Assembly: GCA_016926955.1 (NCBI GenBank)
Contig: JAFGNN010000091.1
Coordinates: 1-53,081 of the forward strand
Direction of reading: 5' to 3'
DNA length: 53,081 nt
Source of the DNA: Spirochaetales bacterium
GTDB lineage: Bacteria; Spirochaetota; Spirochaetia; Treponematales; UBA12059
Numbering within the stretch: the stretch's first letter is position 1; each line of letters starts with the position of its first letter. Shown one piece after another: positions 1 through 53,081 of the stretch. A model generated the notes under the pieces. That model ran no database searches and had not been told where the DNA came from. It worked only from the letters and a program-made list of their open reading frames with translations. A program made the translations under genes and the position numbers.

Positions 1-618
1 GCGCCGGACGTCGCCGTTCAGGAGCAGCGGCACGCGGAGCTCGGCGGCGAGCCTGGCCGCCAGGTCGCGCTTCGGAACGCGCCTGAGCTTTTGCGCCTGG
101 GTGCGCGGGTGCAGGACCAGCCAGTCGAGCCCGGCTTCCTCGAGCGCTCGCGCGAACTCCAGCAGCTTGCCGTAATCGTCGTCCCAGCCCGCGCGGATCT
201 TGGCCGAGAGCGTCCGCCCGGGCGCCAGGTTCCTCCGCGCCGCCGTCACGAGACCTGCCGCGCCTTCCGGATCCTTCATCCACGCGACGCCGCCGCCCGA
301 GGCCACGATATGGGGCGCCGAGCACCCGAAGTTGAGGTCCACCCCGAGGGCGGGAAGCGCGTTCGAGCGCGCCACGGCCTCGCCGAGCCTCGGAGCGTCC
401 GGTCCGTAGAACTGGAGCACGGTCCTTTCGGGCGCAGGCAGCGCGTCGAGGAACCAGGCGTCGTAGGGCGCGCCCGAGATGTAACCGGGCGCGCTCGACA
501 TCTCGGTGTAGTACAGGTCGCAGCCGCCGAACTCATCGACCAGGGCGCGCAGCGCGCGGTGCGATAGTCCCACCATCGGGGCCAGCGCCAGCGCGTTGAC
601 GGGTAGCGTGTATGCCAT
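1..618 (-). CDS. dus: tRNA-dihydrouridine synthase, 3' part cut off by window edge
   Basis: The frame is open from ATG at 618 to the window edge (206 codons seen), so only the N-terminal two thirds is present. It matches FMN-dependent tRNA-dihydrouridine synthases, which reduce uridines in the tRNA D-loop. Visible family features in order are the N-terminal LALAPMVGLSH (the APM flavin-binding start), VLQFYG, the VDLNFGCSAP block, then KIRAGWDD, VLHPRTQ and LLLNGDVR, which end the TIM-barrel strands. The usual N-x-GCP block reads GCSAP here, but the Cys is kept. No strong ribosome-binding site precedes the ATG. The paralogue (DusA, B or C) cannot be decided. Family assignment is firm. Confidence 0.88.
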   Translation of the reverse strand, partial: MAYTLPVNALALAPMVGLSHRALRALVDEFGGCDLYYTEMSSAPGYISGAPYDAWFLDALPAPERTVLQFYGPDAPRLGEAVARSNALPALGVDLNFGCSAPHIVASGGGVAWMKDPEGAAGLVTAARRNLAPGRTLSAKIRAGWDDDYGKLLEFARALEEAGLDWLVLHPRTQAQKLRRVPKRDLAARLAAELRVPLLLNGDVRR

Positions 619-670
619 GCGCGCACCCTATCCGTTCGCGGGCTTTAGGACTAGGGGGACTAAGGGCGCG

Positions 671-855
671 GGCTTCGCCTCCAGCCCGCTTCGACCTTCC
701 CGGAAGGCCCGCCTTCCCGAAGGCTCCGCCTCCGGTCCCCGCGCGCCCGCGTTCCGCGGGCGCCGCCCCGAGCCCTGCCCCCCCGAGCGGGCTCACGCGG
801 CGATCGCGGCGACGAAGCCTGGGGAAGGCTTCGTCGATCCGCTCCCGGCGCCGTG
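671..855. repeat. Palindrome-rich spacer with P-family palindrome (copy P1, 810-836)
   Basis: The spacer between the solute-binding gene and dus contains nested inverted repeats such as gcgggctt/agcccgc and cttcccggaagg. Within it, arms CGACGAAGCC (810-819) and GGCTTCGTCG (827-836) flank a 7-nt centre. Near-identical palindromes occur at 1805-1831 and 18609-18629. No gene was recognised here. Confidence 0.6.
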
Positions 856-887
856 CCGAATGCGGCCGGGGCCGTGCCGGCTTCGGG

Positions 888-1628
888 CTACCAGGAAATT
901 CCGTGGCGCCGCGCCAGCTCGGCGAAGGTGCCGTCCGCCACGATGCGCGCGAGACCGTCGTCGAAGAGGCGCCTGAGCTTCTCCGCGCCCGGCGCGGCCC
1001 GCGAGAAGGCCAGGTAAACGGCGTTCTCCTCCAGGACCGGGCTTGTCGCCCTGACCCCCTCGGCCTCATCCCGGAACCGGGTCCTGAGCAGGTACTCGAT
1101 GACGTCCGCCGGCCCGGCGATCACGTCGCAGCGCCCGAGCAGCAGCATGCGGACGAGCGTCTCGTGGTCCTCCACCTCGATCCTGATGAAGGAGCCAGCC
1201 GCGTCGAATTCCCGGCCGTGCGCGGCGCCGCGGACTACGCCGACCGCCCGGCCTTCCAGCTCGCCGAGCGTCCCGATGGAGCCTTCCGAGTCCGCCCTGG
1301 CGTACAGGCGAGTTCTCACGATGCCGAAGGCTTCAGGGTAGAGGAAGAGCCTTTCGCGTTCCGCGGTCCGGAACGCCCCGAGCAGGCCGTCCTCGGCGCC
1401 CGAGGTGGCCATCGACAGGGCACGCGCCCAGGGCGCGAATTCGATGGAGACCTCGAGCCCCGAATCCGCGAAGATCGCCGTCACGAGCTCGGGCAGGAAG
1501 CCTCCGCCGGGCAGTTCCGGGCCCATGAAGGGCTGCCAGGGTTCGGTGACGATGCGTATCGTCCCCGTCTGGGCCCAAGTCTGGGCCGAGAGCGCGATGA
1601 GCAGCAGTACGAGGGCGGATCGACGCAC
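888..1628 (-). CDS. Periplasmic solute-binding protein, family 3 (type 2 PBP fold)
   Basis: A 246-aa protein with a cleavable signal peptide (hydrophobic LVLLLIALSAQTWAQ, cleavage after AQ). The mature part begins IRIVTEPWQPFMG and contains FLPELVTAIF, LLGAFRTAERE and GRAVGVVRG, the usual order of blocks in family 3 amino-acid-type binding proteins. Start is GTG at 1628 with GGGGAG 4 nt upstream. No ABC permease or ATPase gene is nearby, so it may be an orphan binding protein or a periplasmic sensor partner. A related fold forms the sensor of the histidine kinase at 9585, but the two genes are not linked. The ligand cannot be predicted. Fold assignment is confident; role is not. Confidence 0.8.
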   Translation of the reverse strand: MRRSALVLLLIALSAQTWAQTGTIRIVTEPWQPFMGPELPGGGFLPELVTAIFADSGLEVSIEFAPWARALSMATSGAEDGLLGAFRTAERERLFLYPEAFGIVRTRLYARADSEGSIGTLGELEGRAVGVVRGAAHGREFDAAGSFIRIEVEDHETLVRMLLLGRCDVIAGPADVIEYLLRTRFRDEAEGVRATSPVLEENAVYLAFSRAAPGAEKLRRLFDDGLARIVADGTFAELARRHGISW

Positions 1629-1804
1629 GGTTCTCCCCGTCGCGCCGCCACCGCGTCGCGACCCTCCAGAATGTAGCGCATCACGACCATGGGCCGCACG
1701 GTATGTGGCGAGCTTTATCCCCCGGGTCCTGTCCCCGCGCCTTCACGGACAAGCGAGCGCTTAACCCGGCTCTGTCCCCGCGCGAGCGACTGCGGCGTTC
1801 GCGG

Positions 1805-1831
1805 CGACGAAGCCGGGGAACGGCTTCGTCG
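1805..1831. repeat. P-family palindrome, copy P2
   Basis: Arms CGACGAAGCC (1805-1814) and GGCTTCGTCG (1822-1831) are perfect 10-bp inverted repeats around ggggaac. The copy at 810-836 has the same arms, and both are followed by gat. Confidence 0.65.
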
Positions 1832-1933
1832 ATTGCCTCCCGGCTCTGCCCTCGCCCAAGGGAACTGGCCTGACCCGACATGAACCCCGCGAGCAGCGTA
1901 CCCGCCCGCGCACGCTCCGCCCGACCCGCGCCC

Positions 1934-2072
1934 TCACGGGAAAGCGGCGTGAAAGGGCTCACCACGACGTAGCGCCTCGCTGAGCCCGGCAGGACGGCGG
2001 GTGACGCGGGGCAACGCGGCCCCGAACGTCAGTGAGTGGGTTGCGTTGTCCCGCGTCAGGCCCCGCCCTGCC
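1934..2072 (+). repeat. H-family structured repeat, copy C1 (hairpin core 1996-2067)
   Basis: The element begins gcggcgtg, has a small stem gggctca/tgagccc, then GGACGGCGGGTG and a long hairpin whose arms gacgcggggcaacgc and gcgttgtcccgcgtc pair around the loop gaacgtcagtgag. It closes with caggccccgcc. The same order of blocks is found at 26401, 27827 and, on the other strand, 25982 and 45932. Confidence 0.65.
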
Positions 2073-2151
2073 ATGCCCCAATGACGCCCCACGCCGCTTC
2101 GACTGTTTCACCCCGTCTGCCCGCCAACGCGCGGGACGGTCGGTACCCGCG

Positions 2152-2180
2152 TTGACCAAGGCGCCGATTTCGGGTATGAA
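2152..2180 (+). promoter_or_regulatory. Sigma70-type promoter of the rpsP operon
   Basis: TTGACC (2152-2157), a 17-bp spacer and TATGAA (2175-2180) give a good housekeeping promoter. Transcription would start near 2187, leaving a leader of about 104 nt before rpsP. It is the best promoter match upstream of this operon. Confidence 0.65.
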
Positions 2181-2290
2181 TGATGGTCACGTCCGTTCCC
2201 CGTATCACGGTCCGGCCCGCGGGGAGCCCACATTCCGGATGTCGGACCAGCATTCGCGCGCGCGGCAAGCGCGCCTCATGGAGGATCCCT

Positions 2291-2542
2291 TTGAGCGTGA
2301 AAATCCGGCTCAAGAAGTTCGGCGCCAAGAAGCGCCCCTACTACCGCGTCGTCATCGTGGACGCCCGCGACCCGCGCGACGGCGCCACGATCGAGGAGAT
2401 CGGCACCTACCACCCGGTCGAGGCCGAGGGCAAGCAGCTCTCCATCGACGAGGGCAAGGCCCGCGCCTGGCTCGACAAGGGCGCGGTTCCCTCGGACACC
2501 GTCCGCAAGCTCCTCAACAGCCTCAAGATCCACGTGAAGTGA
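2291..2542 (+). CDS. rpsP: 30S ribosomal protein bS16
   Basis: An 83-aa protein starting [19 protein letters not shown], the conserved N-terminus of bS16, followed by [12 protein letters not shown] and IEEIGTYHP. It binds 16S rRNA early in 30S assembly. The TTG at 2291 was chosen because GGAGG (2280-2284) lies 6 nt upstream and family members begin at this residue; the longer in-frame extension to 2180 would overlap the -10 box. First gene of a long operon with KH protein, rimM, trmD and rplS, the widespread bacterial order. A leader of about 100 nt could allow autoregulation, but no known leader structure was recognised. Confidence 0.95.
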
Positions 2543-2636
2543 GCCGCTCCCGCGGTTTGCCCGGGCGGCATGCGTCCGTCCAGGGTCCGCGGGTAGCGTC
2601 GCGCTTCATGATGGAACGGCCATAAAGGAGACCGAC

Positions 2637-2870
2637 GTGGAACGAGACCTGGTCGAATACATCGCCAAAAGCCTCGTGGACGACCCCTCGGGGGTGAGCG
2701 TCAACGTGGTGGAAGGCGAAAAGTCCACCATCCTCGAACTGCGCGTCGCGGGCGACGACATCGGCAAGGTGATCGGCAAACACGGCCGCATCGCCAAGGC
2801 CGTCAGGACCATACTGTCCGCCGCCGCGACCAAGACGCAGAAACGGGTCGTCCTCGAGATCCTCGACTGA
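2637..2870 (+). CDS. khpA: KH-domain RNA-binding protein (KhpA/YlqC family)
   Basis: A 77-aa single KH domain. The RNA-binding GxxG loop is visible in [16 protein letters not shown], and the protein begins [16 protein letters not shown] as the family does. KhpA usually acts with KhpB as a global RNA-binding pair affecting division and small-RNA function; no khpB is in this window. Start GTG at 2637 is preceded by AAAGGAG (2623-2629). It sits between rpsP and rimM, its standard position in bacteria. Assignment is firm; the RNA targets are unknown. Confidence 0.92.
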
Positions 2871-2880
2871 CCCGGGTCGG

Positions 2881-3384
2881 ATGGACAAGCTGGTCATCGG
2901 GCGCCTCGGCGCGCCCTTCGGCGTACGCGGCCACCTGAAGCTGCGGAGCTCCTCCGGCGAATACGGGCATATAGCCCGTCTCGCCGAGCTGGAGCTCAGG
3001 CTGCCTGACGGCCGTCCCGCGCGACTCAGGGTCGCCGAGCTCGTCGACGCGCCCGGCGGCGCCGCCGTGCGTTTCGAGGGAGTCGACAGCCCCGAGGCCG
3101 CGCGGCCGTACGTGAACGCCGAGATACTCGCCGCGCGCGCCGACGCCGCGCCGCTGGCCGATAACGAGTGGTATGTCGACGATCTCGTCGGCTGCGTCCT
3201 CGAGTACGAGGGCATCGTCGCGGCAAGCGTCATCGCCGTGACGGACGGGGCGGCCGATCCGCTCCTGGAGACGCGACTGCCCGACGGCCGCACGGCGCTC
3301 GTCCCCTTCCGCAAGGAATTCGTGGGCGAGGTCGACGTCGCGGACAAACGCATAGAGCTGCTGGCGCCCTGGATCCTCGAGTGA
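2881..3384 (+). CDS. rimM: Ribosome maturation factor RimM
   Basis: A 167-aa protein matching RimM, which binds S19 and helps mature the 30S head. The N-terminal domain opens LVIGRLGAPFGVRGHLKLRS, the conserved GxxGxxGxxG-like start, and NEWYVDDLVGCVL marks entry to the PRC-barrel domain, ending with RTALVPF and FVGEVDV. Length is typical. Start ATG at 2881 lies 10 nt after khpA. The stop overlaps the trmD start in a GTGA arrangement, implying translational coupling. Confidence 0.93.
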   Translation: MDKLVIGRLGAPFGVRGHLKLRSSSGEYGHIARLAELELRLPDGRPARLRVAELVDAPGGAAVRFEGVDSPEAARPYVNAEILAARADAAPLADNEWYVDDLVGCVLEYEGIVAASVIAVTDGAADPLLETRLPDGRTALVPFRKEFVGEVDVADKRIELLAPWILE

Positions 3385-4130
3385 AATTCACGGTCCTCTC
3401 GCTCTTCCCGGAGATCCTGCGCGGGTTCTTCGAGAGCTCCATCATGGCCAAGGCCGTCGAGCGGGGACTGCTCTCGTACGAGCTCCGCGACATCCGGGAT
3501 TTCGCGACCGACAAGCACCACAAGTGCGACGACCTCGTCTTCGGGGGCGGGGCGGGCCTGCTCATGCTGCCCGGACCCTTGGGCGCCTGCCTTGACGCGG
3601 TCGGGGCCAAGGGAAAGCGGGTTGTCTACGTGACGCCCGGCGGACGCCTGCTCAACCAGGCCTATGCCCGCGAGCTTTCGCGCGAGCCGGAGCTGGTCAT
3701 CGTGTGCGGGCGCTACGAAGGAATCGACCAGCGCGTCATCGACGAGTACGTCACCGACGAGATCTCGATCGGCGACTACGTGCTCAGTTCGGGCGAGACC
3801 GCCGCGCTCGTGCTCGTGGATGCCGTCTATCGCCTGGTGGACGGAGTCATATCGGGCGAGTCGCTGTCGGAGGAAAGCTTCGAGGGGGGGCTCCTCGAGT
3901 ACCCCCAGTATACACGCCCGGCGGCTTATGGTACACTCCGCGTCCCGGAGGTCTTGGTCTCCGGGCACCATGCGAACATAAGGTCGTGGCGACTCAAGGA
4001 AGCGGTGCGCAAGACGCTCGCCCTCAGGCCCGACCTCCTCTCGGACGGAGTCCTCACCGACGAAGTCCGCAATATCCTGCTTGAGATAAGCGCCGAAGGG
4101 GGATGCGATGGACATCATAAAGAAGATTGA
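3381..4130 (+). CDS. trmD: tRNA (guanine-37-N1)-methyltransferase TrmD
   Basis: A 249-aa SPOUT-class methyltransferase that makes m1G37 in tRNAs and so prevents +1 frameshifting. It begins [12 protein letters not shown]; the SAM-binding trefoil knot is visible as [16 protein letters not shown] and [14 protein letters not shown], and YPQYTRP follows as in the family. GTG at 3381 was chosen because it overlaps the rimM stop and matches the family N-terminus. The 3' end overlaps rplS by 23 nt, a longer overlap than usual, so the last eight residues may be poorly constrained. Confidence 0.95.
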
Positions 4131-4485
4131 GGCCGAACAGCTTCGCGAGACTTCCGATTTCAAGGTCGGCGACACCGTCAAGGTGTTCTTCAAGATCGTC
4201 GAAGGCAAGAACGAGCGTATCCAGGCCTACGAGGGCCTCGTGATTTCCATGCGCCACTCCGGCGCCTCGGAGTCCTTCACGGTGCGCAAGCTCAGCTACG
4301 GCGTCGGCGTCGAGCGCGTTTTCCCGCGCAACTCGCCCCGCATCGAGAAGGTCGAGATCGTGCGCTACGGCAAGGTCCGCCGCGCCAAGCTCTACTACAT
4401 CCGCGAGAAGGTCGGCAAGAAGGCCAAGATCAAGGAGCTTCTCGGCGGCCGCAAGCCCATGGGCGCCAAGAAGGTCGAAGCCTGA
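4108..4485 (+). CDS. rplS: 50S ribosomal protein bL19
   Basis: A 125-aa protein with the bL19 signature [26 protein letters not shown]-type [30 protein letters not shown] and AKLYYIR. It lies at the 30S-50S interface. The C-terminal tail ([13 protein letters not shown]) is basic, as usual for an rRNA-contacting end. ATG at 4108 lies inside the trmD 3' end and is preceded by agggggatgcg, a moderate ribosome-binding site. Last canonical ribosomal gene of the operon. Confidence 0.95.
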
Positions 4486-4532
4486 TTCCGCCTCCGGCCA
4501 TGGAGAACGTACCCGGGGCCGGAGAACACAGG

Positions 4533-5606
4533 ATGATCGCCGCGCAGGACGGCGCCCGGGGAACGGAAACGTTCCGCCCGGGCGCCGTTCGCGTATTCGC
4601 GTACGAGGGTCGCGACTCCTCGGGGCTCTGGCGCCTGTCCGCCGGCGGAACCGCCTTGCTGGCCCGGGGCTCGGGCGAGCCCGTGCCCGGCGCCCGCTAC
4701 CGGGTGCTCGCGGAAGCCTTGTCGGGCGGCGGCGTTTCCTTCCGCGTGCTCGGCAAGGCTTCCGCGCTTCCGTCCGCCCCGCCGCAGGCTTCTCCTGCGG
4801 CGCCCGGCGCCGGGGCGGGACTGCCGGTCGCGGCGGGCGACATGGCTCCCGCGCTCGCCGCCGTACTCCGCGCCCTCGCCCGCGAAGGCCTGCCCCTGCG
4901 TCTCGCGCCTTCCCTCGCCAAATCAGCGGCACGCTCGGGCGACATCGAAGGCGCCGCGGGCTTCCTGGCCCGCGCGGCAGCCCTCGGCAACGGGGAGGGT
5001 CTCGACGAGGCTGTCGAAGCCATCTTCGGCAGGCGGGACGCCGCGGACGGCGGCGGCGGCGGTGCTGCCGACGGGCAGGGGCGCGGGAACGGCGACCGGG
5101 GCCGGGAGGAAGACCGGGGCGGACGGGCGGGCAGCGGGAATGGCGCTCCCGGTACGGAAAGCGCCCAAGGCGCCTTGATCGACGCGGGAACCCTCGACGG
5201 ATCCGGTTTCGGCCGCTTCCTCGAGACCCTCGCGCTCGGCGCTCCCTCGTCGCGCGCCCGGGAGCGCGGCGCGTGGACCTTCGTTCCCTTCGCCTTCGAG
5301 CTCGATGGCGTTGAAATATCGGGAACCCTGCGTCTACAATTACCGGACGGACCCGGCGGTCCCGGCTGCATCGCGGCCTCGCTCCGGGCCGGACGCGCCC
5401 GGCGGCCTTGGTGTTTCCGGATCGATTTCGGCGACGGCCCTTCGCCTCGCCTGGCCATCGGCCGGGACCGGACCCGGGACGCGGAGCTCGAGCGCGCGGC
5501 CTCGCGCCTCGCCGCGGAGCACGGGGTCGCCTCGTACAAGGTCCTCGCCCCGGGCGAGCGCGCCGAAGTCGAGGATCCCAGGCTCGGGACGGATGAGCGT
5601 GCGTAG
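4533..5606 (+). CDS. FliK-like / YlqG-type protein of unknown role
   Basis: A 357-aa protein with a divergent N-terminus, a Gly/Ala/Pro-rich low-complexity centre (poly-Gly near residue 175) and a more ordered C-terminal part (WTFVPFAFELDGVEISGT onward). That part resembles the carboxy region of flagellar hook-length control proteins in length and beta-rich pattern, but no decisive motif is visible. The argument is mainly positional: in Bacillus subtilis the same operon ends with ylqG and ylqH, a FliK-like/FlhB-like pair, and here an FlhB-like gene overlaps its 3' end. ATG at 4533 was preferred over 4500 because GGAG lies 8 nt upstream. Family assignment is tentative. Confidence 0.6.
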   Translation: MIAAQDGARGTETFRPGAVRVFAYEGRDSSGLWRLSAGGTALLARGSGEPVPGARYRVLAEALSGGGVSFRVLGKASALPSAPPQASPAAPGAGAGLPVAAGDMAPALAAVLRALAREGLPLRLAPSLAKSAARSGDIEGAAGFLARAAALGNGEGLDEAVEAIFGRRDAADGGGGGAADGQGRGNGDRGREEDRGGRAGSGNGAPGTESAQGALIDAGTLDGSGFGRFLETLALGAPSSRARERGAWTFVPFAFELDGVEISGTLRLQLPDGPGGPGCIAASLRAGRARRPWCFRIDFGDGPSPRLAIGRDRTRDAELERAASRLAAEHGVASYKVLAPGERAEVEDPRLGTDERA

Positions 5607-5850
5607 GAAGCTCGCGAGCGCCCTTCGCTGGGATCCGCGGCTTCCGGCTCCCTACGTGCTGGCCCGCGGACGCGGGCTCGGGGCCGAGCGGATCGAGGCC
5701 CTCGCGCGCGGGGCCGGCGTTCCGGTCGTGGAGGACGCGGCGGCCGCCGAGGCCTTCGACGTCCTCGACGCGGGCGACTTCGTGCCGATCGAATATTGGG
5801 AACTGGCGGCGGCCGTCCTCGCGACGGTCGCTTTTATGGAGAGAAAATGA
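5593..5850 (+). CDS. Stand-alone FlhB C-terminal-like domain protein (YlqH/FlhB2)
   Basis: An 85-aa protein equivalent to the cytoplasmic domain of FlhB downstream of the NPTH cleavage site: PYVLARGRGLGAERIEAL, then GVPVVEDAAAAEAFDVLDAGDFVPIEYW and a terminal helix. In full-length FlhB this domain switches export specificity when hook length is reached. The free-standing form lacks membrane helices and the autocleavage motif. The start overlaps the preceding FliK-like gene by 14 nt and the stop overlaps the HD-GYP gene start, so all three are probably translationally coupled. Whether it engages the flagellar export gate is unknown. Confidence 0.78.
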   Translation: MSVRRKLASALRWDPRLPAPYVLARGRGLGAERIEALARGAGVPVVEDAAAAEAFDVLDAGDFVPIEYWELAAAVLATVAFMERK

Positions 5851-7001
5851 AGAAACGTCTGGCGCTTTCGGATCTCGCCTCCGGCATGAAGTTCACCGAG
5901 GACGTCCTGCTCGATGAGACCAACCTCTTCGTCCCCGCCGGCATAGCCATCAGGCAGAAGGATCTCGACATGCTCGGCTCATGGGGCGTGACCCATGTGC
6001 TCACCGCCGGCGAGCTCCTCGAGGACGCGCCGGATTCCGGCCCGGCCGCGCCCGACGCCGAACGCGCCGACGGCATCAGGCCGAACCCCTTCGCGGGCGA
6101 CCGGGAGCTCTACCGCGAGTACGTCGACATGGTCGACCGCCTGGCGGTGGTCTTCGACCGCGTCGGCCGGAACGAGAAAGTGGAGCCGCGCACGGTCGAT
6201 TCCATCGTGCAGGACCTGCTGCGCGTGGTGCGGGACAAGCAGGCCGACCTCGTGTCGGCCATCCTCTCGGGCGAGATCGCGGCCAACGACTACGCCCGGG
6301 CGGGCGTAGACACGGCCATCCTTTCCATCGTCGTCGGCACGGCCATCAAGCTGCCCACCTGGCGCCTCGCGTACCTCGCCACCGGCGCGCTCCTGCACGA
6401 CCTCGGCATGGCCCGCGTTCCCGATTCCATTGTCAAGAAGAAGGGCGAGCTGGCCGAGGACGAGGTCCAGAAGATGCGCGCGCATCCCTTGCTATCCTAC
6501 CGCATCATCACCAAGGAGTTGATGTACCCGGACGAGGTCGGGCTGCCGGGCCTCCAGCACCACGAGCGCTGGGACGGCGAGGGCTATCCGAGGCGCTCGC
6601 CGGGCAAGGAGGTGGACCTCCTCTCGCGCATCGTCTCGGTGGTGGACGCCTTCGAGGCCATGGTCAGCGAGAAGCCCTACCGCAACTCGATGATCGGCTA
6701 CGCGGCCATGAAGAACCTGCTGTCTGACAATTCAAGGCGCTTCGATCCGGAGATCCTCAAGGCCTTCATTCGAGCCATGGGCATCTATCCGATCGGCTCC
6801 CTCGTCCTGCTCAACAACGCGGCCATCGCGAAGGTGGTGGGCATACACGCGGACGCGCCCCTGCGCCCCAAAATCCGCGTCGTGGTGGACGAGTTCGGCA
6901 AGCGCTACGCCGACGACGGAGGCGCGGTCCTCGACCTGCTCAAGGAAAAGACCATCTTCGTGGCGCGGGCCCTCGATCCCCGCGACGTCGCCCGGAAGTG
7001 A
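5847..7001 (+). CDS. HD-GYP domain protein with degenerate first His
   Basis: A 384-aa protein with an N-terminal DUF3391-like region (MKKRLALSDLASGMKF to about residue 55) and an HD-GYP domain. HD-GYP proteins hydrolyse cyclic di-GMP. Visible motifs are LLHDLGMARVPDS, HPLLSYRI and HHERWDGEGYP, so HD and GYP are intact. The first metal-ligand His, normally in Y-x-H-S-x-x-V-A, appears lost: the segment reads DYARAGVDTAILS. Start ATG at 5847 overlaps the FlhB-like stop (ATGA) with ggagag upstream. Location with flagellar-type genes suggests a motility or signalling role. Confidence 0.88.
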   Translation: MKKRLALSDLASGMKFTEDVLLDETNLFVPAGIAIRQKDLDMLGSWGVTHVLTAGELLEDAPDSGPAAPDAERADGIRPNPFAGDRELYREYVDMVDRLAVVFDRVGRNEKVEPRTVDSIVQDLLRVVRDKQADLVSAILSGEIAANDYARAGVDTAILSIVVGTAIKLPTWRLAYLATGALLHDLGMARVPDSIVKKKGELAEDEVQKMRAHPLLSYRIITKELMYPDEVGLPGLQHHERWDGEGYPRRSPGKEVDLLSRIVSVVDAFEAMVSEKPYRNSMIGYAAMKNLLSDNSRRFDPEILKAFIRAMGIYPIGSLVLLNNAAIAKVVGIHADAPLRPKIRVVVDEFGKRYADDGGAVLDLLKEKTIFVARALDPRDVARK

Positions 7002-7390
7002 GCGGCGACGCGCTCCCGTACGGCGCGCGGAAGCCTTCGACGCACGAGGCGGGCAGGGCGGCCGAAGAGGTCGCTGTCCGGGCCACGGAGGCCGCGGGCT
7101 GGTTCGTCGTGGCGCGAAACTGGCGCGCGAGGTCGGGCGAGATCGACATCGTCGCCAGCAAGGGCGAGGAACTCGCCTTCATCGAGGTCAAGTCGGTCGA
7201 CGCCTACGGGCCGGAATCCGCGGAACGCCTCGTGGATGCGAGGAAGCGCGGCCGGATCGTAGAAACGTCTCAATTCTTCCTCGCGGCCAATCGAGAATAT
7301 AAGCGTATGAGCCTTCGATACGACGTAATCCTGGTCCGCGCCGGCCGCCTCGAACGCTGGCTCGAACGCGCTTTCCCGGGGAACCCGTGA
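6998..7390 (+). CDS. YraN/UPF0102 family endonuclease-fold protein
   Basis: A 130-aa protein with the YraN core: GRAAEEVAVRATEAAGWFVVARNWR, GEIDIVASKGEELAFIEVKS, then DARKRGRIVET. The E-(I)D-x(n)-E-V-K pattern is that of the PD-(D/E)xK nuclease fold. Biochemical function is not established for the family. GTG at 6998 overlaps the HD-GYP stop, and its own stop overlaps the next small gene, continuing the chain of couplings in the operon. Confidence 0.9.
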   Translation: MSGDALPYGARKPSTHEAGRAAEEVAVRATEAAGWFVVARNWRARSGEIDIVASKGEELAFIEVKSVDAYGPESAERLVDARKRGRIVETSQFFLAANREYKRMSLRYDVILVRAGRLERWLERAFPGNP

Positions 7391-7557
7391 GTCCCCGCAA
7401 GGACCCGGCCGCCCGGCAGGGACGGCTTGATGAACTGCGCGAAAAGGTGCAGGATGAGGCGTACATCGCCGGCGCCATCCTGCGCATCGCCCAGGTCCTG
7501 AGCGCCGAGCTCGCCACCGTGAACGGAGTTCCCCATGTCGGACGGAAATCGAGATAG
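7387..7557 (+). CDS. Small conserved-looking protein, 56 aa, unknown function
   Basis: A short frame from GTG 7387 to TAG 7555-7557 encodes 56 residues beginning MSPRKDPAARQGRLDELREK and ending in a basic tail. It overlaps the yraN stop by 4 nt (GTGA) and the next start by 23 nt, so it fills what would otherwise be an odd gap in a tightly packed operon. The composition is that of one charged helix followed by AYIAGAILRIAQVLS. No family was recognised. The coupled start and spacing are the main evidence that it is real. Confidence 0.65.
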   Translation: MSPRKDPAARQGRLDELREKVQDEAYIAGAILRIAQVLSAELATVNGVPHVGRKSR

Positions 7558-7942
7558 TTCGCGCCGCCGCGGCCGCGGCCGCTGGTACCGGGGCAAAAAC
7601 TCCGGCGAGGCGCGCAAGGCCGAGGCCCGTCCGCAGGTTCCCGCCGCCGTCTGCCCCCTCTGCGGCGAACCCATCTACGACCTGTCGAGCGCGCTGGCGG
7701 AAAAGGATACCAACCTTCCCGCCCATTTCGATTGCGTGCTTTCGCGCGTCGCCGCCGCCGAGGAACTCGAGCCCGGAGAGAAGGTCGTCTACATCGGCGC
7801 CGGAAATTTCGCCGTCGTGCAGTTCCGCGACCGGAACGAGAACGCCTTCACCGTCAAGCGCCGCATCTCCTGGGAGAACGAGAAGGAAAAGGACAAGCGG
7901 GAATGGCGCAAGGCCCTCTCCCAGCGCGTCCAGATGCTCTGA
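7535..7942 (+). CDS. Conserved hypothetical protein with CxxC zinc-site motif
   Basis: A 135-aa protein with a basic N-terminus (RRRGRGRWYRGKN), then VCPLCGEPIYDLSSAL and PAHFDCVLSR. Cys-x2-Cys with a later His and Cys suggests a single zinc site. The remainder (EKVVYIGAGNFAVVQF) is a compact beta-rich domain with a basic, charged end. The N-terminal basic stretch could contact nucleic acid. It is the last gene of the rpsP operon, followed by a possible terminator at 8023-8059. Function unknown. Confidence 0.75.
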   Translation: MSDGNRDSSRRRGRGRWYRGKNSGEARKAEARPQVPAAVCPLCGEPIYDLSSALAEKDTNLPAHFDCVLSRVAAAEELEPGEKVVYIGAGNFAVVQFRDRNENAFTVKRRISWENEKEKDKREWRKALSQRVQML

Positions 7943-8022
7943 AGCTCCGCCGGCCTCCGCGTCTTCGACCTGCTTGGAATGTCAGTCCGGCTCAGACTTA
8001 CCGGATTCTCCCGCTGCTCCAG

Positions 8023-8059
8023 CCACTGCTCTCGGTGCCTCTGATCCTCGGTGGTTTTT
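8023..8059 (+). terminator. Possible rho-independent terminator of the rpsP operon
   Basis: CCACTG (8023-8028) can pair with CGGTGG (8049-8054, one G-U pair) across a 20-nt loop, followed directly by five T. The stem is short and the loop long, so it is only a candidate, but it lies where an operon end meets a convergent gene. Confidence 0.35.
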
Positions 8060-8076
8060 CCCCGATTCATCCGGCC

Positions 8077-9372
8077 TCACGTCGACAGGCCCCGCTCGTG
8101 GGCCTCGAGCAGCCCCGCGGCTATCGAGGTGAACACCTCGCCTTCCTCCACGCGGCCGGGGAAGAGCGAATCGAGCATGCGGATGAACGCGGGAATCCTG
8201 CACGAGCCGCCTACCCGCACCACCCTGCCGACCTCGCCGGCCTCAAGCCCCGCTTTCGCGAGCGCTGAAAGGACGAGGGCCCCGGCCGCCTCGACGCGGG
8301 AGGCGGCCAGCGACTCGAATTCTCCGAGTGCGACCGGCTCGCGGAAGGAAACGTGCGGCGGGACCTGGAAGGCGATCTCGGCGGCGTCCTCCGACGAGAG
8401 GCGGATCTTGGCCTCATCGATGCGCTCGAAGAGTCGGAAGCCCAGGTTCCGGTCGATGAAGTCGAGTAGCCCGCGCAGCTTCGGCTTGTCGATCGGCCGG
8501 ACTTCAGAGAGCACCTCGCGGATGGACGCGCGGGTGCGCGAAAGGTCGGCGAGGGGCAGGGCGTGGAAGCTGGCCACCTGCCGGGTGAACCAGGCGGGCA
8601 TGTCGAGCCAGGAGCCCTTCATCGTGCGGATCTTCCCTTCCGAGCCGAAATGGCGGATGACGCGCGCGCGCGAAAGATCCTCGTCGAGCAGGTAGCCTCC
8701 CAGATCGAGGCCGGCGTTGGCGAGCGGCTCGATCGAGTCCGATCCCATGCGCGCCACGGTGACGTCGAGCGTGCCGCCACCGAAGTCGAACACCAGGATG
8801 ACGCCACGATGCCGCCCGAGCAGGCTCGTCGCCGCCCCGACCGGCTCCGGCACGAAAGCGACCTTCGTGAAACCGGCGAGCTCCGCCGCGGCGCGGAAGC
8901 GCCCTTCGAGCCGCGCGTCCTCCGCCTCGTCGCTCGCGAGCGTCACAGGCCGTCCGAGCACGACTCCGTCCGACACGCTCCCCGAAGCTTCGTCGGCTCG
9001 GCGTTTCAGCTCCCTGAGAAAGATGCCCGCGAGCGCCTCGGGCTTCAGTCGCTCGCCGAAGACCGTCGTACCTTCGTAGAGCGGATCCTTGAGCGCGAGC
9101 TTCAGGGCCTGGAAAAAGCGGAAACGCTCGTAGAGGTTGCCCTCGCCCTTCCATCGCTCGAGGGCGGCGGCGTAATCCGCGGCGGCCGCGTGGCTGACCG
9201 AGGCGCGCCGGTCCCGCTCGAAGTAGAGGAGCGAAGGGACCACGCCGCCTTCGTCCAGCGCGAGCATGCGGGTCCTGCCGCCTTCCCTGGCGGTCACCAC
9301 CGTGTTGGAGGTGCCGAAGTCGATTCCGTACACGCCGTTTCCTCCTCGCGTCCGCGGGATCGGTCGGGACAT
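8077..9372 (-). CDS. Hsp70-family (YegD-like) ATPase without C-terminal substrate domain
   Basis: A 431-aa protein with the actin-like Hsp70 nucleotide-binding fold: GVYGIDFGTSNTVV (phosphate 1), FVPEPVGAATSLLGRH, VFDFGGGTLDVTVARMG (phosphate 2) and RVVRVGGSCRIPAF (adenosine site). It ends about where the DnaK ATPase domain ends, so the peptide-binding domain and lid are missing, as in YegD-type chaperones. ATG at 9372 has GGAG upstream; the TTG at 9384 would place that sequence inside the gene. It stands alone, divergent from the histidine kinase. No J-protein or GrpE gene is nearby. Substrate unknown. Confidence 0.85.
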   Translation of the reverse strand: MSRPIPRTRGGNGVYGIDFGTSNTVVTAREGGRTRMLALDEGGVVPSLLYFERDRRASVSHAAAADYAAALERWKGEGNLYERFRFFQALKLALKDPLYEGTTVFGERLKPEALAGIFLRELKRRADEASGSVSDGVVLGRPVTLASDEAEDARLEGRFRAAAELAGFTKVAFVPEPVGAATSLLGRHRGVILVFDFGGGTLDVTVARMGSDSIEPLANAGLDLGGYLLDEDLSRARVIRHFGSEGKIRTMKGSWLDMPAWFTRQVASFHALPLADLSRTRASIREVLSEVRPIDKPKLRGLLDFIDRNLGFRLFERIDEAKIRLSSEDAAEIAFQVPPHVSFREPVALGEFESLAASRVEAAGALVLSALAKAGLEAGEVGRVVRVGGSCRIPAFIRMLDSLFPGRVEEGEVFTSIAAGLLEAHERGLST

Positions 9373-9519
9373 CCGCCGCTCCAAAAGGGCGACGCGACGA
9401 CGAAAGGCCGCGGGAGAAGCATTCCCGCGGCTCGAAGGCGAGAGGAAAGCACGGGGAGGGCGTCGGGGTCAAGCGAACGGGAGCGCCGGTTCGGCCGGTC
9501 GCGCGGGACGTGTTGGGCG

Positions 9520-9548
9520 TTGAGAAGCCCCGCGACCTCCGCTATGCT
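9520..9548 (+). promoter_or_regulatory. Candidate promoter of the histidine kinase operon
   Basis: TTGAGA (9520-9525), 17 bp and TATGCT (9543-9548). The predicted start near 9555 excludes the longer frame beginning at 9510 and favours translation starting at 9567 or 9585. Confidence 0.5.
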
Positions 9549-9584
9549 GAAGGGCGGACAGGCCGTATGCGGCCGGGAGGATGC

Positions 9585-11417
9585 GTGGGGAAGTTGAAGC
9601 TCGCGTCGCTCGCCCTCATGGTCGCGCTGTATCTGGCGGCACCTGCCGCCGCCCGGCCCCTCGTGTATGGCCTGGTGCCGAACGCGCCGCCGACCACCTA
9701 TCTGGACGCCGCCGGGAAGCCGACGGGATTCTTCGTCGAGCTCTATTCGCGCATCATGAACGAGCTCGGCATCGAGTACGAGTTCCGGGTCGGAGACTTC
9801 TCCGAACTCTACCCCCTCATGGTCGCGGGCGAGGTCGACTTCTTCACCACGCTGGTGCGGACGCCCGAGCGCGAGGAAGCCTTCCATTTCTCCGACGATA
9901 CCGCGTCGGCCGGCTGGAGCCAGCTCTTCGTCGCCAACGAGACGGAGCTCCGATCCGTCCTCGAGCTCCAGCACCGGCGGATCGGCGTGGTTTCCGGGGA
10001 CCGCAACGGAGCGAGCTTCGGAGTGTACGCGGAGTCGCTTGCCATCCCCTGCGAGCTCGTCGAGTACCAGGATTTCGACGCGCTCGTCGAGGCGGTCGCC
10101 GGCGGCGAGGTTTTCGCCGGGGTGCAGTCCAACTGGTTCGTCGCCGTGCAGACGCGGGTGAAGGGGACGACCATCGTCTTCGCGCCCTTCCGCTCGTATC
10201 CGGTGCTTTCGAGGAAAAGTCCCTTCACCGCGGAATTCGAGGCGATCACCCGGCGCTACGCCGAGCTCGTTGCGGATTCCGGGTCGTGGTATTACGAGCT
10301 GCAGGCCGAGTGGCTCGGCCACGAGCGCACGGAGACAGTGGTGGTGCCGGTCTGGCTCGCGGGCGGCTTCGCGGTCCTGGCGCTCGCCACCCTCGTCTCG
10401 GTCCTGGTCATCCGGGCGCTGACCAGGAAGCTCAGGCTCGCCAACCGCGACCTCGAGGCGAAGGTGCTTGAGCGGAGCGCCATGCTGGTCGAGGCCGACC
10501 GCATGGCCGCCCTCGGCGACCTCGTGGCCGGGCTCGCGCACGAGCTCAACTCACCCCTGCAGGCGGCCCTCTCCGGGATCGACGCCATGGAAGGCCTGCT
10601 CCGCGCCGCGGGTCCGGCGGGTTCCGAGACCCTGGATCCGCCTCCGCGGGCGCCGGATGCCGCGCTCGCCGATTCGCGGGCGGCCCGTCGCGCCGCGCTC
10701 GAGGCGGTCGAACGCGCCGGGTACGGCGGACGGGACGGGCTCGCGGACTTCTGCCTCGCGCTTGGCGTTGTCGACCCGGATCCGGACTTCCTCGCGAGCG
10801 TAGCCGCGGCCAGCCCGGCTGCGCGCGTGTTCGCCCTCGAGCGCGCGCGCGCGTCGATCGCCCTCGATGCCTCCCGCGAGGCGGTCGCCCGCATGGGCGC
10901 GGTGATCGGCGCGCTCAGGATCTACGCCCACCGCGACAGCAAGGGCGGCGCGGTGAGCGGCTCGGTCGCGGCGCAGATCGACGCGGTGCTTTCCCTGCTG
11001 ACGCCGCGCACGCGGGACGCCATCGAGGTGCTCAGGGATTACGCCGAGGTCCCGGACTTCCCGTGCCGGCCGGAGCGGCTCGGCCGGGTGTGGATGAACC
11101 TCGCGATGAACGCCGTCGACGCCATGGGTTCCTCGGGACGCCTGACCGTACGGATCCGGGCGGAAGCCGGCTGGATTGCCGCGAGCTTCTCCGACACGGG
11201 CCCGGGCATCCCCGAGGCGGTCGCGCGGCGCATGTACGAGCCCTTCTTCACGACCAAGCCCCCGGGCAAGGGCACCGGGCTCGGCCTTTCGGTCAGCCGC
11301 GAGATAGTCCGCGACCACGGCGGCGACATCTCGTATTCGGGCAGCCCGTCCGGATCGACCTTCACCGTGCGCCTGCCCCTCGACGCGGGGCCGGGCGGGA
11401 GCGCCTGCCATGGCTGA
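9585..11417 (+). CDS. Membrane histidine kinase with periplasmic family 3 binding-protein sensor
   Basis: A 610-aa sensor kinase. A signal/anchor segment (LALMVALYLAAPAAA) leads a solute-binding-protein-like domain (about residues 25-245: VYGLVPNAPPTTYLD, GFFVELYSRIM, FFTTLVRTPERE). One membrane helix follows (VWLAGGFAVLALATLVSVLVI). The cytoplasmic part has the H-box AGLAHELNSPL, N-box NLAMNAVDAM, and DTGPGIP and GKGTGLGLSVS ATP-binding motifs. About 100 Ala-rich residues separate the H-box region from the last DHp helix, more than usual. GTG 9585 was chosen for the preceding GGGAGG; ATG 9567 is the alternative. It overlaps the response regulator gene by 8 nt. Confidence 0.88.
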   Translation: MGKLKLASLALMVALYLAAPAAARPLVYGLVPNAPPTTYLDAAGKPTGFFVELYSRIMNELGIEYEFRVGDFSELYPLMVAGEVDFFTTLVRTPEREEAFHFSDDTASAGWSQLFVANETELRSVLELQHRRIGVVSGDRNGASFGVYAESLAIPCELVEYQDFDALVEAVAGGEVFAGVQSNWFVAVQTRVKGTTIVFAPFRSYPVLSRKSPFTAEFEAITRRYAELVADSGSWYYELQAEWLGHERTETVVVPVWLAGGFAVLALATLVSVLVIRALTRKLRLANRDLEAKVLERSAMLVEADRMAALGDLVAGLAHELNSPLQAALSGIDAMEGLLRAAGPAGSETLDPPPRAPDAALADSRAARRAALEAVERAGYGGRDGLADFCLALGVVDPDPDFLASVAAASPAARVFALERARASIALDASREAVARMGAVIGALRIYAHRDSKGGAVSGSVAAQIDAVLSLLTPRTRDAIEVLRDYAEVPDFPCRPERLGRVWMNLAMNAVDAMGSSGRLTVRIRAEAGWIAASFSDTGPGIPEAVARRMYEPFFTTKPPGKGTGLGLSVSREIVRDHGGDISYSGSPSGSTFTVRLPLDAGPGGSACHG

Positions 11418-11790
11418 GCGCTCGATCCTGGTCGTCGACGACGAGCCCATCATCCTCCTGGCCCTGCGGCTTTCGCTCGCGACGGCCCTCGGTCCCGGCT
11501 ACCGGGTGGAGACCGCCCCCTCGGGCGCCGCCGCCCTCGCGCTGATGGACGAGCTCGACGCCGACGGCCCCCCGCTCGCCGGCGTCGTGAGCGACTGGCG
11601 CATGCCGCACATGAGCGGCGACCGCTTCCTCCGCGCCGCGCGCGAGCGGTATCCGGAACTCCCCCTCGTCCTCCTGACCGGCTACGCCGACAGGGACCTG
11701 GCGGAAGCGCTCCACCGCGAGCTCTCTCTCGCCGCCAGCCTGGAGAAGCCCTGCGACACGGCCATCCTGGTCCGCGCCCTTCTCGGCTGA
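11410..11790 (+). CDS. Single-domain response regulator
   Basis: A 126-aa receiver domain only. The acidic pair is in LVVDDEP, the phosphoacceptor is Asp62 in VVSDWRMPHMSG, the conserved Thr is in LLTGY and the Lys in SLEKP (Lys113). There is no output domain, so it must act by protein contact, like CheY, or as a phosphorelay member. Its start overlaps the kinase stop, which makes the two a cognate pair. The target is not evident from the neighbourhood. Confidence 0.92.
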   Translation: MAERSILVVDDEPIILLALRLSLATALGPGYRVETAPSGAAALALMDELDADGPPLAGVVSDWRMPHMSGDRFLRAARERYPELPLVLLTGYADRDLAEALHRELSLAASLEKPCDTAILVRALLG

Positions 11791-11821
11791 CGGGAGCTTT
11801 CGAAACAGGAAAAGCCCGTTC

Positions 11822-11882
11822 GTTTGCGAAAACAGCTTGCGTCCTCCCCAACTCCGGGGTAAAACGGTTTAGCAAACCGGTT
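11822..11882 (+). promoter_or_regulatory. Amylase promoter with two LacI-type palindromes
   Basis: TTGCGT (11837-11842), 17 bp and TAAAAC (11860-11865) form a candidate promoter. CGGTTTagcAAACCG (11865-11879) overlaps the end of the -10 box, and a second site GTTTgcgaAAAC (11822-11833) lies just upstream of the -35. LacI/GalR-family repressors typically bind such sites around sugar-use promoters. The regulator is not in the window. Confidence 0.4.
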
Positions 11883-11997
11883 AATCGAGGTCGCCCAACG
11901 AGGTGGCCGCGGTTCCAGGCGCCCGGACCCTATCGGTCTCCGCGCCGCCGGGGCGACGGGGGCTGGAATCCCCCGGGAGACAAAAGGAGGCGTCGAC

Positions 11998-13473
11998 ATG
12001 AAAGGAAGGCTCTCAAGGCTGCGCACGGGAATCGCCGTCGCGCTCGCGCTGCTGGTCCTGGCGTCCTGCCAGGGACCGTTCACGGCGGAAGCCGCGCTCG
12101 ACGGCGAGGCGCCCGCCCGCTCCGCGACCGGCAAGTCCGGCGTGATGATGCAGGGCTTCTACTGGGACGTCCCCGCGGGCGGCACCTGGTACAACACCAT
12201 GAAATCGAAGGCCGCGGGACTCGCCAACATGGCGGGCGGCTACGGCATCGACACCATCTGGTTCCCGCCGGCCTCGAAGACCGACAACGGCGCCTACTCG
12301 ATGGGCTATGACCCGTTCGACTACTATGACCTCGGCCAGTACAACCAGAAGGGTTCCACCGAGACCCGCTTCGGCTCGCAGGCCGAGCTCAAGAGCGCCA
12401 TCGCGACCTTCAAGAGCTACGGCATCAGCGCCATGGCGGACATCGTCCTCAACCACCGCTCGGGCGGCCTCTCCGAGTACAATCCGAAGACCGGCTCGAA
12501 CACCTGGACGAATTTCTCCGGCGCCCTTTCCGGCAAGAGCCTCTGGCACTGGGATTCCTTCCACCCGAACAACTACCATACGGCCGACTCCGGCGTCTTC
12601 GGCGGCTTCCCCGATGTCTGCTACTCCGCGGGCTCGGCCTACACCGACACCAAGACCTGGATGAACTGGCTCAAGAGCACGACGAACGCCGGCTTCGCCC
12701 AGTGGCGCTTCGACTACGTGAAGGGCATCGAGCCCTGGGTGGTCAAGGACATGAAGGCCGCGACGGGCGGCGTCTTCTCGGTCGGCGAGTACTGGGACTC
12801 CAACACCTCGACCCTCGACTGGTGGACCGCGAACGCTAACTCGTCCGCCTTCGACTTCGCGCTCTACTACGCGATGAAGGACGTGTGCAACAATTCGACC
12901 GGTGGCGGCTACCTGCCGAACCTGGTCAACTACACGAAGAGCTTCGCCGCGAAGAACCCCACGCGCGCGGTCACCTTCGTGGGCAACCACGACACGGACG
13001 AGATCTACCGCGACAAGATGATGGCCTACGCCTTCATCCTGACCTACCAGGGCTACCCGTCGATCTGGTGGAAGGACTACTTCGACTACGGCCTCGCCAC
13101 CCTCGGCGGCCAGTGGGGCAACGGCATCAAGCAGCTGGTCTGGGTCCGCGGCAAGCTCGCCATGGCCGCCCCGAAGATCCAGAACCTGAAGACCAATGAC
13201 GGCGACCTCCTCATCTACGGGAGCTACGGCTACTCGACCGCGTCGCCGGGCTACATCGTCGTCATCAACGACCACCCGAGCTCCTGGAAGGGCGCGACGG
13301 TGACCACGGGCAACGGCTACCTCAAGAACAAGAACCTCAAGGTCTACGCCTGGTACTCGCCGGTCTCGGGCCAGAACTACCAGCCCGCGACCAAGTACTG
13401 CAACAGCTCGGGCACGGTGGAAGTCTGGGCGCCGCCGCGCGGCTACGCCGTCTACTCGGTGGACGGGCTCTGA
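11998..13473 (+). CDS. Secreted alpha-amylase lipoprotein, glycoside hydrolase family 13
   Basis: A 491-aa protein with a lipoprotein signal (VALALLVLASC, Cys24 as lipid anchor). The GH13 barrel begins VMMQGFYWD; conserved regions are DIVLNHR (region I), WRFDYVKG (region II, Asp nucleophile), VGEYWD (region III, Glu acid/base) and FVGNHDTDE (region IV). It should hydrolyse alpha-1,4 links of starch or glycogen at the cell surface. The C-terminal beta domain is present (VYAWYSPVS, WAPPRGYAVYSV). A strong AAAGGAGG precedes the ATG. The next lipoprotein gene follows 5 nt later. All catalytic residues are visible. Confidence 0.94.
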   Translation: MKGRLSRLRTGIAVALALLVLASCQGPFTAEAALDGEAPARSATGKSGVMMQGFYWDVPAGGTWYNTMKSKAAGLANMAGGYGIDTIWFPPASKTDNGAYSMGYDPFDYYDLGQYNQKGSTETRFGSQAELKSAIATFKSYGISAMADIVLNHRSGGLSEYNPKTGSNTWTNFSGALSGKSLWHWDSFHPNNYHTADSGVFGGFPDVCYSAGSAYTDTKTWMNWLKSTTNAGFAQWRFDYVKGIEPWVVKDMKAATGGVFSVGEYWDSNTSTLDWWTANANSSAFDFALYYAMKDVCNNSTGGGYLPNLVNYTKSFAAKNPTRAVTFVGNHDTDEIYRDKMMAYAFILTYQGYPSIWWKDYFDYGLATLGGQWGNGIKQLVWVRGKLAMAAPKIQNLKTNDGDLLIYGSYGYSTASPGYIVVINDHPSSWKGATVTTGNGYLKNKNLKVYAWYSPVSGQNYQPATKYCNSSGTVEVWAPPRGYAVYSVDGL

Positions 13474-13478
13474 GAACG

Positions 13479-14585
13479 ATGCTGATGGCGGCGGCGGCCC
13501 TGGTGGCCCTCGCCGCCTGCTCCCCCGGGCGGCCCGACACCGCGGACGGGGCGGCCCCGTGGCCCGCCGGCTTCGTCGCGTACGCGGCGGAGCCCACGAT
13601 CCTCGCCGCGGGGCGCGTCCGGGCCGCCGCCTCGCTCGCTGTGGACCTAGCGACGGGCGAGGTCCTCGTCAGGCTAGCGCTGGAGCGGGGACGGAGCCCG
13701 GTCGCGCTCGACGGAGCGCTCGCCTCGCTCGCGACGGATGAAGGGACGGAAGCCCCGCTCGCCTCGCTGGACGGGGATGAGGCCGGAACCGCGCCGGGCC
13801 CGGGCGAGGCCTTCACGCTCCGCTTCCTGCCCGTCACCGACCCGGCGGCCTACGCGCGCTACGGCCTCGCGGGCGCGCCTTCGGTCGCGTACCGGCTGGA
13901 CTCGCTCTTCATCCGCGACGCGGAGGGGCGGCGGCTTTTCGAAGGCGGCTTCGAGTTCTTCCCGACCGAAGGCGCGAGAGCCGCCCTGCAGCGGGAGTCG
14001 ACGCGGCTTTCCTCCCTCGCGCCCTTCGCGCACTCAGGCGGCGCCGGCGACTTCGCCGCGCGCCAGGCCGCGTACATGGAAGACGTCGGCCTTTTCCCCG
14101 AGGCGCACGGCCACGGGGAGGGAGAGGGCGCCGGCGCGGACGCCGCCGCCGCGCCCCCCGCCGCCGCGCCCCCCGCCGGGCGCTTCGTCCTCGTCTCGGG
14201 CGACGAATTCTGGCTGGACCGCTGGCTGGTCAAGGTTTCACCCTACCGGATCGGGGAGGACCTGTTCGCGCGCGTCCGCGTGGTCTCGAAGACGCCCGTG
14301 CGGCTTTCGCTCGACTGGTCCCGCGTCGTCGCGGAGGCGGGCGGAGCGGCCGTGGCGCCTTCGGGCGTCCTCCGCGAGGCGGCCGGCCGCGTCGGAAACG
14401 CCGTGGATCCTGTGCCCCCGCCCTCGGAACTCGGCCAGAACGGGCGCGCGGAGCTGACCCTGGTTTGGCCCGGCCTCGGCGCCGCGGTCTCGGGCGGCTT
14501 CGGCCTGCGGCTGGACGGCGTCGCGACGACGGAGGGCGTCCCCCTGTTCGGCTCCCGGCTCGACTACGCGATCGAAGCGCGCTGA
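13479..14585 (+). CDS. Lipoprotein of unknown function downstream of amylase
   Basis: A 368-aa protein with a lipobox (LVALAAC, Cys14). It has an N-terminal domain with RVRAAASLAVDLATGEVLVRLAL, a His/Gly/Ala/Pro-rich linker (GHGEGEGAGADAAAAPP) containing a tandemly repeated Ala-Pro block encoded near 14140-14180, and a C-terminal beta-rich domain (RFVLVSGDEFWLDRWLVKVSP). No family was recognised. It starts 5 nt after the amylase stop, so it is probably co-transcribed and may assist starch handling at the surface, but that rests on position alone. Confidence 0.75.
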   Translation: MLMAAAALVALAACSPGRPDTADGAAPWPAGFVAYAAEPTILAAGRVRAAASLAVDLATGEVLVRLALERGRSPVALDGALASLATDEGTEAPLASLDGDEAGTAPGPGEAFTLRFLPVTDPAAYARYGLAGAPSVAYRLDSLFIRDAEGRRLFEGGFEFFPTEGARAALQRESTRLSSLAPFAHSGGAGDFAARQAAYMEDVGLFPEAHGHGEGEGAGADAAAAPPAAAPPAGRFVLVSGDEFWLDRWLVKVSPYRIGEDLFARVRVVSKTPVRLSLDWSRVVAEAGGAAVAPSGVLREAAGRVGNAVDPVPPPSELGQNGRAELTLVWPGLGAAVSGGFGLRLDGVATTEGVPLFGSRLDYAIEAR

Positions 14586-14598
14586 GCCCGGGGCAGCC

Positions 14599-17500
14599 TC
14601 AGCGCAGCGCAACGAGCTCGCGCAGCTCCGCGTTCCCGAGCTTCGTCAGCCAGGTCTCGCCGGAGCCGACCGTGAGCTCGGCGAGCTCGCGCTTGGCGGC
14701 CAGGGCCTCGTCGATGCGCTCGTCGAGGGTGCCCCTCGCGATCAGGCGGTGCACGAAGACGTTCTTCGTCTGTCCGATGCGGAAGGCGCGGTCGGTCGCC
14801 TGGTTCTCCACCGCCGGGTTGTACCAGAGGTCGTAGTGGAAGACGCGCGTGGCGGCCGTCAGGTTGAGCCCGACGCCGCCCGCCTTGAGGCTCACCAGGA
14901 ACGCGCCCGGACCCGTCCCGCGCTGGAAGCGGTCGACAGCCGCGTCGCGCCGCGCCTTCGTCATGCCGCCGTGGAGGAGCTCGGGCTCGATGCCGAGGTT
15001 TTCGCGCACTAGTGGCGCGAGTATGTCGAGCATCTCCACGTACTGGCTGAAGACGAGGACGCGCTCTCCGGCCTCGAAGGCCGAATCGAGGAGCGACAGG
15101 AGCAGCCGCGACTTTCCCGAGCGCGCGGCGTCGCCCGGGCTCTCCTTGTCCCAGTTGCGCGGGTGGTTGGAAATCTGCTTGAGCGCGGTGAGCAGGGCGA
15201 GGACGAGCCCGCTCCGGTTCGCGGGGCCTGCGGACTCGACGGCGGCCATGCCCCGCTCGACGGCGACCTGGTAGAGCGCGGCCTGTTCCGCCGTCAGCTC
15301 GGCGTACTCGGCGATCACGGATTTATCCGGCAAGTCGGGGGCGATGGCCCGGTCGGTCTTGAGCCGCCTGAGGATGAAGGGTGCGGTGACGCGGCGGAGG
15401 CGGGCCGCCGTCTCGGCGTCGCGCGAGACCTCGATGGGAGCGCGGAACTCGCGCGCGAAGTCCTCGAGGCGGCCGAGCCAGCCGGGCAGCGCGAAGTCGA
15501 AGATGCTCCAGAGCTCGGCCAGGTTGTTCTCGACCGGCGTGCCCGTAAGCGCGAGGCGGCGCGCGGCCTTGAGGGTCTTCACCGCCTTGCTCCGCGCGGC
15601 GTCGGGATTCTTTACGAGGTGCGCCTCGTCGAGCAGGGCCAGGTCCCAGTCCCGCGCGGCCAGCGTGGCGCGGTCGCGCAGGAAGGTCTCGTAGGTGGTG
15701 AGGAGCACGTCCGGCTCCGGCCCCTTTTTCACCGCGCGTCGTCCCGCGCCGTAGTGGAGCGCGACGCGGAGCGTCGGGGCGAAGCGCGCGAGCTCGCGCT
15801 CCCAGTTCGTGAGAAGGCTCGCCGGCGCGATGACGAGGGCGCCGCGGCCGAGCTGGCCGCCTTCCTGGAGGAAGAGCATGAGGGCGATGGCCTGCACGGT
15901 CTTGCCGAGGCCCATGTCGTCCGCGAGGAGGCACCCGAAGCCCGAGGCGAAGTTGGCCGCGAGCCAGCGGAAGCCGCGCTCCTGGTAAGGCCGGAGCTCG
16001 GCTTCGAGACCCGCGGGAATCGGCAGCCGGTCGGGCTCGGCCGCCTCGCGACCCTTCGCGAGCAGCGCTTCCACCGCCCCGGCGAAGGCGCTTCCCTCTT
16101 CGACCTCGCCTTCCATGAGCGCCCGGAGCGCCGTATTCGCATCGGGCGCCTCGCGGCGGCGGAGCCGTTCGAGCAGGGCAGCGGCCTCGCCCGGGTCGAG
16201 CCGCACCCAGGAGTCGCGGAAGCGCTGGAGAGCCCGGCCTTTGGCGACGAGGGCCTCGAACTCGGCCAGGTCGACGAGCTCGCCGCCGAGCTCCACCTTC
16301 CACTCGAAGCTGAAGGCGGAGGCCAGGTCCAGCGCCGAGGCGAGGGAGGCCGCGCCGCGCCGTCGCTTCGCGGCGAGCACGGGGCGCGGACGGGCGAGCC
16401 TGGCGAGCTCCTTCGGGAGGACGACGGGCACGCCGAGCCGGGCGAGGAGCGGCGCGGCACCGGTGACGAGGCGGCCGAGCGCCTCCTCGTCGAGGACGAC
16501 GCCCGCTCTCGTCCCGAGGGCGGCCAGCTCCGGCACGAAGGCGGAAAGCAGGGCGGGGAAGGCGAGGGCCCCGGACCCGAGCGAGCCGGCGGCCTCGTGG
16601 ATCGGCACCCGCTTCCCGTCGGCTGCCGCGACGCCCGCCTCGAGGCGGTAGCGGCGTCCTGGTTCGGCCTCCGCGCCGGCCGGCCTCCGCCCCGGCGCCG
16701 AGCGCACCAGGAGCTCGAGGCCGTGGGCGCCCGCGGCGAGCTCGTAAACCGAGAAGCGGGCGGCGAGCGCCGCGGGCAGGGAGCGGAGCGCCGGGGCCCG
16801 CGCGTCGACTTCCGCGCCCTCGAAGAGCGCCCGCGAGACCGGGCTCGCGGCGGCGTAGGCTCCCGTCGGCGTAAAGCGGAGCCGGGGAACGTAGTCCCGG
16901 AGGAAGGCGGCCGCGAGCAGCGCGACGAGCGAAGCCCGGTCGGGGACAGAGCTCGTTCCGCCGCGGACGTTCGATGCAGGCGGCACCGCGGCGGCTGTCA
17001 CCCAGTCCAGCCAGGAGCGGACATCGGCGCCGAAAGCCGCGGGCTTCCAGAGGACCGCGAAGCCGTCCGGTTTCGGGTCGAGCGCAGGGCGGATGGCTCC
17101 CGCGGCGACGATGGCCCGAAGGGCGAGCGCGAAGCGGCGCAGGAATGCCCAGGAGGCGGAGCCCGAGTCCCGGTCGGATTCCAGCGCGAGGACGGCCGCG
17201 TCGAGGGGACGGAGCCGCTCGCCCGAGGGAGTCTCGAAGTCGCAGTGGCGGCCAGTAACGAAAATTCGCCACTCGCCCGTCGCGAGCGCGCGTATCCGCG
17301 CCTCGGCAAGGTCCCCGTCGCCGCGCTTCCGCGCGCGCGGCCTGAGGGGCTCTTCCCAGCCGCGCGCGAGCGCGTGGTGAAACTCCTCGAGGCCGAGGCG
17401 GAGGTCCAGGCCCGCGAGGGGCGGTCCGGGCGGGAGGAGCTTCGGGACCAGGCTTGAATACGGGGCGAGTCGGGGAAGCTCCGACCCCGACACCGATCCG

Positions 17501-18159
17501 GCGCCGGCCTCGGGGAGCGGCCCGTCGTCCCAGGAAGCCACGAACCGGACCGGGAGCGGATCGGGGAGCCTCGCTGTCGTCGGGGTCGGAGCGTCGGCGC
17601 CGCGCTTCCGTGACGTGTCGGGCGCGCCTTTTCCCGCCGTCCCGTCGGAGACCGCGGCCCCGGTTTCGAGCTCGAAGCCGCGGAGCCTGAAGAGCGCTGC
17701 CGGCTCGCGGTCGATCTCCTGCGCAATGACGTAGTAGACCGCTGCCTCGTGCTTGCATGGGTCGCCCGAGTCGGGGCAGCCGCAGGAGCGCTTCATGGCG
17801 GACCAGCGCCGCGGGAAGAGCCGGACGCCGGCTTTCTCGAGCGGCTCCATGAGTTCCGGGGCCAGCTCGCCCGAGCGGAGCCGGGCCGCGGAGAGCGGAT
17901 CCGCTTTCAGCGCCGCCTCGATGGCGGCGAGCTCCTCGGGCGCGAAGGGCGGGAACTCGATGCGGACCCGGTAGTACGGCGCGTAGTTGCCTTCGACCCG
18001 GGCTTCCGCCCGCCCCGCGCCGATTTCGAGCGAGAGCACCCTGCCATTGCCCGCGTAGGCGCGCCCGCGCTGGAGACGGGCCGGGTCGGCCTGCGCCTCG
18101 AGGGCGTTTATGAAGGCGGCGCCCCAGGGCGTAAGGCCGAAGACGTGCTTGCGCGGCAT
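14599..18159 (-). CDS. SNF2-family helicase with N-terminal SWIM zinc finger
   Basis: An 1186-aa protein. A SWIM finger (CGCPDSGDPCKH, CxC...CxH) lies near residue 128, followed by an Ala/Pro-rich variable region, then the SNF2 ATPase: LLADDMGLGKTVQAIAL (Walker A), DLALLDEAHLVKN (DEAH box), LALTGTPVENNLAELWSIF, and the C-terminal RecA lobe ending ENQATDRAFRIGQTKNVFVH. Such proteins translocate on double-stranded DNA; the bacterial role is usually unknown. It converges with the lipoprotein gene 13 bp away. A T-family motif occurs in the coding strand at 16942-16954 (encoding SSVP). The start codon lies 6 nt from a proposed -10 box, without a Shine-Dalgarno. Confidence 0.93.
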   Translation of the reverse strand: MPRKHVFGLTPWGAAFINALEAQADPARLQRGRAYAGNGRVLSLEIGAGRAEARVEGNYAPYYRVRIEFPPFAPEELAAIEAALKADPLSAARLRSGELAPELMEPLEKAGVRLFPRRWSAMKRSCGCPDSGDPCKHEAAVYYVIAQEIDREPAALFRLRGFELETGAAVSDGTAGKGAPDTSRKRGADAPTPTTARLPDPLPVRFVASWDDGPLPEAGAGSVSGSELPRLAPYSSLVPKLLPPGPPLAGLDLRLGLEEFHHALARGWEEPLRPRARKRGDGDLAEARIRALATGEWRIFVTGRHCDFETPSGERLRPLDAAVLALESDRDSGSASWAFLRRFALALRAIVAAGAIRPALDPKPDGFAVLWKPAAFGADVRSWLDWVTAAAVPPASNVRGGTSSVPDRASLVALLAAAFLRDYVPRLRFTPTGAYAAASPVSRALFEGAEVDARAPALRSLPAALAARFSVYELAAGAHGLELLVRSAPGRRPAGAEAEPGRRYRLEAGVAAADGKRVPIHEAAGSLGSGALAFPALLSAFVPELAALGTRAGVVLDEEALGRLVTGAAPLLARLGVPVVLPKELARLARPRPVLAAKRRRGAASLASALDLASAFSFEWKVELGGELVDLAEFEALVAKGRALQRFRDSWVRLDPGEAAALLERLRRREAPDANTALRALMEGEVEEGSAFAGAVEALLAKGREAAEPDRLPIPAGLEAELRPYQERGFRWLAANFASGFGCLLADDMGLGKTVQAIALMLFLQEGGQLGRGALVIAPASLLTNWERELARFAPTLRVALHYGAGRRAVKKGPEPDVLLTTYETFLRDRATLAARDWDLALLDEAHLVKNPDAARSKAVKTLKAARRLALTGTPVENNLAELWSIFDFALPGWLGRLEDFAREFRAPIEVSRDAETAARLRRVTAPFILRRLKTDRAIAPDLPDKSVIAEYAELTAEQAALYQVAVERGMAAVESAGPANRSGLVLALLTALKQISNHPRNWDKESPGDAARSGKSRLLLSLLDSAFEAGERVLVFSQYVEMLDILAPLVRENLGIEPELLHGGMTKARRDAAVDRFQRGTGPGAFLVSLKAGGVGLNLTAATRVFHYDLWYNPAVENQATDRAFRIGQTKNVFVHRLIARGTLDERIDEALAAKRELAELTVGSGETWLTKLGNAELRELVALR

Positions 18160-18165
18160 GGCGCG

Positions 18166-18194
18166 ATGGTGGCGTGGGCGCGCCGGAAGCGCAA
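18166..18194 (-). promoter_or_regulatory. Candidate leaderless promoter of the SNF2 gene
   Basis: On the minus strand, TTGCGC (18194-18189), a 17-bp spacer and CACCAT (18171-18166) lie 6 nt before the ATG at 18159, placing transcription start on the start codon. No Shine-Dalgarno fits in that space. Confidence 0.4.
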
Positions 18195-18351
18195 GGGCTC
18201 AGGCGGGTGCCGCCGTGGAAGAATGGGGGGTAGCTCGTCATCCATGACGTACCTGTGCCCTGCTTCGCATGGCACGGGCCGTGCCATGGTCGCGCATGCG
18301 TCGCTTCGCTCCGCTTTCGGCTAAGAATGGATTGTAATAGTCGCGCTCCGT

Positions 18352-18407
18352 GCGACCGCCTCATCCGTGCGCTCCAGGGGCGCGCCGCGCCCCGATGAGG
18401 TGGTCGC
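18352..18407. repeat. Cruciform-like double hairpin
   Basis: Outer arms GCGACCGCCTCATC (18352-18365) and GATGAGGTGGTCGC (18394-18407) pair with one G-U. Inside, GGGGCGCG (18377-18384) and CGCGCCCC (18386-18393) are perfect around one base. Confidence 0.55.
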
Positions 18408-18435
18408 GACAGCGACCACGACAATCGGTTCCTCT

Positions 18436-18464
18436 CCTCCTGCGGACCGCAGGTCCGCAGGAGG
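18436..18464. repeat. Perfect hairpin, 13-bp arms
   Basis: CCTCCTGCGGACC (18436-18448) and GGTCCGCAGGAGG (18452-18464) are perfect inverted repeats around gca. No T-run follows on either side, so it is not a standard terminator. Confidence 0.6.
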
Positions 18465-18547
18465 GTGGAGCGAGGGGGAACCGCGTCGATGACAGGCTCG
18501 CGCGTGCGCGCCGCGACTCGGGCCGCGTTCCCCCTTTTCCCTTACTT

Positions 18548-18586
18548 TCGCCTGATCTCGCTGAAGCCGCAGTAGGGCACCAGCGC
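18548..18586 (-). pseudogene. Duplicated 3' end of serS
   Basis: The minus strand reads ALVPYCGFSEIRRK then TAA, a diverged copy of the serS C-terminus (ALVPYCGFTEIRRAK...) 106 bp downstream of the functional one. The two DNA copies differ at about five of 36 positions. Palindrome P3 lies between them. This may be the original end of serS, left after recombination. Confidence 0.65.
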
Positions 18587-18608
18587 GAAGCCGCGTACGG
18601 CTTCGCGG

Positions 18609-18629
18609 CGACGAAGCCGAGCTTCGTCG
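18609..18629. repeat. P-family palindrome, copy P3
   Basis: CGACGAAGC (18609-18617) and GCTTCGTCG (18621-18629) flank cga. It lies just downstream of the serS stop. Confidence 0.6.
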
Positions 18630-18635
18630 ACTTCG

Positions 18636-19922
18636 CTACGCTCCCGCCTTGGCCCTCCTGATCTCGGTGAATCCGCAATAGGGCACCAAGGCGGGAGGGA
18701 TGGCGACCGAGCCGTCGGCGCGCTGGAAGTTCTCGAGGATGGCGATGATGCCGCGGCTGATGGCGATGGCGGTGCCGTTCAGCATGTGGACGTACTTGTT
18801 CTTGCCGTCGGAGTCCTTGAAGCGGACGTTGAGGCGGCGCGACTGGAAGTCGGTGCAGTTGGAGGTCGAGGTGACCTCGCCCCACTCCCCTGAGTTGCGC
18901 CCGGGCATCCAGGCTTCGAGGTCCCACTTGCGGTAGGCGGGGGCGCCGAGGTCGCCGGTGCAGGTGTCGACCACGTGGAAGGGGATGCCGAGGCCGGAGA
19001 AGATCTCCTCCTCGATGGCGCGGAGTTCCTCGTGGATGCGCTCGGAGTCCTCGGGCAGGCAGTAGACGAACATCTCGAGCTTGGTGAACTGGTGGACGCG
19101 GTAGAGGCCCTTGGAGAACTGGCCGGCGGCGCCCGCTTCGCGGCGGAAGCAGTGGCTCACGCCCGCGTACTTGATGGGGAGCTTTTCTCGATCGAGCACC
19201 TGGCCCGCGTGGTAGCCGCCGAGCGTGATCTCCGCGGTGCCGATGAGGCAGGTATCCTCGCCCTCGAGCGCGTAGATGTTCGACTCCGCGCCGCGCGGGT
19301 TGAAGCCGATGCCCTCGAGGATCTCGGTGCGCGCCACGTCGGGGGTGATCATGGGCGTGAAGCCGTGCTTCATGAGGATGTCGAGCGCGTAGCGGACCAG
19401 GGCCATCTCGAGGATGACGCCCTCGTTCTTGAGGTAGTACCACTTGGTGCCCGAGACGCGGGTGGCGGTCTCGAAGTCGATCAGGTCGAGCTCCTGCCCG
19501 AGCTGGACGTGGTCCTTCGGGGGGAAGTCGAACTTCGTCGGCGATCCGACGACCTTGACCTCGAGGTTGTCCGCGTCGACGGCGCCGCGGGGCGCGTCGG
19601 GGTGCGCCATGTTCGGCAGGCGCCGGGCCTCGCGTTCGAGCTCGGATTCGACGGTGGCGGACTCGGCCTCGAGCGAGGCGATGCGCTCCTTGAGGGACTT
19701 GCCCTCGTCGATGAGGGCCTTGCGCGCCGCGTCGTCGAGCTTGGCCTTCATGGAGGCGGCGTTCTCGTTGCGCTTGCGGCGGAGCTCCTCCAGGTCCTGG
19801 ATGAGGGCCGAGCGGCGCTCCGCGAGGGCGACGACGAGGTCGGGATCCGCCTGCATGTGGCGGTCGGCGACGTTGGCCTTGACGGCGGCCAGGTTTTCCT
19901 TGACGAACTTGAGGTCGAGCAT
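18636..19922 (-). CDS. serS: Serine--tRNA ligase
   Basis: A 428-aa class II aminoacyl-tRNA synthetase. The N-terminal coiled-coil arm that grips tRNA-Ser is visible (about residues 30-105, charged heptads). Motif 2 is AGVSHCFRREAGAAG with FTKLEMFVYC downstream, and motif 3 is LNGTAIAISRGIIAILEN. GRNSGEWGEVTSTSNCTDFQ is the conserved seryl-binding segment. The C-terminus ends FTEIRRAKAGA; a shorter version ending IRRK lies just downstream (18548-18586), so the last few residues are probably a later extension. The ATG lies 7 nt from a proposed -10 box with no Shine-Dalgarno. Confidence 0.96.
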   Translation of the reverse strand: MLDLKFVKENLAAVKANVADRHMQADPDLVVALAERRSALIQDLEELRRKRNENAASMKAKLDDAARKALIDEGKSLKERIASLEAESATVESELEREARRLPNMAHPDAPRGAVDADNLEVKVVGSPTKFDFPPKDHVQLGQELDLIDFETATRVSGTKWYYLKNEGVILEMALVRYALDILMKHGFTPMITPDVARTEILEGIGFNPRGAESNIYALEGEDTCLIGTAEITLGGYHAGQVLDREKLPIKYAGVSHCFRREAGAAGQFSKGLYRVHQFTKLEMFVYCLPEDSERIHEELRAIEEEIFSGLGIPFHVVDTCTGDLGAPAYRKWDLEAWMPGRNSGEWGEVTSTSNCTDFQSRRLNVRFKDSDGKNKYVHMLNGTAIAISRGIIAILENFQRADGSVAIPPALVPYCGFTEIRRAKAGA

Positions 19923-19929
19923 GCTTGCG

Positions 19930-19959
19930 ATGATACCCGAGCCCCGCGCGCGTCTTCAA
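19930..19959 (-). promoter_or_regulatory. Candidate leaderless promoter of serS
   Basis: Minus strand TTGAAG (19959-19954), an 18-bp spacer and TATCAT (19935-19930); 7 nt then separate the -10 from the ATG at 19922. The sequence between (cgcaagc) is not a ribosome-binding site. Confidence 0.5.
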
Positions 19960-20125
19960 GCGGTGTCGCCGGAGTACCGGCGTCCGGATTCCGCGCACTG
20001 CTGGATATGGCATGAGGGCAGTACGGCGACAAGCCGGGCCTCGAACCGCGCGGAGCGGGGCCTGCCGGCGAAACAACACGTCCCGCGCGCTCCCAATACC
20101 TCGCTTGGGGACGATAGGGGAAATC

Positions 20126-20174
20126 GCCGAAGCCGTTCCGCGGCTTCGGCGCCGCGACCGCGGAACGCGGTCGC
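20126..20174. repeat. Two adjacent hairpins, one P-like
   Basis: GCCGAAGCC (20126-20134) pairs with GGCTTCGGC (20142-20150), a variant of the P palindrome. GCGACCGCG (20154-20162) pairs with CGCGGTCGC (20166-20174) around gaa. All arms are perfect 9-mers. Confidence 0.55.
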
Positions 20175-20325
20175 GAGGCATCCGCCGTGCCGACCGCCTC
20201 GCGGATCGGCCCGCTCCAACGTGTCCTCTGCTCGCCGCATCTACAGTGGTGTCGGTTGCCGATGCGCTGCCTGGAGGAGTGCGGGGTTCTGGTGCCATTT
20301 CCGCGGCGATTGCGGTACCGGCTTC

Positions 20326-20371
20326 CTTGGTGTCTTGGTGTCTTGGTGTCTTGGTGTGAGGCTCTGTCCCC
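20326..20371 (+). repeat. Tandem cttggtgt array ending in a T motif
   Basis: Four tandem copies of a nine-base ttggtgtct-type unit run into gaggctctgtcccc. The reverse strand reads as repeats of CACCAAGA. It resembles an E-family arm in length and position but with a different unit. Confidence 0.55.
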
Positions 20372-20579
20372 TTTGAGCCGCTTTCCCGGCGCGCATACCG
20401 GGAAATGGGCGCCGCATGGCCGAAGCGGCGGGAGGGTAAAGCGAGCTTGCGGGTGCCGGCGGAAACGCGCCCGCGTGCGGTTCCGGTCCGTTCCGCAGTC
20501 AAGAAGGCGCCCGAGTTGCCCTTTTCCCCAATCCCCGATTCCTCTCCCTCTTCCTCTTCCGCTTCTGCGAGCTCTGTCC

Positions 20580-20650
20580 CCTCATCCCTCTCCTTTCCTT
20601 TCCTTTGCTTTCTCCCTCTTCCCTCCGTGCCTCTGTGCCTCTGTGGTTCT
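20580..20650 (+). repeat. E-family arm (ccgtgcctctgtgcctctgtgg)
   Basis: A pyrimidine tract is followed by a 6-bp-periodic arm (ccgtgc-ctctgt-gcctct-gtgg) ending just before the prfA operon promoter. It is the right-hand arm type also seen at 25043, 42980, 46797 and 48231. Confidence 0.55.
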
Positions 20651-20676
20651 CTTCATTTCGTGTCCCGGGGGCCATA

Positions 20677-20705
20677 TTGCGGAAGCGCGCCCGAATCGGT
20701 ACGAT
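20677..20705 (+). promoter_or_regulatory. Candidate leaderless promoter of the prfA operon
   Basis: TTGCGG (20677-20682), 17 bp and TACGAT (20700-20705), then 6 nt to the ATG at 20712. Transcription would begin on the start codon. The boxes match those upstream of smc (TTGCGG/TACGAT). Confidence 0.5.
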
Positions 20706-20711
20706 GGTTCC

Positions 20712-20888
20712 ATGAAACTGGAGATCAATCCCCGCGGCAACGGCGCCTGCCCGCTCTGCGAGCGGAACAAGGACTGCCGCATCCGGCGCCTGGTGTTCGA
20801 GAACGTCGACAAGCTCGGCGAGCACGAGATGGAGATGGAGATCGTGGTGTACGCCTGCCCCTACTTCAAGGAGAAGGTCTCGCCGTGA
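20712..20888 (+). CDS. 58-aa four-cysteine protein preceding prfA
   Basis: A 58-residue protein starting MKLEINPRGNGACPLCERNK, with Cys at 13, 16, 22 and 49 (CPLC...DC...YACPYF), suggestive of a small metal site. The stop overlaps the prfA GTG start (GTGA), so it is coupled to release factor 1 translation. No Shine-Dalgarno precedes the ATG, which lies 6 nt after a candidate -10 box, so its message may be leaderless. No family was recognised; the tight coupling and cysteine pattern argue that it is real. Confidence 0.75.
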   Translation: MKLEINPRGNGACPLCERNKDCRIRRLVFENVDKLGEHEMEMEIVVYACPYFKEKVSP

Positions 20889-21955
20889 TCGACCGGCTCG
20901 AGCTGATTGTCGCCCGCCACTCCGAACTCGAGGGCTTGAGCGCCAATCCCGACCTGGCCCGTGACCAGACCCGATATCGCGAGGTGATGCGGGAGCTTTC
21001 GCGACTGCAGCCCGTGGTGGAGGGGTATCGCGAGTACCGCAAGGTGCTCGCGGAACTCGGCGAGGCCAGGGAGCTTGCGCGCGCGGAGGCGGATCCGGAG
21101 CTCAGGGAGCTGGCCGGGATCGAGGCCGTCGGGCTCGAGGAGCGGAAGGCCGCGCTCGAATCGAAGCTCGAGGAACTCCTCGTCCCGCGCGACCCGCTCG
21201 ACGACAAGAACACCATCGTGGAGATCCGCGCCGGCACCGGCGGCGACGAGGCGGCCCTGTTCGCCGCCGACCTGTACCGCATGTACGCGCGCTACGCCGA
21301 CGGACGGGGCTGGAAGCTCGAGGTGCTCGACGCTTCCGAGACGGGGCTCGGCGGATTCCGCGAGATCGTGTTCTCGGTTTCCGGGCAGTCTGTCTACGAG
21401 AGCCTCCGCTGGGAGTCCGGCGTCCACCGCGTCCAGCGCGTGCCGGCCACCGAGGCCCAGGGGCGCATCCACACGAGCGCGGTGACGGTGGCGGTGCTGC
21501 CCGAGATGGAAGAGACCGAGATCGACCTGAAGGCTGAAGAACTGCGCGTCGACGTGATGCGGTCGGGCGGTCCGGGCGGACAGAGCGTCAATACCACGGA
21601 CTCCGCGGTGCGCATCACGCACATCCCGACGGGCATCGTGGTGCATTGCCAGGACGAGAAGAGCCAGATCAAGAACAAGGCCAAGGCCATGCGCATCCTC
21701 CGCGCTCGCCTGTTCGAGCACGAGGACCAGAAGCGCCAGGCCGAGAGGGCCGCGGAGCGGAAGAGCCAGGTCGGCTCCGGCGACCGCTCCGAGCGCATCC
21801 GAACCTACAACTTCCCGCAGAATCGCGTCACCGACCACCGCGTGGACCTGACGCTGTATAAGCTGGACCTGGTGATGCAGGGTGACGTGGGCGAGCTGGT
21901 CGAAGCCCTCCGCGCCCACGCCAGGGAGGCGGCCCTCCGGGCCGACCGGGCATGA
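20885..21955 (+). CDS. prfA: Peptide chain release factor 1
   Basis: A 356-aa class I release factor that ends translation at UAA and UAG. The PAT tripeptide of RF1 is in [14 protein letters not shown] (RF2 would have SPF), and the catalytic GGQ is in [17 protein letters not shown]. The C-terminal domain has [10 protein letters not shown] as in the family. GTG at 20885 overlaps the stop of the 58-aa gene and gives the standard N-terminus ([15 protein letters not shown]). The stop overlaps prmC, whose product methylates the GGQ glutamine, so modifier and substrate are co-translated. Confidence 0.96.
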
Positions 21956-22803
21956 TCATCCGGGCGGCGCTTTCCGATGGAGCGGCCGCCCTCGCGTCCG
22001 TCTCCGAAACCCCCTTCCTCGATGCGTCCCTGCTCCTCGCGCGCGCCCTCGGGGCAAGCCGCGAGCGCGTGCTGGCCATGGGGCCCGAGGAGCTGGATGA
22101 AACCGGGGGGTCGGCGTTCCGCGGACTGATAGCGCGCAGGGCCGCGGGCGAGCCGGTGGCCTACATCCTCGGGTTGAAGGAATTCCGAGGCCTCGAGTTC
22201 GGGGTGGACGAGCGCGTGCTCTGTCCCCGGCCCGACACCGAGCTCCTCGTCGAGGCCGCCCTCCGGACCGCGCGCTCGTTTGCGGCCTCGGACCGCGCGC
22301 CGCTCAGGATCCACGACGCCTTTACGGGCTCCGGGGCGGTGGCCGTGGCCTTGGCCGCGGAGCTTGGGGACTCGGCCGCCGTCTCGATGTCCGACCTTTC
22401 GCCCGACGCGCTCGAGCTGGCCCGGGAGAACGCGCGGAGGCTGCTCGGCCACGAGCTCCCGGCCGCGCTTTCCGACTGCATGGAAGGCGTCGACGGGCCT
22501 TTCGAGCTCGTGACGGCGAATCCGCCCTACGTGACAAGCATGTTCTGCGACGGGATCTATGCCTCGGGGGGAAAGGAACCCCGCCTCGCCCTGGACGGCG
22601 GACCGGACGGGCTCGGGCTCTACCGACGTCTCGCGCCACGCGCCCGCGAAGTCCTGGCCCCGGGCGGCGTCCTCGCCGTCGAGATCGGCGACGAGCAGGG
22701 AAGTGCCGTGAGCGCGCTATTCCGGGCGGCGGGCTTCGGGGAAGTCGACGTGCTGCGCGACCTGGGCGGACGCGACCGCGTGGTTCTCGGAGTTTCGCCG
22801 TGA
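21952..22803 (+). CDS. prmC: Release factor glutamine methyltransferase
   Basis: A 283-aa SAM-dependent methyltransferase that methylates the GGQ glutamine of RF1 and RF2. The N-terminal helical domain includes EPVAYILGLKEFRGLEF and VLCPRPDTELLVE; the catalytic motif is VTANPPYV, and DAFTGSGAVAVALAAE is the SAM loop (here TGSG; often GTGSG). The start overlaps the prfA stop (ATGA) and the stop overlaps the RelA/SpoT gene start (GTGA). Length and order are typical. Confidence 0.94.
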   Translation: MIIRAALSDGAAALASVSETPFLDASLLLARALGASRERVLAMGPEELDETGGSAFRGLIARRAAGEPVAYILGLKEFRGLEFGVDERVLCPRPDTELLVEAALRTARSFAASDRAPLRIHDAFTGSGAVAVALAAELGDSAAVSMSDLSPDALELARENARRLLGHELPAALSDCMEGVDGPFELVTANPPYVTSMFCDGIYASGGKEPRLALDGGPDGLGLYRRLAPRAREVLAPGGVLAVEIGDEQGSAVSALFRAAGFGEVDVLRDLGGRDRVVLGVSP

Positions 22804-24881
22804 GCGCGCTCGAGGAGCTCCGGAGGCTCGTCGCATCGAAAACTCCCGACGAGCGCGAGCGGATCGAGGCAGCGGCTGCCCGGGCGGCGGAAGCGCTCGA
22901 GGGGCGCGTGCGCGCCTCGGGCGAAGCCGCGGTCGAGCATCCACTGCGCGTCGCGGTCATCGTCGCGGAGCTCGGGCTCGACGTGGACTCCATCGTCGCC
23001 GCGGCCCTGCACCACGCGCTCGATCCGCTTTCGAAGGCTCCCCCCCGCGAGGGCAAGGCGCGGGAACCGAAAACCGAACTGGCCGAACGCTTCGGCCCCG
23101 TGCCGGCCCAGCTCGTGGACGAGCTGGCCCGCGTCGAGGCGCTCCGGGCGCGCAACAAGACCATCCAGGCCGCCGAGACCATCCGCAAGATGCTTTTTGC
23201 CATGGCGAAGGACATCCGCGTCATCCTCGTCAAGCTCGCGGACAAGCTCGACTCGATGCGCACCCTCAAATGGCTGCCCGACGAGGACCGTCGCCGCATC
23301 GCCCAGGAGTGCCTCGACATATTCGCGCCGCTCGCGGACCGCCTCGGCGTCGCGGGCGTGAAGGACGAGCTCGAGGATCTCGCGCTCAAGGAGCTCAACC
23401 CGGAAGCCTACGCGCAGATCAAGCAGATCGTCGCGGAGAAGAAGGACGAGCGGGCGCAGTTCCTCGGCCGCGTGGCCGCGGACATCCGCCAGGCGGCCCG
23501 CGAGGAAGGATACGAGGACGTCGAGATAAAGGCCCGCGCCAAGCACTTCTATTCGATCTACAGAAAAATGCGGAAGAAGGCGAAGGACGCGGAGGAACTT
23601 TACGATCTGCTCGGCATCCGCATCCTCTGCGGCTCGGAGGGCGAGTGTTACGCGCTCGTGGGCGTTGTGCATCGCCTCTGGAAACCCCTCGAGGGCCGAT
23701 TCAAGGATTACGTCGCCATGCCCAAGGCGAACGGCTACCGGAGCCTCCACACCACCGTGATGGGCTACGAGGGCCGCCTGCTCGAGATCCAGATCCGCAC
23801 CCGCGAAATGGACCGCGAGGCGGAGTTCGGCGTCGCCTCGCACTGGCTCTACAAGAAGGGCTCGGGCGCCGAGTCGCCACGCGTGGAGGACCTGCCGGTC
23901 GTGACGAAGCTGCGTGACCTCGAAGGCCTCCTCGAAGGCGGCGCGGACTTTCTCGAGGGCATCAAGCGCGAGATCCTCGGCGATTCGATCTTCGTCTTCA
24001 CGCCCCGCGGCGACGTCATCCAGCTGCCCGCAGGGGCGACCCCTCTCGATTTCGCCTACGCCATCCACACCGACGTGGGCAGCCGCTGCGTGGCCGCCAA
24101 GGTCGACGGCGCCATAGTCCCGCTCTCGAGCGAGCTCCGCAACACCCAGGTGGTGGACATCGTCACCTCGGCCACGGCGCACCCGTCCATCAACTGGCTG
24201 CGTTCCGTGCGGACCTCGAAAGCCCGCGCGAAGATACGCCAATGGCTCGTGGCGAACGGGCAGGCCCTGGTCATCGACAAGAATGTCGTGGCCAGGAGAA
24301 GCGACGAGGCCAGGGCGGAAGCCAGGTCCGACGCGGAGCGCGGCGAGAAAGCGAAGGAAGCGGCAAAGCCCGGCGCCGGGGACGAAGGCGCGCCCCGCCA
24401 GACCGAGCTGCACTACTACATCCCGCGCGAAGCCCTCGACTCGACGCGCGCGGGGCTTTCCGTCGGCGGCGCCGCGCACATGATGATCCGCTTCGCCGGC
24501 TGCTGCCGCCCGACCACAAACGACGACATCGTCGGCTACGTGTCGCGGGGCCGCGGCATCATCGTGCACCGCGCGAACTGCCGCCAGCTCGCGAGCATTC
24601 CCGACTACGCCGAGCGCTCCATCGAGGTGCAATGGGAGACCGAGCGCAAGGGCCTCGAACGACGCTGGCGGGTGAGCGCGAAGCGAGGCGCCGACCTTTT
24701 CTCCGAGGTGGAAGCCGCCGTGCGCAAGCGCCGGGCCAAGCTGCTCGAAGGGCGCCTCGAGGACGACGGGGACGGCATCGTCGGTTGGTTCACCATCGTG
24801 CTCGAGAAGGGCGAGGATGCGAAGGCCATCGAGAAGTCCATCCGAGGCATCCCCAGCATCCGCAAGGTCGAAGCGCTCTAG
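22800..24881 (+). CDS. RelA/SpoT homologue with degenerate hydrolase motif
   Basis: A 693-aa long RSH protein. Domains in order: an HD hydrolase domain (about residues 45-190), a (p)ppGpp synthetase (YDLLGIRILC, GRFKDYVAMPKANGYRSLHTT, EIQIRT), TGS (IFVFTPRGDVIQLPAGATPL), a Cys-containing domain (AGCCRP, RANCRQL) and C-terminal ACT (GWFTIVLEKGED). The synthetase has RFKD, the form of bifunctional enzymes. The HDxxED hydrolase motif reads HHALDP at residues 71-76, so the metal-binding Asp and the catalytic Glu-Asp pair are altered. It may therefore synthesise but not degrade (p)ppGpp. GTG start overlaps the prmC stop. Confidence 0.93.
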   Translation: MSALEELRRLVASKTPDERERIEAAAARAAEALEGRVRASGEAAVEHPLRVAVIVAELGLDVDSIVAAALHHALDPLSKAPPREGKAREPKTELAERFGPVPAQLVDELARVEALRARNKTIQAAETIRKMLFAMAKDIRVILVKLADKLDSMRTLKWLPDEDRRRIAQECLDIFAPLADRLGVAGVKDELEDLALKELNPEAYAQIKQIVAEKKDERAQFLGRVAADIRQAAREEGYEDVEIKARAKHFYSIYRKMRKKAKDAEELYDLLGIRILCGSEGECYALVGVVHRLWKPLEGRFKDYVAMPKANGYRSLHTTVMGYEGRLLEIQIRTREMDREAEFGVASHWLYKKGSGAESPRVEDLPVVTKLRDLEGLLEGGADFLEGIKREILGDSIFVFTPRGDVIQLPAGATPLDFAYAIHTDVGSRCVAAKVDGAIVPLSSELRNTQVVDIVTSATAHPSINWLRSVRTSKARAKIRQWLVANGQALVIDKNVVARRSDEARAEARSDAERGEKAKEAAKPGAGDEGAPRQTELHYYIPREALDSTRAGLSVGGAAHMMIRFAGCCRPTTNDDIVGYVSRGRGIIVHRANCRQLASIPDYAERSIEVQWETERKGLERRWRVSAKRGADLFSEVEAAVRKRRAKLLEGRLEDDGDGIVGWFTIVLEKGEDAKAIEKSIRGIPSIRKVEAL

Positions 24882-24895
24882 CGTTCCCGGACATT

Positions 24896-25066
24896 TCGAC
24901 ACCGAGACCCGGAGACACGGAGACAGGCGGGATGAAGCAGGAAGCAGGGAGGGCTGGGAAGGAAACCGGGGGTAGAACCGATTACTCAAGGCATGGTAGA
25001 AGGATCTCAGTCTATGACCTTTCCTTCCTCCTTCTTCCCTCCAAAACTCCGTGCCTCCGTGGTTTC
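24896..25066. repeat. E-family inverted repeat, copy E3
   Basis: The left arm (24896-24927, ending gagacacggagacagg) is followed by a purine-rich tract. The right arm (25043-25066, ctccgtgcctccgtgg) is preceded by a pyrimidine-rich tract, so the whole could fold on itself. The right arm lies inside the annotated start of the transglycosylase gene. Confidence 0.6.
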
Positions 25067-25910
25067 TTCTATCCACCGCGGAAACGCCTTCGCACTCGCG
25101 ATCGAGGGGCGGCGGATCCTGCGCGAGCAGGGGCGCGCCTTGGCGCGGGCGCTCGACTCAGGGATTCTCGCGCTGCCCGAAGCGCTCGCGGGCTCGGGCG
25201 ACGGAAGCCTGCGGCGGAGGGCTCCGCGTCCGGCCGCGGTGTTCGCCCGGAAGGCATGGTCCCTCGCCTGGCGCTCGGTGGCGCTCGCTCACGCCTTCTT
25301 CGTCCTGACGACCTCGCTGCTCATCGCCTGCTACGCCTTCTTCGACCCGCCCGTGACGGTGCTGGCGGCGTACCGCAAGCTTCAAGGGTGGGAGCTTGCG
25401 AAGATCCGGCCCGTATCGCTCGCGGAGGTGCCGCGCGACCTTCGCCGCATGGTGCTCGCCGTCGAGGACTATCGATTCTACGAGCACTTCGGCATCGATC
25501 CCGCGGCCATCCTGAACGCGATGGCCATCAACGGCCGCATCGGGCGCCCGCTATACGGCGGCTCGACGTTGACGATGCAGACGGCCCGCACCCTGTTCCT
25601 CATACCGGCGAAGAGCTATTTCCGGAAATACCTCGAAGCCATCGTCACCCTCGAGCTGGAATTGATCCTGTCGAAGGACCGCATTCTGGAGCTCTATTTC
25701 CAGTGGGCTGAATGGGGCAAGGGCGTCTTCGGCGTCCAGGCCGCCTCGTACCGCTGGTATGGGACCGCCGCCGCCAGGCTCCCGCTCGACGCCCGCAGGC
25801 GCCTGGTGGCCCTGCTCTCGTCGCCCGTCGTCAATACGCCGAACAACCTGTCCCGCAATCGGATCCTCGCCAGCCGCTACGAATTCCTGCTCCAGCGCTT
25901 CGGGAGCTGA
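24993..25910 (+). CDS. mtgA: Monofunctional peptidoglycan glycosyltransferase (GT51)
   Basis: A GT51 enzyme that polymerises lipid II into glycan strands at the membrane. One helix (AHAFFVLTTSLLIACYAFF) precedes the catalytic domain: LAVEDYRFYEHFGID (catalytic Glu), GGSTLTMQTARTLFL, and KYLEAIVTLELELILSKDRILELYFQ. There is no transpeptidase domain. The start is uncertain: the first 27 or so codons from ATG 24993 lie in an E-family repeat and look unlike a natural N-terminus, and no good ribosome-binding site was seen. Function is secure, N-terminus is not. Confidence 0.88.
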   Translation: MVEGSQSMTFPSSFFPPKLRASVVSSIHRGNAFALAIEGRRILREQGRALARALDSGILALPEALAGSGDGSLRRRAPRPAAVFARKAWSLAWRSVALAHAFFVLTTSLLIACYAFFDPPVTVLAAYRKLQGWELAKIRPVSLAEVPRDLRRMVLAVEDYRFYEHFGIDPAAILNAMAINGRIGRPLYGGSTLTMQTARTLFLIPAKSYFRKYLEAIVTLELELILSKDRILELYFQWAEWGKGVFGVQAASYRWYGTAAARLPLDARRRLVALLSSPVVNTPNNLSRNRILASRYEFLLQRFGS

Positions 25911-25946
25911 CCCCGAACGTACCCTTCCGGAATCGGAACTTCCTTC

Positions 25947-26107
25947 GAAAAACGGCGGAGGGCGCTATCTGAACCTGGCAGGGCGGGTCCTGTCGCGCGA
26001 TAACACACCCGCGCGCTTGGGGCGCGCGCGGGCGCGTTTTCGCGCACCACCCGCCGTCCTGCACGGTTCGATCGGGCGATATCCCGAGTTTCCCCAGCAC
26101 GCCGCTA
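25947..26107 (-). repeat. H-family structured repeat, copy R1 (core 25982-26055)
   Basis: Read on the minus strand it carries gcggcgtg, GGACGGCGGGTGG, a long GC-rich hairpin and ACAGGACCCGCC, the block order of the family. The nearest relative is R2 at 45895-46053. A C-G pair here is T-A there, next to the GCGCGC core stem. Confidence 0.7.
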
Positions 26108-26171
26108 TCCAGAATCCGCCCCCACCCACCGCGCGGCGGGGCATCACCTTACAGATTACCGGAGCGGGCGC

Positions 26172-26246
26172 CTCGGTTCGAGCCCTGTCCCCACGGAGAA
26201 GCGCGGCGTGAAAGCGCAAACCCGGCGGACGCTTGAGCGGTGCCGG
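26172..26246 (+). repeat. 75-bp direct repeat, left copy
   Basis: Matches 27746-27820 without gaps and with few changes, including ggttcgag, a T motif and accc-ggcggacgcttgagcggtgccgg (split here for length). The two copies bracket the exonuclease-family gene. Confidence 0.7.
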
Positions 26247-26400
26247 CGTCGCGGAGGCGCGACCACCCGAGGGCGGTAGCGGCTTCGTCGATCTCCCCCA
26301 ACGCCCCAGCGGGCGCCCCCGCTCGAGGCCGGCACTAACCGGAATGCGCGGCGTGCAAGTGTCCCGAACCCGGTGGGCCGATCCGCGGAAACTGCGGCGC

Positions 26401-26476
26401 GGCGGGTGACGGCGAAAAACGAACCCTTGAGCGTCAGCGAAAGGGCTCGTTCTTTCGCCGTCAGGCCCCGCGCGGG
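26401..26476 (+). repeat. H-family hairpin, copy C2
   Basis: GGCGGGTGACGG, then arms gcgaaaaacgaaccctt and agggctcgttctttcgc around loop gagcgtcagcgaa, closing with ccgtcaggccccgc. The stem differs from C1 and C3 but stays paired. Confidence 0.65.
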
Positions 26477-26498
26477 AGTGTCCATGGCCCGGTTTCGC

Positions 26499-26568
26499 GC
26501 CGCGTTCCCTCGCTTCCCGTCGAACCATCCCCGAGGGTCAGCCCTTGAGCAGGCGCGCGAGCGACCTG
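26499..26568 (+). repeat. Duplicate of the DUF188 gene 3' end, left copy
   Basis: Seventy bp that match 27924-27993 with three mismatches. In the right copy the segment spans the stop and last ten codons of the DUF188 gene; here it is detached from any gene. Confidence 0.8.
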
Positions 26569-26569
26569 C

Positions 26570-26598
26570 TTGACGGGATGGCGATCCCGTGTTAAAAA
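26570..26598 (+). promoter_or_regulatory. Promoter with internal operator-like palindrome
   Basis: TTGACG (26570-26575), 17 bp and TAAAAA (26593-26598). The perfect palindrome ACGGGATggcgATCCCGT (26573-26590) fills the spacer, where a repressor would block RNA polymerase. It begins right after the duplicated DUF188 end. Confidence 0.5.
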
Positions 26599-26729
26599 TC
26601 TAACATACTGAGCGCTTTCCGGTTTCCGACGCTCCCCGCATACCCCAAAAGTTGACCAAAGCTCTCGAATCGCGCCCCGGTCCTTATCCGGGCGACCTGA
26701 GAACATGGCTTCTTGAGGGGAGGAACCCT

Positions 26730-27692
26730 GTGGCGAAACGGATAGTCCTGTTCGGATTGATGGCGGCGCTCATCGCGCTGTTTTTCAGTTGTTCGAGCCC
26801 CGTGGCGCCCGCCGATCCAGGGGCAAGCCCGTCCACGGAAGCCTCAACACCGGAAGGCGGGACCCCTCCGTCGAGCGAAGAAGGCGAACCACTCGAAGGC
26901 ACCATTCGCGTTGCGACCTTCAACATCCAGATTTTCGGGCCTACCAAGATCTCGCGGCCGAACGTGCTCGACACCTTGGCGCACATCGCAACGAGGTACG
27001 ACGTCATCGCGATCCAGGAAGTGGGCTCCAACGGTACGCCTACCGAGGAAACTGCGACTTTGGTGATGGATAGCTACATCGCCAAGGTCAACGAAACCGC
27101 CGGAGCAGGGCTTTACGCCTATGTCAGGGGACACCAATACGCCATCGTCTACCGGACCGACCGCCTGGCGGTTGAAGAGAGCCGGCTCTATACGGGTACC
27201 CAGACCTTCACCTACCAGCCGCTCGTCGCGAACATGCGCATGATCGAAGGGAACTTCGATTTTTCCATCCTCACCGTCCACACGAGTCCCGATCTGGCCG
27301 GATCCGAAATTCCGGCCCTTAAGGTAGCGATGCAAGAGCTCGTGACGCAATACGACGAACCCGATGTCATCTGTCTCGGGGACTTCAACGCGGACGGGTC
27401 CTACTACGACGAAGGAACGGAAGATTTCCTCGCGGGCTGGGAAGGTTATTTTACCGGCGTACCGAACGACGCCGACACGACGGTCGCAACATCATCCAAC
27501 ACGTACGACCGCATCCAGATGAGCTCCTCGCTCCAGTCCGATTTTGTCGGCAACTGGGACGTGCTCAGGTTCTCCGATTATTACGACGTGAGCGTTCTCG
27601 AAGGTGCGACGACGACCGCTGGAACGGAGTCGGCGCTCAGCGACCACTACCCCGTCTGGTGCGAATTCCATATCGACCGGGACGATAACTGA
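26730..27692 (+). CDS. Endonuclease/exonuclease/phosphatase-family lipoprotein
   Basis: A 320-aa protein with a lipoprotein signal (MAALIALFFSC, Cys22). The DNase I-like fold is visible as TFNIQIFG, VIAIQEVGSNG (catalytic Glu), TVHTSPD, CLGDFNADG and SDHYPVW (catalytic His). It should be a surface metal-dependent nuclease or phosphodiesterase. GTG 26730 was chosen because GGGGAGG lies 7 nt upstream and the lipobox then falls at normal distance; the ATG at 26652 has no such site. Base composition is visibly less GC-rich than neighbours, and the gene lies between long direct repeats, so recent acquisition is likely. The substrate is unknown. Confidence 0.85.
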   Translation: MAKRIVLFGLMAALIALFFSCSSPVAPADPGASPSTEASTPEGGTPPSSEEGEPLEGTIRVATFNIQIFGPTKISRPNVLDTLAHIATRYDVIAIQEVGSNGTPTEETATLVMDSYIAKVNETAGAGLYAYVRGHQYAIVYRTDRLAVEESRLYTGTQTFTYQPLVANMRMIEGNFDFSILTVHTSPDLAGSEIPALKVAMQELVTQYDEPDVICLGDFNADGSYYDEGTEDFLAGWEGYFTGVPNDADTTVATSSNTYDRIQMSSSLQSDFVGNWDVLRFSDYYDVSVLEGATTTAGTESALSDHYPVWCEFHIDRDDN

Positions 27693-27697
27693 TTCTA

Positions 27698-27717
27698 CCC
27701 CCCCCCCAAAAAAAAAA
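27698..27717 (+). repeat. Homopolymer pair: ten C then ten A
   Basis: Immediately after the exonuclease-family stop come ten C followed by ten A. This may be a slippage-prone tract or an assembly artefact; nothing similar occurs elsewhere in the window. Confidence 0.8.
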
Positions 27718-27745
27718 CCGCCCGCTTGAGCGCCTGGGCGAGCGC

Positions 27746-27820
27746 CACGGTTCGAGCTCTGTCCCCACAGGAAGGCGCGGCGTGATAGCGTTAACCCGGC
27801 GGACGCTTGAGCGGTGCCGG
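27746..27820 (+). repeat. 75-bp direct repeat, right copy
   Basis: Gap-free match to 26172-26246, containing T motif GAGCTCTGTCCCC (27754-27766). Confidence 0.7.
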
Positions 27821-27826
27821 CTTTAC

Positions 27827-27898
27827 GGGGGGTGGCGAGAAAAAGCGCGCCCCCGAACGTCAGTGAGCGGGGTGTGCTTTTCCTCGACAGGACCCCCG
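27827..27898 (+). repeat. H-family hairpin, copy C3
   Basis: ggggtggcgagaaaaagc and gcttttcctcgacaggac pair around gcgccccc/cggggtgt and the loop gaacgtcagtgag. The loop is identical to C1 while the stem sequence differs. Confidence 0.65.
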
Positions 27899-27923
27899 CA
27901 AGCCGGCCCTGCTGACGCCCCCC

Positions 27924-27993
27924 GCCGCGTTCCCTCGCTTCCCGTCGGATCTTCCCCGAGGGTCAGCCCTTGAGCAGGCGCGCGAGCGACCTG
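27924..27993 (+). repeat. 3' end of the DUF188 gene as right direct repeat
   Basis: Right copy of the 70-bp repeat, overlapping the DUF188 stop codon (27963-27965) and the last ten codons. Confidence 0.8.
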
Positions 27994-28442
27994 TCGAAGG
28001 CGTCCGCGAACTTCTTCAGCTCCTTCTCGCCGAAGCCCCGCGAGCGGTCAAGGCTTTCCGCGAGTCCCATCGAGCGGAGCTCGGCCATGGCGTCGCGGAG
28101 CGAGAGGCGCTCGCGCACGGAGTCGGCGCTCCATTCGGCGCCGCGGTCGTTGATGCAGGCTATGCCCGCTTCCACGATCCGCGCGGCCAACGGGATGTCG
28201 CGGGTGACGACCAGGTCGCCCGGGACGGCGCGTGCGGCGATACGGTCGTCGGCGGTCTCGCCTTTGGGGACGACCTCGAACGAGCAGCCCGGACCCGGCT
28301 TCTCGGGCAGTCGGCGGTTCGCGATGAAGACCGCGAGCAGCCTCGGCGCTTCGGGCGAACGGGTCGCCTCGTTTCGCGCCCGTCTGGCTATGGTTGCCCG
28401 CACGGCGGGCGCGAGCGAGTCGGAGTCCGCCCAGACCGTCAC
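27963..28442 (-). CDS. DUF188 (YaiI/YqxD, UPF0178) family protein
   Basis: A 159-aa protein of the DUF188 family, whose fold is related to PIN-like nucleases. Family features are FIANRRLPEK, TADDRIAARAVPGDLVVTRDIPLAARIVEAG, the NDRG turn and LSLRDAMAELRSMG near the C-terminus. The usual N-terminal VDADACP is diverged (WADSDSLAP) and lacks the Cys. GTG at 28442 overlaps the manA stop. The 3' end is duplicated at 26499-26568. Function is uncharacterised. Confidence 0.85.
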   Translation of the reverse strand: MTVWADSDSLAPAVRATIARRARNEATRSPEAPRLLAVFIANRRLPEKPGPGCSFEVVPKGETADDRIAARAVPGDLVVTRDIPLAARIVEAGIACINDRGAEWSADSVRERLSLRDAMAELRSMGLAESLDRSRGFGEKELKKFADAFDRSLARLLKG

Positions 28443-29665
28443 GTCCCGCCTCCCCCCGATGCCGGGCCGACCCCGGCCCGCCAGGCGTGCCCGACGCCTT
28501 CGACGCGGTAGGGTTCACCCGCCGCCACGAAGGCGGAACTCCCTTTAGGAAGTGCGAGTCTGGCGCCGCCGGCTCCCGCGATCTCGAGCGCGCCTTCCGC
28601 GCAAAGCAGTATCTCGGGGCCTCCTCCGGAGCGGGAGACCGGGCCGAGCTCCGGTTCGAGCCGGTCGAGCGCGAATTCGTCAGCCCTGCGCGGGTAGGCG
28701 AGGGTGCCGGCCGCGACACGTTCCGCGTGGAGGCGTTCCGGCGCCCGCATCTCGAAATCGAGGGTAGAGACGAGCTCGGGAATATCGACGTGCTTGGGTG
28801 TGAGTCCGCCGCGCAGCACATTGTCCGAATTGGCCATGATCTCGAGCGCCGTGCCGTGGAGGTACGCGTGCAGGATGCCCGAGCCGATGTAAATGCCCTC
28901 GCCCGGCTCGAGCTCGACCAGGTTCAGTATGAGCGGGGCGAGCGCCCCGATGTCCCGCGGGTACTTGTCCATGAGGGCGATCGAAGCGCGCGCGGCGGCC
29001 TCAGGCCCCGGTCCCATGCCGGCCTCTATCGCCCGTTCGAGGCGGGCGCGGGATCGCGCGAGCATGCCGTCGCGTTCCTCGGGGCTCCGTGACACGGCCC
29101 CGTAGAAGCTGACCGAGAGCTCGACCTTGCCGGGATTGCGCGCGAAGCGTTTCCCGAAGCTTTCCCACTGGTCGCCCGCGGCCATCTTCATGTTCTCGAC
29201 CAGCTCGTCGGCGGGCCTGAAGCCGCAGAGGGCCGTGAACGGTTCGAGAGCGACCGCCATCTCGGGTTTGTGGTTTGAATCCCGGTAATTCCGGTCCGGC
29301 GCAGAGAGGGGCACTCCCGCGAGGTTCTCGCGCGCGAAGCCGAGCTCCGCCTTTCGTTTAGAGGGATGGGCCTGGATCGAGAGCGGTTCGGCCGCGGAGA
29401 GCACCTTGAAGAGGAAGGGAAGCTGGCCGTAGCGGGCGGCCAGCTCGGGACCGAGCATGGCTTCCGGATCGGTGGCGATCAAGGCGTCGAGCGGCATCGC
29501 GCCAGATTCCGTCAGGGCCTTGGAGGGAGCGCTCGGATGCGCGCCCATCCAGAGCTCCGCGCAGGGGCGACCCTCCGGATCCGGCTTCCCGAGCAGGGCG
29601 GGAATGGCGTCATAGCCTCCCCAGGCATAGTGCTGGATCGTGTTTTCGAGCGGGAATATGCGCAT
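28439..29665 (-). CDS. manA: Mannose-6-phosphate isomerase, class I
   Basis: A 408-aa zinc-dependent isomerase interconverting mannose-6-P and fructose-6-P. Visible features are RIFPLENTIQHYAWGG, zinc ligands in SIQAHPSK and HKPEMAVAL, and the catalytic region EGIYIGSGILHAYLHG with IMANSDNVLRGGLTPK. ATG 29665 was preferred over the upstream start at 29707 because homologues begin at this residue and the -10 box at 29679-29674 would leave it at the 5' end of the message. It overlaps the DUF188 gene downstream (GTGA). Confidence 0.93.
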   Translation of the reverse strand: MRIFPLENTIQHYAWGGYDAIPALLGKPDPEGRPCAELWMGAHPSAPSKALTESGAMPLDALIATDPEAMLGPELAARYGQLPFLFKVLSAAEPLSIQAHPSKRKAELGFARENLAGVPLSAPDRNYRDSNHKPEMAVALEPFTALCGFRPADELVENMKMAAGDQWESFGKRFARNPGKVELSVSFYGAVSRSPEERDGMLARSRARLERAIEAGMGPGPEAAARASIALMDKYPRDIGALAPLILNLVELEPGEGIYIGSGILHAYLHGTALEIMANSDNVLRGGLTPKHVDIPELVSTLDFEMRAPERLHAERVAAGTLAYPRRADEFALDRLEPELGPVSRSGGGPEILLCAEGALEIAGAGGARLALPKGSSAFVAAGEPYRVEGVGHAWRAGVGPASGGGGT

Positions 29666-29673
29666 GGCGGAAG

Positions 29674-29703
29674 ATGGTAGCACGGGAAGCGACCCGGGTG
29701 AAG
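29674..29703 (-). promoter_or_regulatory. Candidate leaderless promoter of manA
   Basis: Minus strand TTCACC (29703-29698), 18 bp and TACCAT (29679-29674), 8 nt before the ATG. No Shine-Dalgarno lies between. Confidence 0.35.
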
Positions 29704-29710
29704 GCATGCG

Positions 29711-32146
29711 CTACCGCCGTCCGAGGAAGGCCGCGACGACGCCGGGCAGCTCAGACGCGTTCGCGGCCTCGACGCGAACCGGCGGCAGGCTCTCCACGAA
29801 GAGCGAGCCGTAGCGCTTGCCGAGCACGCGCGAGTCGAGCACCACCACCACGCCCCGGTCGTCGGAGTGTCGGATCAGGCGCCCGAAGCCCTGCTTGAAG
29901 CGTACCACGGCTTCCGGCAGCGAAAGCTCCATGAAGGCGTTCCCGCCACGCTTCTCGATGGCGTCGGAGCGCGCTTTCTGCACGGGGTCGGTGGGGACGC
30001 GGAAGGGCAGCTTGGCCATGACCACCACCTTGAGGGCGTCTCCGGGGGCGTCGACGCCTTCCCAGAAACTGTCGGTGGCGAAGAGCACGCTCGAGGCCTC
30101 GGCCTTGAATCGGTCGAGGAGTCGCGAGCGCTCGTCGGCACCCTGCCTCAAGCCAGCCACGCCGAGCCGCTCGAGCACGGGCTTCGAGGCCTCGAAGGCG
30201 GAGCGCAGCGCGTCGTAGCTCGTGAAAAGCACGAGCGCGTGGCCGCCCGACGCCTCCACGATCGAGGCCACGGTCAGGTCCACCCAGGGGCGGTACTCGG
30301 GGGAATCGGGCGGGGGCGCGTCGCGAGCCAGGACGAGCAGGGCGTTTTCGCGGTAGGGGAAGGGCGAGGGCAGCAGTACCGTCTCGAAGCGGGAGTCGGA
30401 CAGCCCTATGCCCACCCGCGCCGCCCAGTGTCCGAAGCTCCCGCCGACGGCCAGGGTGGCCGAGGTGAACACGACGGTGCGGAAGGGTTCGTACACCTTC
30501 TCCGCCATGAGGGGGCCGATCTCGAGCGGCGTCGCGACGAGGCGCGCGAAGGCCTCGCCGCCCGAGGTGCCGCCCCGTTCCAGCCAGAACACCGTTCCCG
30601 GTTCCTCGTCGAGCCTGCGGAAGCGGGCGCAGAGCGCCGCGGTCTTTGCGAGCGTGCGCGAGACGAGCCGCGCCTCCTTCACCTCGAGGCTTTCTTCGCC
30701 CTCGTCGCCGATGGCCTCGAGGGTGTCCGAGAGGAACTGCACGAGGACGGCGCAGCTCCGCTCGAGCTCCTGGAGCGGGGGGAAGAGCAGGGCTTCGACT
30801 TCGCGGCTCGGCTCCGTGAGCCGGATCGACTTCTCCTTGCCGAGGAAGCCGAGCACGGCCTCGTCGAGGCTCTCCGCGGCCCTCCGGCACGCGCCGACGG
30901 CCTCGGGGAAGTCCGCGAGTATCTTCGGCGGTATGCCCTTCAGGTTCTGCAGCTTGGGCACCAGGCCGAACTTCCTGTCGCGCTTGGCCCGGAGCAGGCG
31001 GCCGAGCGTGCGGTAGACGTCGAAGCGCGCGAGCTCGTCGGAGAAGTAGCTCGTGGCGCTCGACTCCACCGCGTGCGCCTCGTCAAAGACGATGGCGCGG
31101 AAGGGCGGGAGTATCGCCGCGTCCTCGTAGCCAAGTCCGTCGGAGCGTATGGCCAGGTCGGCGAAGAGGATGTGGTGGTTGGAGACGATGAGGTCGGCGT
31201 CCGCGAGCTCGCGCCGGGCGCGGAGGAAGAAGCAGGTCTCGCGCATCGGGCAGCGGAGGCCGAAGCAGGTTTCGCTCTCGCTCTTCACGCGGCTCCAGGT
31301 GGCTTCCTCCGGCAGGAAGGGCAGGTCTGCCCTGTCCCCCGTGGGGCTTTCCTTCGCCCAGGCCGCGATGGACGCGAGCTGGCCGTCCTTCTCGAGGAAG
31401 ATGCCCTCCTCGTCGAGGGCCTCCGCCAGGCGTGTGCGGCAGAGGTAGTTGCCGCGACCCTTGGCCACCGCGGCCTTGAGCTTCTTCTTGAAGAGGGAGG
31501 CGACCGCGGGAATGTCCTTGTCCGCCAGCTGGCGCTGCAGGTTGATGGTGGCGGTCGAGACGACCACGCGCTCCTCGTTGCGGGCGGCCCAGGCGAAGGC
31601 CGCCAGCAGATAGGCGTAGCTTTTACCGACCCCAGTGCCCGCCTCCGCCGCGAGTACGCCGCCTGAGTTGAAGGCGCGCACCACGCGGCGTACGAGCTCC
31701 GTCTGGGCCTCGCGGGGCTCGTAAGCGCTCAGCCTGGACGCCAGCTTGCCTCCCGGCTCGAGCACCGCCGCGATCTCGTCGGGGTCGAGCGCCCTGAGGG
31801 CGCGGCGGCGGGCGGGCTCGGCGACGACATAGACCTCGGTCACGGCGGAGTCGACGATGTAGAAGCCGAGTCCCTTGTCGCCCGCGAGCGAGGCCACCCC
31901 GAGATCGGCCTCGCTCGGGACCAGGCGCCCCGAGGGGTGGTTGTGAACGAGGATGTCGCCTCGGTCCATGGCGGCCACGATGGCCGGCACGGCGGAGACG
32001 TGCCCGCGCGCGGCTACCTGGAGCTCCGCCACGAGCCCTTCGTCGTCGAGGCGGCCCGAGGCGAAAACCTCGTTGCCGCGCGCGTCCTCGATGGCGCGGC
32101 GCAGCACCTCCGCGGCGGCGGGGGTGAAGCGCTCGGAGGCTTTCAT
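29711..32146 (-). CDS. JAMM-domain/DinG-type helicase fusion
   Basis: An 811-aa protein. Residues 1-110 form a RadC/JAMM-like domain: AELQVAARGH, LVHNHPSG (His68, His70) and PSEAD (Ser78, Asp81), the metal-site pattern of JAMM proteins. From about residue 140 it is an XPD/DinG superfamily 2 helicase: AAEAGTGVGKSYAYLL (Walker A, Lys175), VFDEAHAVES (DEAH), LFATDSFWEGVDAPG and GFGRLIRHSDDRG. Four cysteines (NYLC, then TCFGLRCPMRETC) have the spacing of the DinG iron-sulphur cluster. ATG 32146 overlaps the nucleoside phosphorylase stop (ATGA). Probably a 5'-3' DNA helicase; the role of the JAMM domain is unknown. Confidence 0.92.
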   Translation of the reverse strand: MKASERFTPAAAEVLRRAIEDARGNEVFASGRLDDEGLVAELQVAARGHVSAVPAIVAAMDRGDILVHNHPSGRLVPSEADLGVASLAGDKGLGFYIVDSAVTEVYVVAEPARRRALRALDPDEIAAVLEPGGKLASRLSAYEPREAQTELVRRVVRAFNSGGVLAAEAGTGVGKSYAYLLAAFAWAARNEERVVVSTATINLQRQLADKDIPAVASLFKKKLKAAVAKGRGNYLCRTRLAEALDEEGIFLEKDGQLASIAAWAKESPTGDRADLPFLPEEATWSRVKSESETCFGLRCPMRETCFFLRARRELADADLIVSNHHILFADLAIRSDGLGYEDAAILPPFRAIVFDEAHAVESSATSYFSDELARFDVYRTLGRLLRAKRDRKFGLVPKLQNLKGIPPKILADFPEAVGACRRAAESLDEAVLGFLGKEKSIRLTEPSREVEALLFPPLQELERSCAVLVQFLSDTLEAIGDEGEESLEVKEARLVSRTLAKTAALCARFRRLDEEPGTVFWLERGGTSGGEAFARLVATPLEIGPLMAEKVYEPFRTVVFTSATLAVGGSFGHWAARVGIGLSDSRFETVLLPSPFPYRENALLVLARDAPPPDSPEYRPWVDLTVASIVEASGGHALVLFTSYDALRSAFEASKPVLERLGVAGLRQGADERSRLLDRFKAEASSVLFATDSFWEGVDAPGDALKVVVMAKLPFRVPTDPVQKARSDAIEKRGGNAFMELSLPEAVVRFKQGFGRLIRHSDDRGVVVVLDSRVLGKRYGSLFVESLPPVRVEAANASELPGVVAAFLGRR

Positions 32147-32955
32147 GCCAGGGCGCTGAGCAGGTCCATGACCAGGGCCTTGAGCTCCGACTCGACGCGC
32201 TTTCCGACCTCCACCACTTCCGCGTGGTCGAGCGGGGCGGAGCTGATGCCCGCGGCCATGTTGGTCACGCAACTGATGCCGAGCACGCGCATGCCGAGGT
32301 ATCGGGCGGCGGTCGCCTCGGGCACGGTGGACATGCCGACGAGGTCGCCGCCGATGGCGCGGACCATGCGGATCTCGGCGGGCGTCTCGTAGGCGGGGCC
32401 GGTGAGCGCGGCGTAGACGCCTTCCTTCAGGGGCCGCTTGGCCTTCGACGCGGCCACCGCGCGGAGTCCCTGATCGTAGACGGAGCTCATGTCGAAGAAG
32501 CGGGGGCCAAAGGGCTTGCCGTCGGAGTCGGCCGGATTCGGGCCGATGAAGGCATTGGTGCCCATCAGGTTGAGGTGGTCGCGGATCAGCACGAGGTCGC
32601 CGGGAGCGTAGCTCTCGTTGACGGCCCCGGCGGCGTTCGTGAGGATCAGATTCTTCACGCCGAGGGCCTTGAGCGCGAAGATGGGCAGGACGACGTCATC
32701 CATCGGGTGGCCTTCGTAATAATGGAAGCGTCCGGCCATGATCGCGTTCTTGCCCGAGAGGCAGAGCACGCCCTTGTGGCCTTGCACGGTGGGCTTGGGG
32801 AACTCGGCTATCTCGCCGAACGGAATCTCGCGGTAGCCGAGGCCCTCGACGATGCCGGAAAGTCCGGATCCGAGGATGACGGCAGTCTCGGGCTTGAAGC
32901 CCGCGGGGATCGAGGCGGCCGCGCGCTTTACGCGTTCGCCGAAGTCGCTTTTCAT
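32143..32955 (-). CDS. Purine nucleoside phosphorylase, trimeric PNP-I type
   Basis: A 270-aa enzyme cleaving inosine and guanosine with phosphate. Family blocks: AVILGSGLSGIVEGL (phosphate Ser), QGHKGVLCLSG, GRFHYYEGHPMDDV, NAAGAVNESYAPGDLVLI, LTGPAYETPAEIRM and GMSTVPEATAARYLGM. AAGGAG precedes the ATG. It is coupled to the DinG-type helicase downstream and follows the large surface protein gene, so salvage and DNA metabolism genes share a transcript. No other salvage gene is nearby. Confidence 0.94.
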   Translation of the reverse strand: MKSDFGERVKRAAASIPAGFKPETAVILGSGLSGIVEGLGYREIPFGEIAEFPKPTVQGHKGVLCLSGKNAIMAGRFHYYEGHPMDDVVLPIFALKALGVKNLILTNAAGAVNESYAPGDLVLIRDHLNLMGTNAFIGPNPADSDGKPFGPRFFDMSSVYDQGLRAVAASKAKRPLKEGVYAALTGPAYETPAEIRMVRAIGGDLVGMSTVPEATAARYLGMRVLGISCVTNMAAGISSAPLDHAEVVEVGKRVESELKALVMDLLSALA

Positions 32956-33019
32956 GGTGACTCCTTGGGTCGTGATGTGAGGCCCGGCCTCCGCCCGACG
33001 GGGAGGCGGCGGGCCTTGT

Positions 33020-36019
33020 TCAGTAACCGATATCGAGGCCGAAGGTCCAGCCCCAAACGCCCGCGTTCCCGTCCCGCCCGAAGGCGTAGGCGAACTCGGC
33101 CGCGACGATCGCGTGTATGCGCGAGAAGGCGCCCGGGAGCGGCGTGCCCGTCAGCTCGAGCCTGCCGTAGGCGGAAGGCTGGAGGAATCCGGGTCCTGCC
33201 GCCGCCCTCGCACCCGCGGCGAGTCCCGCGCGGTTCAGGTACAGCGGCAGGAGAAAGACCTTTCCCTGCAACTCGAGCGACGCGAGCGCGACGCGGGCGT
33301 CCGCCTGCGCGTAGAGCGAGGCCGCGTTTCCGGCGCCGGCGAGTTCGCCCGCCAGAGGATACCACGGATAGAGGCTTGAGGGCGAAGCGCTTCCGCCATC
33401 GACGAGGACGCGTCCCGCCGGACCGAAGGCCGCTCCGCCGAGCGGCGCCCAGGCGCCCCAGGCGGCGAACGAGAAGGCGCTCGCCGCTTCCGCGAACTCT
33501 ACCGCTCCCTCGAGCGCGGGGGCGGGCGCGTCGAGGGCGTCCATGGTCGTTTCGAGGGTGCCGCGGACGCCGATCGAAAACCCGGCCCGCGCGGATTCCT
33601 CGCCGAAGGCTCCGCGGCGTGTCTCGCGGTGGATGCCGGAATACGTCGCGCTCGCGTCGAGCGTTGCAAGCGAATCGAGTCTCTCGCCTCCGTACGGATC
33701 GCCCGGGTCCGTGGCGGCAAGACGCGAGGCGCCGATCGAGAGTCTGGCGGATATCCTTCGCCAGGAGGGGACGAAGGGGATCAGCGCGGAAGCCGACGCC
33801 GTGGCGCCGGAGAGCCGGTACGGTTCCCCGTCCGCGGAGGCAAAGAACTCGTCCCGGACGGAAAGCAGCGCGGCGAAGGGGCCGTCGTTCAGGGTCAGTT
33901 CCGCGTACGCGTCCGCCGCTCCCGCGGCGAAGTCCCAGGACGTCTCGACAAGCGCGGTCCAGCGCTCCGCGGGATCGGCGAACATCGCCCCCGCTCCGAC
34001 CCCCCGCGCGCGGATCGAATCGTCCTCGACGGCCAGGTCGATCACCGGCCAGCGGAAAGACTTGAGGATCCAGGGCCAGGGATTCCAGGTCCTGATCTCG
34101 AAGCGGGTCTCATCGCCCGGCTCGATCGCGGTCGACACGGGCGGGACCAGGTCCTCCGCGGCGTCCGCTTTCAAATAAAGGCGCCAGTGCGCAGGGTACT
34201 CGAGCGTAGCGAGCTCCGGGGCGGCCGGGTCCAGGACGCAGACGCGCTCGCCGTCTGAGAAGGCGCCGACGTAGGCCACGGCCCTGTCCCCCGCGGTCGC
34301 GCCGTACGCGACCGGGCGCTGGACCCCGCCCGAGATCTCGGCGCCGGCCACGCGCAGGGTAGTGCCGTCGAGTATGGCCGGCCGGTAGAAGCCTTCGGCG
34401 CGCGCCACCGAGAAGAGGAGGGTTCCGTCCGGTCCGCGGGAGAGGAAGCGCGGCCAGCCCAGCTCTCCGCCGGCCATGAAGATTCCCTTGTCTGCCGCGT
34501 CCTCTCCCGGTCCGGCGCCCACGGCCAGTTCGACCACGGCGCCGTCGGGAAGCAGTCGGAACACGGTCCATCGTCGTCCGCCATCCGGGGCGTCCGCGAA
34601 GTCCGCCGTGAACGCGATCGAGCCGTCCGGCAGGGGCACGGGCGGGCCGAGGCTGCGACGGGGGCCCCCGGCGAGCAAGGTCCGGCGGCTGCCGTCCGGT
34701 AACTGCTCCACGAGACGGGACTCGAAAGCTCCCGGTTCGAGGCCGACGAGGTTCCCGTCGCCGCGGAAGGCCGCGGCGGTCAAGCCCTCCACCGGCTCGC
34801 CGGCCCAGCGGGCCCGCGCGAGGTCCCAGACGCGGACCTCGGATCGTGGCAGGCCGGGGCCCGGCCTCGCGTACGATACCAGCAGCCGCGTGCCGTTCGC
34901 GGAGACGTCGAGGCGCGAGACGTAGCCGTCCACCGGGAACAGCCGTGCGGCGCTCCCGCCGTCCGGAGCCAGCGCGAAGACCGCCGCGCGGGACGCGTCG
35001 GCGAGGTAGAGCGTGCCCGCTCCTGAAGCGAAGGCCGCGACGCGGGCGGTGGGCCCCGCGCGGCCGTCCGAGCCCGGCACGAGCAGGCGCGGCGGCAGGA
35101 GGGCAAAGCGCGGCGTCGCGTCGTCCAGGAAGGCGTTCCAGAGCGTGTCCAGGTCTTCCCCGTACGCGCGCTCGAACGCGCCCTCCGAGAGGAACGTGCT
35201 CCGGTCGCCAGAGAGGACTCGTCCCTCGCCGAGTTCCTTCCAGAGCGCCGCGTAGGCTTCGGTGCCGCGCGTTTCCCGCAGCCAGCGGGAGAAGGCGCCG
35301 CCGTAGTGGTAATAGATCGTTCCCCAGGGATAGCGGTCGCCCGCGCCGGACGCCTGTGCCCAGGTCCGTCTGACGCCTTCGGCTAGATCCTGGCGGACCG
35401 TGGCCATGGAGAGGGGATCGTTTGCCCGGCCCTGGATGCCGGGCCGCCCGGAGGCGTCCTCGCTCTCGAAGGCCACCGTGACGCCCTCAATCATGGCCGC
35501 TTTCGCGGTCCAGAGCGACGCGGGCGCGAGAGCGTCGCCGAAGATGGAGGCCAGGGCGCGCCAGGAGGGCGAGCGGATCGAAAGCGAGAGCTCGTGGGTC
35601 AGCTCGTGGAGGAAAACAGAACGCAGCTCGTCGTCGAACGATCCGAGGGTCGAGTCGAGTTCGGCCGGGGCCGCGTAGAGCACGATGCGGCCGTACGGGG
35701 ATCCCGCTCGGTAGCCGTTGAGCAGGTCGGAATCGGGCGTCAGGAGGACGGGGACGCGCCCGGCGTCCCGGGGAACGGCGCCTGTGGCCGAAGGATCGAG
35801 CTTCGCCGCGACTTCCTCCCAGACGTCGTCGGCAAAGCCCGCGAGCCGGAGCGCCGTCGTTTCAAGCTCGGCGGGAAAGGCGATCGAGAAGCGTTCGGTG
35901 CGGATTTCGAGGAGGGGACGGTTCGGCGCGTAGAGGTCGGCCCGGGCGGGCAGGCAGGCGAGCAGGAAGCCGAGAACGGCGAAGGCGAAGCGCTGGTTCG
36001 GCTTGATCCCGAGGGTCAT
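33020..36019 (-). CDS. Large surface protein: gluzincin peptidase, propeller-like region, C-terminal beta-barrel
   Basis: A 999-aa protein with a signal peptide (FAFAVLGFLLACLPARA). Residues 35-270 hold a zinc peptidase domain: FLHELTHELSLS (HExxH, His138 and His142) and the third ligand in MIEGVTVAFESE (Glu178). About residues 310-580 show repeating beta blades (TLYLADASRAAVFALAPDGG, VSRLDVSANGTRLLVSY). The last 300 residues have alternating strands and end FGLDIGY, as outer-membrane barrels do. ATG 36019 has AAGGAG; the frame upstream to 36268 lacks protein-like sequence and would cover the promoter. Upstream of PNP in a likely operon. The overall family was not recognised. Confidence 0.82.
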   Translation of the reverse strand: MTLGIKPNQRFAFAVLGFLLACLPARADLYAPNRPLLEIRTERFSIAFPAELETTALRLAGFADDVWEEVAAKLDPSATGAVPRDAGRVPVLLTPDSDLLNGYRAGSPYGRIVLYAAPAELDSTLGSFDDELRSVFLHELTHELSLSIRSPSWRALASIFGDALAPASLWTAKAAMIEGVTVAFESEDASGRPGIQGRANDPLSMATVRQDLAEGVRRTWAQASGAGDRYPWGTIYYHYGGAFSRWLRETRGTEAYAALWKELGEGRVLSGDRSTFLSEGAFERAYGEDLDTLWNAFLDDATPRFALLPPRLLVPGSDGRAGPTARVAAFASGAGTLYLADASRAAVFALAPDGGSAARLFPVDGYVSRLDVSANGTRLLVSYARPGPGLPRSEVRVWDLARARWAGEPVEGLTAAAFRGDGNLVGLEPGAFESRLVEQLPDGSRRTLLAGGPRRSLGPPVPLPDGSIAFTADFADAPDGGRRWTVFRLLPDGAVVELAVGAGPGEDAADKGIFMAGGELGWPRFLSRGPDGTLLFSVARAEGFYRPAILDGTTLRVAGAEISGGVQRPVAYGATAGDRAVAYVGAFSDGERVCVLDPAAPELATLEYPAHWRLYLKADAAEDLVPPVSTAIEPGDETRFEIRTWNPWPWILKSFRWPVIDLAVEDDSIRARGVGAGAMFADPAERWTALVETSWDFAAGAADAYAELTLNDGPFAALLSVRDEFFASADGEPYRLSGATASASALIPFVPSWRRISARLSIGASRLAATDPGDPYGGERLDSLATLDASATYSGIHRETRRGAFGEESARAGFSIGVRGTLETTMDALDAPAPALEGAVEFAEAASAFSFAAWGAWAPLGGAAFGPAGRVLVDGGSASPSSLYPWYPLAGELAGAGNAASLYAQADARVALASLELQGKVFLLPLYLNRAGLAAGARAAAGPGFLQPSAYGRLELTGTPLPGAFSRIHAIVAAEFAYAFGRDGNAGVWGWTFGLDIGY

Positions 36020-36094
36020 GGCGGTGACTCCTTCCGCCGCGCGGGCGGATCGCGCCGGGGGACGGAGCCGGAGCGGCGCGGCGGGCGCGGATGC

Positions 36095-36124
36095 AGTATA
36101 GTCGAATGCGCGACGGACGGGCAA
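36095..36124 (-). promoter_or_regulatory. Candidate promoter of the surface peptidase-PNP-helicase operon
   Basis: Minus strand TTGCCC (36124-36119), 18 bp and TATACT (36100-36095), about 75 nt upstream of the ATG. It supports the 36019 start. Confidence 0.5.
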
Positions 36125-36186
36125 ACGCCTCCGGCCGGATCCGGAACGGCACGCTGACCTGCTGATTGCCCTTCGCCGGCGCCCGC

Positions 36187-36198
36187 TATCGGCCGATA
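36187..36198. promoter_or_regulatory. 12-bp perfect palindrome upstream of the acidic-repeat gene
   Basis: TATCGGCCGATA lies about 50 bp before the ATG at 36247 and downstream of a possible -35 TTGCCC (36166-36171). It may be an operator, but the promoter match is poor. Confidence 0.3.
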
Positions 36199-36246
36199 AC
36201 GAAGTACGCGTCCCGCGCCCTCGCGGCGGGGCGGCGGGTAAGAAAG

Positions 36247-39200
36247 ATGACAACGGGCCAGAAAGCATCGTTCAGCCTCCTGCTCGGCGTGATACTCTTC
36301 GCCGGGTTCGCCGTGCTCGGGTATTCCGGGCTCTTCGGCGAGATCGAGCTGCGCTTCTACAACCCGCGCATCGCCCGCGCCGCCCTGGCCCGTACGGAAA
36401 GCCTGTCCGCCGGCATGGAACGGTGGCGCTCTTCCCTCGGGGAACGTTTCGCCGCCGTCGTCGCCATGGACGCCGTGAAGCGCTCCTGGCTTCCGAACCA
36501 GGCGGCCGCCGACATCGCCGAGCGCGACCGGAGCTTCGGCCTGCTCGCGGAAGCGACCCCGGGCTTTCTCGGCGTGCGCATCCTGGATTCCGACGGCCGC
36601 CGACTCCATTACTCGGGCTTCGAGGGGGATGTCCTCAGGCGCGAGTCCTTCCGTACCGTGTACAGGGCTTGGGGCGACGAGACGGACCGGCCTTATGGGG
36701 ACTACGTGCCGCCGGATGGCCGCGACTCGACCGTCCTCATAGACACGCCGATGGACGCCTTCGCCTTCAGTCACCGCTTCTCGGACGAATTCGGCGTCGA
36801 ACGTGGCGTGGCGGTCTTCTGGGTATCGCGCGGCGGCCTGGCCGGCCACCTGACCCGGGAAGGGGTCCTGTCGGTCGGCGAGGCCACGGTTTTCGCCGGT
36901 TCGGCCGGCGTGCTCGCGGGCGTGCCCGCCTTCGGCCGCGAGGAACTCCCCGCGCGCGTGGCCGCGGCATGGTCGGACGGCCTCGGAGCCGAACCCGTCC
37001 CGGTCGCCGGTTCCGAAGCTTCGGGCGACTTCGTCCTGTTCACCGCGAGCGGACCCTTCCTGCGGGCGGGCTTTCTCGCGCCGGCCGAGTGGTTCCGCCT
37101 GCCCGGCGCGATGCGCCTCGTCCTGCTCGGCGCCGTCTTCGTGACCGTCTTCCTCGTCGCCTTCCTGATCCTCAATCTCAGGCAGGATCCGCTCGTCGTC
37201 GTGGCGGACCGGGTCAAGCGCTTCCAGATAGGCCTCGTCGAGGAATACCTCGAACGGGAAGGGGAGCTCGACCTACGCCGCTGGCGCGCCGAGCTGGAGT
37301 CCCGCAGGACCGAAGCACGCGCCGCACTGCGGCGCAAGCTCGGGAAGGTGCCGAAACGACGGGAAGCCGAGGTCGACGGGCTCGTCGACAAGGGTTGGTC
37401 CGAGATCCTCGCGGTTCTCGACGCGCGGCTCGGCGGGACCGACCGCATCGACGCCCGGCGACTTGAGGAACTTCTCGGCAAAGCCCTGTCCGGCGGCAAC
37501 ATCGTCGTCGCGGCCGCTCCGGCCGCGGATGTCAGAAGCGGAGCCGCGTCGCCCGGGACACGTCCGGCGCTGGCCGCTCCGGCGGCCGGCTCCGTTGAGG
37601 CAAGCGGATCCGTGGAACCCGAAGCCCTCGAGGAGGCGGAAGAGCTCGAGGAGGCCGAAGCCCTCGATGAGGCGGAAGAGCTCGAGGAGGCCGAAGCCCT
37701 CGAGGAGGCGGAGGAGCTCGAGGAGGCCGAAGCCCTCGAGGAGGCGGAAGAGCTCGAGGAGGCGGAGGAGCTCGAGGAGGCCGAAGCCCTCGATGAGGCG
37801 GAGGAGCTCGAGGAGGCGGAGGAGCTCGAGGAGGCCGAAGCCCTCGATGAGGCGGAGGAGCTCGCGGAGGCCGAAGCCCTCGATGAGGCGGAGGAACTCG
37901 CGGAACCCGAGCCCCTCGACGAACTGGAAGAGGTCGAGGAGCTGGAGGAGCTCGAGCTCGAGGAAGCCGCGCTCGCTTCCGAGGAGTCCGTCGAGGTCGA
38001 CGAGCCGGAGGAACTCGTTTCCTTCGAGGAGAAACCCTCGCTGACCGCATGGGGCGATGTGGCTCCCGCGGACCAGCTCGAAGAGCTTCTGACCGGTCCC
38101 GTCGACGAGACAGCGGAGACCGGCTCGAGCATACGGATCTACTCGCCGATAGGCGCCCGGGGGCCGGGGGAGAGGCTCGCCGACGATACCGCGGCCCCTT
38201 CGCCTCCCGTGGCGGATGGCGCGGAGCTCGAGGAACTCGAGGCGCTCGACGAAGAGGCGGATGAGCCGAACATGTTCGATGACCGGGCTGACGAGGACGT
38301 TCCCGTCATACCGGAATCCATCGGACTCGAGCTCGTGGACGAAGCCGCCATCGAGGAGATTCTGGCCCTCGTCGAAGGTTCCGCGGGCGACTCCGGGGCG
38401 CTCGACGTCGAAGCCGCATCCCTTTCGCTCGAGGACGACCAGGCCGATACGGTCGGGACGTCGCGCGGCGTTCAAGACCTTGGGCGTCCTCCTCTCGAGG
38501 CGAGGGATGTGTCCGCCCTGACCGCCGATATGGACGAGCTCGGAGAACCTGAAGAGCTCGAGGCACTCGAAGAGCCTGAAGAGCTTGAGGAACTCGAAGA
38601 GCTCGAGGAGCTTGGCGCCTCGGAGGAAAGCCAGGAGACGGGCTTGGCATCGCCATCCGGAGCTTCGGAACGACCCGGGGCGACTTCGGCTGAACCTCGC
38701 GCACCCGGCCGTGCGGAGATCGGACCCTCCACTTCGACGGGCGGAGCGGTCGCCGGCGTCCTTTCGGATGCCGAGGTGATCGTCGACGCCACCGGCGCGG
38801 CCTACGAGGTCAGGCGCTCGGGCGAGGACGACGAGGACGGCGACGCGCTCTCCGAGGCGGAATACGAACTCTACCTTTCCTCGCTCGACTTGAGCGACCT
38901 CGAGGGATGGCGCGATGAGGCAGGTTTCTCCGCCCCGCGTCCGGCCGACGCGTTCGCCGAGCTCGAGGCCGGCGTCGCCGCCGAGGAGGCGGACGACTCC
39001 GCAATCCGGGACGGCGAGATACCGATGCTCTCGGACGAGGAGCGCGAGCGCGTCGAAGAGCTGCCCACCGCCGAGGTCCGCGAGGACGAGGCTCCGACGG
39101 ACCTTGTTCCGGTTTCCCCGTCGTTCCTCGCCTACCGTTCCCCGGAAAGCGGGTCCCCGCGCTTCCGCGTGGCGGCGGAAGGCGAGATCGAGTCCATCGG

Positions 39201-39426
39201 CGGAGCGGACGACGCGATCGCGGCGTTCGCCGAGCTCCTCGAGCTGGGCGAGCTCGAAGAGCGCATGGAGGAAGGTTCCGATGAGGAAGATGCCTCCGGA
39301 GGCGGTTTCATCGTGCTTCGCGACGGTATCTTCCAGATCGACTCGGGAAGGGCGCGTCCGGGTGTCGGCGGGGACCCGAAGCTCAAGGCGCTGGCCGACT
39401 CGGTCTTGAGGGCCCGCCGCAGATAA
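36247..39426 (+). CDS. Two-helix membrane protein with long acidic Glu-Leu repeat domain
   Basis: A 1059-aa protein. A membrane helix near residues 7-27 precedes an extracytoplasmic domain of about 260 residues, then a second helix near 288-312 (LVLLGAVFVTVFLVAFLILNL). A basic helical segment follows, then an extremely acidic region: residues about 459-565 are tandem ALEEAEELEEAE-type repeats. More acidic sequence with further ELEELE blocks continues to the end, which has a small ordered motif (GGFIVLRDGIFQIDSG). The extracytoplasmic part resembles sensor domains in size. Start ATG 36247 has only a weak ribosome-binding site. No family recognised. Confidence 0.82.
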   Translation: MTTGQKASFSLLLGVILFAGFAVLGYSGLFGEIELRFYNPRIARAALARTESLSAGMERWRSSLGERFAAVVAMDAVKRSWLPNQAAADIAERDRSFGLLAEATPGFLGVRILDSDGRRLHYSGFEGDVLRRESFRTVYRAWGDETDRPYGDYVPPDGRDSTVLIDTPMDAFAFSHRFSDEFGVERGVAVFWVSRGGLAGHLTREGVLSVGEATVFAGSAGVLAGVPAFGREELPARVAAAWSDGLGAEPVPVAGSEASGDFVLFTASGPFLRAGFLAPAEWFRLPGAMRLVLLGAVFVTVFLVAFLILNLRQDPLVVVADRVKRFQIGLVEEYLEREGELDLRRWRAELESRRTEARAALRRKLGKVPKRREAEVDGLVDKGWSEILAVLDARLGGTDRIDARRLEELLGKALSGGNIVVAAAPAADVRSGAASPGTRPALAAPAAGSVEASGSVEPEALEEAEELEEAEALDEAEELEEAEALEEAEELEEAEALEEAEELEEAEELEEAEALDEAEELEEAEELEEAEALDEAEELAEAEALDEAEELAEPEPLDELEEVEELEELELEEAALASEESVEVDEPEELVSFEEKPSLTAWGDVAPADQLEELLTGPVDETAETGSSIRIYSPIGARGPGERLADDTAAPSPPVADGAELEELEALDEEADEPNMFDDRADEDVPVIPESIGLELVDEAAIEEILALVEGSAGDSGALDVEAASLSLEDDQADTVGTSRGVQDLGRPPLEARDVSALTADMDELGEPEELEALEEPEELEELEELEELGASEESQETGLASPSGASERPGATSAEPRAPGRAEIGPSTSTGGAVAGVLSDAEVIVDATGAAYEVRRSGEDDEDGDALSEAEYELYLSSLDLSDLEGWRDEAGFSAPRPADAFAELEAGVAAEEADDSAIRDGEIPMLSDEERERVEELPTAEVREDEAPTDLVPVSPSFLAYRSPESGSPRFRVAAEGEIESIGGADDAIAAFAELLELGELEERMEEGSDEEDASGGGFIVLRDGIFQIDSGRARPGVGGDPKLKALADSVLRARRR
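37621..37960 (+). repeat. In-frame tandem repeat encoding Glu/Leu/Ala blocks
   Basis: Units such as gaggaggccgaagccctc and gaggaggcggaagagctc alternate with single-base changes (gat for gag, gcg for gag). The array preserves frame throughout. Such tracts often vary in copy number between strains. Confidence 0.85.
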
Positions 39427-39505
39427 GTGTCCTCGGAACTTTACGTTCTGCCGCTGCCCTCCGGGGACGAGCGCAAGGACCGGCATATTTGTCCGGGCGC
39501 TCCGC

Positions 39506-39534
39506 TTGACAGCGGCGAGGCCGTTCCATACCTT
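39506..39534 (+). promoter_or_regulatory. Weak candidate promoter of the M23 operon
   Basis: A perfect TTGACA (39506-39511), 17 bp, then TACCTT (39529-39534), a poor -10. It is the only plausible promoter in the 281-bp gap before 39708. Confidence 0.3.
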
Positions 39535-39707
39535 GGGCCGATGAGCGTCCAGCCCCGCCGTGACTACCGGTCGCGGGTCCTTTCCCGCAGGTCCGGAACC
39601 CGCGCCTGTCATGATCTTGCCGCCTGGAAAGCCGGACTCCCGCCGCGGCTTCCCGCGCTCCGGCGACAGGCCGAATCCGGAACGGCCCGGGCCGCGGGAG
39701 GCGTGTC

Positions 39708-40121
39708 GTGAGGATATCCGAAGCCCTCGGCCAGGTGGCGCGCGGATACTTCTCCGCCTTCCGCGCCGGCGCCGGCCTCGTTCTCGCCGTGGTCCTCGCC
39801 GGGGGCTTGAGCGCCCTTGTAGCCTGGCCCCTCTGGCTTGCCGCCACCTCCAGCCCCCGTGCTTACGCCTTCGCCGTGCTTGGCCTTGTTCTGGTCGGCA
39901 TCGTCCTCGCCGCCGCCCGCTCGCGTTCGGCGGCCCGGCGCTCGGGCGCCAGGCGCGGCGAGCGTCTCGGCCCCGCCCGGAGTCTCGCGCTCGCGGCTTG
40001 CATGGTGGCTGTCGCGCCCGCGCTCGCCCTCGCGGCTCGCTTGCCCTGGGTCGGGATTCCGATCGCCGCCGCTCTCGTGCTGGCCGCCGGACTGGCGCTG
40101 TTCGCGCGGAGCGCTCCCTGA
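39708..40121 (+). CDS. Small integral membrane protein, about three helices
   Basis: A 137-aa hydrophobic protein: helices near residues 20-45 (GAGLVLAVVLAGGLSALVAW), 52-70 and two closely spaced ones at 95-132, separated by a basic loop (RSRSAARRSGARRGER). GTG at 39708 has gggagg 6 nt upstream. It is followed 20 nt later by the M23 peptidase gene. No family was recognised; proximity suggests an envelope role. Confidence 0.72.
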   Translation: MRISEALGQVARGYFSAFRAGAGLVLAVVLAGGLSALVAWPLWLAATSSPRAYAFAVLGLVLVGIVLAAARSRSAARRSGARRGERLGPARSLALAACMVAVAPALALAARLPWVGIPIAAALVLAAGLALFARSAP

Positions 40122-40141
40122 GCCCGATCCGTCCCCCGGGC

Positions 40142-41062
40142 ATGGCCTCCGGCGCCGGGTTCCTCGCGTCCTGCCTCGCCATCCTCCTTTTCGCGCCCGT
40201 TTCCGCCCAGGATTCCGTCCTCAGGTATCCGATCATCCGCCGGCTCGAGGCGTCCGACCTGGTGTTCAGGCAGTTCACCGACTCGGCCGCCCAGGGACGC
40301 CGCGCGGAGGCCGGCACCGCCCCCTGGCCCGACCTGGTCATGGCCTACTGGCGCGCCGAGGTCCCCACCGACGTCTTCTCGCTGGCCGCGCGCTTCGACC
40401 TGCCCTACGAAACCCTGGCTACGGCCAACCGGCTCTCCGGCCAGGAAGCCATCGGCGCCGGTCGCCTCGTGCTCATCCCCTCGGTGCCGGGAATCTTTGT
40501 CGCGGAAACCCCCGCCAATGACCTCGAGCACCTGGTGTCGGCCGGCCGCGCCGAGGAGCCGGACGCGGGCATCCCCGTCGAGCTCGCCCTGCCTTCGGGC
40601 GCGGCCCGATTCCGTTTCATCCCGGGCGCACGCTTCAACCCGAGCGAGCGGGCCTTCTTCCTCAACATCCAGTTCCGTTTCCCCCTGCCGAAGGGGCGGC
40701 TCACGAGCGCGTTCGGACCCCGCGCGAGCCCCTTCACCGGCAAGCCCGCGATGCACGCGGGCATCGACCTGGCCGCGCCGGCGGGGACTCCGGTCTACGC
40801 GGCCCGTGCCGGGACGGTCGTGGAAGCCGGCTTCCACCCGATCTACGGCGAGTACCTCGTGATCGAGCACGAGGGACGCTGGTCGACCCTCTACGGCCAC
40901 CTCTCGAAACGGGTGGCGGCATTGCGCGACGTCGTCTCATCCGGTAGTATCATCGGAGAAGTCGGCAGCACGGGCCAATCGACGGGTCCGCACCTACATT
41001 TCGAGGTCCGCCTCGGGGGCGCAGCGCGCGACCCTCTGCCGGTCCTACCCCGGAATCCATAA
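40142..41062 (+). CDS. Secreted LysM-M23 peptidase (murein endopeptidase type)
   Basis: A 306-aa protein with a signal peptide (FLASCLAILLFAPVSAQ). A LysM-like module follows (RAEVPTDVFSLAARFDLPYETLATANRL, split by family positions), then an M23 peptidase domain: FGPRASPFTG, MHAGIDLAAPAG (zinc ligands His and Asp), LVIEHEG, STLYGHLS and GPHLHFEVR (catalytic and ligand His). It should cut peptidoglycan cross-links. All zinc ligands are present, so it is probably active rather than an EnvC-type activator. Its stop overlaps the next start (taATG). Confidence 0.9.
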   Translation: MASGAGFLASCLAILLFAPVSAQDSVLRYPIIRRLEASDLVFRQFTDSAAQGRRAEAGTAPWPDLVMAYWRAEVPTDVFSLAARFDLPYETLATANRLSGQEAIGAGRLVLIPSVPGIFVAETPANDLEHLVSAGRAEEPDAGIPVELALPSGAARFRFIPGARFNPSERAFFLNIQFRFPLPKGRLTSAFGPRASPFTGKPAMHAGIDLAAPAGTPVYAARAGTVVEAGFHPIYGEYLVIEHEGRWSTLYGHLSKRVAALRDVVSSGSIIGEVGSTGQSTGPHLHFEVRLGGAARDPLPVLPRNP

Positions 41063-42054
41063 TGAAAGCACGCACGGCGCTGTTCGCTGCATCCTTCCTC
41101 GCACTCTCCCTGTCGGTCGCGGCCCAGGAACGGCTCCGTGTCCCCGTGGCCGCGGTCGTCGAGCTATCGGAGCTCGGCGAGGAGGGCGCCTGGGTGGACT
41201 GCATCCTCGGCGATTCCGTCGCCGTCTCCTTCGACACGCCGAATCCCTTCATACAAGGCGTCGAATTCGAGCTCCGGATTCCGCCGCCGGCCATGGCCGC
41301 CTCGTCGACCATACTCTGGTCCGTGTGGCGGAGCCTCGACCCGCGCCCGGCCACCGATCGCTACGACTACCGGGGTATCCACGTGGCCACGCAACCCCTG
41401 CCGGCCCGCGTCTCCCTCGTAGTCCAGGTGCCCGCCATAGCCCGTCATACCCTGCGCAGCGGTCCCTACGCGCTCGTCATACCCGAACTCGTCGCGGCCG
41501 AGCGCTATCCGCTGCTTTTCCACCTGGAAGCCGCCGGCAAAGGCGTTTCCGCCGAGCTCGGGAAAGCCGCGTTCCGGCTGCGCGTGCGTCCCCTTTTCAC
41601 CGACGAGGGCGGCATCGCCCTCACCCTCCGCGATCCCGACGGCGCGGTCCCGTCCGCCCCCCCCGAGCTGTGGGCAGACGGAAAGAAGGTCGAGCTTCGC
41701 GACGGAATCCTCGTCCTGAAGAAGGGCGTCCGTTCGATCCAGGTCTCCGTTCCCGGCTATCGCGACGAGCACCGCACGGTGACCGTGGAGCCCGGCCGCG
41801 TCATCGCTCTCTCGCTCGAGCTCGTCGGGACCGCTCCCGTCCTGAACGCCCAGGCTCCGGACCTCGCTCGCATCGAGCTCGACGGCCTCCCCTGGGACCA
41901 CGTCGCGACGCCCCGCCTCGAGATCGAGGCCGGGGAGCATACGCTCGTCTGTCGGCTCGGCGACTACACCGTCACCCGCCGCTTCACCGCAGTGAAAGGG
42001 CGGACCTACGACATCGTTTTGTCGGTCCAGCTCGAAGTTACGGAAGGACCCTGA
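41062..42054 (+). CDS. Secreted protein with PEGA-like C-terminal domains
   Basis: A 330-aa protein with a signal peptide (ALFAASFLALSLSVAAQ). The mature N-terminal half is beta-rich with GVEFELRIPPP and WSVWRSL. The second half holds short repeats resembling PEGA/carboxypeptidase-like folds (LWADGKKVELRDGILVLKKG, SVPGYRDEHRTVTVEPG, IELDGLPWDHVATPRLEIEAGEH). Such domains are common in surface proteins that carry a conserved turn. The ATG overlaps the M23 stop, so the pair is probably co-produced and periplasmic. Function unknown. Confidence 0.72.
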   Translation: MKARTALFAASFLALSLSVAAQERLRVPVAAVVELSELGEEGAWVDCILGDSVAVSFDTPNPFIQGVEFELRIPPPAMAASSTILWSVWRSLDPRPATDRYDYRGIHVATQPLPARVSLVVQVPAIARHTLRSGPYALVIPELVAAERYPLLFHLEAAGKGVSAELGKAAFRLRVRPLFTDEGGIALTLRDPDGAVPSAPPELWADGKKVELRDGILVLKKGVRSIQVSVPGYRDEHRTVTVEPGRVIALSLELVGTAPVLNAQAPDLARIELDGLPWDHVATPRLEIEAGEHTLVCRLGDYTVTRRFTAVKGRTYDIVLSVQLEVTEGP

Positions 42055-42114
42055 TCCCTCGCGCGGGTCCCCGGCGCCGTCCGGGCCCGCGGGAAACCCG
42101 GAAGGTATGAAGGC

Positions 42115-42894
42115 ATGACCAGGCTGATCTCGTGGAACGTCAACGGCGTGCGCTCCGCGCATTCCAAGGGACTGCTCGGCTGGCTCGACTCGGAGCGCCC
42201 CGACATCCTATGCCTGCAGGAGACCAAGGCCGACCCCGACCAGCTCACGAAGGAGCTCCTCGCGCCCGTCGACTCAGACGGGCGGCCGTACCGCGCGTAC
42301 TGGGCGAGCGCGAAGAAGCGGGGGTATTCCGGCGTTGCCATCTGGTCGCGCGAGGAACCCCGCTCGGTTTCCTTCATGGGCGTGAGCGAATTCGACGACG
42401 AGGGCCGCACCCTCGTGGCCGACTACGGAGACTTCGTCCTCGTCTCCGCCTACTTCCCCAACTCGCAGGATGCTGGCGCCCGCCTTCCGTACAAGCTCGG
42501 CTACCTGGCCGCCATGAAGGACCTGCTCGACGGCCTCGTCGCCAAGGGCCGCCGCGTCCTGGTCTGCGGCGACTTCAACATCGCCCACAAGCCGATAGAC
42601 CTCGCGCGCCCGAAGGAGAACGAGGGCAACCCCGGCTACCTGCCCGAGGAGCGCGCCTGGATGGACTCCTTCATCGGCTCCGGCTACGTCGACACCTTCC
42701 GCATGTTCGACTCTTCACCCGAGAAGTACTCCTGGTGGAGCTACCGCATGCGCGCCCGCGAGAAGAACATAGGGTGGAGGATCGACTACCACTGCGTCGA
42801 CTCAGGGCTCGCGCCCAAGGTCAAGGCGGCCGCCATCCTCGACCAGGTGCAGGGCAGCGACCACTGCCCCGTCTCCGTAACCTTGGATATTTAA
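42115..42894 (+). CDS. xthA: Exodeoxyribonuclease III
   Basis: A 259-aa AP endonuclease and 3'-5' exonuclease for base-excision repair. Motifs: LISWNVNGVRS, LCLQETKAD (catalytic Glu), VCGDFNIAHK (catalytic Asp), IGWRIDYH and GSDHCPVSV (catalytic His). ATG 42115 has GGAAGG upstream. It lies downstream of the secreted-protein genes with a 60-bp gap and is followed by an E-family repeat. Confidence 0.95.
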   Translation: MTRLISWNVNGVRSAHSKGLLGWLDSERPDILCLQETKADPDQLTKELLAPVDSDGRPYRAYWASAKKRGYSGVAIWSREEPRSVSFMGVSEFDDEGRTLVADYGDFVLVSAYFPNSQDAGARLPYKLGYLAAMKDLLDGLVAKGRRVLVCGDFNIAHKPIDLARPKENEGNPGYLPEERAWMDSFIGSGYVDTFRMFDSSPEKYSWWSYRMRAREKNIGWRIDYHCVDSGLAPKVKAAAILDQVQGSDHCPVSVTLDI

Positions 42895-43012
42895 GAGAAC
42901 CACGGAGTCACGGAGCAAGGGAGGGAGGGAGAAGAAAGGCGAGGGCTTGATCAGAAGCCTCGTTTTCTCGACTCCCGCCGGCCTCCGTGTCTCAGTGCCT
43001 CCACGGTTCTGC
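42895..43012. repeat. E-family inverted repeat, copy E4
   Basis: Left arm aaccacggagtcacggag (from 42898) with a purine tract; right arm ctccgtgtctcagtgcctccacgg (42983-43006). It fills the gap between xthA and the rhomboid gene. Confidence 0.65.
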
Positions 43013-43027
43013 ATGTAAGGAAGCGCC

Positions 43028-43588
43028 ATGAAGATCAAGTACAACGCGCCGGCGGTGCTCACGTTCACGCTCGTGTCGGGCCTCATCCTCGCGCTCGACT
43101 CCACCGCCTTCCCGGGACTTGCCGAGGGCCTCTTCAGCGCCCCCGCGCGCGGCACGTTCCGCGCCGGCAGCCCGCTGGACTGGTTCCGCCTCATATCGCA
43201 TGTCGCGGGCCACGCCGGCCTCGAGCACTTCCTCTCGAACTTCATGATGATCCTCTTGCTCGGCCCCATACTCGAGGCAGTCTACGGCTCGCCCCTCATG
43301 CTGCTCATGGGCGGCGTCACCGCGCTGGCCACCGGCATCCTCAACGCGCTGCTCTTCCCGACTTCGCTCATGGGCGCTTCCGGCATCGTATTCATGATGA
43401 TACTCCTCGCCAGTTTCACCAATTTCGGCAAGGGCGAGATCCCGATCACCTTCCTCCTCGTCATGATCCTCTTCCTCGGCCGCGAAGTGCTCGCCTCCTT
43501 CGCCTCGAACCAGGTCAGCGAGTTCGCCCACATCATCGGCGGCCTCATGGGCGCCTTCTTCGGCTTCCTCCGCCCCCGCAAGGCCTGA
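43028..43588 (+). CDS. Rhomboid-family intramembrane serine protease
   Basis: A 186-aa membrane protein with five to six hydrophobic helices. Rhomboid marks: HAGLEHFLSNFMMILLLGPILE (the HxxxxHxxxN motif), MGASGIVF with the GxSG catalytic Ser, and the catalytic His in FAHIIGGLMGAFFG. It cleaves membrane-embedded substrates, which are unknown here. AAGGA precedes the ATG. It stands alone, with an E-family repeat upstream and a weak terminator-like hairpin downstream. Confidence 0.92.
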   Translation: MKIKYNAPAVLTFTLVSGLILALDSTAFPGLAEGLFSAPARGTFRAGSPLDWFRLISHVAGHAGLEHFLSNFMMILLLGPILEAVYGSPLMLLMGGVTALATGILNALLFPTSLMGASGIVFMMILLASFTNFGKGEIPITFLLVMILFLGREVLASFASNQVSEFAHIIGGLMGAFFGFLRPRKA

Positions 43589-43690
43589 GCGACGGGGGAA
43601 AGCGCCGGGGGAAAGGGCAACTCGGTCGCCTTCGCGCTTCGGGCGGCGGGTTTTCCGTCGGCATCGGGTAGCCCGCTTCGACCCGCCAGC

Positions 43691-43718
43691 CGCACCGCCT
43701 CAGGCGGCGGCCATTTTT
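43691..43718 (+). terminator. Possible terminator after the rhomboid gene
   Basis: CCGCC (43695-43699) pairs with GGCGG (43703-43707), extended by flanking CCGC/CGG, followed within 7 nt by ttttt (43714-43718). The stem is short. Confidence 0.35.
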
Positions 43719-43799
43719 CGGGCGGAAAGGCCTCCCCGTAAGGTGGCGCCGTGTCGTATACTTGACGCAACCAAAGCAGTACACCCACGGGAGGACCAC

Positions 43800-44183
43800 A
43801 TGGCAGGAAAGAACGCAGGCTTCGACGACGCGGCCGATTTCGTGGATGGCGCCGACTTTGCCGCGCTCGACGCGCTCGCCGCGCGCATCGACTCGCGCCG
43901 ACTCGAGCTCCGCAAGGAGGGTGCCAAGGATCTCATGAAGAAGCTCCACGTGGGCGCCTTCGTCCGCTTCGAGACCTCCAGGGGCCAGGAATGGGGCGTG
44001 GTGGCCGGCGTCACCGAGGAGTACGTGTCGGTGCGCGGCCGCGACCAGACCCGCGGGCGCCAGAAGCGCCTGGAGTTCCACGAGGTGCTCGAGCTCACCG
44101 ACGACGAGCCCCCGGCCGTGGAGGTCGCGCCTGTCGCGGCGTCGGGTCCGAAGAAGCGCGGCCGGAAGCCCAAGGCTTCCTGA
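43800..44183 (+). CDS. Small protein with C-terminal AT-hook-like tail
   Basis: A 127-aa protein. The N-terminal half is helical and charged (DFAALDALAARIDSRRLELRKEG), the middle is a small beta domain (AFVRFETSRGQEWGVVAGVTEEYVSVRG) and the end is KKRGRKPKAS, an AT-hook-like basic motif. It may bind DNA, but the family was not recognised. ATG 43800 has gggagg upstream; the 19-residue extension to 43743 would overlap a TATACT box (43757-43762). Followed by a 10-bp-stem hairpin. Confidence 0.75.
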   Translation: MAGKNAGFDDAADFVDGADFAALDALAARIDSRRLELRKEGAKDLMKKLHVGAFVRFETSRGQEWGVVAGVTEEYVSVRGRDQTRGRQKRLEFHEVLELTDDEPPAVEVAPVAASGPKKRGRKPKAS

Positions 44184-44204
44184 CGGGAATCGGACGGCAA
44201 GCGG

Positions 44205-44242
44205 GGGCGGGGAGTGGAAACGCTCCCCGCCCTTCCTATAAT
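44205..44242 (+). promoter_or_regulatory. Hairpin overlapping the phoH promoter
   Basis: GGGCGGGGAG (44205-44214) pairs perfectly with CTCCCCGCCC (44223-44232). A perfect TATAAT (44237-44242) with a weak GTGGAA (44214-44219) sits on it, so the same DNA may end one transcript and start the next. Predicted start near 44249. Confidence 0.5.
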
Positions 44243-44274
44243 TGAGGGATAGGCCGGGACGTCGAGGAGGATCC

Positions 44275-45582
44275 ATGTCCGAGGACAAGGCTATCAAGAC
44301 CTTCGTGGTGGACACCAATGTGCTCGTGCACAACCCCGAGGCGGTCATGTCCTTCAAGGACACCGAGGTGGTCATCCCTCTCTGGGTGCTCGAGGAGCTC
44401 GACGGGCTCAAGATCTCACCCGACTATAAGGGCAAGGCCGCCCGCGACGCCATCCGCTTCCTCGACTCGGTGTCGGGCAAGGGAAACCTTCACTCGGGCG
44501 TCAGGCTCGAGAACGGCTCAACCCTCCGCGTCGCCCTCGACCTGCCGGCGGAGCGTCCCCGCGAATTCGACGCGGGCAAGTACGACAATCGCATCATCCT
44601 TTGCGCCTACGCGCTCCAGATGGAGGGCCGCAAGGTCTTCTTCGTCTCCAAGGACATCAATGCCCGCGTCAAGGCCACGGCGCTCGGCATCAGGGCCGTC
44701 GACTACGACAAGCAGAAGGTCGACATCGACCGGCTCCACTCCGGCTTCCGCGATGCGGTCGCCACGGGCGAGGACCTGGCGGCCCTCGATTCGGGCGTCG
44801 GCCTGCCCTGGCCCGAGAAGCTCCTGGCCAACGAGTTCGTCACGCTCCGCTCGCGCTCGGGCGACATCCAGCGCCTGTCCCGCTACGACGCCGTCGAGGG
44901 CCGCCTCGAGCTCGTTGAGGCAAAGTACGAGGAGGTCTCCGGCATTTCGGCCCTCAACGAAAGGCAGCGCATGGCCTTCGACCTCCTCCTCGACGACCGG
45001 ATAAAGCTGGTCACCCTGGTGGGCAAGGCGGGCACGGGAAAGACCCTCATGGCCATCGCCGCGGGCCTCAAGAAGATCCTCGACGAGAAGAAGTACTCGC
45101 GCATGCTCGTGTCGCGGCCCGTCATCCCCGTCGGCAAGGACATCGGCTACCTGCCCGGCGAGAAGTCCGCCAAGATGAGCGCCTGGATGCAGCCCATCTT
45201 CGACAACCTCGAGTACATCCTCGGCGTCCACAAGAGGCCGAACATGAAGAGCGCCGAACAGCTGCTCAAGGACCGCGTCATCGAGATCGAGGCCCTGACC
45301 TACATCCGCGGGCGCTCGCTCCCGAACCTCTACATCGTCATCGACGAGGCTCAGAACCTGACTCCCCACGAGGTCAAGACCATAGTCAGCCGCGCCGGCG
45401 ACGGCACCAAGGTAATCCTGACCGGCGACCCCTACCAGATCGACAACATGTACCTGGACGCCAACTCGAACGGACTTTCGTTCCTCGTGGAGGCGTTCAA
45501 GGGCCAGGCCTGCTACGGCCACGTCACGCTCGCCCGGAGCGAGCGGAGCGAGCTCGCCGAGCTCGCCTCGACCCTGCTCTAG
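44275..45582 (+). CDS. PhoH-family ATPase with N-terminal PIN domain
   Basis: A 435-aa PIN-PhoH fusion (PhoH2 type). PIN: FVVDTNVLVHNPEAV, VLEELDG, and FDAGKYDNRIILCAYAL with acidic active-site residues. PhoH: LVGKAGTGKTLMAIAAG (Walker A), VSRPVIPVGKDIGYLPG, YIVIDEAQNLTP (Walker B) and LTGDPYQID. PhoH2 proteins are ATP-dependent RNA helicases with RNase activity; VapBC-like origin has been proposed for them. GAGGAGG lies 4 nt before ATG 44275. It heads a short operon with a zinc ribbon gene. Confidence 0.93.
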   Translation: MSEDKAIKTFVVDTNVLVHNPEAVMSFKDTEVVIPLWVLEELDGLKISPDYKGKAARDAIRFLDSVSGKGNLHSGVRLENGSTLRVALDLPAERPREFDAGKYDNRIILCAYALQMEGRKVFFVSKDINARVKATALGIRAVDYDKQKVDIDRLHSGFRDAVATGEDLAALDSGVGLPWPEKLLANEFVTLRSRSGDIQRLSRYDAVEGRLELVEAKYEEVSGISALNERQRMAFDLLLDDRIKLVTLVGKAGTGKTLMAIAAGLKKILDEKKYSRMLVSRPVIPVGKDIGYLPGEKSAKMSAWMQPIFDNLEYILGVHKRPNMKSAEQLLKDRVIEIEALTYIRGRSLPNLYIVIDEAQNLTPHEVKTIVSRAGDGTKVILTGDPYQIDNMYLDANSNGLSFLVEAFKGQACYGHVTLARSERSELAELASTLL

Positions 45583-45602
45583 GACGGGGGGAGGGAAGGG
45601 CG

Positions 45603-45866
45603 ATGCGCGTCGCGTTCTGCGCCTCCTGCGGCCGGATGATCTTGCGCAGCTTCGCCTTCTGCCCCTACTGCGGGTCGAAGGCCGCCGAGGAGAGTCGCGC
45701 CACTTTCGAGGACGCCGTGCGCGAGCCCTTCGACCGCCTCGCCGAGGCCGCCGGCCAAAGCGGCCGCGACGTCGTCAGCCTCCGCATCGACCGCCTCATC
45801 CGCGACCTCTCGAGGCTGGAGACGGAGATGGAAGCCATAGAGGCTTACTCGGGCGCGTCGAAATAG
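45603..45866 (+). CDS. Double-CxxC zinc ribbon protein
   Basis: An 87-aa protein: VAFCASCGRMILRSFAFCPYCGSK is a compact zinc ribbon (Cys6, 9, 24, 27), followed by a charged helical tail (DRLAEAAGQSGRDVVSLRIDR, LSRLETEMEAIEAY). A strong GGGAGGGAAGGG lies before the ATG. Twenty nt after phoH. Function unknown; the tail could form a coiled coil for partner binding. Confidence 0.8.
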   Translation: MRVAFCASCGRMILRSFAFCPYCGSKAAEESRATFEDAVREPFDRLAEAAGQSGRDVVSLRIDRLIRDLSRLETEMEAIEAYSGASK

Positions 45867-45894
45867 CGCATCGCGAAGAGCGATGGTATCCAGC

Positions 45895-46053
45895 GGAAAA
45901 AACGGCGAAGGGCGTTATCGGGGCCGTGCGGGGCGGGTCCTGTCGCGCAATAACACATCCGCGCGCTAGGGGCGCGCGCGGACGCGTTTTGCGCGCCACC
46001 CGCCGTCCCGAATCGTTCCGCAAGGCGCTTCGGCGGGTTTGCCCAAGCACGCC
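45895..46053 (-). repeat. H-family structured repeat, copy R2 (core 45932-46004)
   Basis: Nearly the same as R1 at 25947-26107, on the same strand. The core hairpin has GGCGGGT/ACCCGCC ends and a GCGCGC-rich centre. It lies 135 bp from the transposase remnant. Confidence 0.7.
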
Positions 46054-46188
46054 GCATCGCAAGCGGGGCGCTCTTTCGGCGGGCGCTCGAGCGGGCGGGT
46101 GCGGTGCCGCGTGGGGTTGCGCGGGGGCGGGGGCGCGCGGGCAGTGTCGAGGATAGGCTGGAAAGCGTTGTTGATGGGCGTGGGCGCT
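46054..46188. other. Short GC-rich gap
   Basis: Between R2 and the transposase remnant; nothing recognisable beyond GC-rich simple sequence. Confidence 0.5.
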
Positions 46189-46548
46189 TCACGATGCCGG
46201 CTTGAAACCCAGGGATGGAGAAGGCAATGCCAGGCGCGTATGCTCCGGGAAGAGCAGCTCCACGAGGGGTGAGGGCGGATCGCACGGATCCGGAATCCCA
46301 TCGCGATGACGCCAAAGCCCTCCGAAGCGCCAGTCGCGCGGATATGCGACCTGGCCTGATTTCACCGGATTGTCGTCGAGGTATTTGAACACCTCGAGGA
46401 AGGCCTTGACTCCTTCGACGATGCGGGAGAAGAAGCGCGCGCCCCAGAAGTGGCCGGTCACCCGATGGCGGCGGTTCCATGCCATGTCGTAAACGCTCAT
46501 GATCCATTGCATGATCCGGGGACAATGGAAGCTCTGTCCCTGGGGCAC
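46189..46548 (-). pseudogene. Remnant of a REP-associated tyrosine transposase (Y1/IS200-like)
   Basis: A 119-aa frame matching the C-terminal part of RAYT proteins: [31 protein letters not shown] and [15 protein letters not shown]. The N-terminal half with the HUH motif is missing, and no in-frame continuation is seen, so it is broken. Residues before RIMQWI come from a GGGACA/TGTCCC palindrome (46519-46540), which marks the truncation point. RAYTs mobilise palindromic REP sequences at single-stranded DNA. R2 lies 135 bp past its 3' end, the kind of neighbourhood RAYT genes have. Confidence 0.75.
46519..46540. repeat. GGGACA/TGTCCC palindrome (T family) at the transposase break
   Basis: GGGACA (46519-46524) and TGTCCC (46535-46540) flank 10 nt. 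It contains a T motif and lies within the remnant's first codons. Confidence 0.6.
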
Positions 46549-46896
46549 CGTTTGAATGGAGCAGAGAGGAGAGGAGTGTTCGCATGTGCACTGTCCCTTT
46601 CGGGGTGCAACCCATCGCCGCGTTCGTCCGGGGAAGGCGGTCGCGCTCCGCCCCGTGAGCTCTGTCCCTTTCGGAGCTTTTTTCCCCCCGGTCCTCTTCC
46701 AGATCCTCCTTTTCTGTCGCTCTCCTCTTGGCTCTGCGTCTCATCGCCTCCGCGATTCTCTTCTCGTGTCTTCCCATCTCTTCTCCTCTCCCTCATCCCT
46801 CCGCGCCTCCGCGCCTCTGCGGTTCAACTCTTCTGGTGGCCACATCGGGGAAGGAGGTGTATCATCGTCGCGACAGTTTCCAATGGAGGGACAGAC
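46549..46896. other. Gene-free spacer before kbl with T motifs and E-family arm
   Basis: Contains tgtccctttcgg twice (near 46592 and 46664, the latter in GAGCTCTGTCCC 46657-46668), a pyrimidine-rich tract and an E-type arm ccgcgcctccgcgcctctgcgg (46801-46822). The frame into kbl through this region is not protein-like. Confidence 0.6.
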
Positions 46897-48129
<1,233 letters not shown>

Positions 48130-48138
48130 GGTAATTCC

Positions 48139-48259
48139 AACCACGGAGACACGGAGACGGGGAGTGAGGAGGGAGTGCGAGGGGCGATACGGGATCAAGG
48201 GTGAAAATTTCCCCCGGTTTCTTCTCCCTCTTGTCTCCGTGTCTCCGTGTTTCCGTGGT
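48139..48259. repeat. E-family inverted repeat, copy E6
   Basis: Left arm ccacggagacacggagac (48141-48158) with purine tract; right arm gtctccgtgtctccgtg (48233-48249) followed by tttccgtgg. The best-preserved E copy. Confidence 0.7.
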
Positions 48260-48291
48260 ATTCATTCTGTTAAAAGGATTTAAGGGTAGTC

Positions 48292-48321
48292 TTGCGGGGG
48301 CGGGGGGCGGCGTGCTACGAT
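48292..48321 (+). promoter_or_regulatory. Candidate promoter of smc
   Basis: TTGCGG (48292-48297), 18 bp and TACGAT (48316-48321), the same boxes as the prfA operon promoter. A T motif GAGCTCTGTCCCC (48336-48348) lies in the predicted leader. Confidence 0.4.
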
Positions 48322-48360
48322 GCGTCCTTCCCGCAGAGCTCTGTCCCCCGAGGGTAACCC

Positions 48361-51300
48361 GTGTTCCTGAAAAGCCTCGAGATCTTCGGCTTCAAAAGCT
48401 TCGCCGACCGTACCCGCATCGAGTTCGCCGACGGCATCTCCGCCCTGCTCGGCCCGAACGGCTGCGGCAAGTCCAACGTTGTCGACGCCATCAAGTGGGT
48501 GGTGGGCGAGCAGTCGGCCCGTAGCCTTCGCGCCGAGAGCATGGAAGACATCATTTTCAACGGGACCGAGACGCGAAAGCCCCTTTCGGTAGCCGAGGTA
48601 ACCCTGACCATCTCGAACGAGACGGGGCGGCTCGCGGTGGACCTGCCCGAGGTCCAGATCAAGCGGCGCCTCTACCGCTCCGGCGAGAGCGAGTACCTGC
48701 TCAACGGGCAGAGCGCCAAGCTCAAGGAGATCCGCGAGCTCTTCTGGGACACGGGCATCGGCAAGAGCGCCTACTCCGTGATGGAACAGGGCCGCATCGA
48801 CCAGATACTCTCCTCCAAGCCCGAGGAACGCCGCTACCTTTTCGAAGAGGCGGCCGGCATCACCAAGCACAAGGTGCGCTCGAAGGAAGCCGAGCAGAAG
48901 CTCGCGCGCACCGAGGAGAACCTCCGCCAGGTGCAGGGCATCCTCGGCGAGGTCAAGCGCAGCCACGACACCCTCAAGACGCAGGCGGACAAGACGCTCG
49001 CGTACCGGGGCCTGCGCGAGCAGGTGTTCGAGTCCGAGCTCGACCTCCACCTCCTCAAGCTCCGGCAGTTCGTCGACGAGAAGGCGCGGCGTGACGAGGA
49101 AGTGGAGCGCCGTACCCACGAGCGCGACAAGGTAAAGGGCGAGATCGACGCCATCAACCAGACCCTCGAGGAGAGCCTCGACGTGGTCAACTCGATGGAG
49201 GCCACGCTCGTCGAGCACCAGAAGACGGTGTACGGCCTCGCCGTCGAGCGCGCCGGCAAGGAGAAGGAGCGGAAGCTCCTCGTGGAGCGCGTCGCCGAGG
49301 CAAGGGCCAAGGCTGACCAGGCGCGGCTCCGTGCCAAGGGCGTTTCCGAGCGGCTCGAGGGCTTGCGCGAAGATGTCGACGAAAAGGAGGGCGAGCTCCG
49401 CTCCGTCAAGGGACGGCTCGCCGAGATCGACCGCAATGTCGCCTCCTTCGAGGAGAACATCGCCGTAGCCGATGGCCGCATCAAGGACAACGAGGCCGCC
49501 GTCGTCAAGGCCGAGGCGGATATCCTCAGGCTCGACCTCGAGCGCGCCGAGGCCCAGCGCGAGCTGGATGCCATCACCGAGGACATCGTCGCCGAGCTCG
49601 ACGCCCGCCTCAGGGAAACCGGCTATTCCGCCCAGGAGCGCCGCGCTGCCGAGGACGCCATCGACGCGCTCGTGGCCGGCATCGTGGCCCGGCTCGAGGG
49701 CCGCGCCGCCCTCTTTGACGACCTGGAAAAGCTCCGCGACGTCGGCTCCGACGCGGCCAGGGAGTTGCTGCGCCGCGCCCGCGCGGCCCTCGACGAGACC
49801 GCGGCGCAGAGTCTCGAGCTCCGCGAGCGCTTCGCCCGCTACAAGGCCACGAGCCCGGCCTTCCTCGACGAGTTCCTCTCGCCCGAGGGCATCATCACCA
49901 AGAAGCGGAGCGCCGACGAGCGCATCCGGAAGATCGCCGAGACCGTCGCGTCGCTCCGCGCCGACATGGCGCGCCGCCGCGACGAGAACCGCGAGCTCGC
50001 GCTCAAGGTCGACGAATACCGGAGGACCCTCGAGGAGCTCCGCGGCAACCGCATCCGCATCCAGACCCAGGCCCAGGCCGCGGAGGAAAGCCTGGCCCTG
50101 CTCCGCCGCGAGGTGGCGGCGCAGGAAGCCATGCTCCGCGAGCTGGAGAACGAGGCCTGGCTCGAGGAAAAGCGCCACGCCGAGGCGGAGGAGCGACTGT
50201 CCGACCTCGACGAGGAGATCGCCGAGATAGAGAGGAAGGGCCGCGAGCTCACCGCGGCGCTGGAAAAGCTCGAAAAGGACATCGCGCTCCGGAACTCCGA
50301 CCTTTCGAACCGCCAGGGCGAGCTCAAGAAGAAGATGGAGAAGCTCGGCCAGGTGCAGACCGAGCTCGAGCGGCTCCACATGGGGCTCGCCCAGGTCGAG
50401 ACCGAGATCCGCAACGTCAAGGACAACTTCCGCGAGCAGTACTCGCGCGAGCTCGTCGAGTTCGAGGAGCGCATGTACGAGCTCCGCACGCCCATGGCGG
50501 ATATCCGCGAGAAGCTGTCTGCCGCGCGCGCGAAGCTCAAGGACCTCGGCTCGGTGAACCTGATGGCCGTCGAGGAGTACGCCGAGGTCAAGGAACGCTA
50601 CGACTTCCTTTCGACCCAGCTGGCGGACCTCGAGAAGGCGCGCGAGGACCTGAAGCGCATCACCGCGGAGATCCGGGCCGAGAGCGCCGAGCTCTTCCTC
50701 GAGACCTACAACAAGATCAAGAAGAACTTCCACAACCTTTTCCGCCGGCTCTTCGGCGGCGGCCGCGGCGAGCTCCGCATGGTCGATCCGGACCACGTCC
50801 TCGAATCGGGCATCGAGATCTACGCCCAGCCACCGGGGAAGCGTCTCGAGGCCATCAGCCTGCTTTCAGGCGGCGAGAAGTCGATGACGGCCATCGGCCT
50901 GCTTTTCGCCACCTACATGGTCAAGCCCTCGCCCTTCTGTTTCCTTGACGAGATCGACGCGGCTCTCGACGAGCAGAACGTGGTGCGCTTCGTCACCCTG
51001 CTACGCGAGTTCGGCCGCATGAGCCAGTTCATCGTCATCACGCACAACAAGAAGACGGTAACCGGAGCCGACGCCCTGCTCGGCGTCACCATGGAGGAGT
51101 CCGGCGTCACCAAGGCCATCGCCATGCGCCTCGAGCGCTCCGACGGCGCGCCCATCGTCCCGCCCAAACCCATCGTGGCCATGGAGGACGAGGAGGAGGT
51201 GCCCTGGGAGGACGGCCGCGAGCTCTCGCTCGGACTCGACGATGGCGACGCCTCACCGGGCATCGCCGACGGCGCCTTCCCCGACCCCGCGACGGTGCCG

Positions 51301-51456
51301 ACCGCGGACGCGGCGGCTGGCGACGATCCCGTCGGCCTGGTTCCCGGAGCCACCGTCGACGGCTCTGAGCCGGAACAACGCACCGTCGTCGATGATGGAG
51401 CGCCCGCCCGTGACGAGGGCGATCCCGTCGAATCCGGCGGAGAAGGGCGGGACTAG
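48361..51456 (+). CDS. smc: Chromosome segregation SMC protein, short form without canonical hinge
   Basis: A 1031-aa SMC ATPase that organises and segregates chromosomes. N-terminal head: LEIFGFKSFADRT and LLGPNGCGKSNVVDAIKW (Walker A), with VMEQGRIDQILSSKPEERR. C-terminal head: LLSGGEKSMTAIGLLFA (signature) and FCFLDEIDAALDEQN (Walker B). The long arms are coiled coil, but the middle (about residues 430-530) lacks the glycine-rich hinge of typical bacterial Smc (usual length about 1150-1190). It ends in a low-complexity acidic tail (DGDASPGIADG). GTG at 48361 is the first codon and gives the standard N-terminus. No scpA or scpB nearby. Confidence 0.93.
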   Translation: MFLKSLEIFGFKSFADRTRIEFADGISALLGPNGCGKSNVVDAIKWVVGEQSARSLRAESMEDIIFNGTETRKPLSVAEVTLTISNETGRLAVDLPEVQIKRRLYRSGESEYLLNGQSAKLKEIRELFWDTGIGKSAYSVMEQGRIDQILSSKPEERRYLFEEAAGITKHKVRSKEAEQKLARTEENLRQVQGILGEVKRSHDTLKTQADKTLAYRGLREQVFESELDLHLLKLRQFVDEKARRDEEVERRTHERDKVKGEIDAINQTLEESLDVVNSMEATLVEHQKTVYGLAVERAGKEKERKLLVERVAEARAKADQARLRAKGVSERLEGLREDVDEKEGELRSVKGRLAEIDRNVASFEENIAVADGRIKDNEAAVVKAEADILRLDLERAEAQRELDAITEDIVAELDARLRETGYSAQERRAAEDAIDALVAGIVARLEGRAALFDDLEKLRDVGSDAARELLRRARAALDETAAQSLELRERFARYKATSPAFLDEFLSPEGIITKKRSADERIRKIAETVASLRADMARRRDENRELALKVDEYRRTLEELRGNRIRIQTQAQAAEESLALLRREVAAQEAMLRELENEAWLEEKRHAEAEERLSDLDEEIAEIERKGRELTAALEKLEKDIALRNSDLSNRQGELKKKMEKLGQVQTELERLHMGLAQVETEIRNVKDNFREQYSRELVEFEERMYELRTPMADIREKLSAARAKLKDLGSVNLMAVEEYAEVKERYDFLSTQLADLEKAREDLKRITAEIRAESAELFLETYNKIKKNFHNLFRRLFGGGRGELRMVDPDHVLESGIEIYAQPPGKRLEAISLLSGGEKSMTAIGLLFATYMVKPSPFCFLDEIDAALDEQNVVRFVTLLREFGRMSQFIVITHNKKTVTGADALLGVTMEESGVTKAIAMRLERSDGAPIVPPKPIVAMEDEEEVPWEDGRELSLGLDDGDASPGIADGAFPDPATVPTADAAAGDDPVGLVPGATVDGSEPEQRTVVDDGAPARDEGDPVESGGEGRD

Positions 51457-52029
51457 ATGGCCGGCAAGGGGCTTCACGGAAAAGGGCCGGCTTCACTGCT
51501 CGCGGCGGCCGGTCGCCTCGCGAAGGAAGCCCGCGCCCGCTTCTCCAAGGACGCGCGGACTCCCCCTCCGGCGAGCGACGATGACGCGGCCGTCTCCGCA
51601 CTCGGTTTCGACGACGACGCGGCGCACGTAGCCGCGGACGCGCTGAAAAGCGCCCGCGTGAAGCCCTCCGAGCTCCTTAAGGAAGGCGTTTCGGGGCTCA
51701 AGGAGCGACCCGGCCTGCTCGCCGCCATCGGCCTCAGCGCCTTTGTGCTGCTGGGGCTCGCGGTGGCCTTCATCATCGCGACCCGCCCGCCCCGACCCAT
51801 CGAGTCGCCTGATCCGCCGGATAAACGCTGGCTCGAGCTGGCGGGGCGCCTCGAAGCGCCAGCGCCCATGCCGGACGCGGCCGTGTTCCCCCTCGACAAG
51901 CAAAGGCGCGGCGCGTTCTCGGAGGCGGACCTCCTCCTCCTCATGCCGGAACTCGAATGGGTCGATACTCGAGGTGTCGAGACACGGGTGCGCGAACGGC
52001 TCGACGCCATGCTGGACGGACTGGAGTAG
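51457..52029 (+). CDS. Single-helix membrane protein, unknown function
   Basis: A 190-aa protein: a basic/acidic cytoplasmic N-terminus (HGKGPASLLAAAGRLAKEARA, DDDAAVSALGFDDDAA), one transmembrane helix near residues 87-108 (GLLAAIGLSAFVLLGLAVAFIIA) and an outside domain rich in Pro (RPPRPIESPDPPDKRWLEL) ending in acidic helices. ATG directly follows the smc stop, so it is almost certainly co-transcribed. No family recognised; the topology suggests an envelope-anchored partner of the next lipoprotein. Confidence 0.75.
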   Translation: MAGKGLHGKGPASLLAAAGRLAKEARARFSKDARTPPPASDDDAAVSALGFDDDAAHVAADALKSARVKPSELLKEGVSGLKERPGLLAAIGLSAFVLLGLAVAFIIATRPPRPIESPDPPDKRWLELAGRLEAPAPMPDAAVFPLDKQRRGAFSEADLLLLMPELEWVDTRGVETRVRERLDAMLDGLE

Positions 52030-52034
52030 CGAAC

Positions 52035-53081
52035 ATGACGAGGAGGGAAGGGGTGCGGATCCACAAGACCGGGGCTATTGCCGCGATCGTCGCCTCGCTC
52101 TTCCTCATCTCCTGCGCTACCGCTCCCGAACCCGCCGAGCTGGGGCCGGAAACCGTTTCTGTCCCGCCCGCGGCGAAGGAAGATTCGCCGCCGTCCGAAG
52201 CGGCGGTGACCTACCTCGCGCCGGCGCCCGCGCCGGAGGCCGTCGGCGTGCCCCTCTATGAACCCGCCGCTCCCGTCGCCGCCCCCGCCTCCGCCGCCGC
52301 AGCTTCCTCGCCCGACGTCGCGCCGCCCGAGCCGAAGCCGGCGCCCGCGGTGGCCGGCACCGCCGGGGCCAAGCCCGCTCCGGCCGTCGTCGCCGCGCGC
52401 CCCGCCACCGCCGAACCCGCTACAAAGACGCCCGCGGCTCCCGCGCCGTCGGCGACACCCGCCCCGGCCCTGTCCCCGCCACCCGATCCAACGACGCCCG
52501 CGGCAGTCACGCCATCTGCCGGTACCGCCCCGGCTCTGTCCCCAGTGTCAGCCCCGATGCAGGCGATAGCCGTGACGCCCTTGGGCGCGCCTGACATCCT
52601 CGATCCTGCGGAGCTTTCCCGAGGTCCGGATCTTGAATTCGGCGTCCGCAAGGGTGATCGCTTCGAGATAAGGGTTTCTGGCTCCGGTTGGACCTACCTC
52701 GGCGAGGCCGCCGGGCAGGAAGGCATAGGATACGAGCACCGCCGCTTCCAGGAAGGGGATGCCATATTTTCCCTGACTGCCGATCGAGCGGGCGATTACC
52801 TCCTCGACTTCCGCAGGCTCGATCCATTGCTCGGCGTACCGGAATCCAAGTCCGCCCGCATCGTGGTGGCCGACGCGGCGACACCCGTCGGCGCTCCATT
52901 GAGTGGCCTCGGCACGGGTATCATGGGCAGCGTCACCGGCAGCATGGTTGCGACGCCTTCTCCGTCCCCGGCACCTGTCGCCGCGGGCTCTGTCCCCGCC
53001 GACGCTGGCGCCGCCCCTCCGGCCTCGACACCCGCCGCCACCGGCTCTGTCCCCGCCGCCCCACCGGCCTCGACACCCGCC
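52035..53081 (+). CDS. Lipoprotein with Pro/Ala-rich linkers, cut by window end
   Basis: The frame from ATG 52035 is open to the window edge (349 codons). A lipobox (VASLFLISC) anchors the mature protein. Residues about 35-175 and again the last 30 codons are Pro/Ala-rich linkers; between them lies an ordered domain (FGVRKGDRFEIRVSGSGWTYLGE, RRFQEGDAIFSLTADRAGDYLLDFRRLDP). The linkers contain T-family DNA motifs, read as ALSP or GSVP. GTG at 52053 is an alternative start. Third gene of the smc operon; function unknown. Confidence 0.75.
   Translation, partial: MTRREGVRIHKTGAIAAIVASLFLISCATAPEPAELGPETVSVPPAAKEDSPPSEAAVTYLAPAPAPEAVGVPLYEPAAPVAAPASAAAASSPDVAPPEPKPAPAVAGTAGAKPAPAVVAARPATAEPATKTPAAPAPSATPAPALSPPPDPTTPAAVTPSAGTAPALSPVSAPMQAIAVTPLGAPDILDPAELSRGPDLEFGVRKGDRFEIRVSGSGWTYLGEAAGQEGIGYEHRRFQEGDAIFSLTADRAGDYLLDFRRLDPLLGVPESKSARIVVADAATPVGAPLSGLGTGIMGSVTGSMVATPSPSPAPVAAGSVPADAGAAPPASTPAATGSVPAAPPASTPA

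What the first reader, a model, noticed from the sequence alone, without database searches (positions are those of the whole stretch)
27827..27898. Five-member hairpin family (H) with a conserved loop and variable but paired stems
Copies at 1996-2067, 26401-26476 and 27827-27898 share loop GAACGTCAGTGAG (GAGCGTCAGCGAA in one) while arm sequences differ and stay complementary. The copies at 25982 and 45932 share the outer blocks GGCGGGTGxCG and CAGGxCCCGCC. Upstream, gcggcgtg and GGACGG recur at similar distances. A loop more conserved than its stem is the mark of a recognised hairpin, such as a transposase substrate or a protein-binding RNA.
Basis: seen in the sequence. Interest (0 to 1): 0.78.

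Follow-up and report, generated by a model that had tools for sequence, protein, structure and literature searches.

The report
Cross-phylum family of mobile DNA hairpins
The five hairpins are copies of a roughly 155-base dispersed element present about 40 times in this spirochaete genome, whose basal hairpin motif also occurs in tens of copies in unrelated bacterial phyla, where it has inserted in frame into core genes, and none of the enzymes known to move such repeats explains how it spreads.

Summary
The hairpin is the core of a ~155-bp element, with outer stem GCGGCG…CGCCGC. There are five full copies in the window and about 40 in the genome. A sister species has about as many, mostly at the same positions. 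Across 85 copies, 94.8% of pair cells are standard pairs (79.0% after shuffling, at most 50.2% after sliding), with 431 cells changed on both sides (108 shuffled). The best conserved hairpin part is not the apical loop but the basal junction 5'-GGCGGGTGRC…GWCAGGMCCCGCC. At orthologous sites the whole central hairpin has often been exchanged for another, still paired, one.

The junction also defines hairpin families in Actinomycetota, Omnitrophota, Gemmatimonadota, Elusimicrobiota, Saccharibacteria and other lineages: 307 matches in 30 genomes against 5 for a reversed control, and essentially none in viral contigs. Copies sit in frame in mnmA, priA, dnaX, rpsB, rpsE and rpsP. There is no target duplication, no Rfam match, and no consistent Y1/RAYT, TnpB or reverse transcriptase.

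Best reading: a new superfamily of REP/RPE-like, structure-recognised, non-autonomous mobile palindromes whose mobiliser is unknown. A host RNA function is the main rival. Nearly all genomes are metagenome assemblies; no transcription data were available.

The parts
1940..2100 (+). full ~155-bp element, copy 1 (hairpin core 1996-2067), between a solute-binding-protein gene and rpsP (divergent)
   Evidence: CM R1 152.5 bits; gene context
25949..26109 (-). full element, copy 2 (hairpin core 25982-26055); its 3' end lies 39 bp from the 3' end of a transglycosylase gene; head-to-head with copy 3
   Evidence: CM R1 133.8 bits
26199..26310 (+). probable degenerate 5' half of an element between copies 2 and 3
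   Evidence: CM R1 21.3 bits, E 0.58; 84% identical to 27733-27831 over 26159-26257
26344..26506 (+). full element, copy 3 (hairpin core about 26401-26472)
   Evidence: CM R1 95.6 bits
27773..27931 (+). full element, copy 4 (the finding; hairpin core 27827-27898), between convergent genes; 3' end 32 bp from the stop of a DUF188 gene
   Evidence: CM R1 132.6 bits
45899..46059 (-). full element, copy 5 (hairpin core 45932-46004), downstream of a PIN-PhoH gene
   Evidence: CM R1 144.3 bits
1806..1833 (+). companion palindrome GACGAAGCC-GGGGAAC-GGCTTCGTCGAT, about 100 bp upstream of copy 1; this second repeat is usually found near the element
   Evidence: repeat family D6

Best explanation
This is a new superfamily of non-autonomous mobile palindromes of the REP/RPE type. 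The recognised part is a folded strand, most likely single-stranded DNA. It consists of a 6-bp GC stem, an asymmetric junction 5'-GGG-UG-R-C / G-W-CA-GGM-CCC-3' (a 2-bp step next to a 3-nt GGA or GGC bulge, closed by a G.A, A-T or G-C pair), then a stem whose sequence is free as long as it pairs. A trans-acting factor that reads this junction copies or inserts the hairpin into new sites without target duplication, including in frame into genes. In this spirochaete genus the hairpin sits in a larger 155-bp scaffold. The scaffolds are now largely fixed in position, while hairpins are exchanged between copies by gene conversion or replacement. Shown: structure, covariation, junction conservation, copy number, shared positions, hairpin differences at shared sites, cross-phylum occurrence, in-frame insertion, absence of the obvious enzymes. 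Inferred: mobility as DNA, single-stranded recognition, the mechanism of exchange, and the existence of a dedicated mobiliser.
For: Covariation in 85 copies. About 40 copies in this genome, 47 and 42 matches in two congeners. Shared positions between species. At 16 of 22 orthologous positions the best-matching hairpin of the sister species is at another locus, while pairing stays at 92%. Junction motif: 307 matches in 30 genomes of many lineages against 5 for the reversed control, including identical 73-nt hairpins on different contigs and in different species of Acidimicrobiia. Sharp ends and no excess of direct repeats at the ends. In-frame copies in core genes. Patchy within Spirochaetota: many copies in this genus only. 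One folding strand: U opposite G is kept in 63 of 79 sequences at one upper-stem pair, which is A.C on the other strand.
Against: No mobiliser found. No transposition event was seen; the one candidate empty site (L273) is not clean. Copies in this genus are mostly at old, shared positions, as expected also of a host function. The 3' end lies close to gene 3' ends (22 of 25 within 57 bp), which could mean function or only tolerated placement. G.U conservation fits RNA as well as DNA. All evidence comes from genome assemblies.
Confidence: 0.6

Rival explanations
1. A family of structured RNAs with a host function (protein-binding sRNA, mRNA 3'-end or antisense-blocking terminator). The structure is kept because the RNA is used, and copies are paralogous RNA genes.
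For: Strand-specific structure with conserved G.U pairs. Positions conserved between species. 3' end next to gene 3' ends, median 32 bp when the neighbour shows its 3' end. T-rich stretch after the terminal CGCCG in many copies.
Against: No bias of the upstream neighbour's orientation (21 against 19). Elsewhere the hairpin lies inside genes in both orientations and is translated. Inner stems differ completely between genomes. No Rfam family.
Confidence: 0.22
2. Classical REP elements moved by a RAYT (Y1) transposase, with the GTGG inside the junction as the guide tetranucleotide.
For: Palindromes, head-to-head pairs and GTGG next to the inner stem. The own genome has three Y1_Tnp genes.
Against: 14 of 19 genomes carrying the motif have no Y1_Tnp gene. 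Of 17 Y1 loci checked one carries an element nearby, and the orthologous copy in the window has no Y1 gene beside it. Many copies read GTGA, not GTGG.
Confidence: 0.08
3. Moved by a reverse transcriptase or by IS200/IS605 TnpB-type elements, as a non-autonomous derivative.
For: Structured, strand-specific element of a suitable size.
Against: RVT_1 in 2 of 15 carrier genomes, TnpB above its cut-off in none.
Confidence: 0.03
4. The cross-phylum likeness is convergence or mis-binned contigs, and the element is a spirochaete-genus repeat only.
For: The genomes named are almost all MAGs. The distant copies share mainly the basal motif with the spirochaete copies and were selected by that motif.
Against: Many copies per genome with genome-specific inner stems, reversed-pattern control near zero. 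Several copies lie inside chromosomal core genes. Positions next to the searched motif (GGC/GCC) are also conserved.
Confidence: 0.07

Closest known systems
Rickettsia palindromic elements (RPE) and other intragenic palindromes
   Same: Short palindromes in many copies that sit in frame inside protein genes; no known transposase.
   Different: Different sequence and structure. RPEs of R. conorii are tagged CGTC at one end (PMC3733652). Here the conserved part is an internal basal junction, and the range covers many phyla.
GTAG-tagged REPs / REPINs with RAYT transposases
   Same: Dispersed palindromes, head-to-head pairs, intergenic placement.
   Different: 75-155 bp instead of 20-40 bp; no unpaired GTAG end; RAYT absent from most carrier genomes and not next to the copies.
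CGTC-tagged REPs
   Same: No associated transposase; several phyla, some spirochaetes; head-to-head pairs (PMC3733652).
   Different: Those have 8-9 bp stems starting with AT, 4-5 nt loops and a CCA tail (PMC3733652). Here stems are about 20-25 bp with internal loops.
ERIC-like intergenic repeats (from general knowledge)
   Same: Imperfect palindrome over 100 bp, intergenic, positions shared between related species, no enzyme known.
   Different: ERIC is known from enterobacteria and relatives; not compared here by sequence.

Membership tests
GTAG-tagged REP / REPIN | 20-40 bp palindrome with an unpaired GTAG/GTGG tetranucleotide at its foot | tested here: not met
   Element 75-155 bp; GTGG or GTGA lies inside a closed stem, between outer GGCGGG/CCCGCC and the inner stem
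GTAG-tagged REP / REPIN | cognate RAYT (Y1_Tnp) gene flanked by copies | tested here: not met
   PF01797 absent from 14 of 19 carrier genomes; 1 of 17 loci has an element nearby
CGTC-tagged REP (incl. RPE) | 8-9 bp stem with AT at its base, 4-5 nt loop, CGTC end and CCA tail | tested here: not met
   Stem lengths, loops and ends differ; definition from PMC3733652
RPE-like intragenic palindromes (works like) | in-frame insertion in conserved protein genes, apparently tolerated by the protein | tested here: met
   MnmA insertion of about 26 residues against solved MnmA; PriA, DnaX, S2, S5, S16, Lhr-like helicase, MMPL, and two fusion linkers. Tolerance is inferred from intact domains, not assayed.
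Rfam structured RNA family | match at or above the curated score | tested here: not met
   No match in the window; only chance-level matches below gathering score in four element loci
MITE of a DDE transposon | terminal inverted repeats with target-site duplication | tested here: not met
   Ends are inverted repeats, but direct repeats at the ends are not above shuffled flanks
Group II intron / retron-type element | reverse transcriptase in the genome | tested here: not met
   RVT_1 in 2 of 15 carrier genomes, none in G000 or G001
Structured, transcribed RNA | a transcript from the copies | not testable with these tools
   no expression data

The most novel reading that the evidence does not exclude
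One superfamily of hairpins with a single recognition junction has spread by an undescribed, structure-reading mobilisation process through a dozen or so bacterial lineages, inserts in frame into essential genes and can join neighbouring genes into fusions.
Probability: 0.4. Interest if true: 0.82.

Novelty: new variant of a known kind. Interest (0 to 1): 0.63.

Why it matters
Two large REP superfamilies are described, and one of them still lacks a mobiliser. A third, structurally distinct one, spread over distant phyla and found inside core genes, gives a defined recognition motif with which to look for the missing machinery. It also offers a clear example of how short mobile DNA adds linkers to proteins and may fuse genes. 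Exchange of whole hairpins at fixed sites would show how arms can diverge completely and stay complementary without slow pairwise compensation.

Tried and rejected
Rfam at gathering and relaxed thresholds: nothing. RAYT link: no. Reverse transcriptase and TnpB: mostly absent. A shared protein next to distant copies: only low-complexity or ordinary gene neighbours. Viral carriage: strict pattern 0 matches; relaxed pattern 48 matches, of which one passes a simple pairing filter and even that one is doubtful. Text search for the motif strings: GACAGGACCCGCC in no paper, GGCGGGTGGCG only in 8 papers whose titles and abstracts are unrelated. Papers on in-frame palindromes in Saccharibacteria: none. 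Target-site duplication: none. Hammerhead-like core in a loop insert (CTGATGAG...CGAAA in L222): considered and dropped, because the second copy (L021) breaks the core. Clean empty site in DNA: tried at two Acidimicrobiia loci; G067 lacks the element at one, but the intergenic sequence is otherwise changed.

Full report
What is there. The hairpin at 27827-27898 is real, and so are the four others named. The loop string by itself proves nothing: 3 matches with up to one mismatch against 2.86 expected. A DNA search of the window's own genome (3.38 Mb, 94 contigs; window = contig 25) with 1930-2130 returned 43 matches, several over about 160 bases. Aligned, they show one element: GCGGCGTG - linker - GGCAGGAC - GGCGGGTGRCG [variable stem] ACGCGCCCC - GA..CG loop CAGTGAG - GGGGTGTG [variable stem] CGWCAGGMCCCGCC - CTG - linker - GATRACGCCC - CGCCG.

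Structure. RNAalifold on 21 copies gives 39 pairs, 22 with changes on both sides. A covariance model finds about 40 full copies in this genome and 47 and 42 matches in two congeners; divergent or few copies appear in other genera and families of the order. From the public record titles the congeners are uncultured 'Spirochaetes bacterium' assemblies, QR_Bin.15 and RA.bin126; this link rests on equal scores and matching positions and contig lengths. On 85 aligned copies, 94.8% of cells pair (79.0% in shuffles), 431 cells are changed on both sides (108 in shuffles) and slid versions reach at most 50.2% pairing. The alignment was fitted to the model, which favours the structure, but the gap looks far larger than that would explain; in particular, variable-stem pairs run through four standard types. 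One upper-stem pair is G.U in 63 of 79 sequences; on the other strand it would be A.C, so the given strand is the one that folds. At the junction the third base of the bulge varies with the closing pair: A-T with GGC (30) more than GGA (9 or 10), G.A almost always with GGA (19 against 2), G-C with GGC (11). Conservation is highest in the outer stem (0.95) and basal junction (0.89), lower in the apical loop (0.75) and lowest in the variable stem (0.65).

History in the genus. Flank mapping to a sister species at roughly 80-90% identity shows an element at the same place for most mappable copies; the regions fetched from the sister genome were chosen because they hold copies, so this share is biased upward. 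Alignment of the orthologous copies shows two modes: near identity (e.g. L037 against L209), or a different central hairpin between similar outer arms (window 1940 against L222; L042 against L216). Over 22 same-orientation pairs the median identity of the outer arms is 76% and 74% and of the hairpin 67.5%; in 16 of 22 the best-matching hairpin of the sister species is at another locus; pairing stays at 92%. Exchange of whole hairpins, by gene conversion or replacement, is the simplest account; loss and re-insertion at the same site is not excluded. The element's 3' end is close to a gene end: where the neighbour shows its 3' end, 22 of 25 are within 57 bp (median 32), whereas the 5' side is usually hundreds of bases from the next gene; the orientation of the 5' neighbour is even (21 against 19) (home-made gene calls). 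Head-to-head pairs recur. A second palindrome, GACGAAGCC...GGCTTCGTCGAT, is usually found near the element, mostly upstream.

Other phyla. The relaxed pattern GGGTGGC-N46-76-GACAGGMCC gives 307 matches in 30 of these genomes and 5 for the reversed pattern; as the genomes were chosen by the stricter pattern, about one match each is expected from selection alone, but several have 20 to 45. Single matches in a genome may be chance. Inner stems differ between and within genomes, while stems pair. GGC/GCC next to the searched motif is conserved, and the next two base pairs covary (75% and 71% paired against 41% and 43% expected). In Acidimicrobiia identical 73-nt hairpins lie on different contigs and in different species; ends are sharp, AGGCCGGC...GCCGGCCGG, and direct repeats at the ends of distant copies are not in excess. 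Other Spirochaetota show only isolated, non-palindromic chance matches to the pattern; many copies occur only in this genus. Viral contigs hold essentially none.

Inside genes. Many distant hairpins are open in a long frame, though in GC-rich DNA long frames alone mean little. Pfam confirms core genes: S2, S5 and S16 (C-terminal extensions), MnmA, PriA (between its 3'-DNA-binding and helicase domains), DnaX, an Lhr-like helicase, an MMPL transporter, and two apparent fusions in which the hairpin forms the linker, RNase HII to UPF0102 and a DHODB Fe-S domain to dihydroorotate dehydrogenase. For MnmA the solved relatives have about 3 residues where the Saccharibacteria protein has about 26, nearly all hairpin-encoded. 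Insertion in both orientations relative to the gene, with the reading frame kept, speaks for an element acting as DNA rather than a fixed RNA gene.

Who moves it. Y1_Tnp (RAYT family) is missing in 14 of 19 carrier genomes, and only one of 17 Y1 loci has an element nearby. Reverse transcriptase is in 2 of 15 and TnpB above its cut-off in none. Incomplete assemblies could hide a gene in one genome, hardly in most. The situation resembles the CGTC-tagged REPs, for which no transposase is known (PMC3733652), but the element fails the structural definition of that family.

Verdict. The best reading is a new superfamily of REP/RPE-like mobile palindromes. Mobility by an unknown factor is inferred from distribution, unrelated flanks and in-frame insertion, not seen directly. 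A host RNA role in the spirochaete genus remains the main rival.

Noticed in passing
window 811-838, 1806-1833, 20123-20150 (-); L206, L209-L213, L216, L222-L224: Second palindrome family GACGAAGCC-(loop GCGGAAC/GGGGAAC)-GGCTTCGTCGAT, with compensated variants (GCCGAAGCC/GGCTTCGGC), usually within 400 bp of the element, mostly on its 5' side.
   Followed up: partly
L222:7221-7447 and L021 (around the element): About 68-nt insert in or near the hairpin loop (GATGAGGTCG-stem-...CGAAAGCGGRCC...GGYCCGC), itself structured and repeated, with related pieces in other intergenic regions; looked hammerhead-like in one copy only.
   Followed up: partly
L129:5322-6404 and L100:509-2455 (-): Hairpin as the linker of two apparent gene fusions (RNase HII with UPF0102; DHODB Fe-S domain with DHO_dh), as if insertion had joined neighbouring genes.
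   Followed up: partly
window 37537-38022: 18-bp tandem repeat array inside a gene, encoding an acidic E/L/A-rich repeat.
   Followed up: no
window 52415-53073 and others: Recurring GCTCTGTCCCC-type motifs, possibly remains of another repeat family.
   Followed up: no
L126, L129, L142, L152, L281: Tandem short remnants of the element's ends (e.g. GCGACAGGACCCGCCAC repeated every ~20-25 bases) beside full copies.
   Followed up: no
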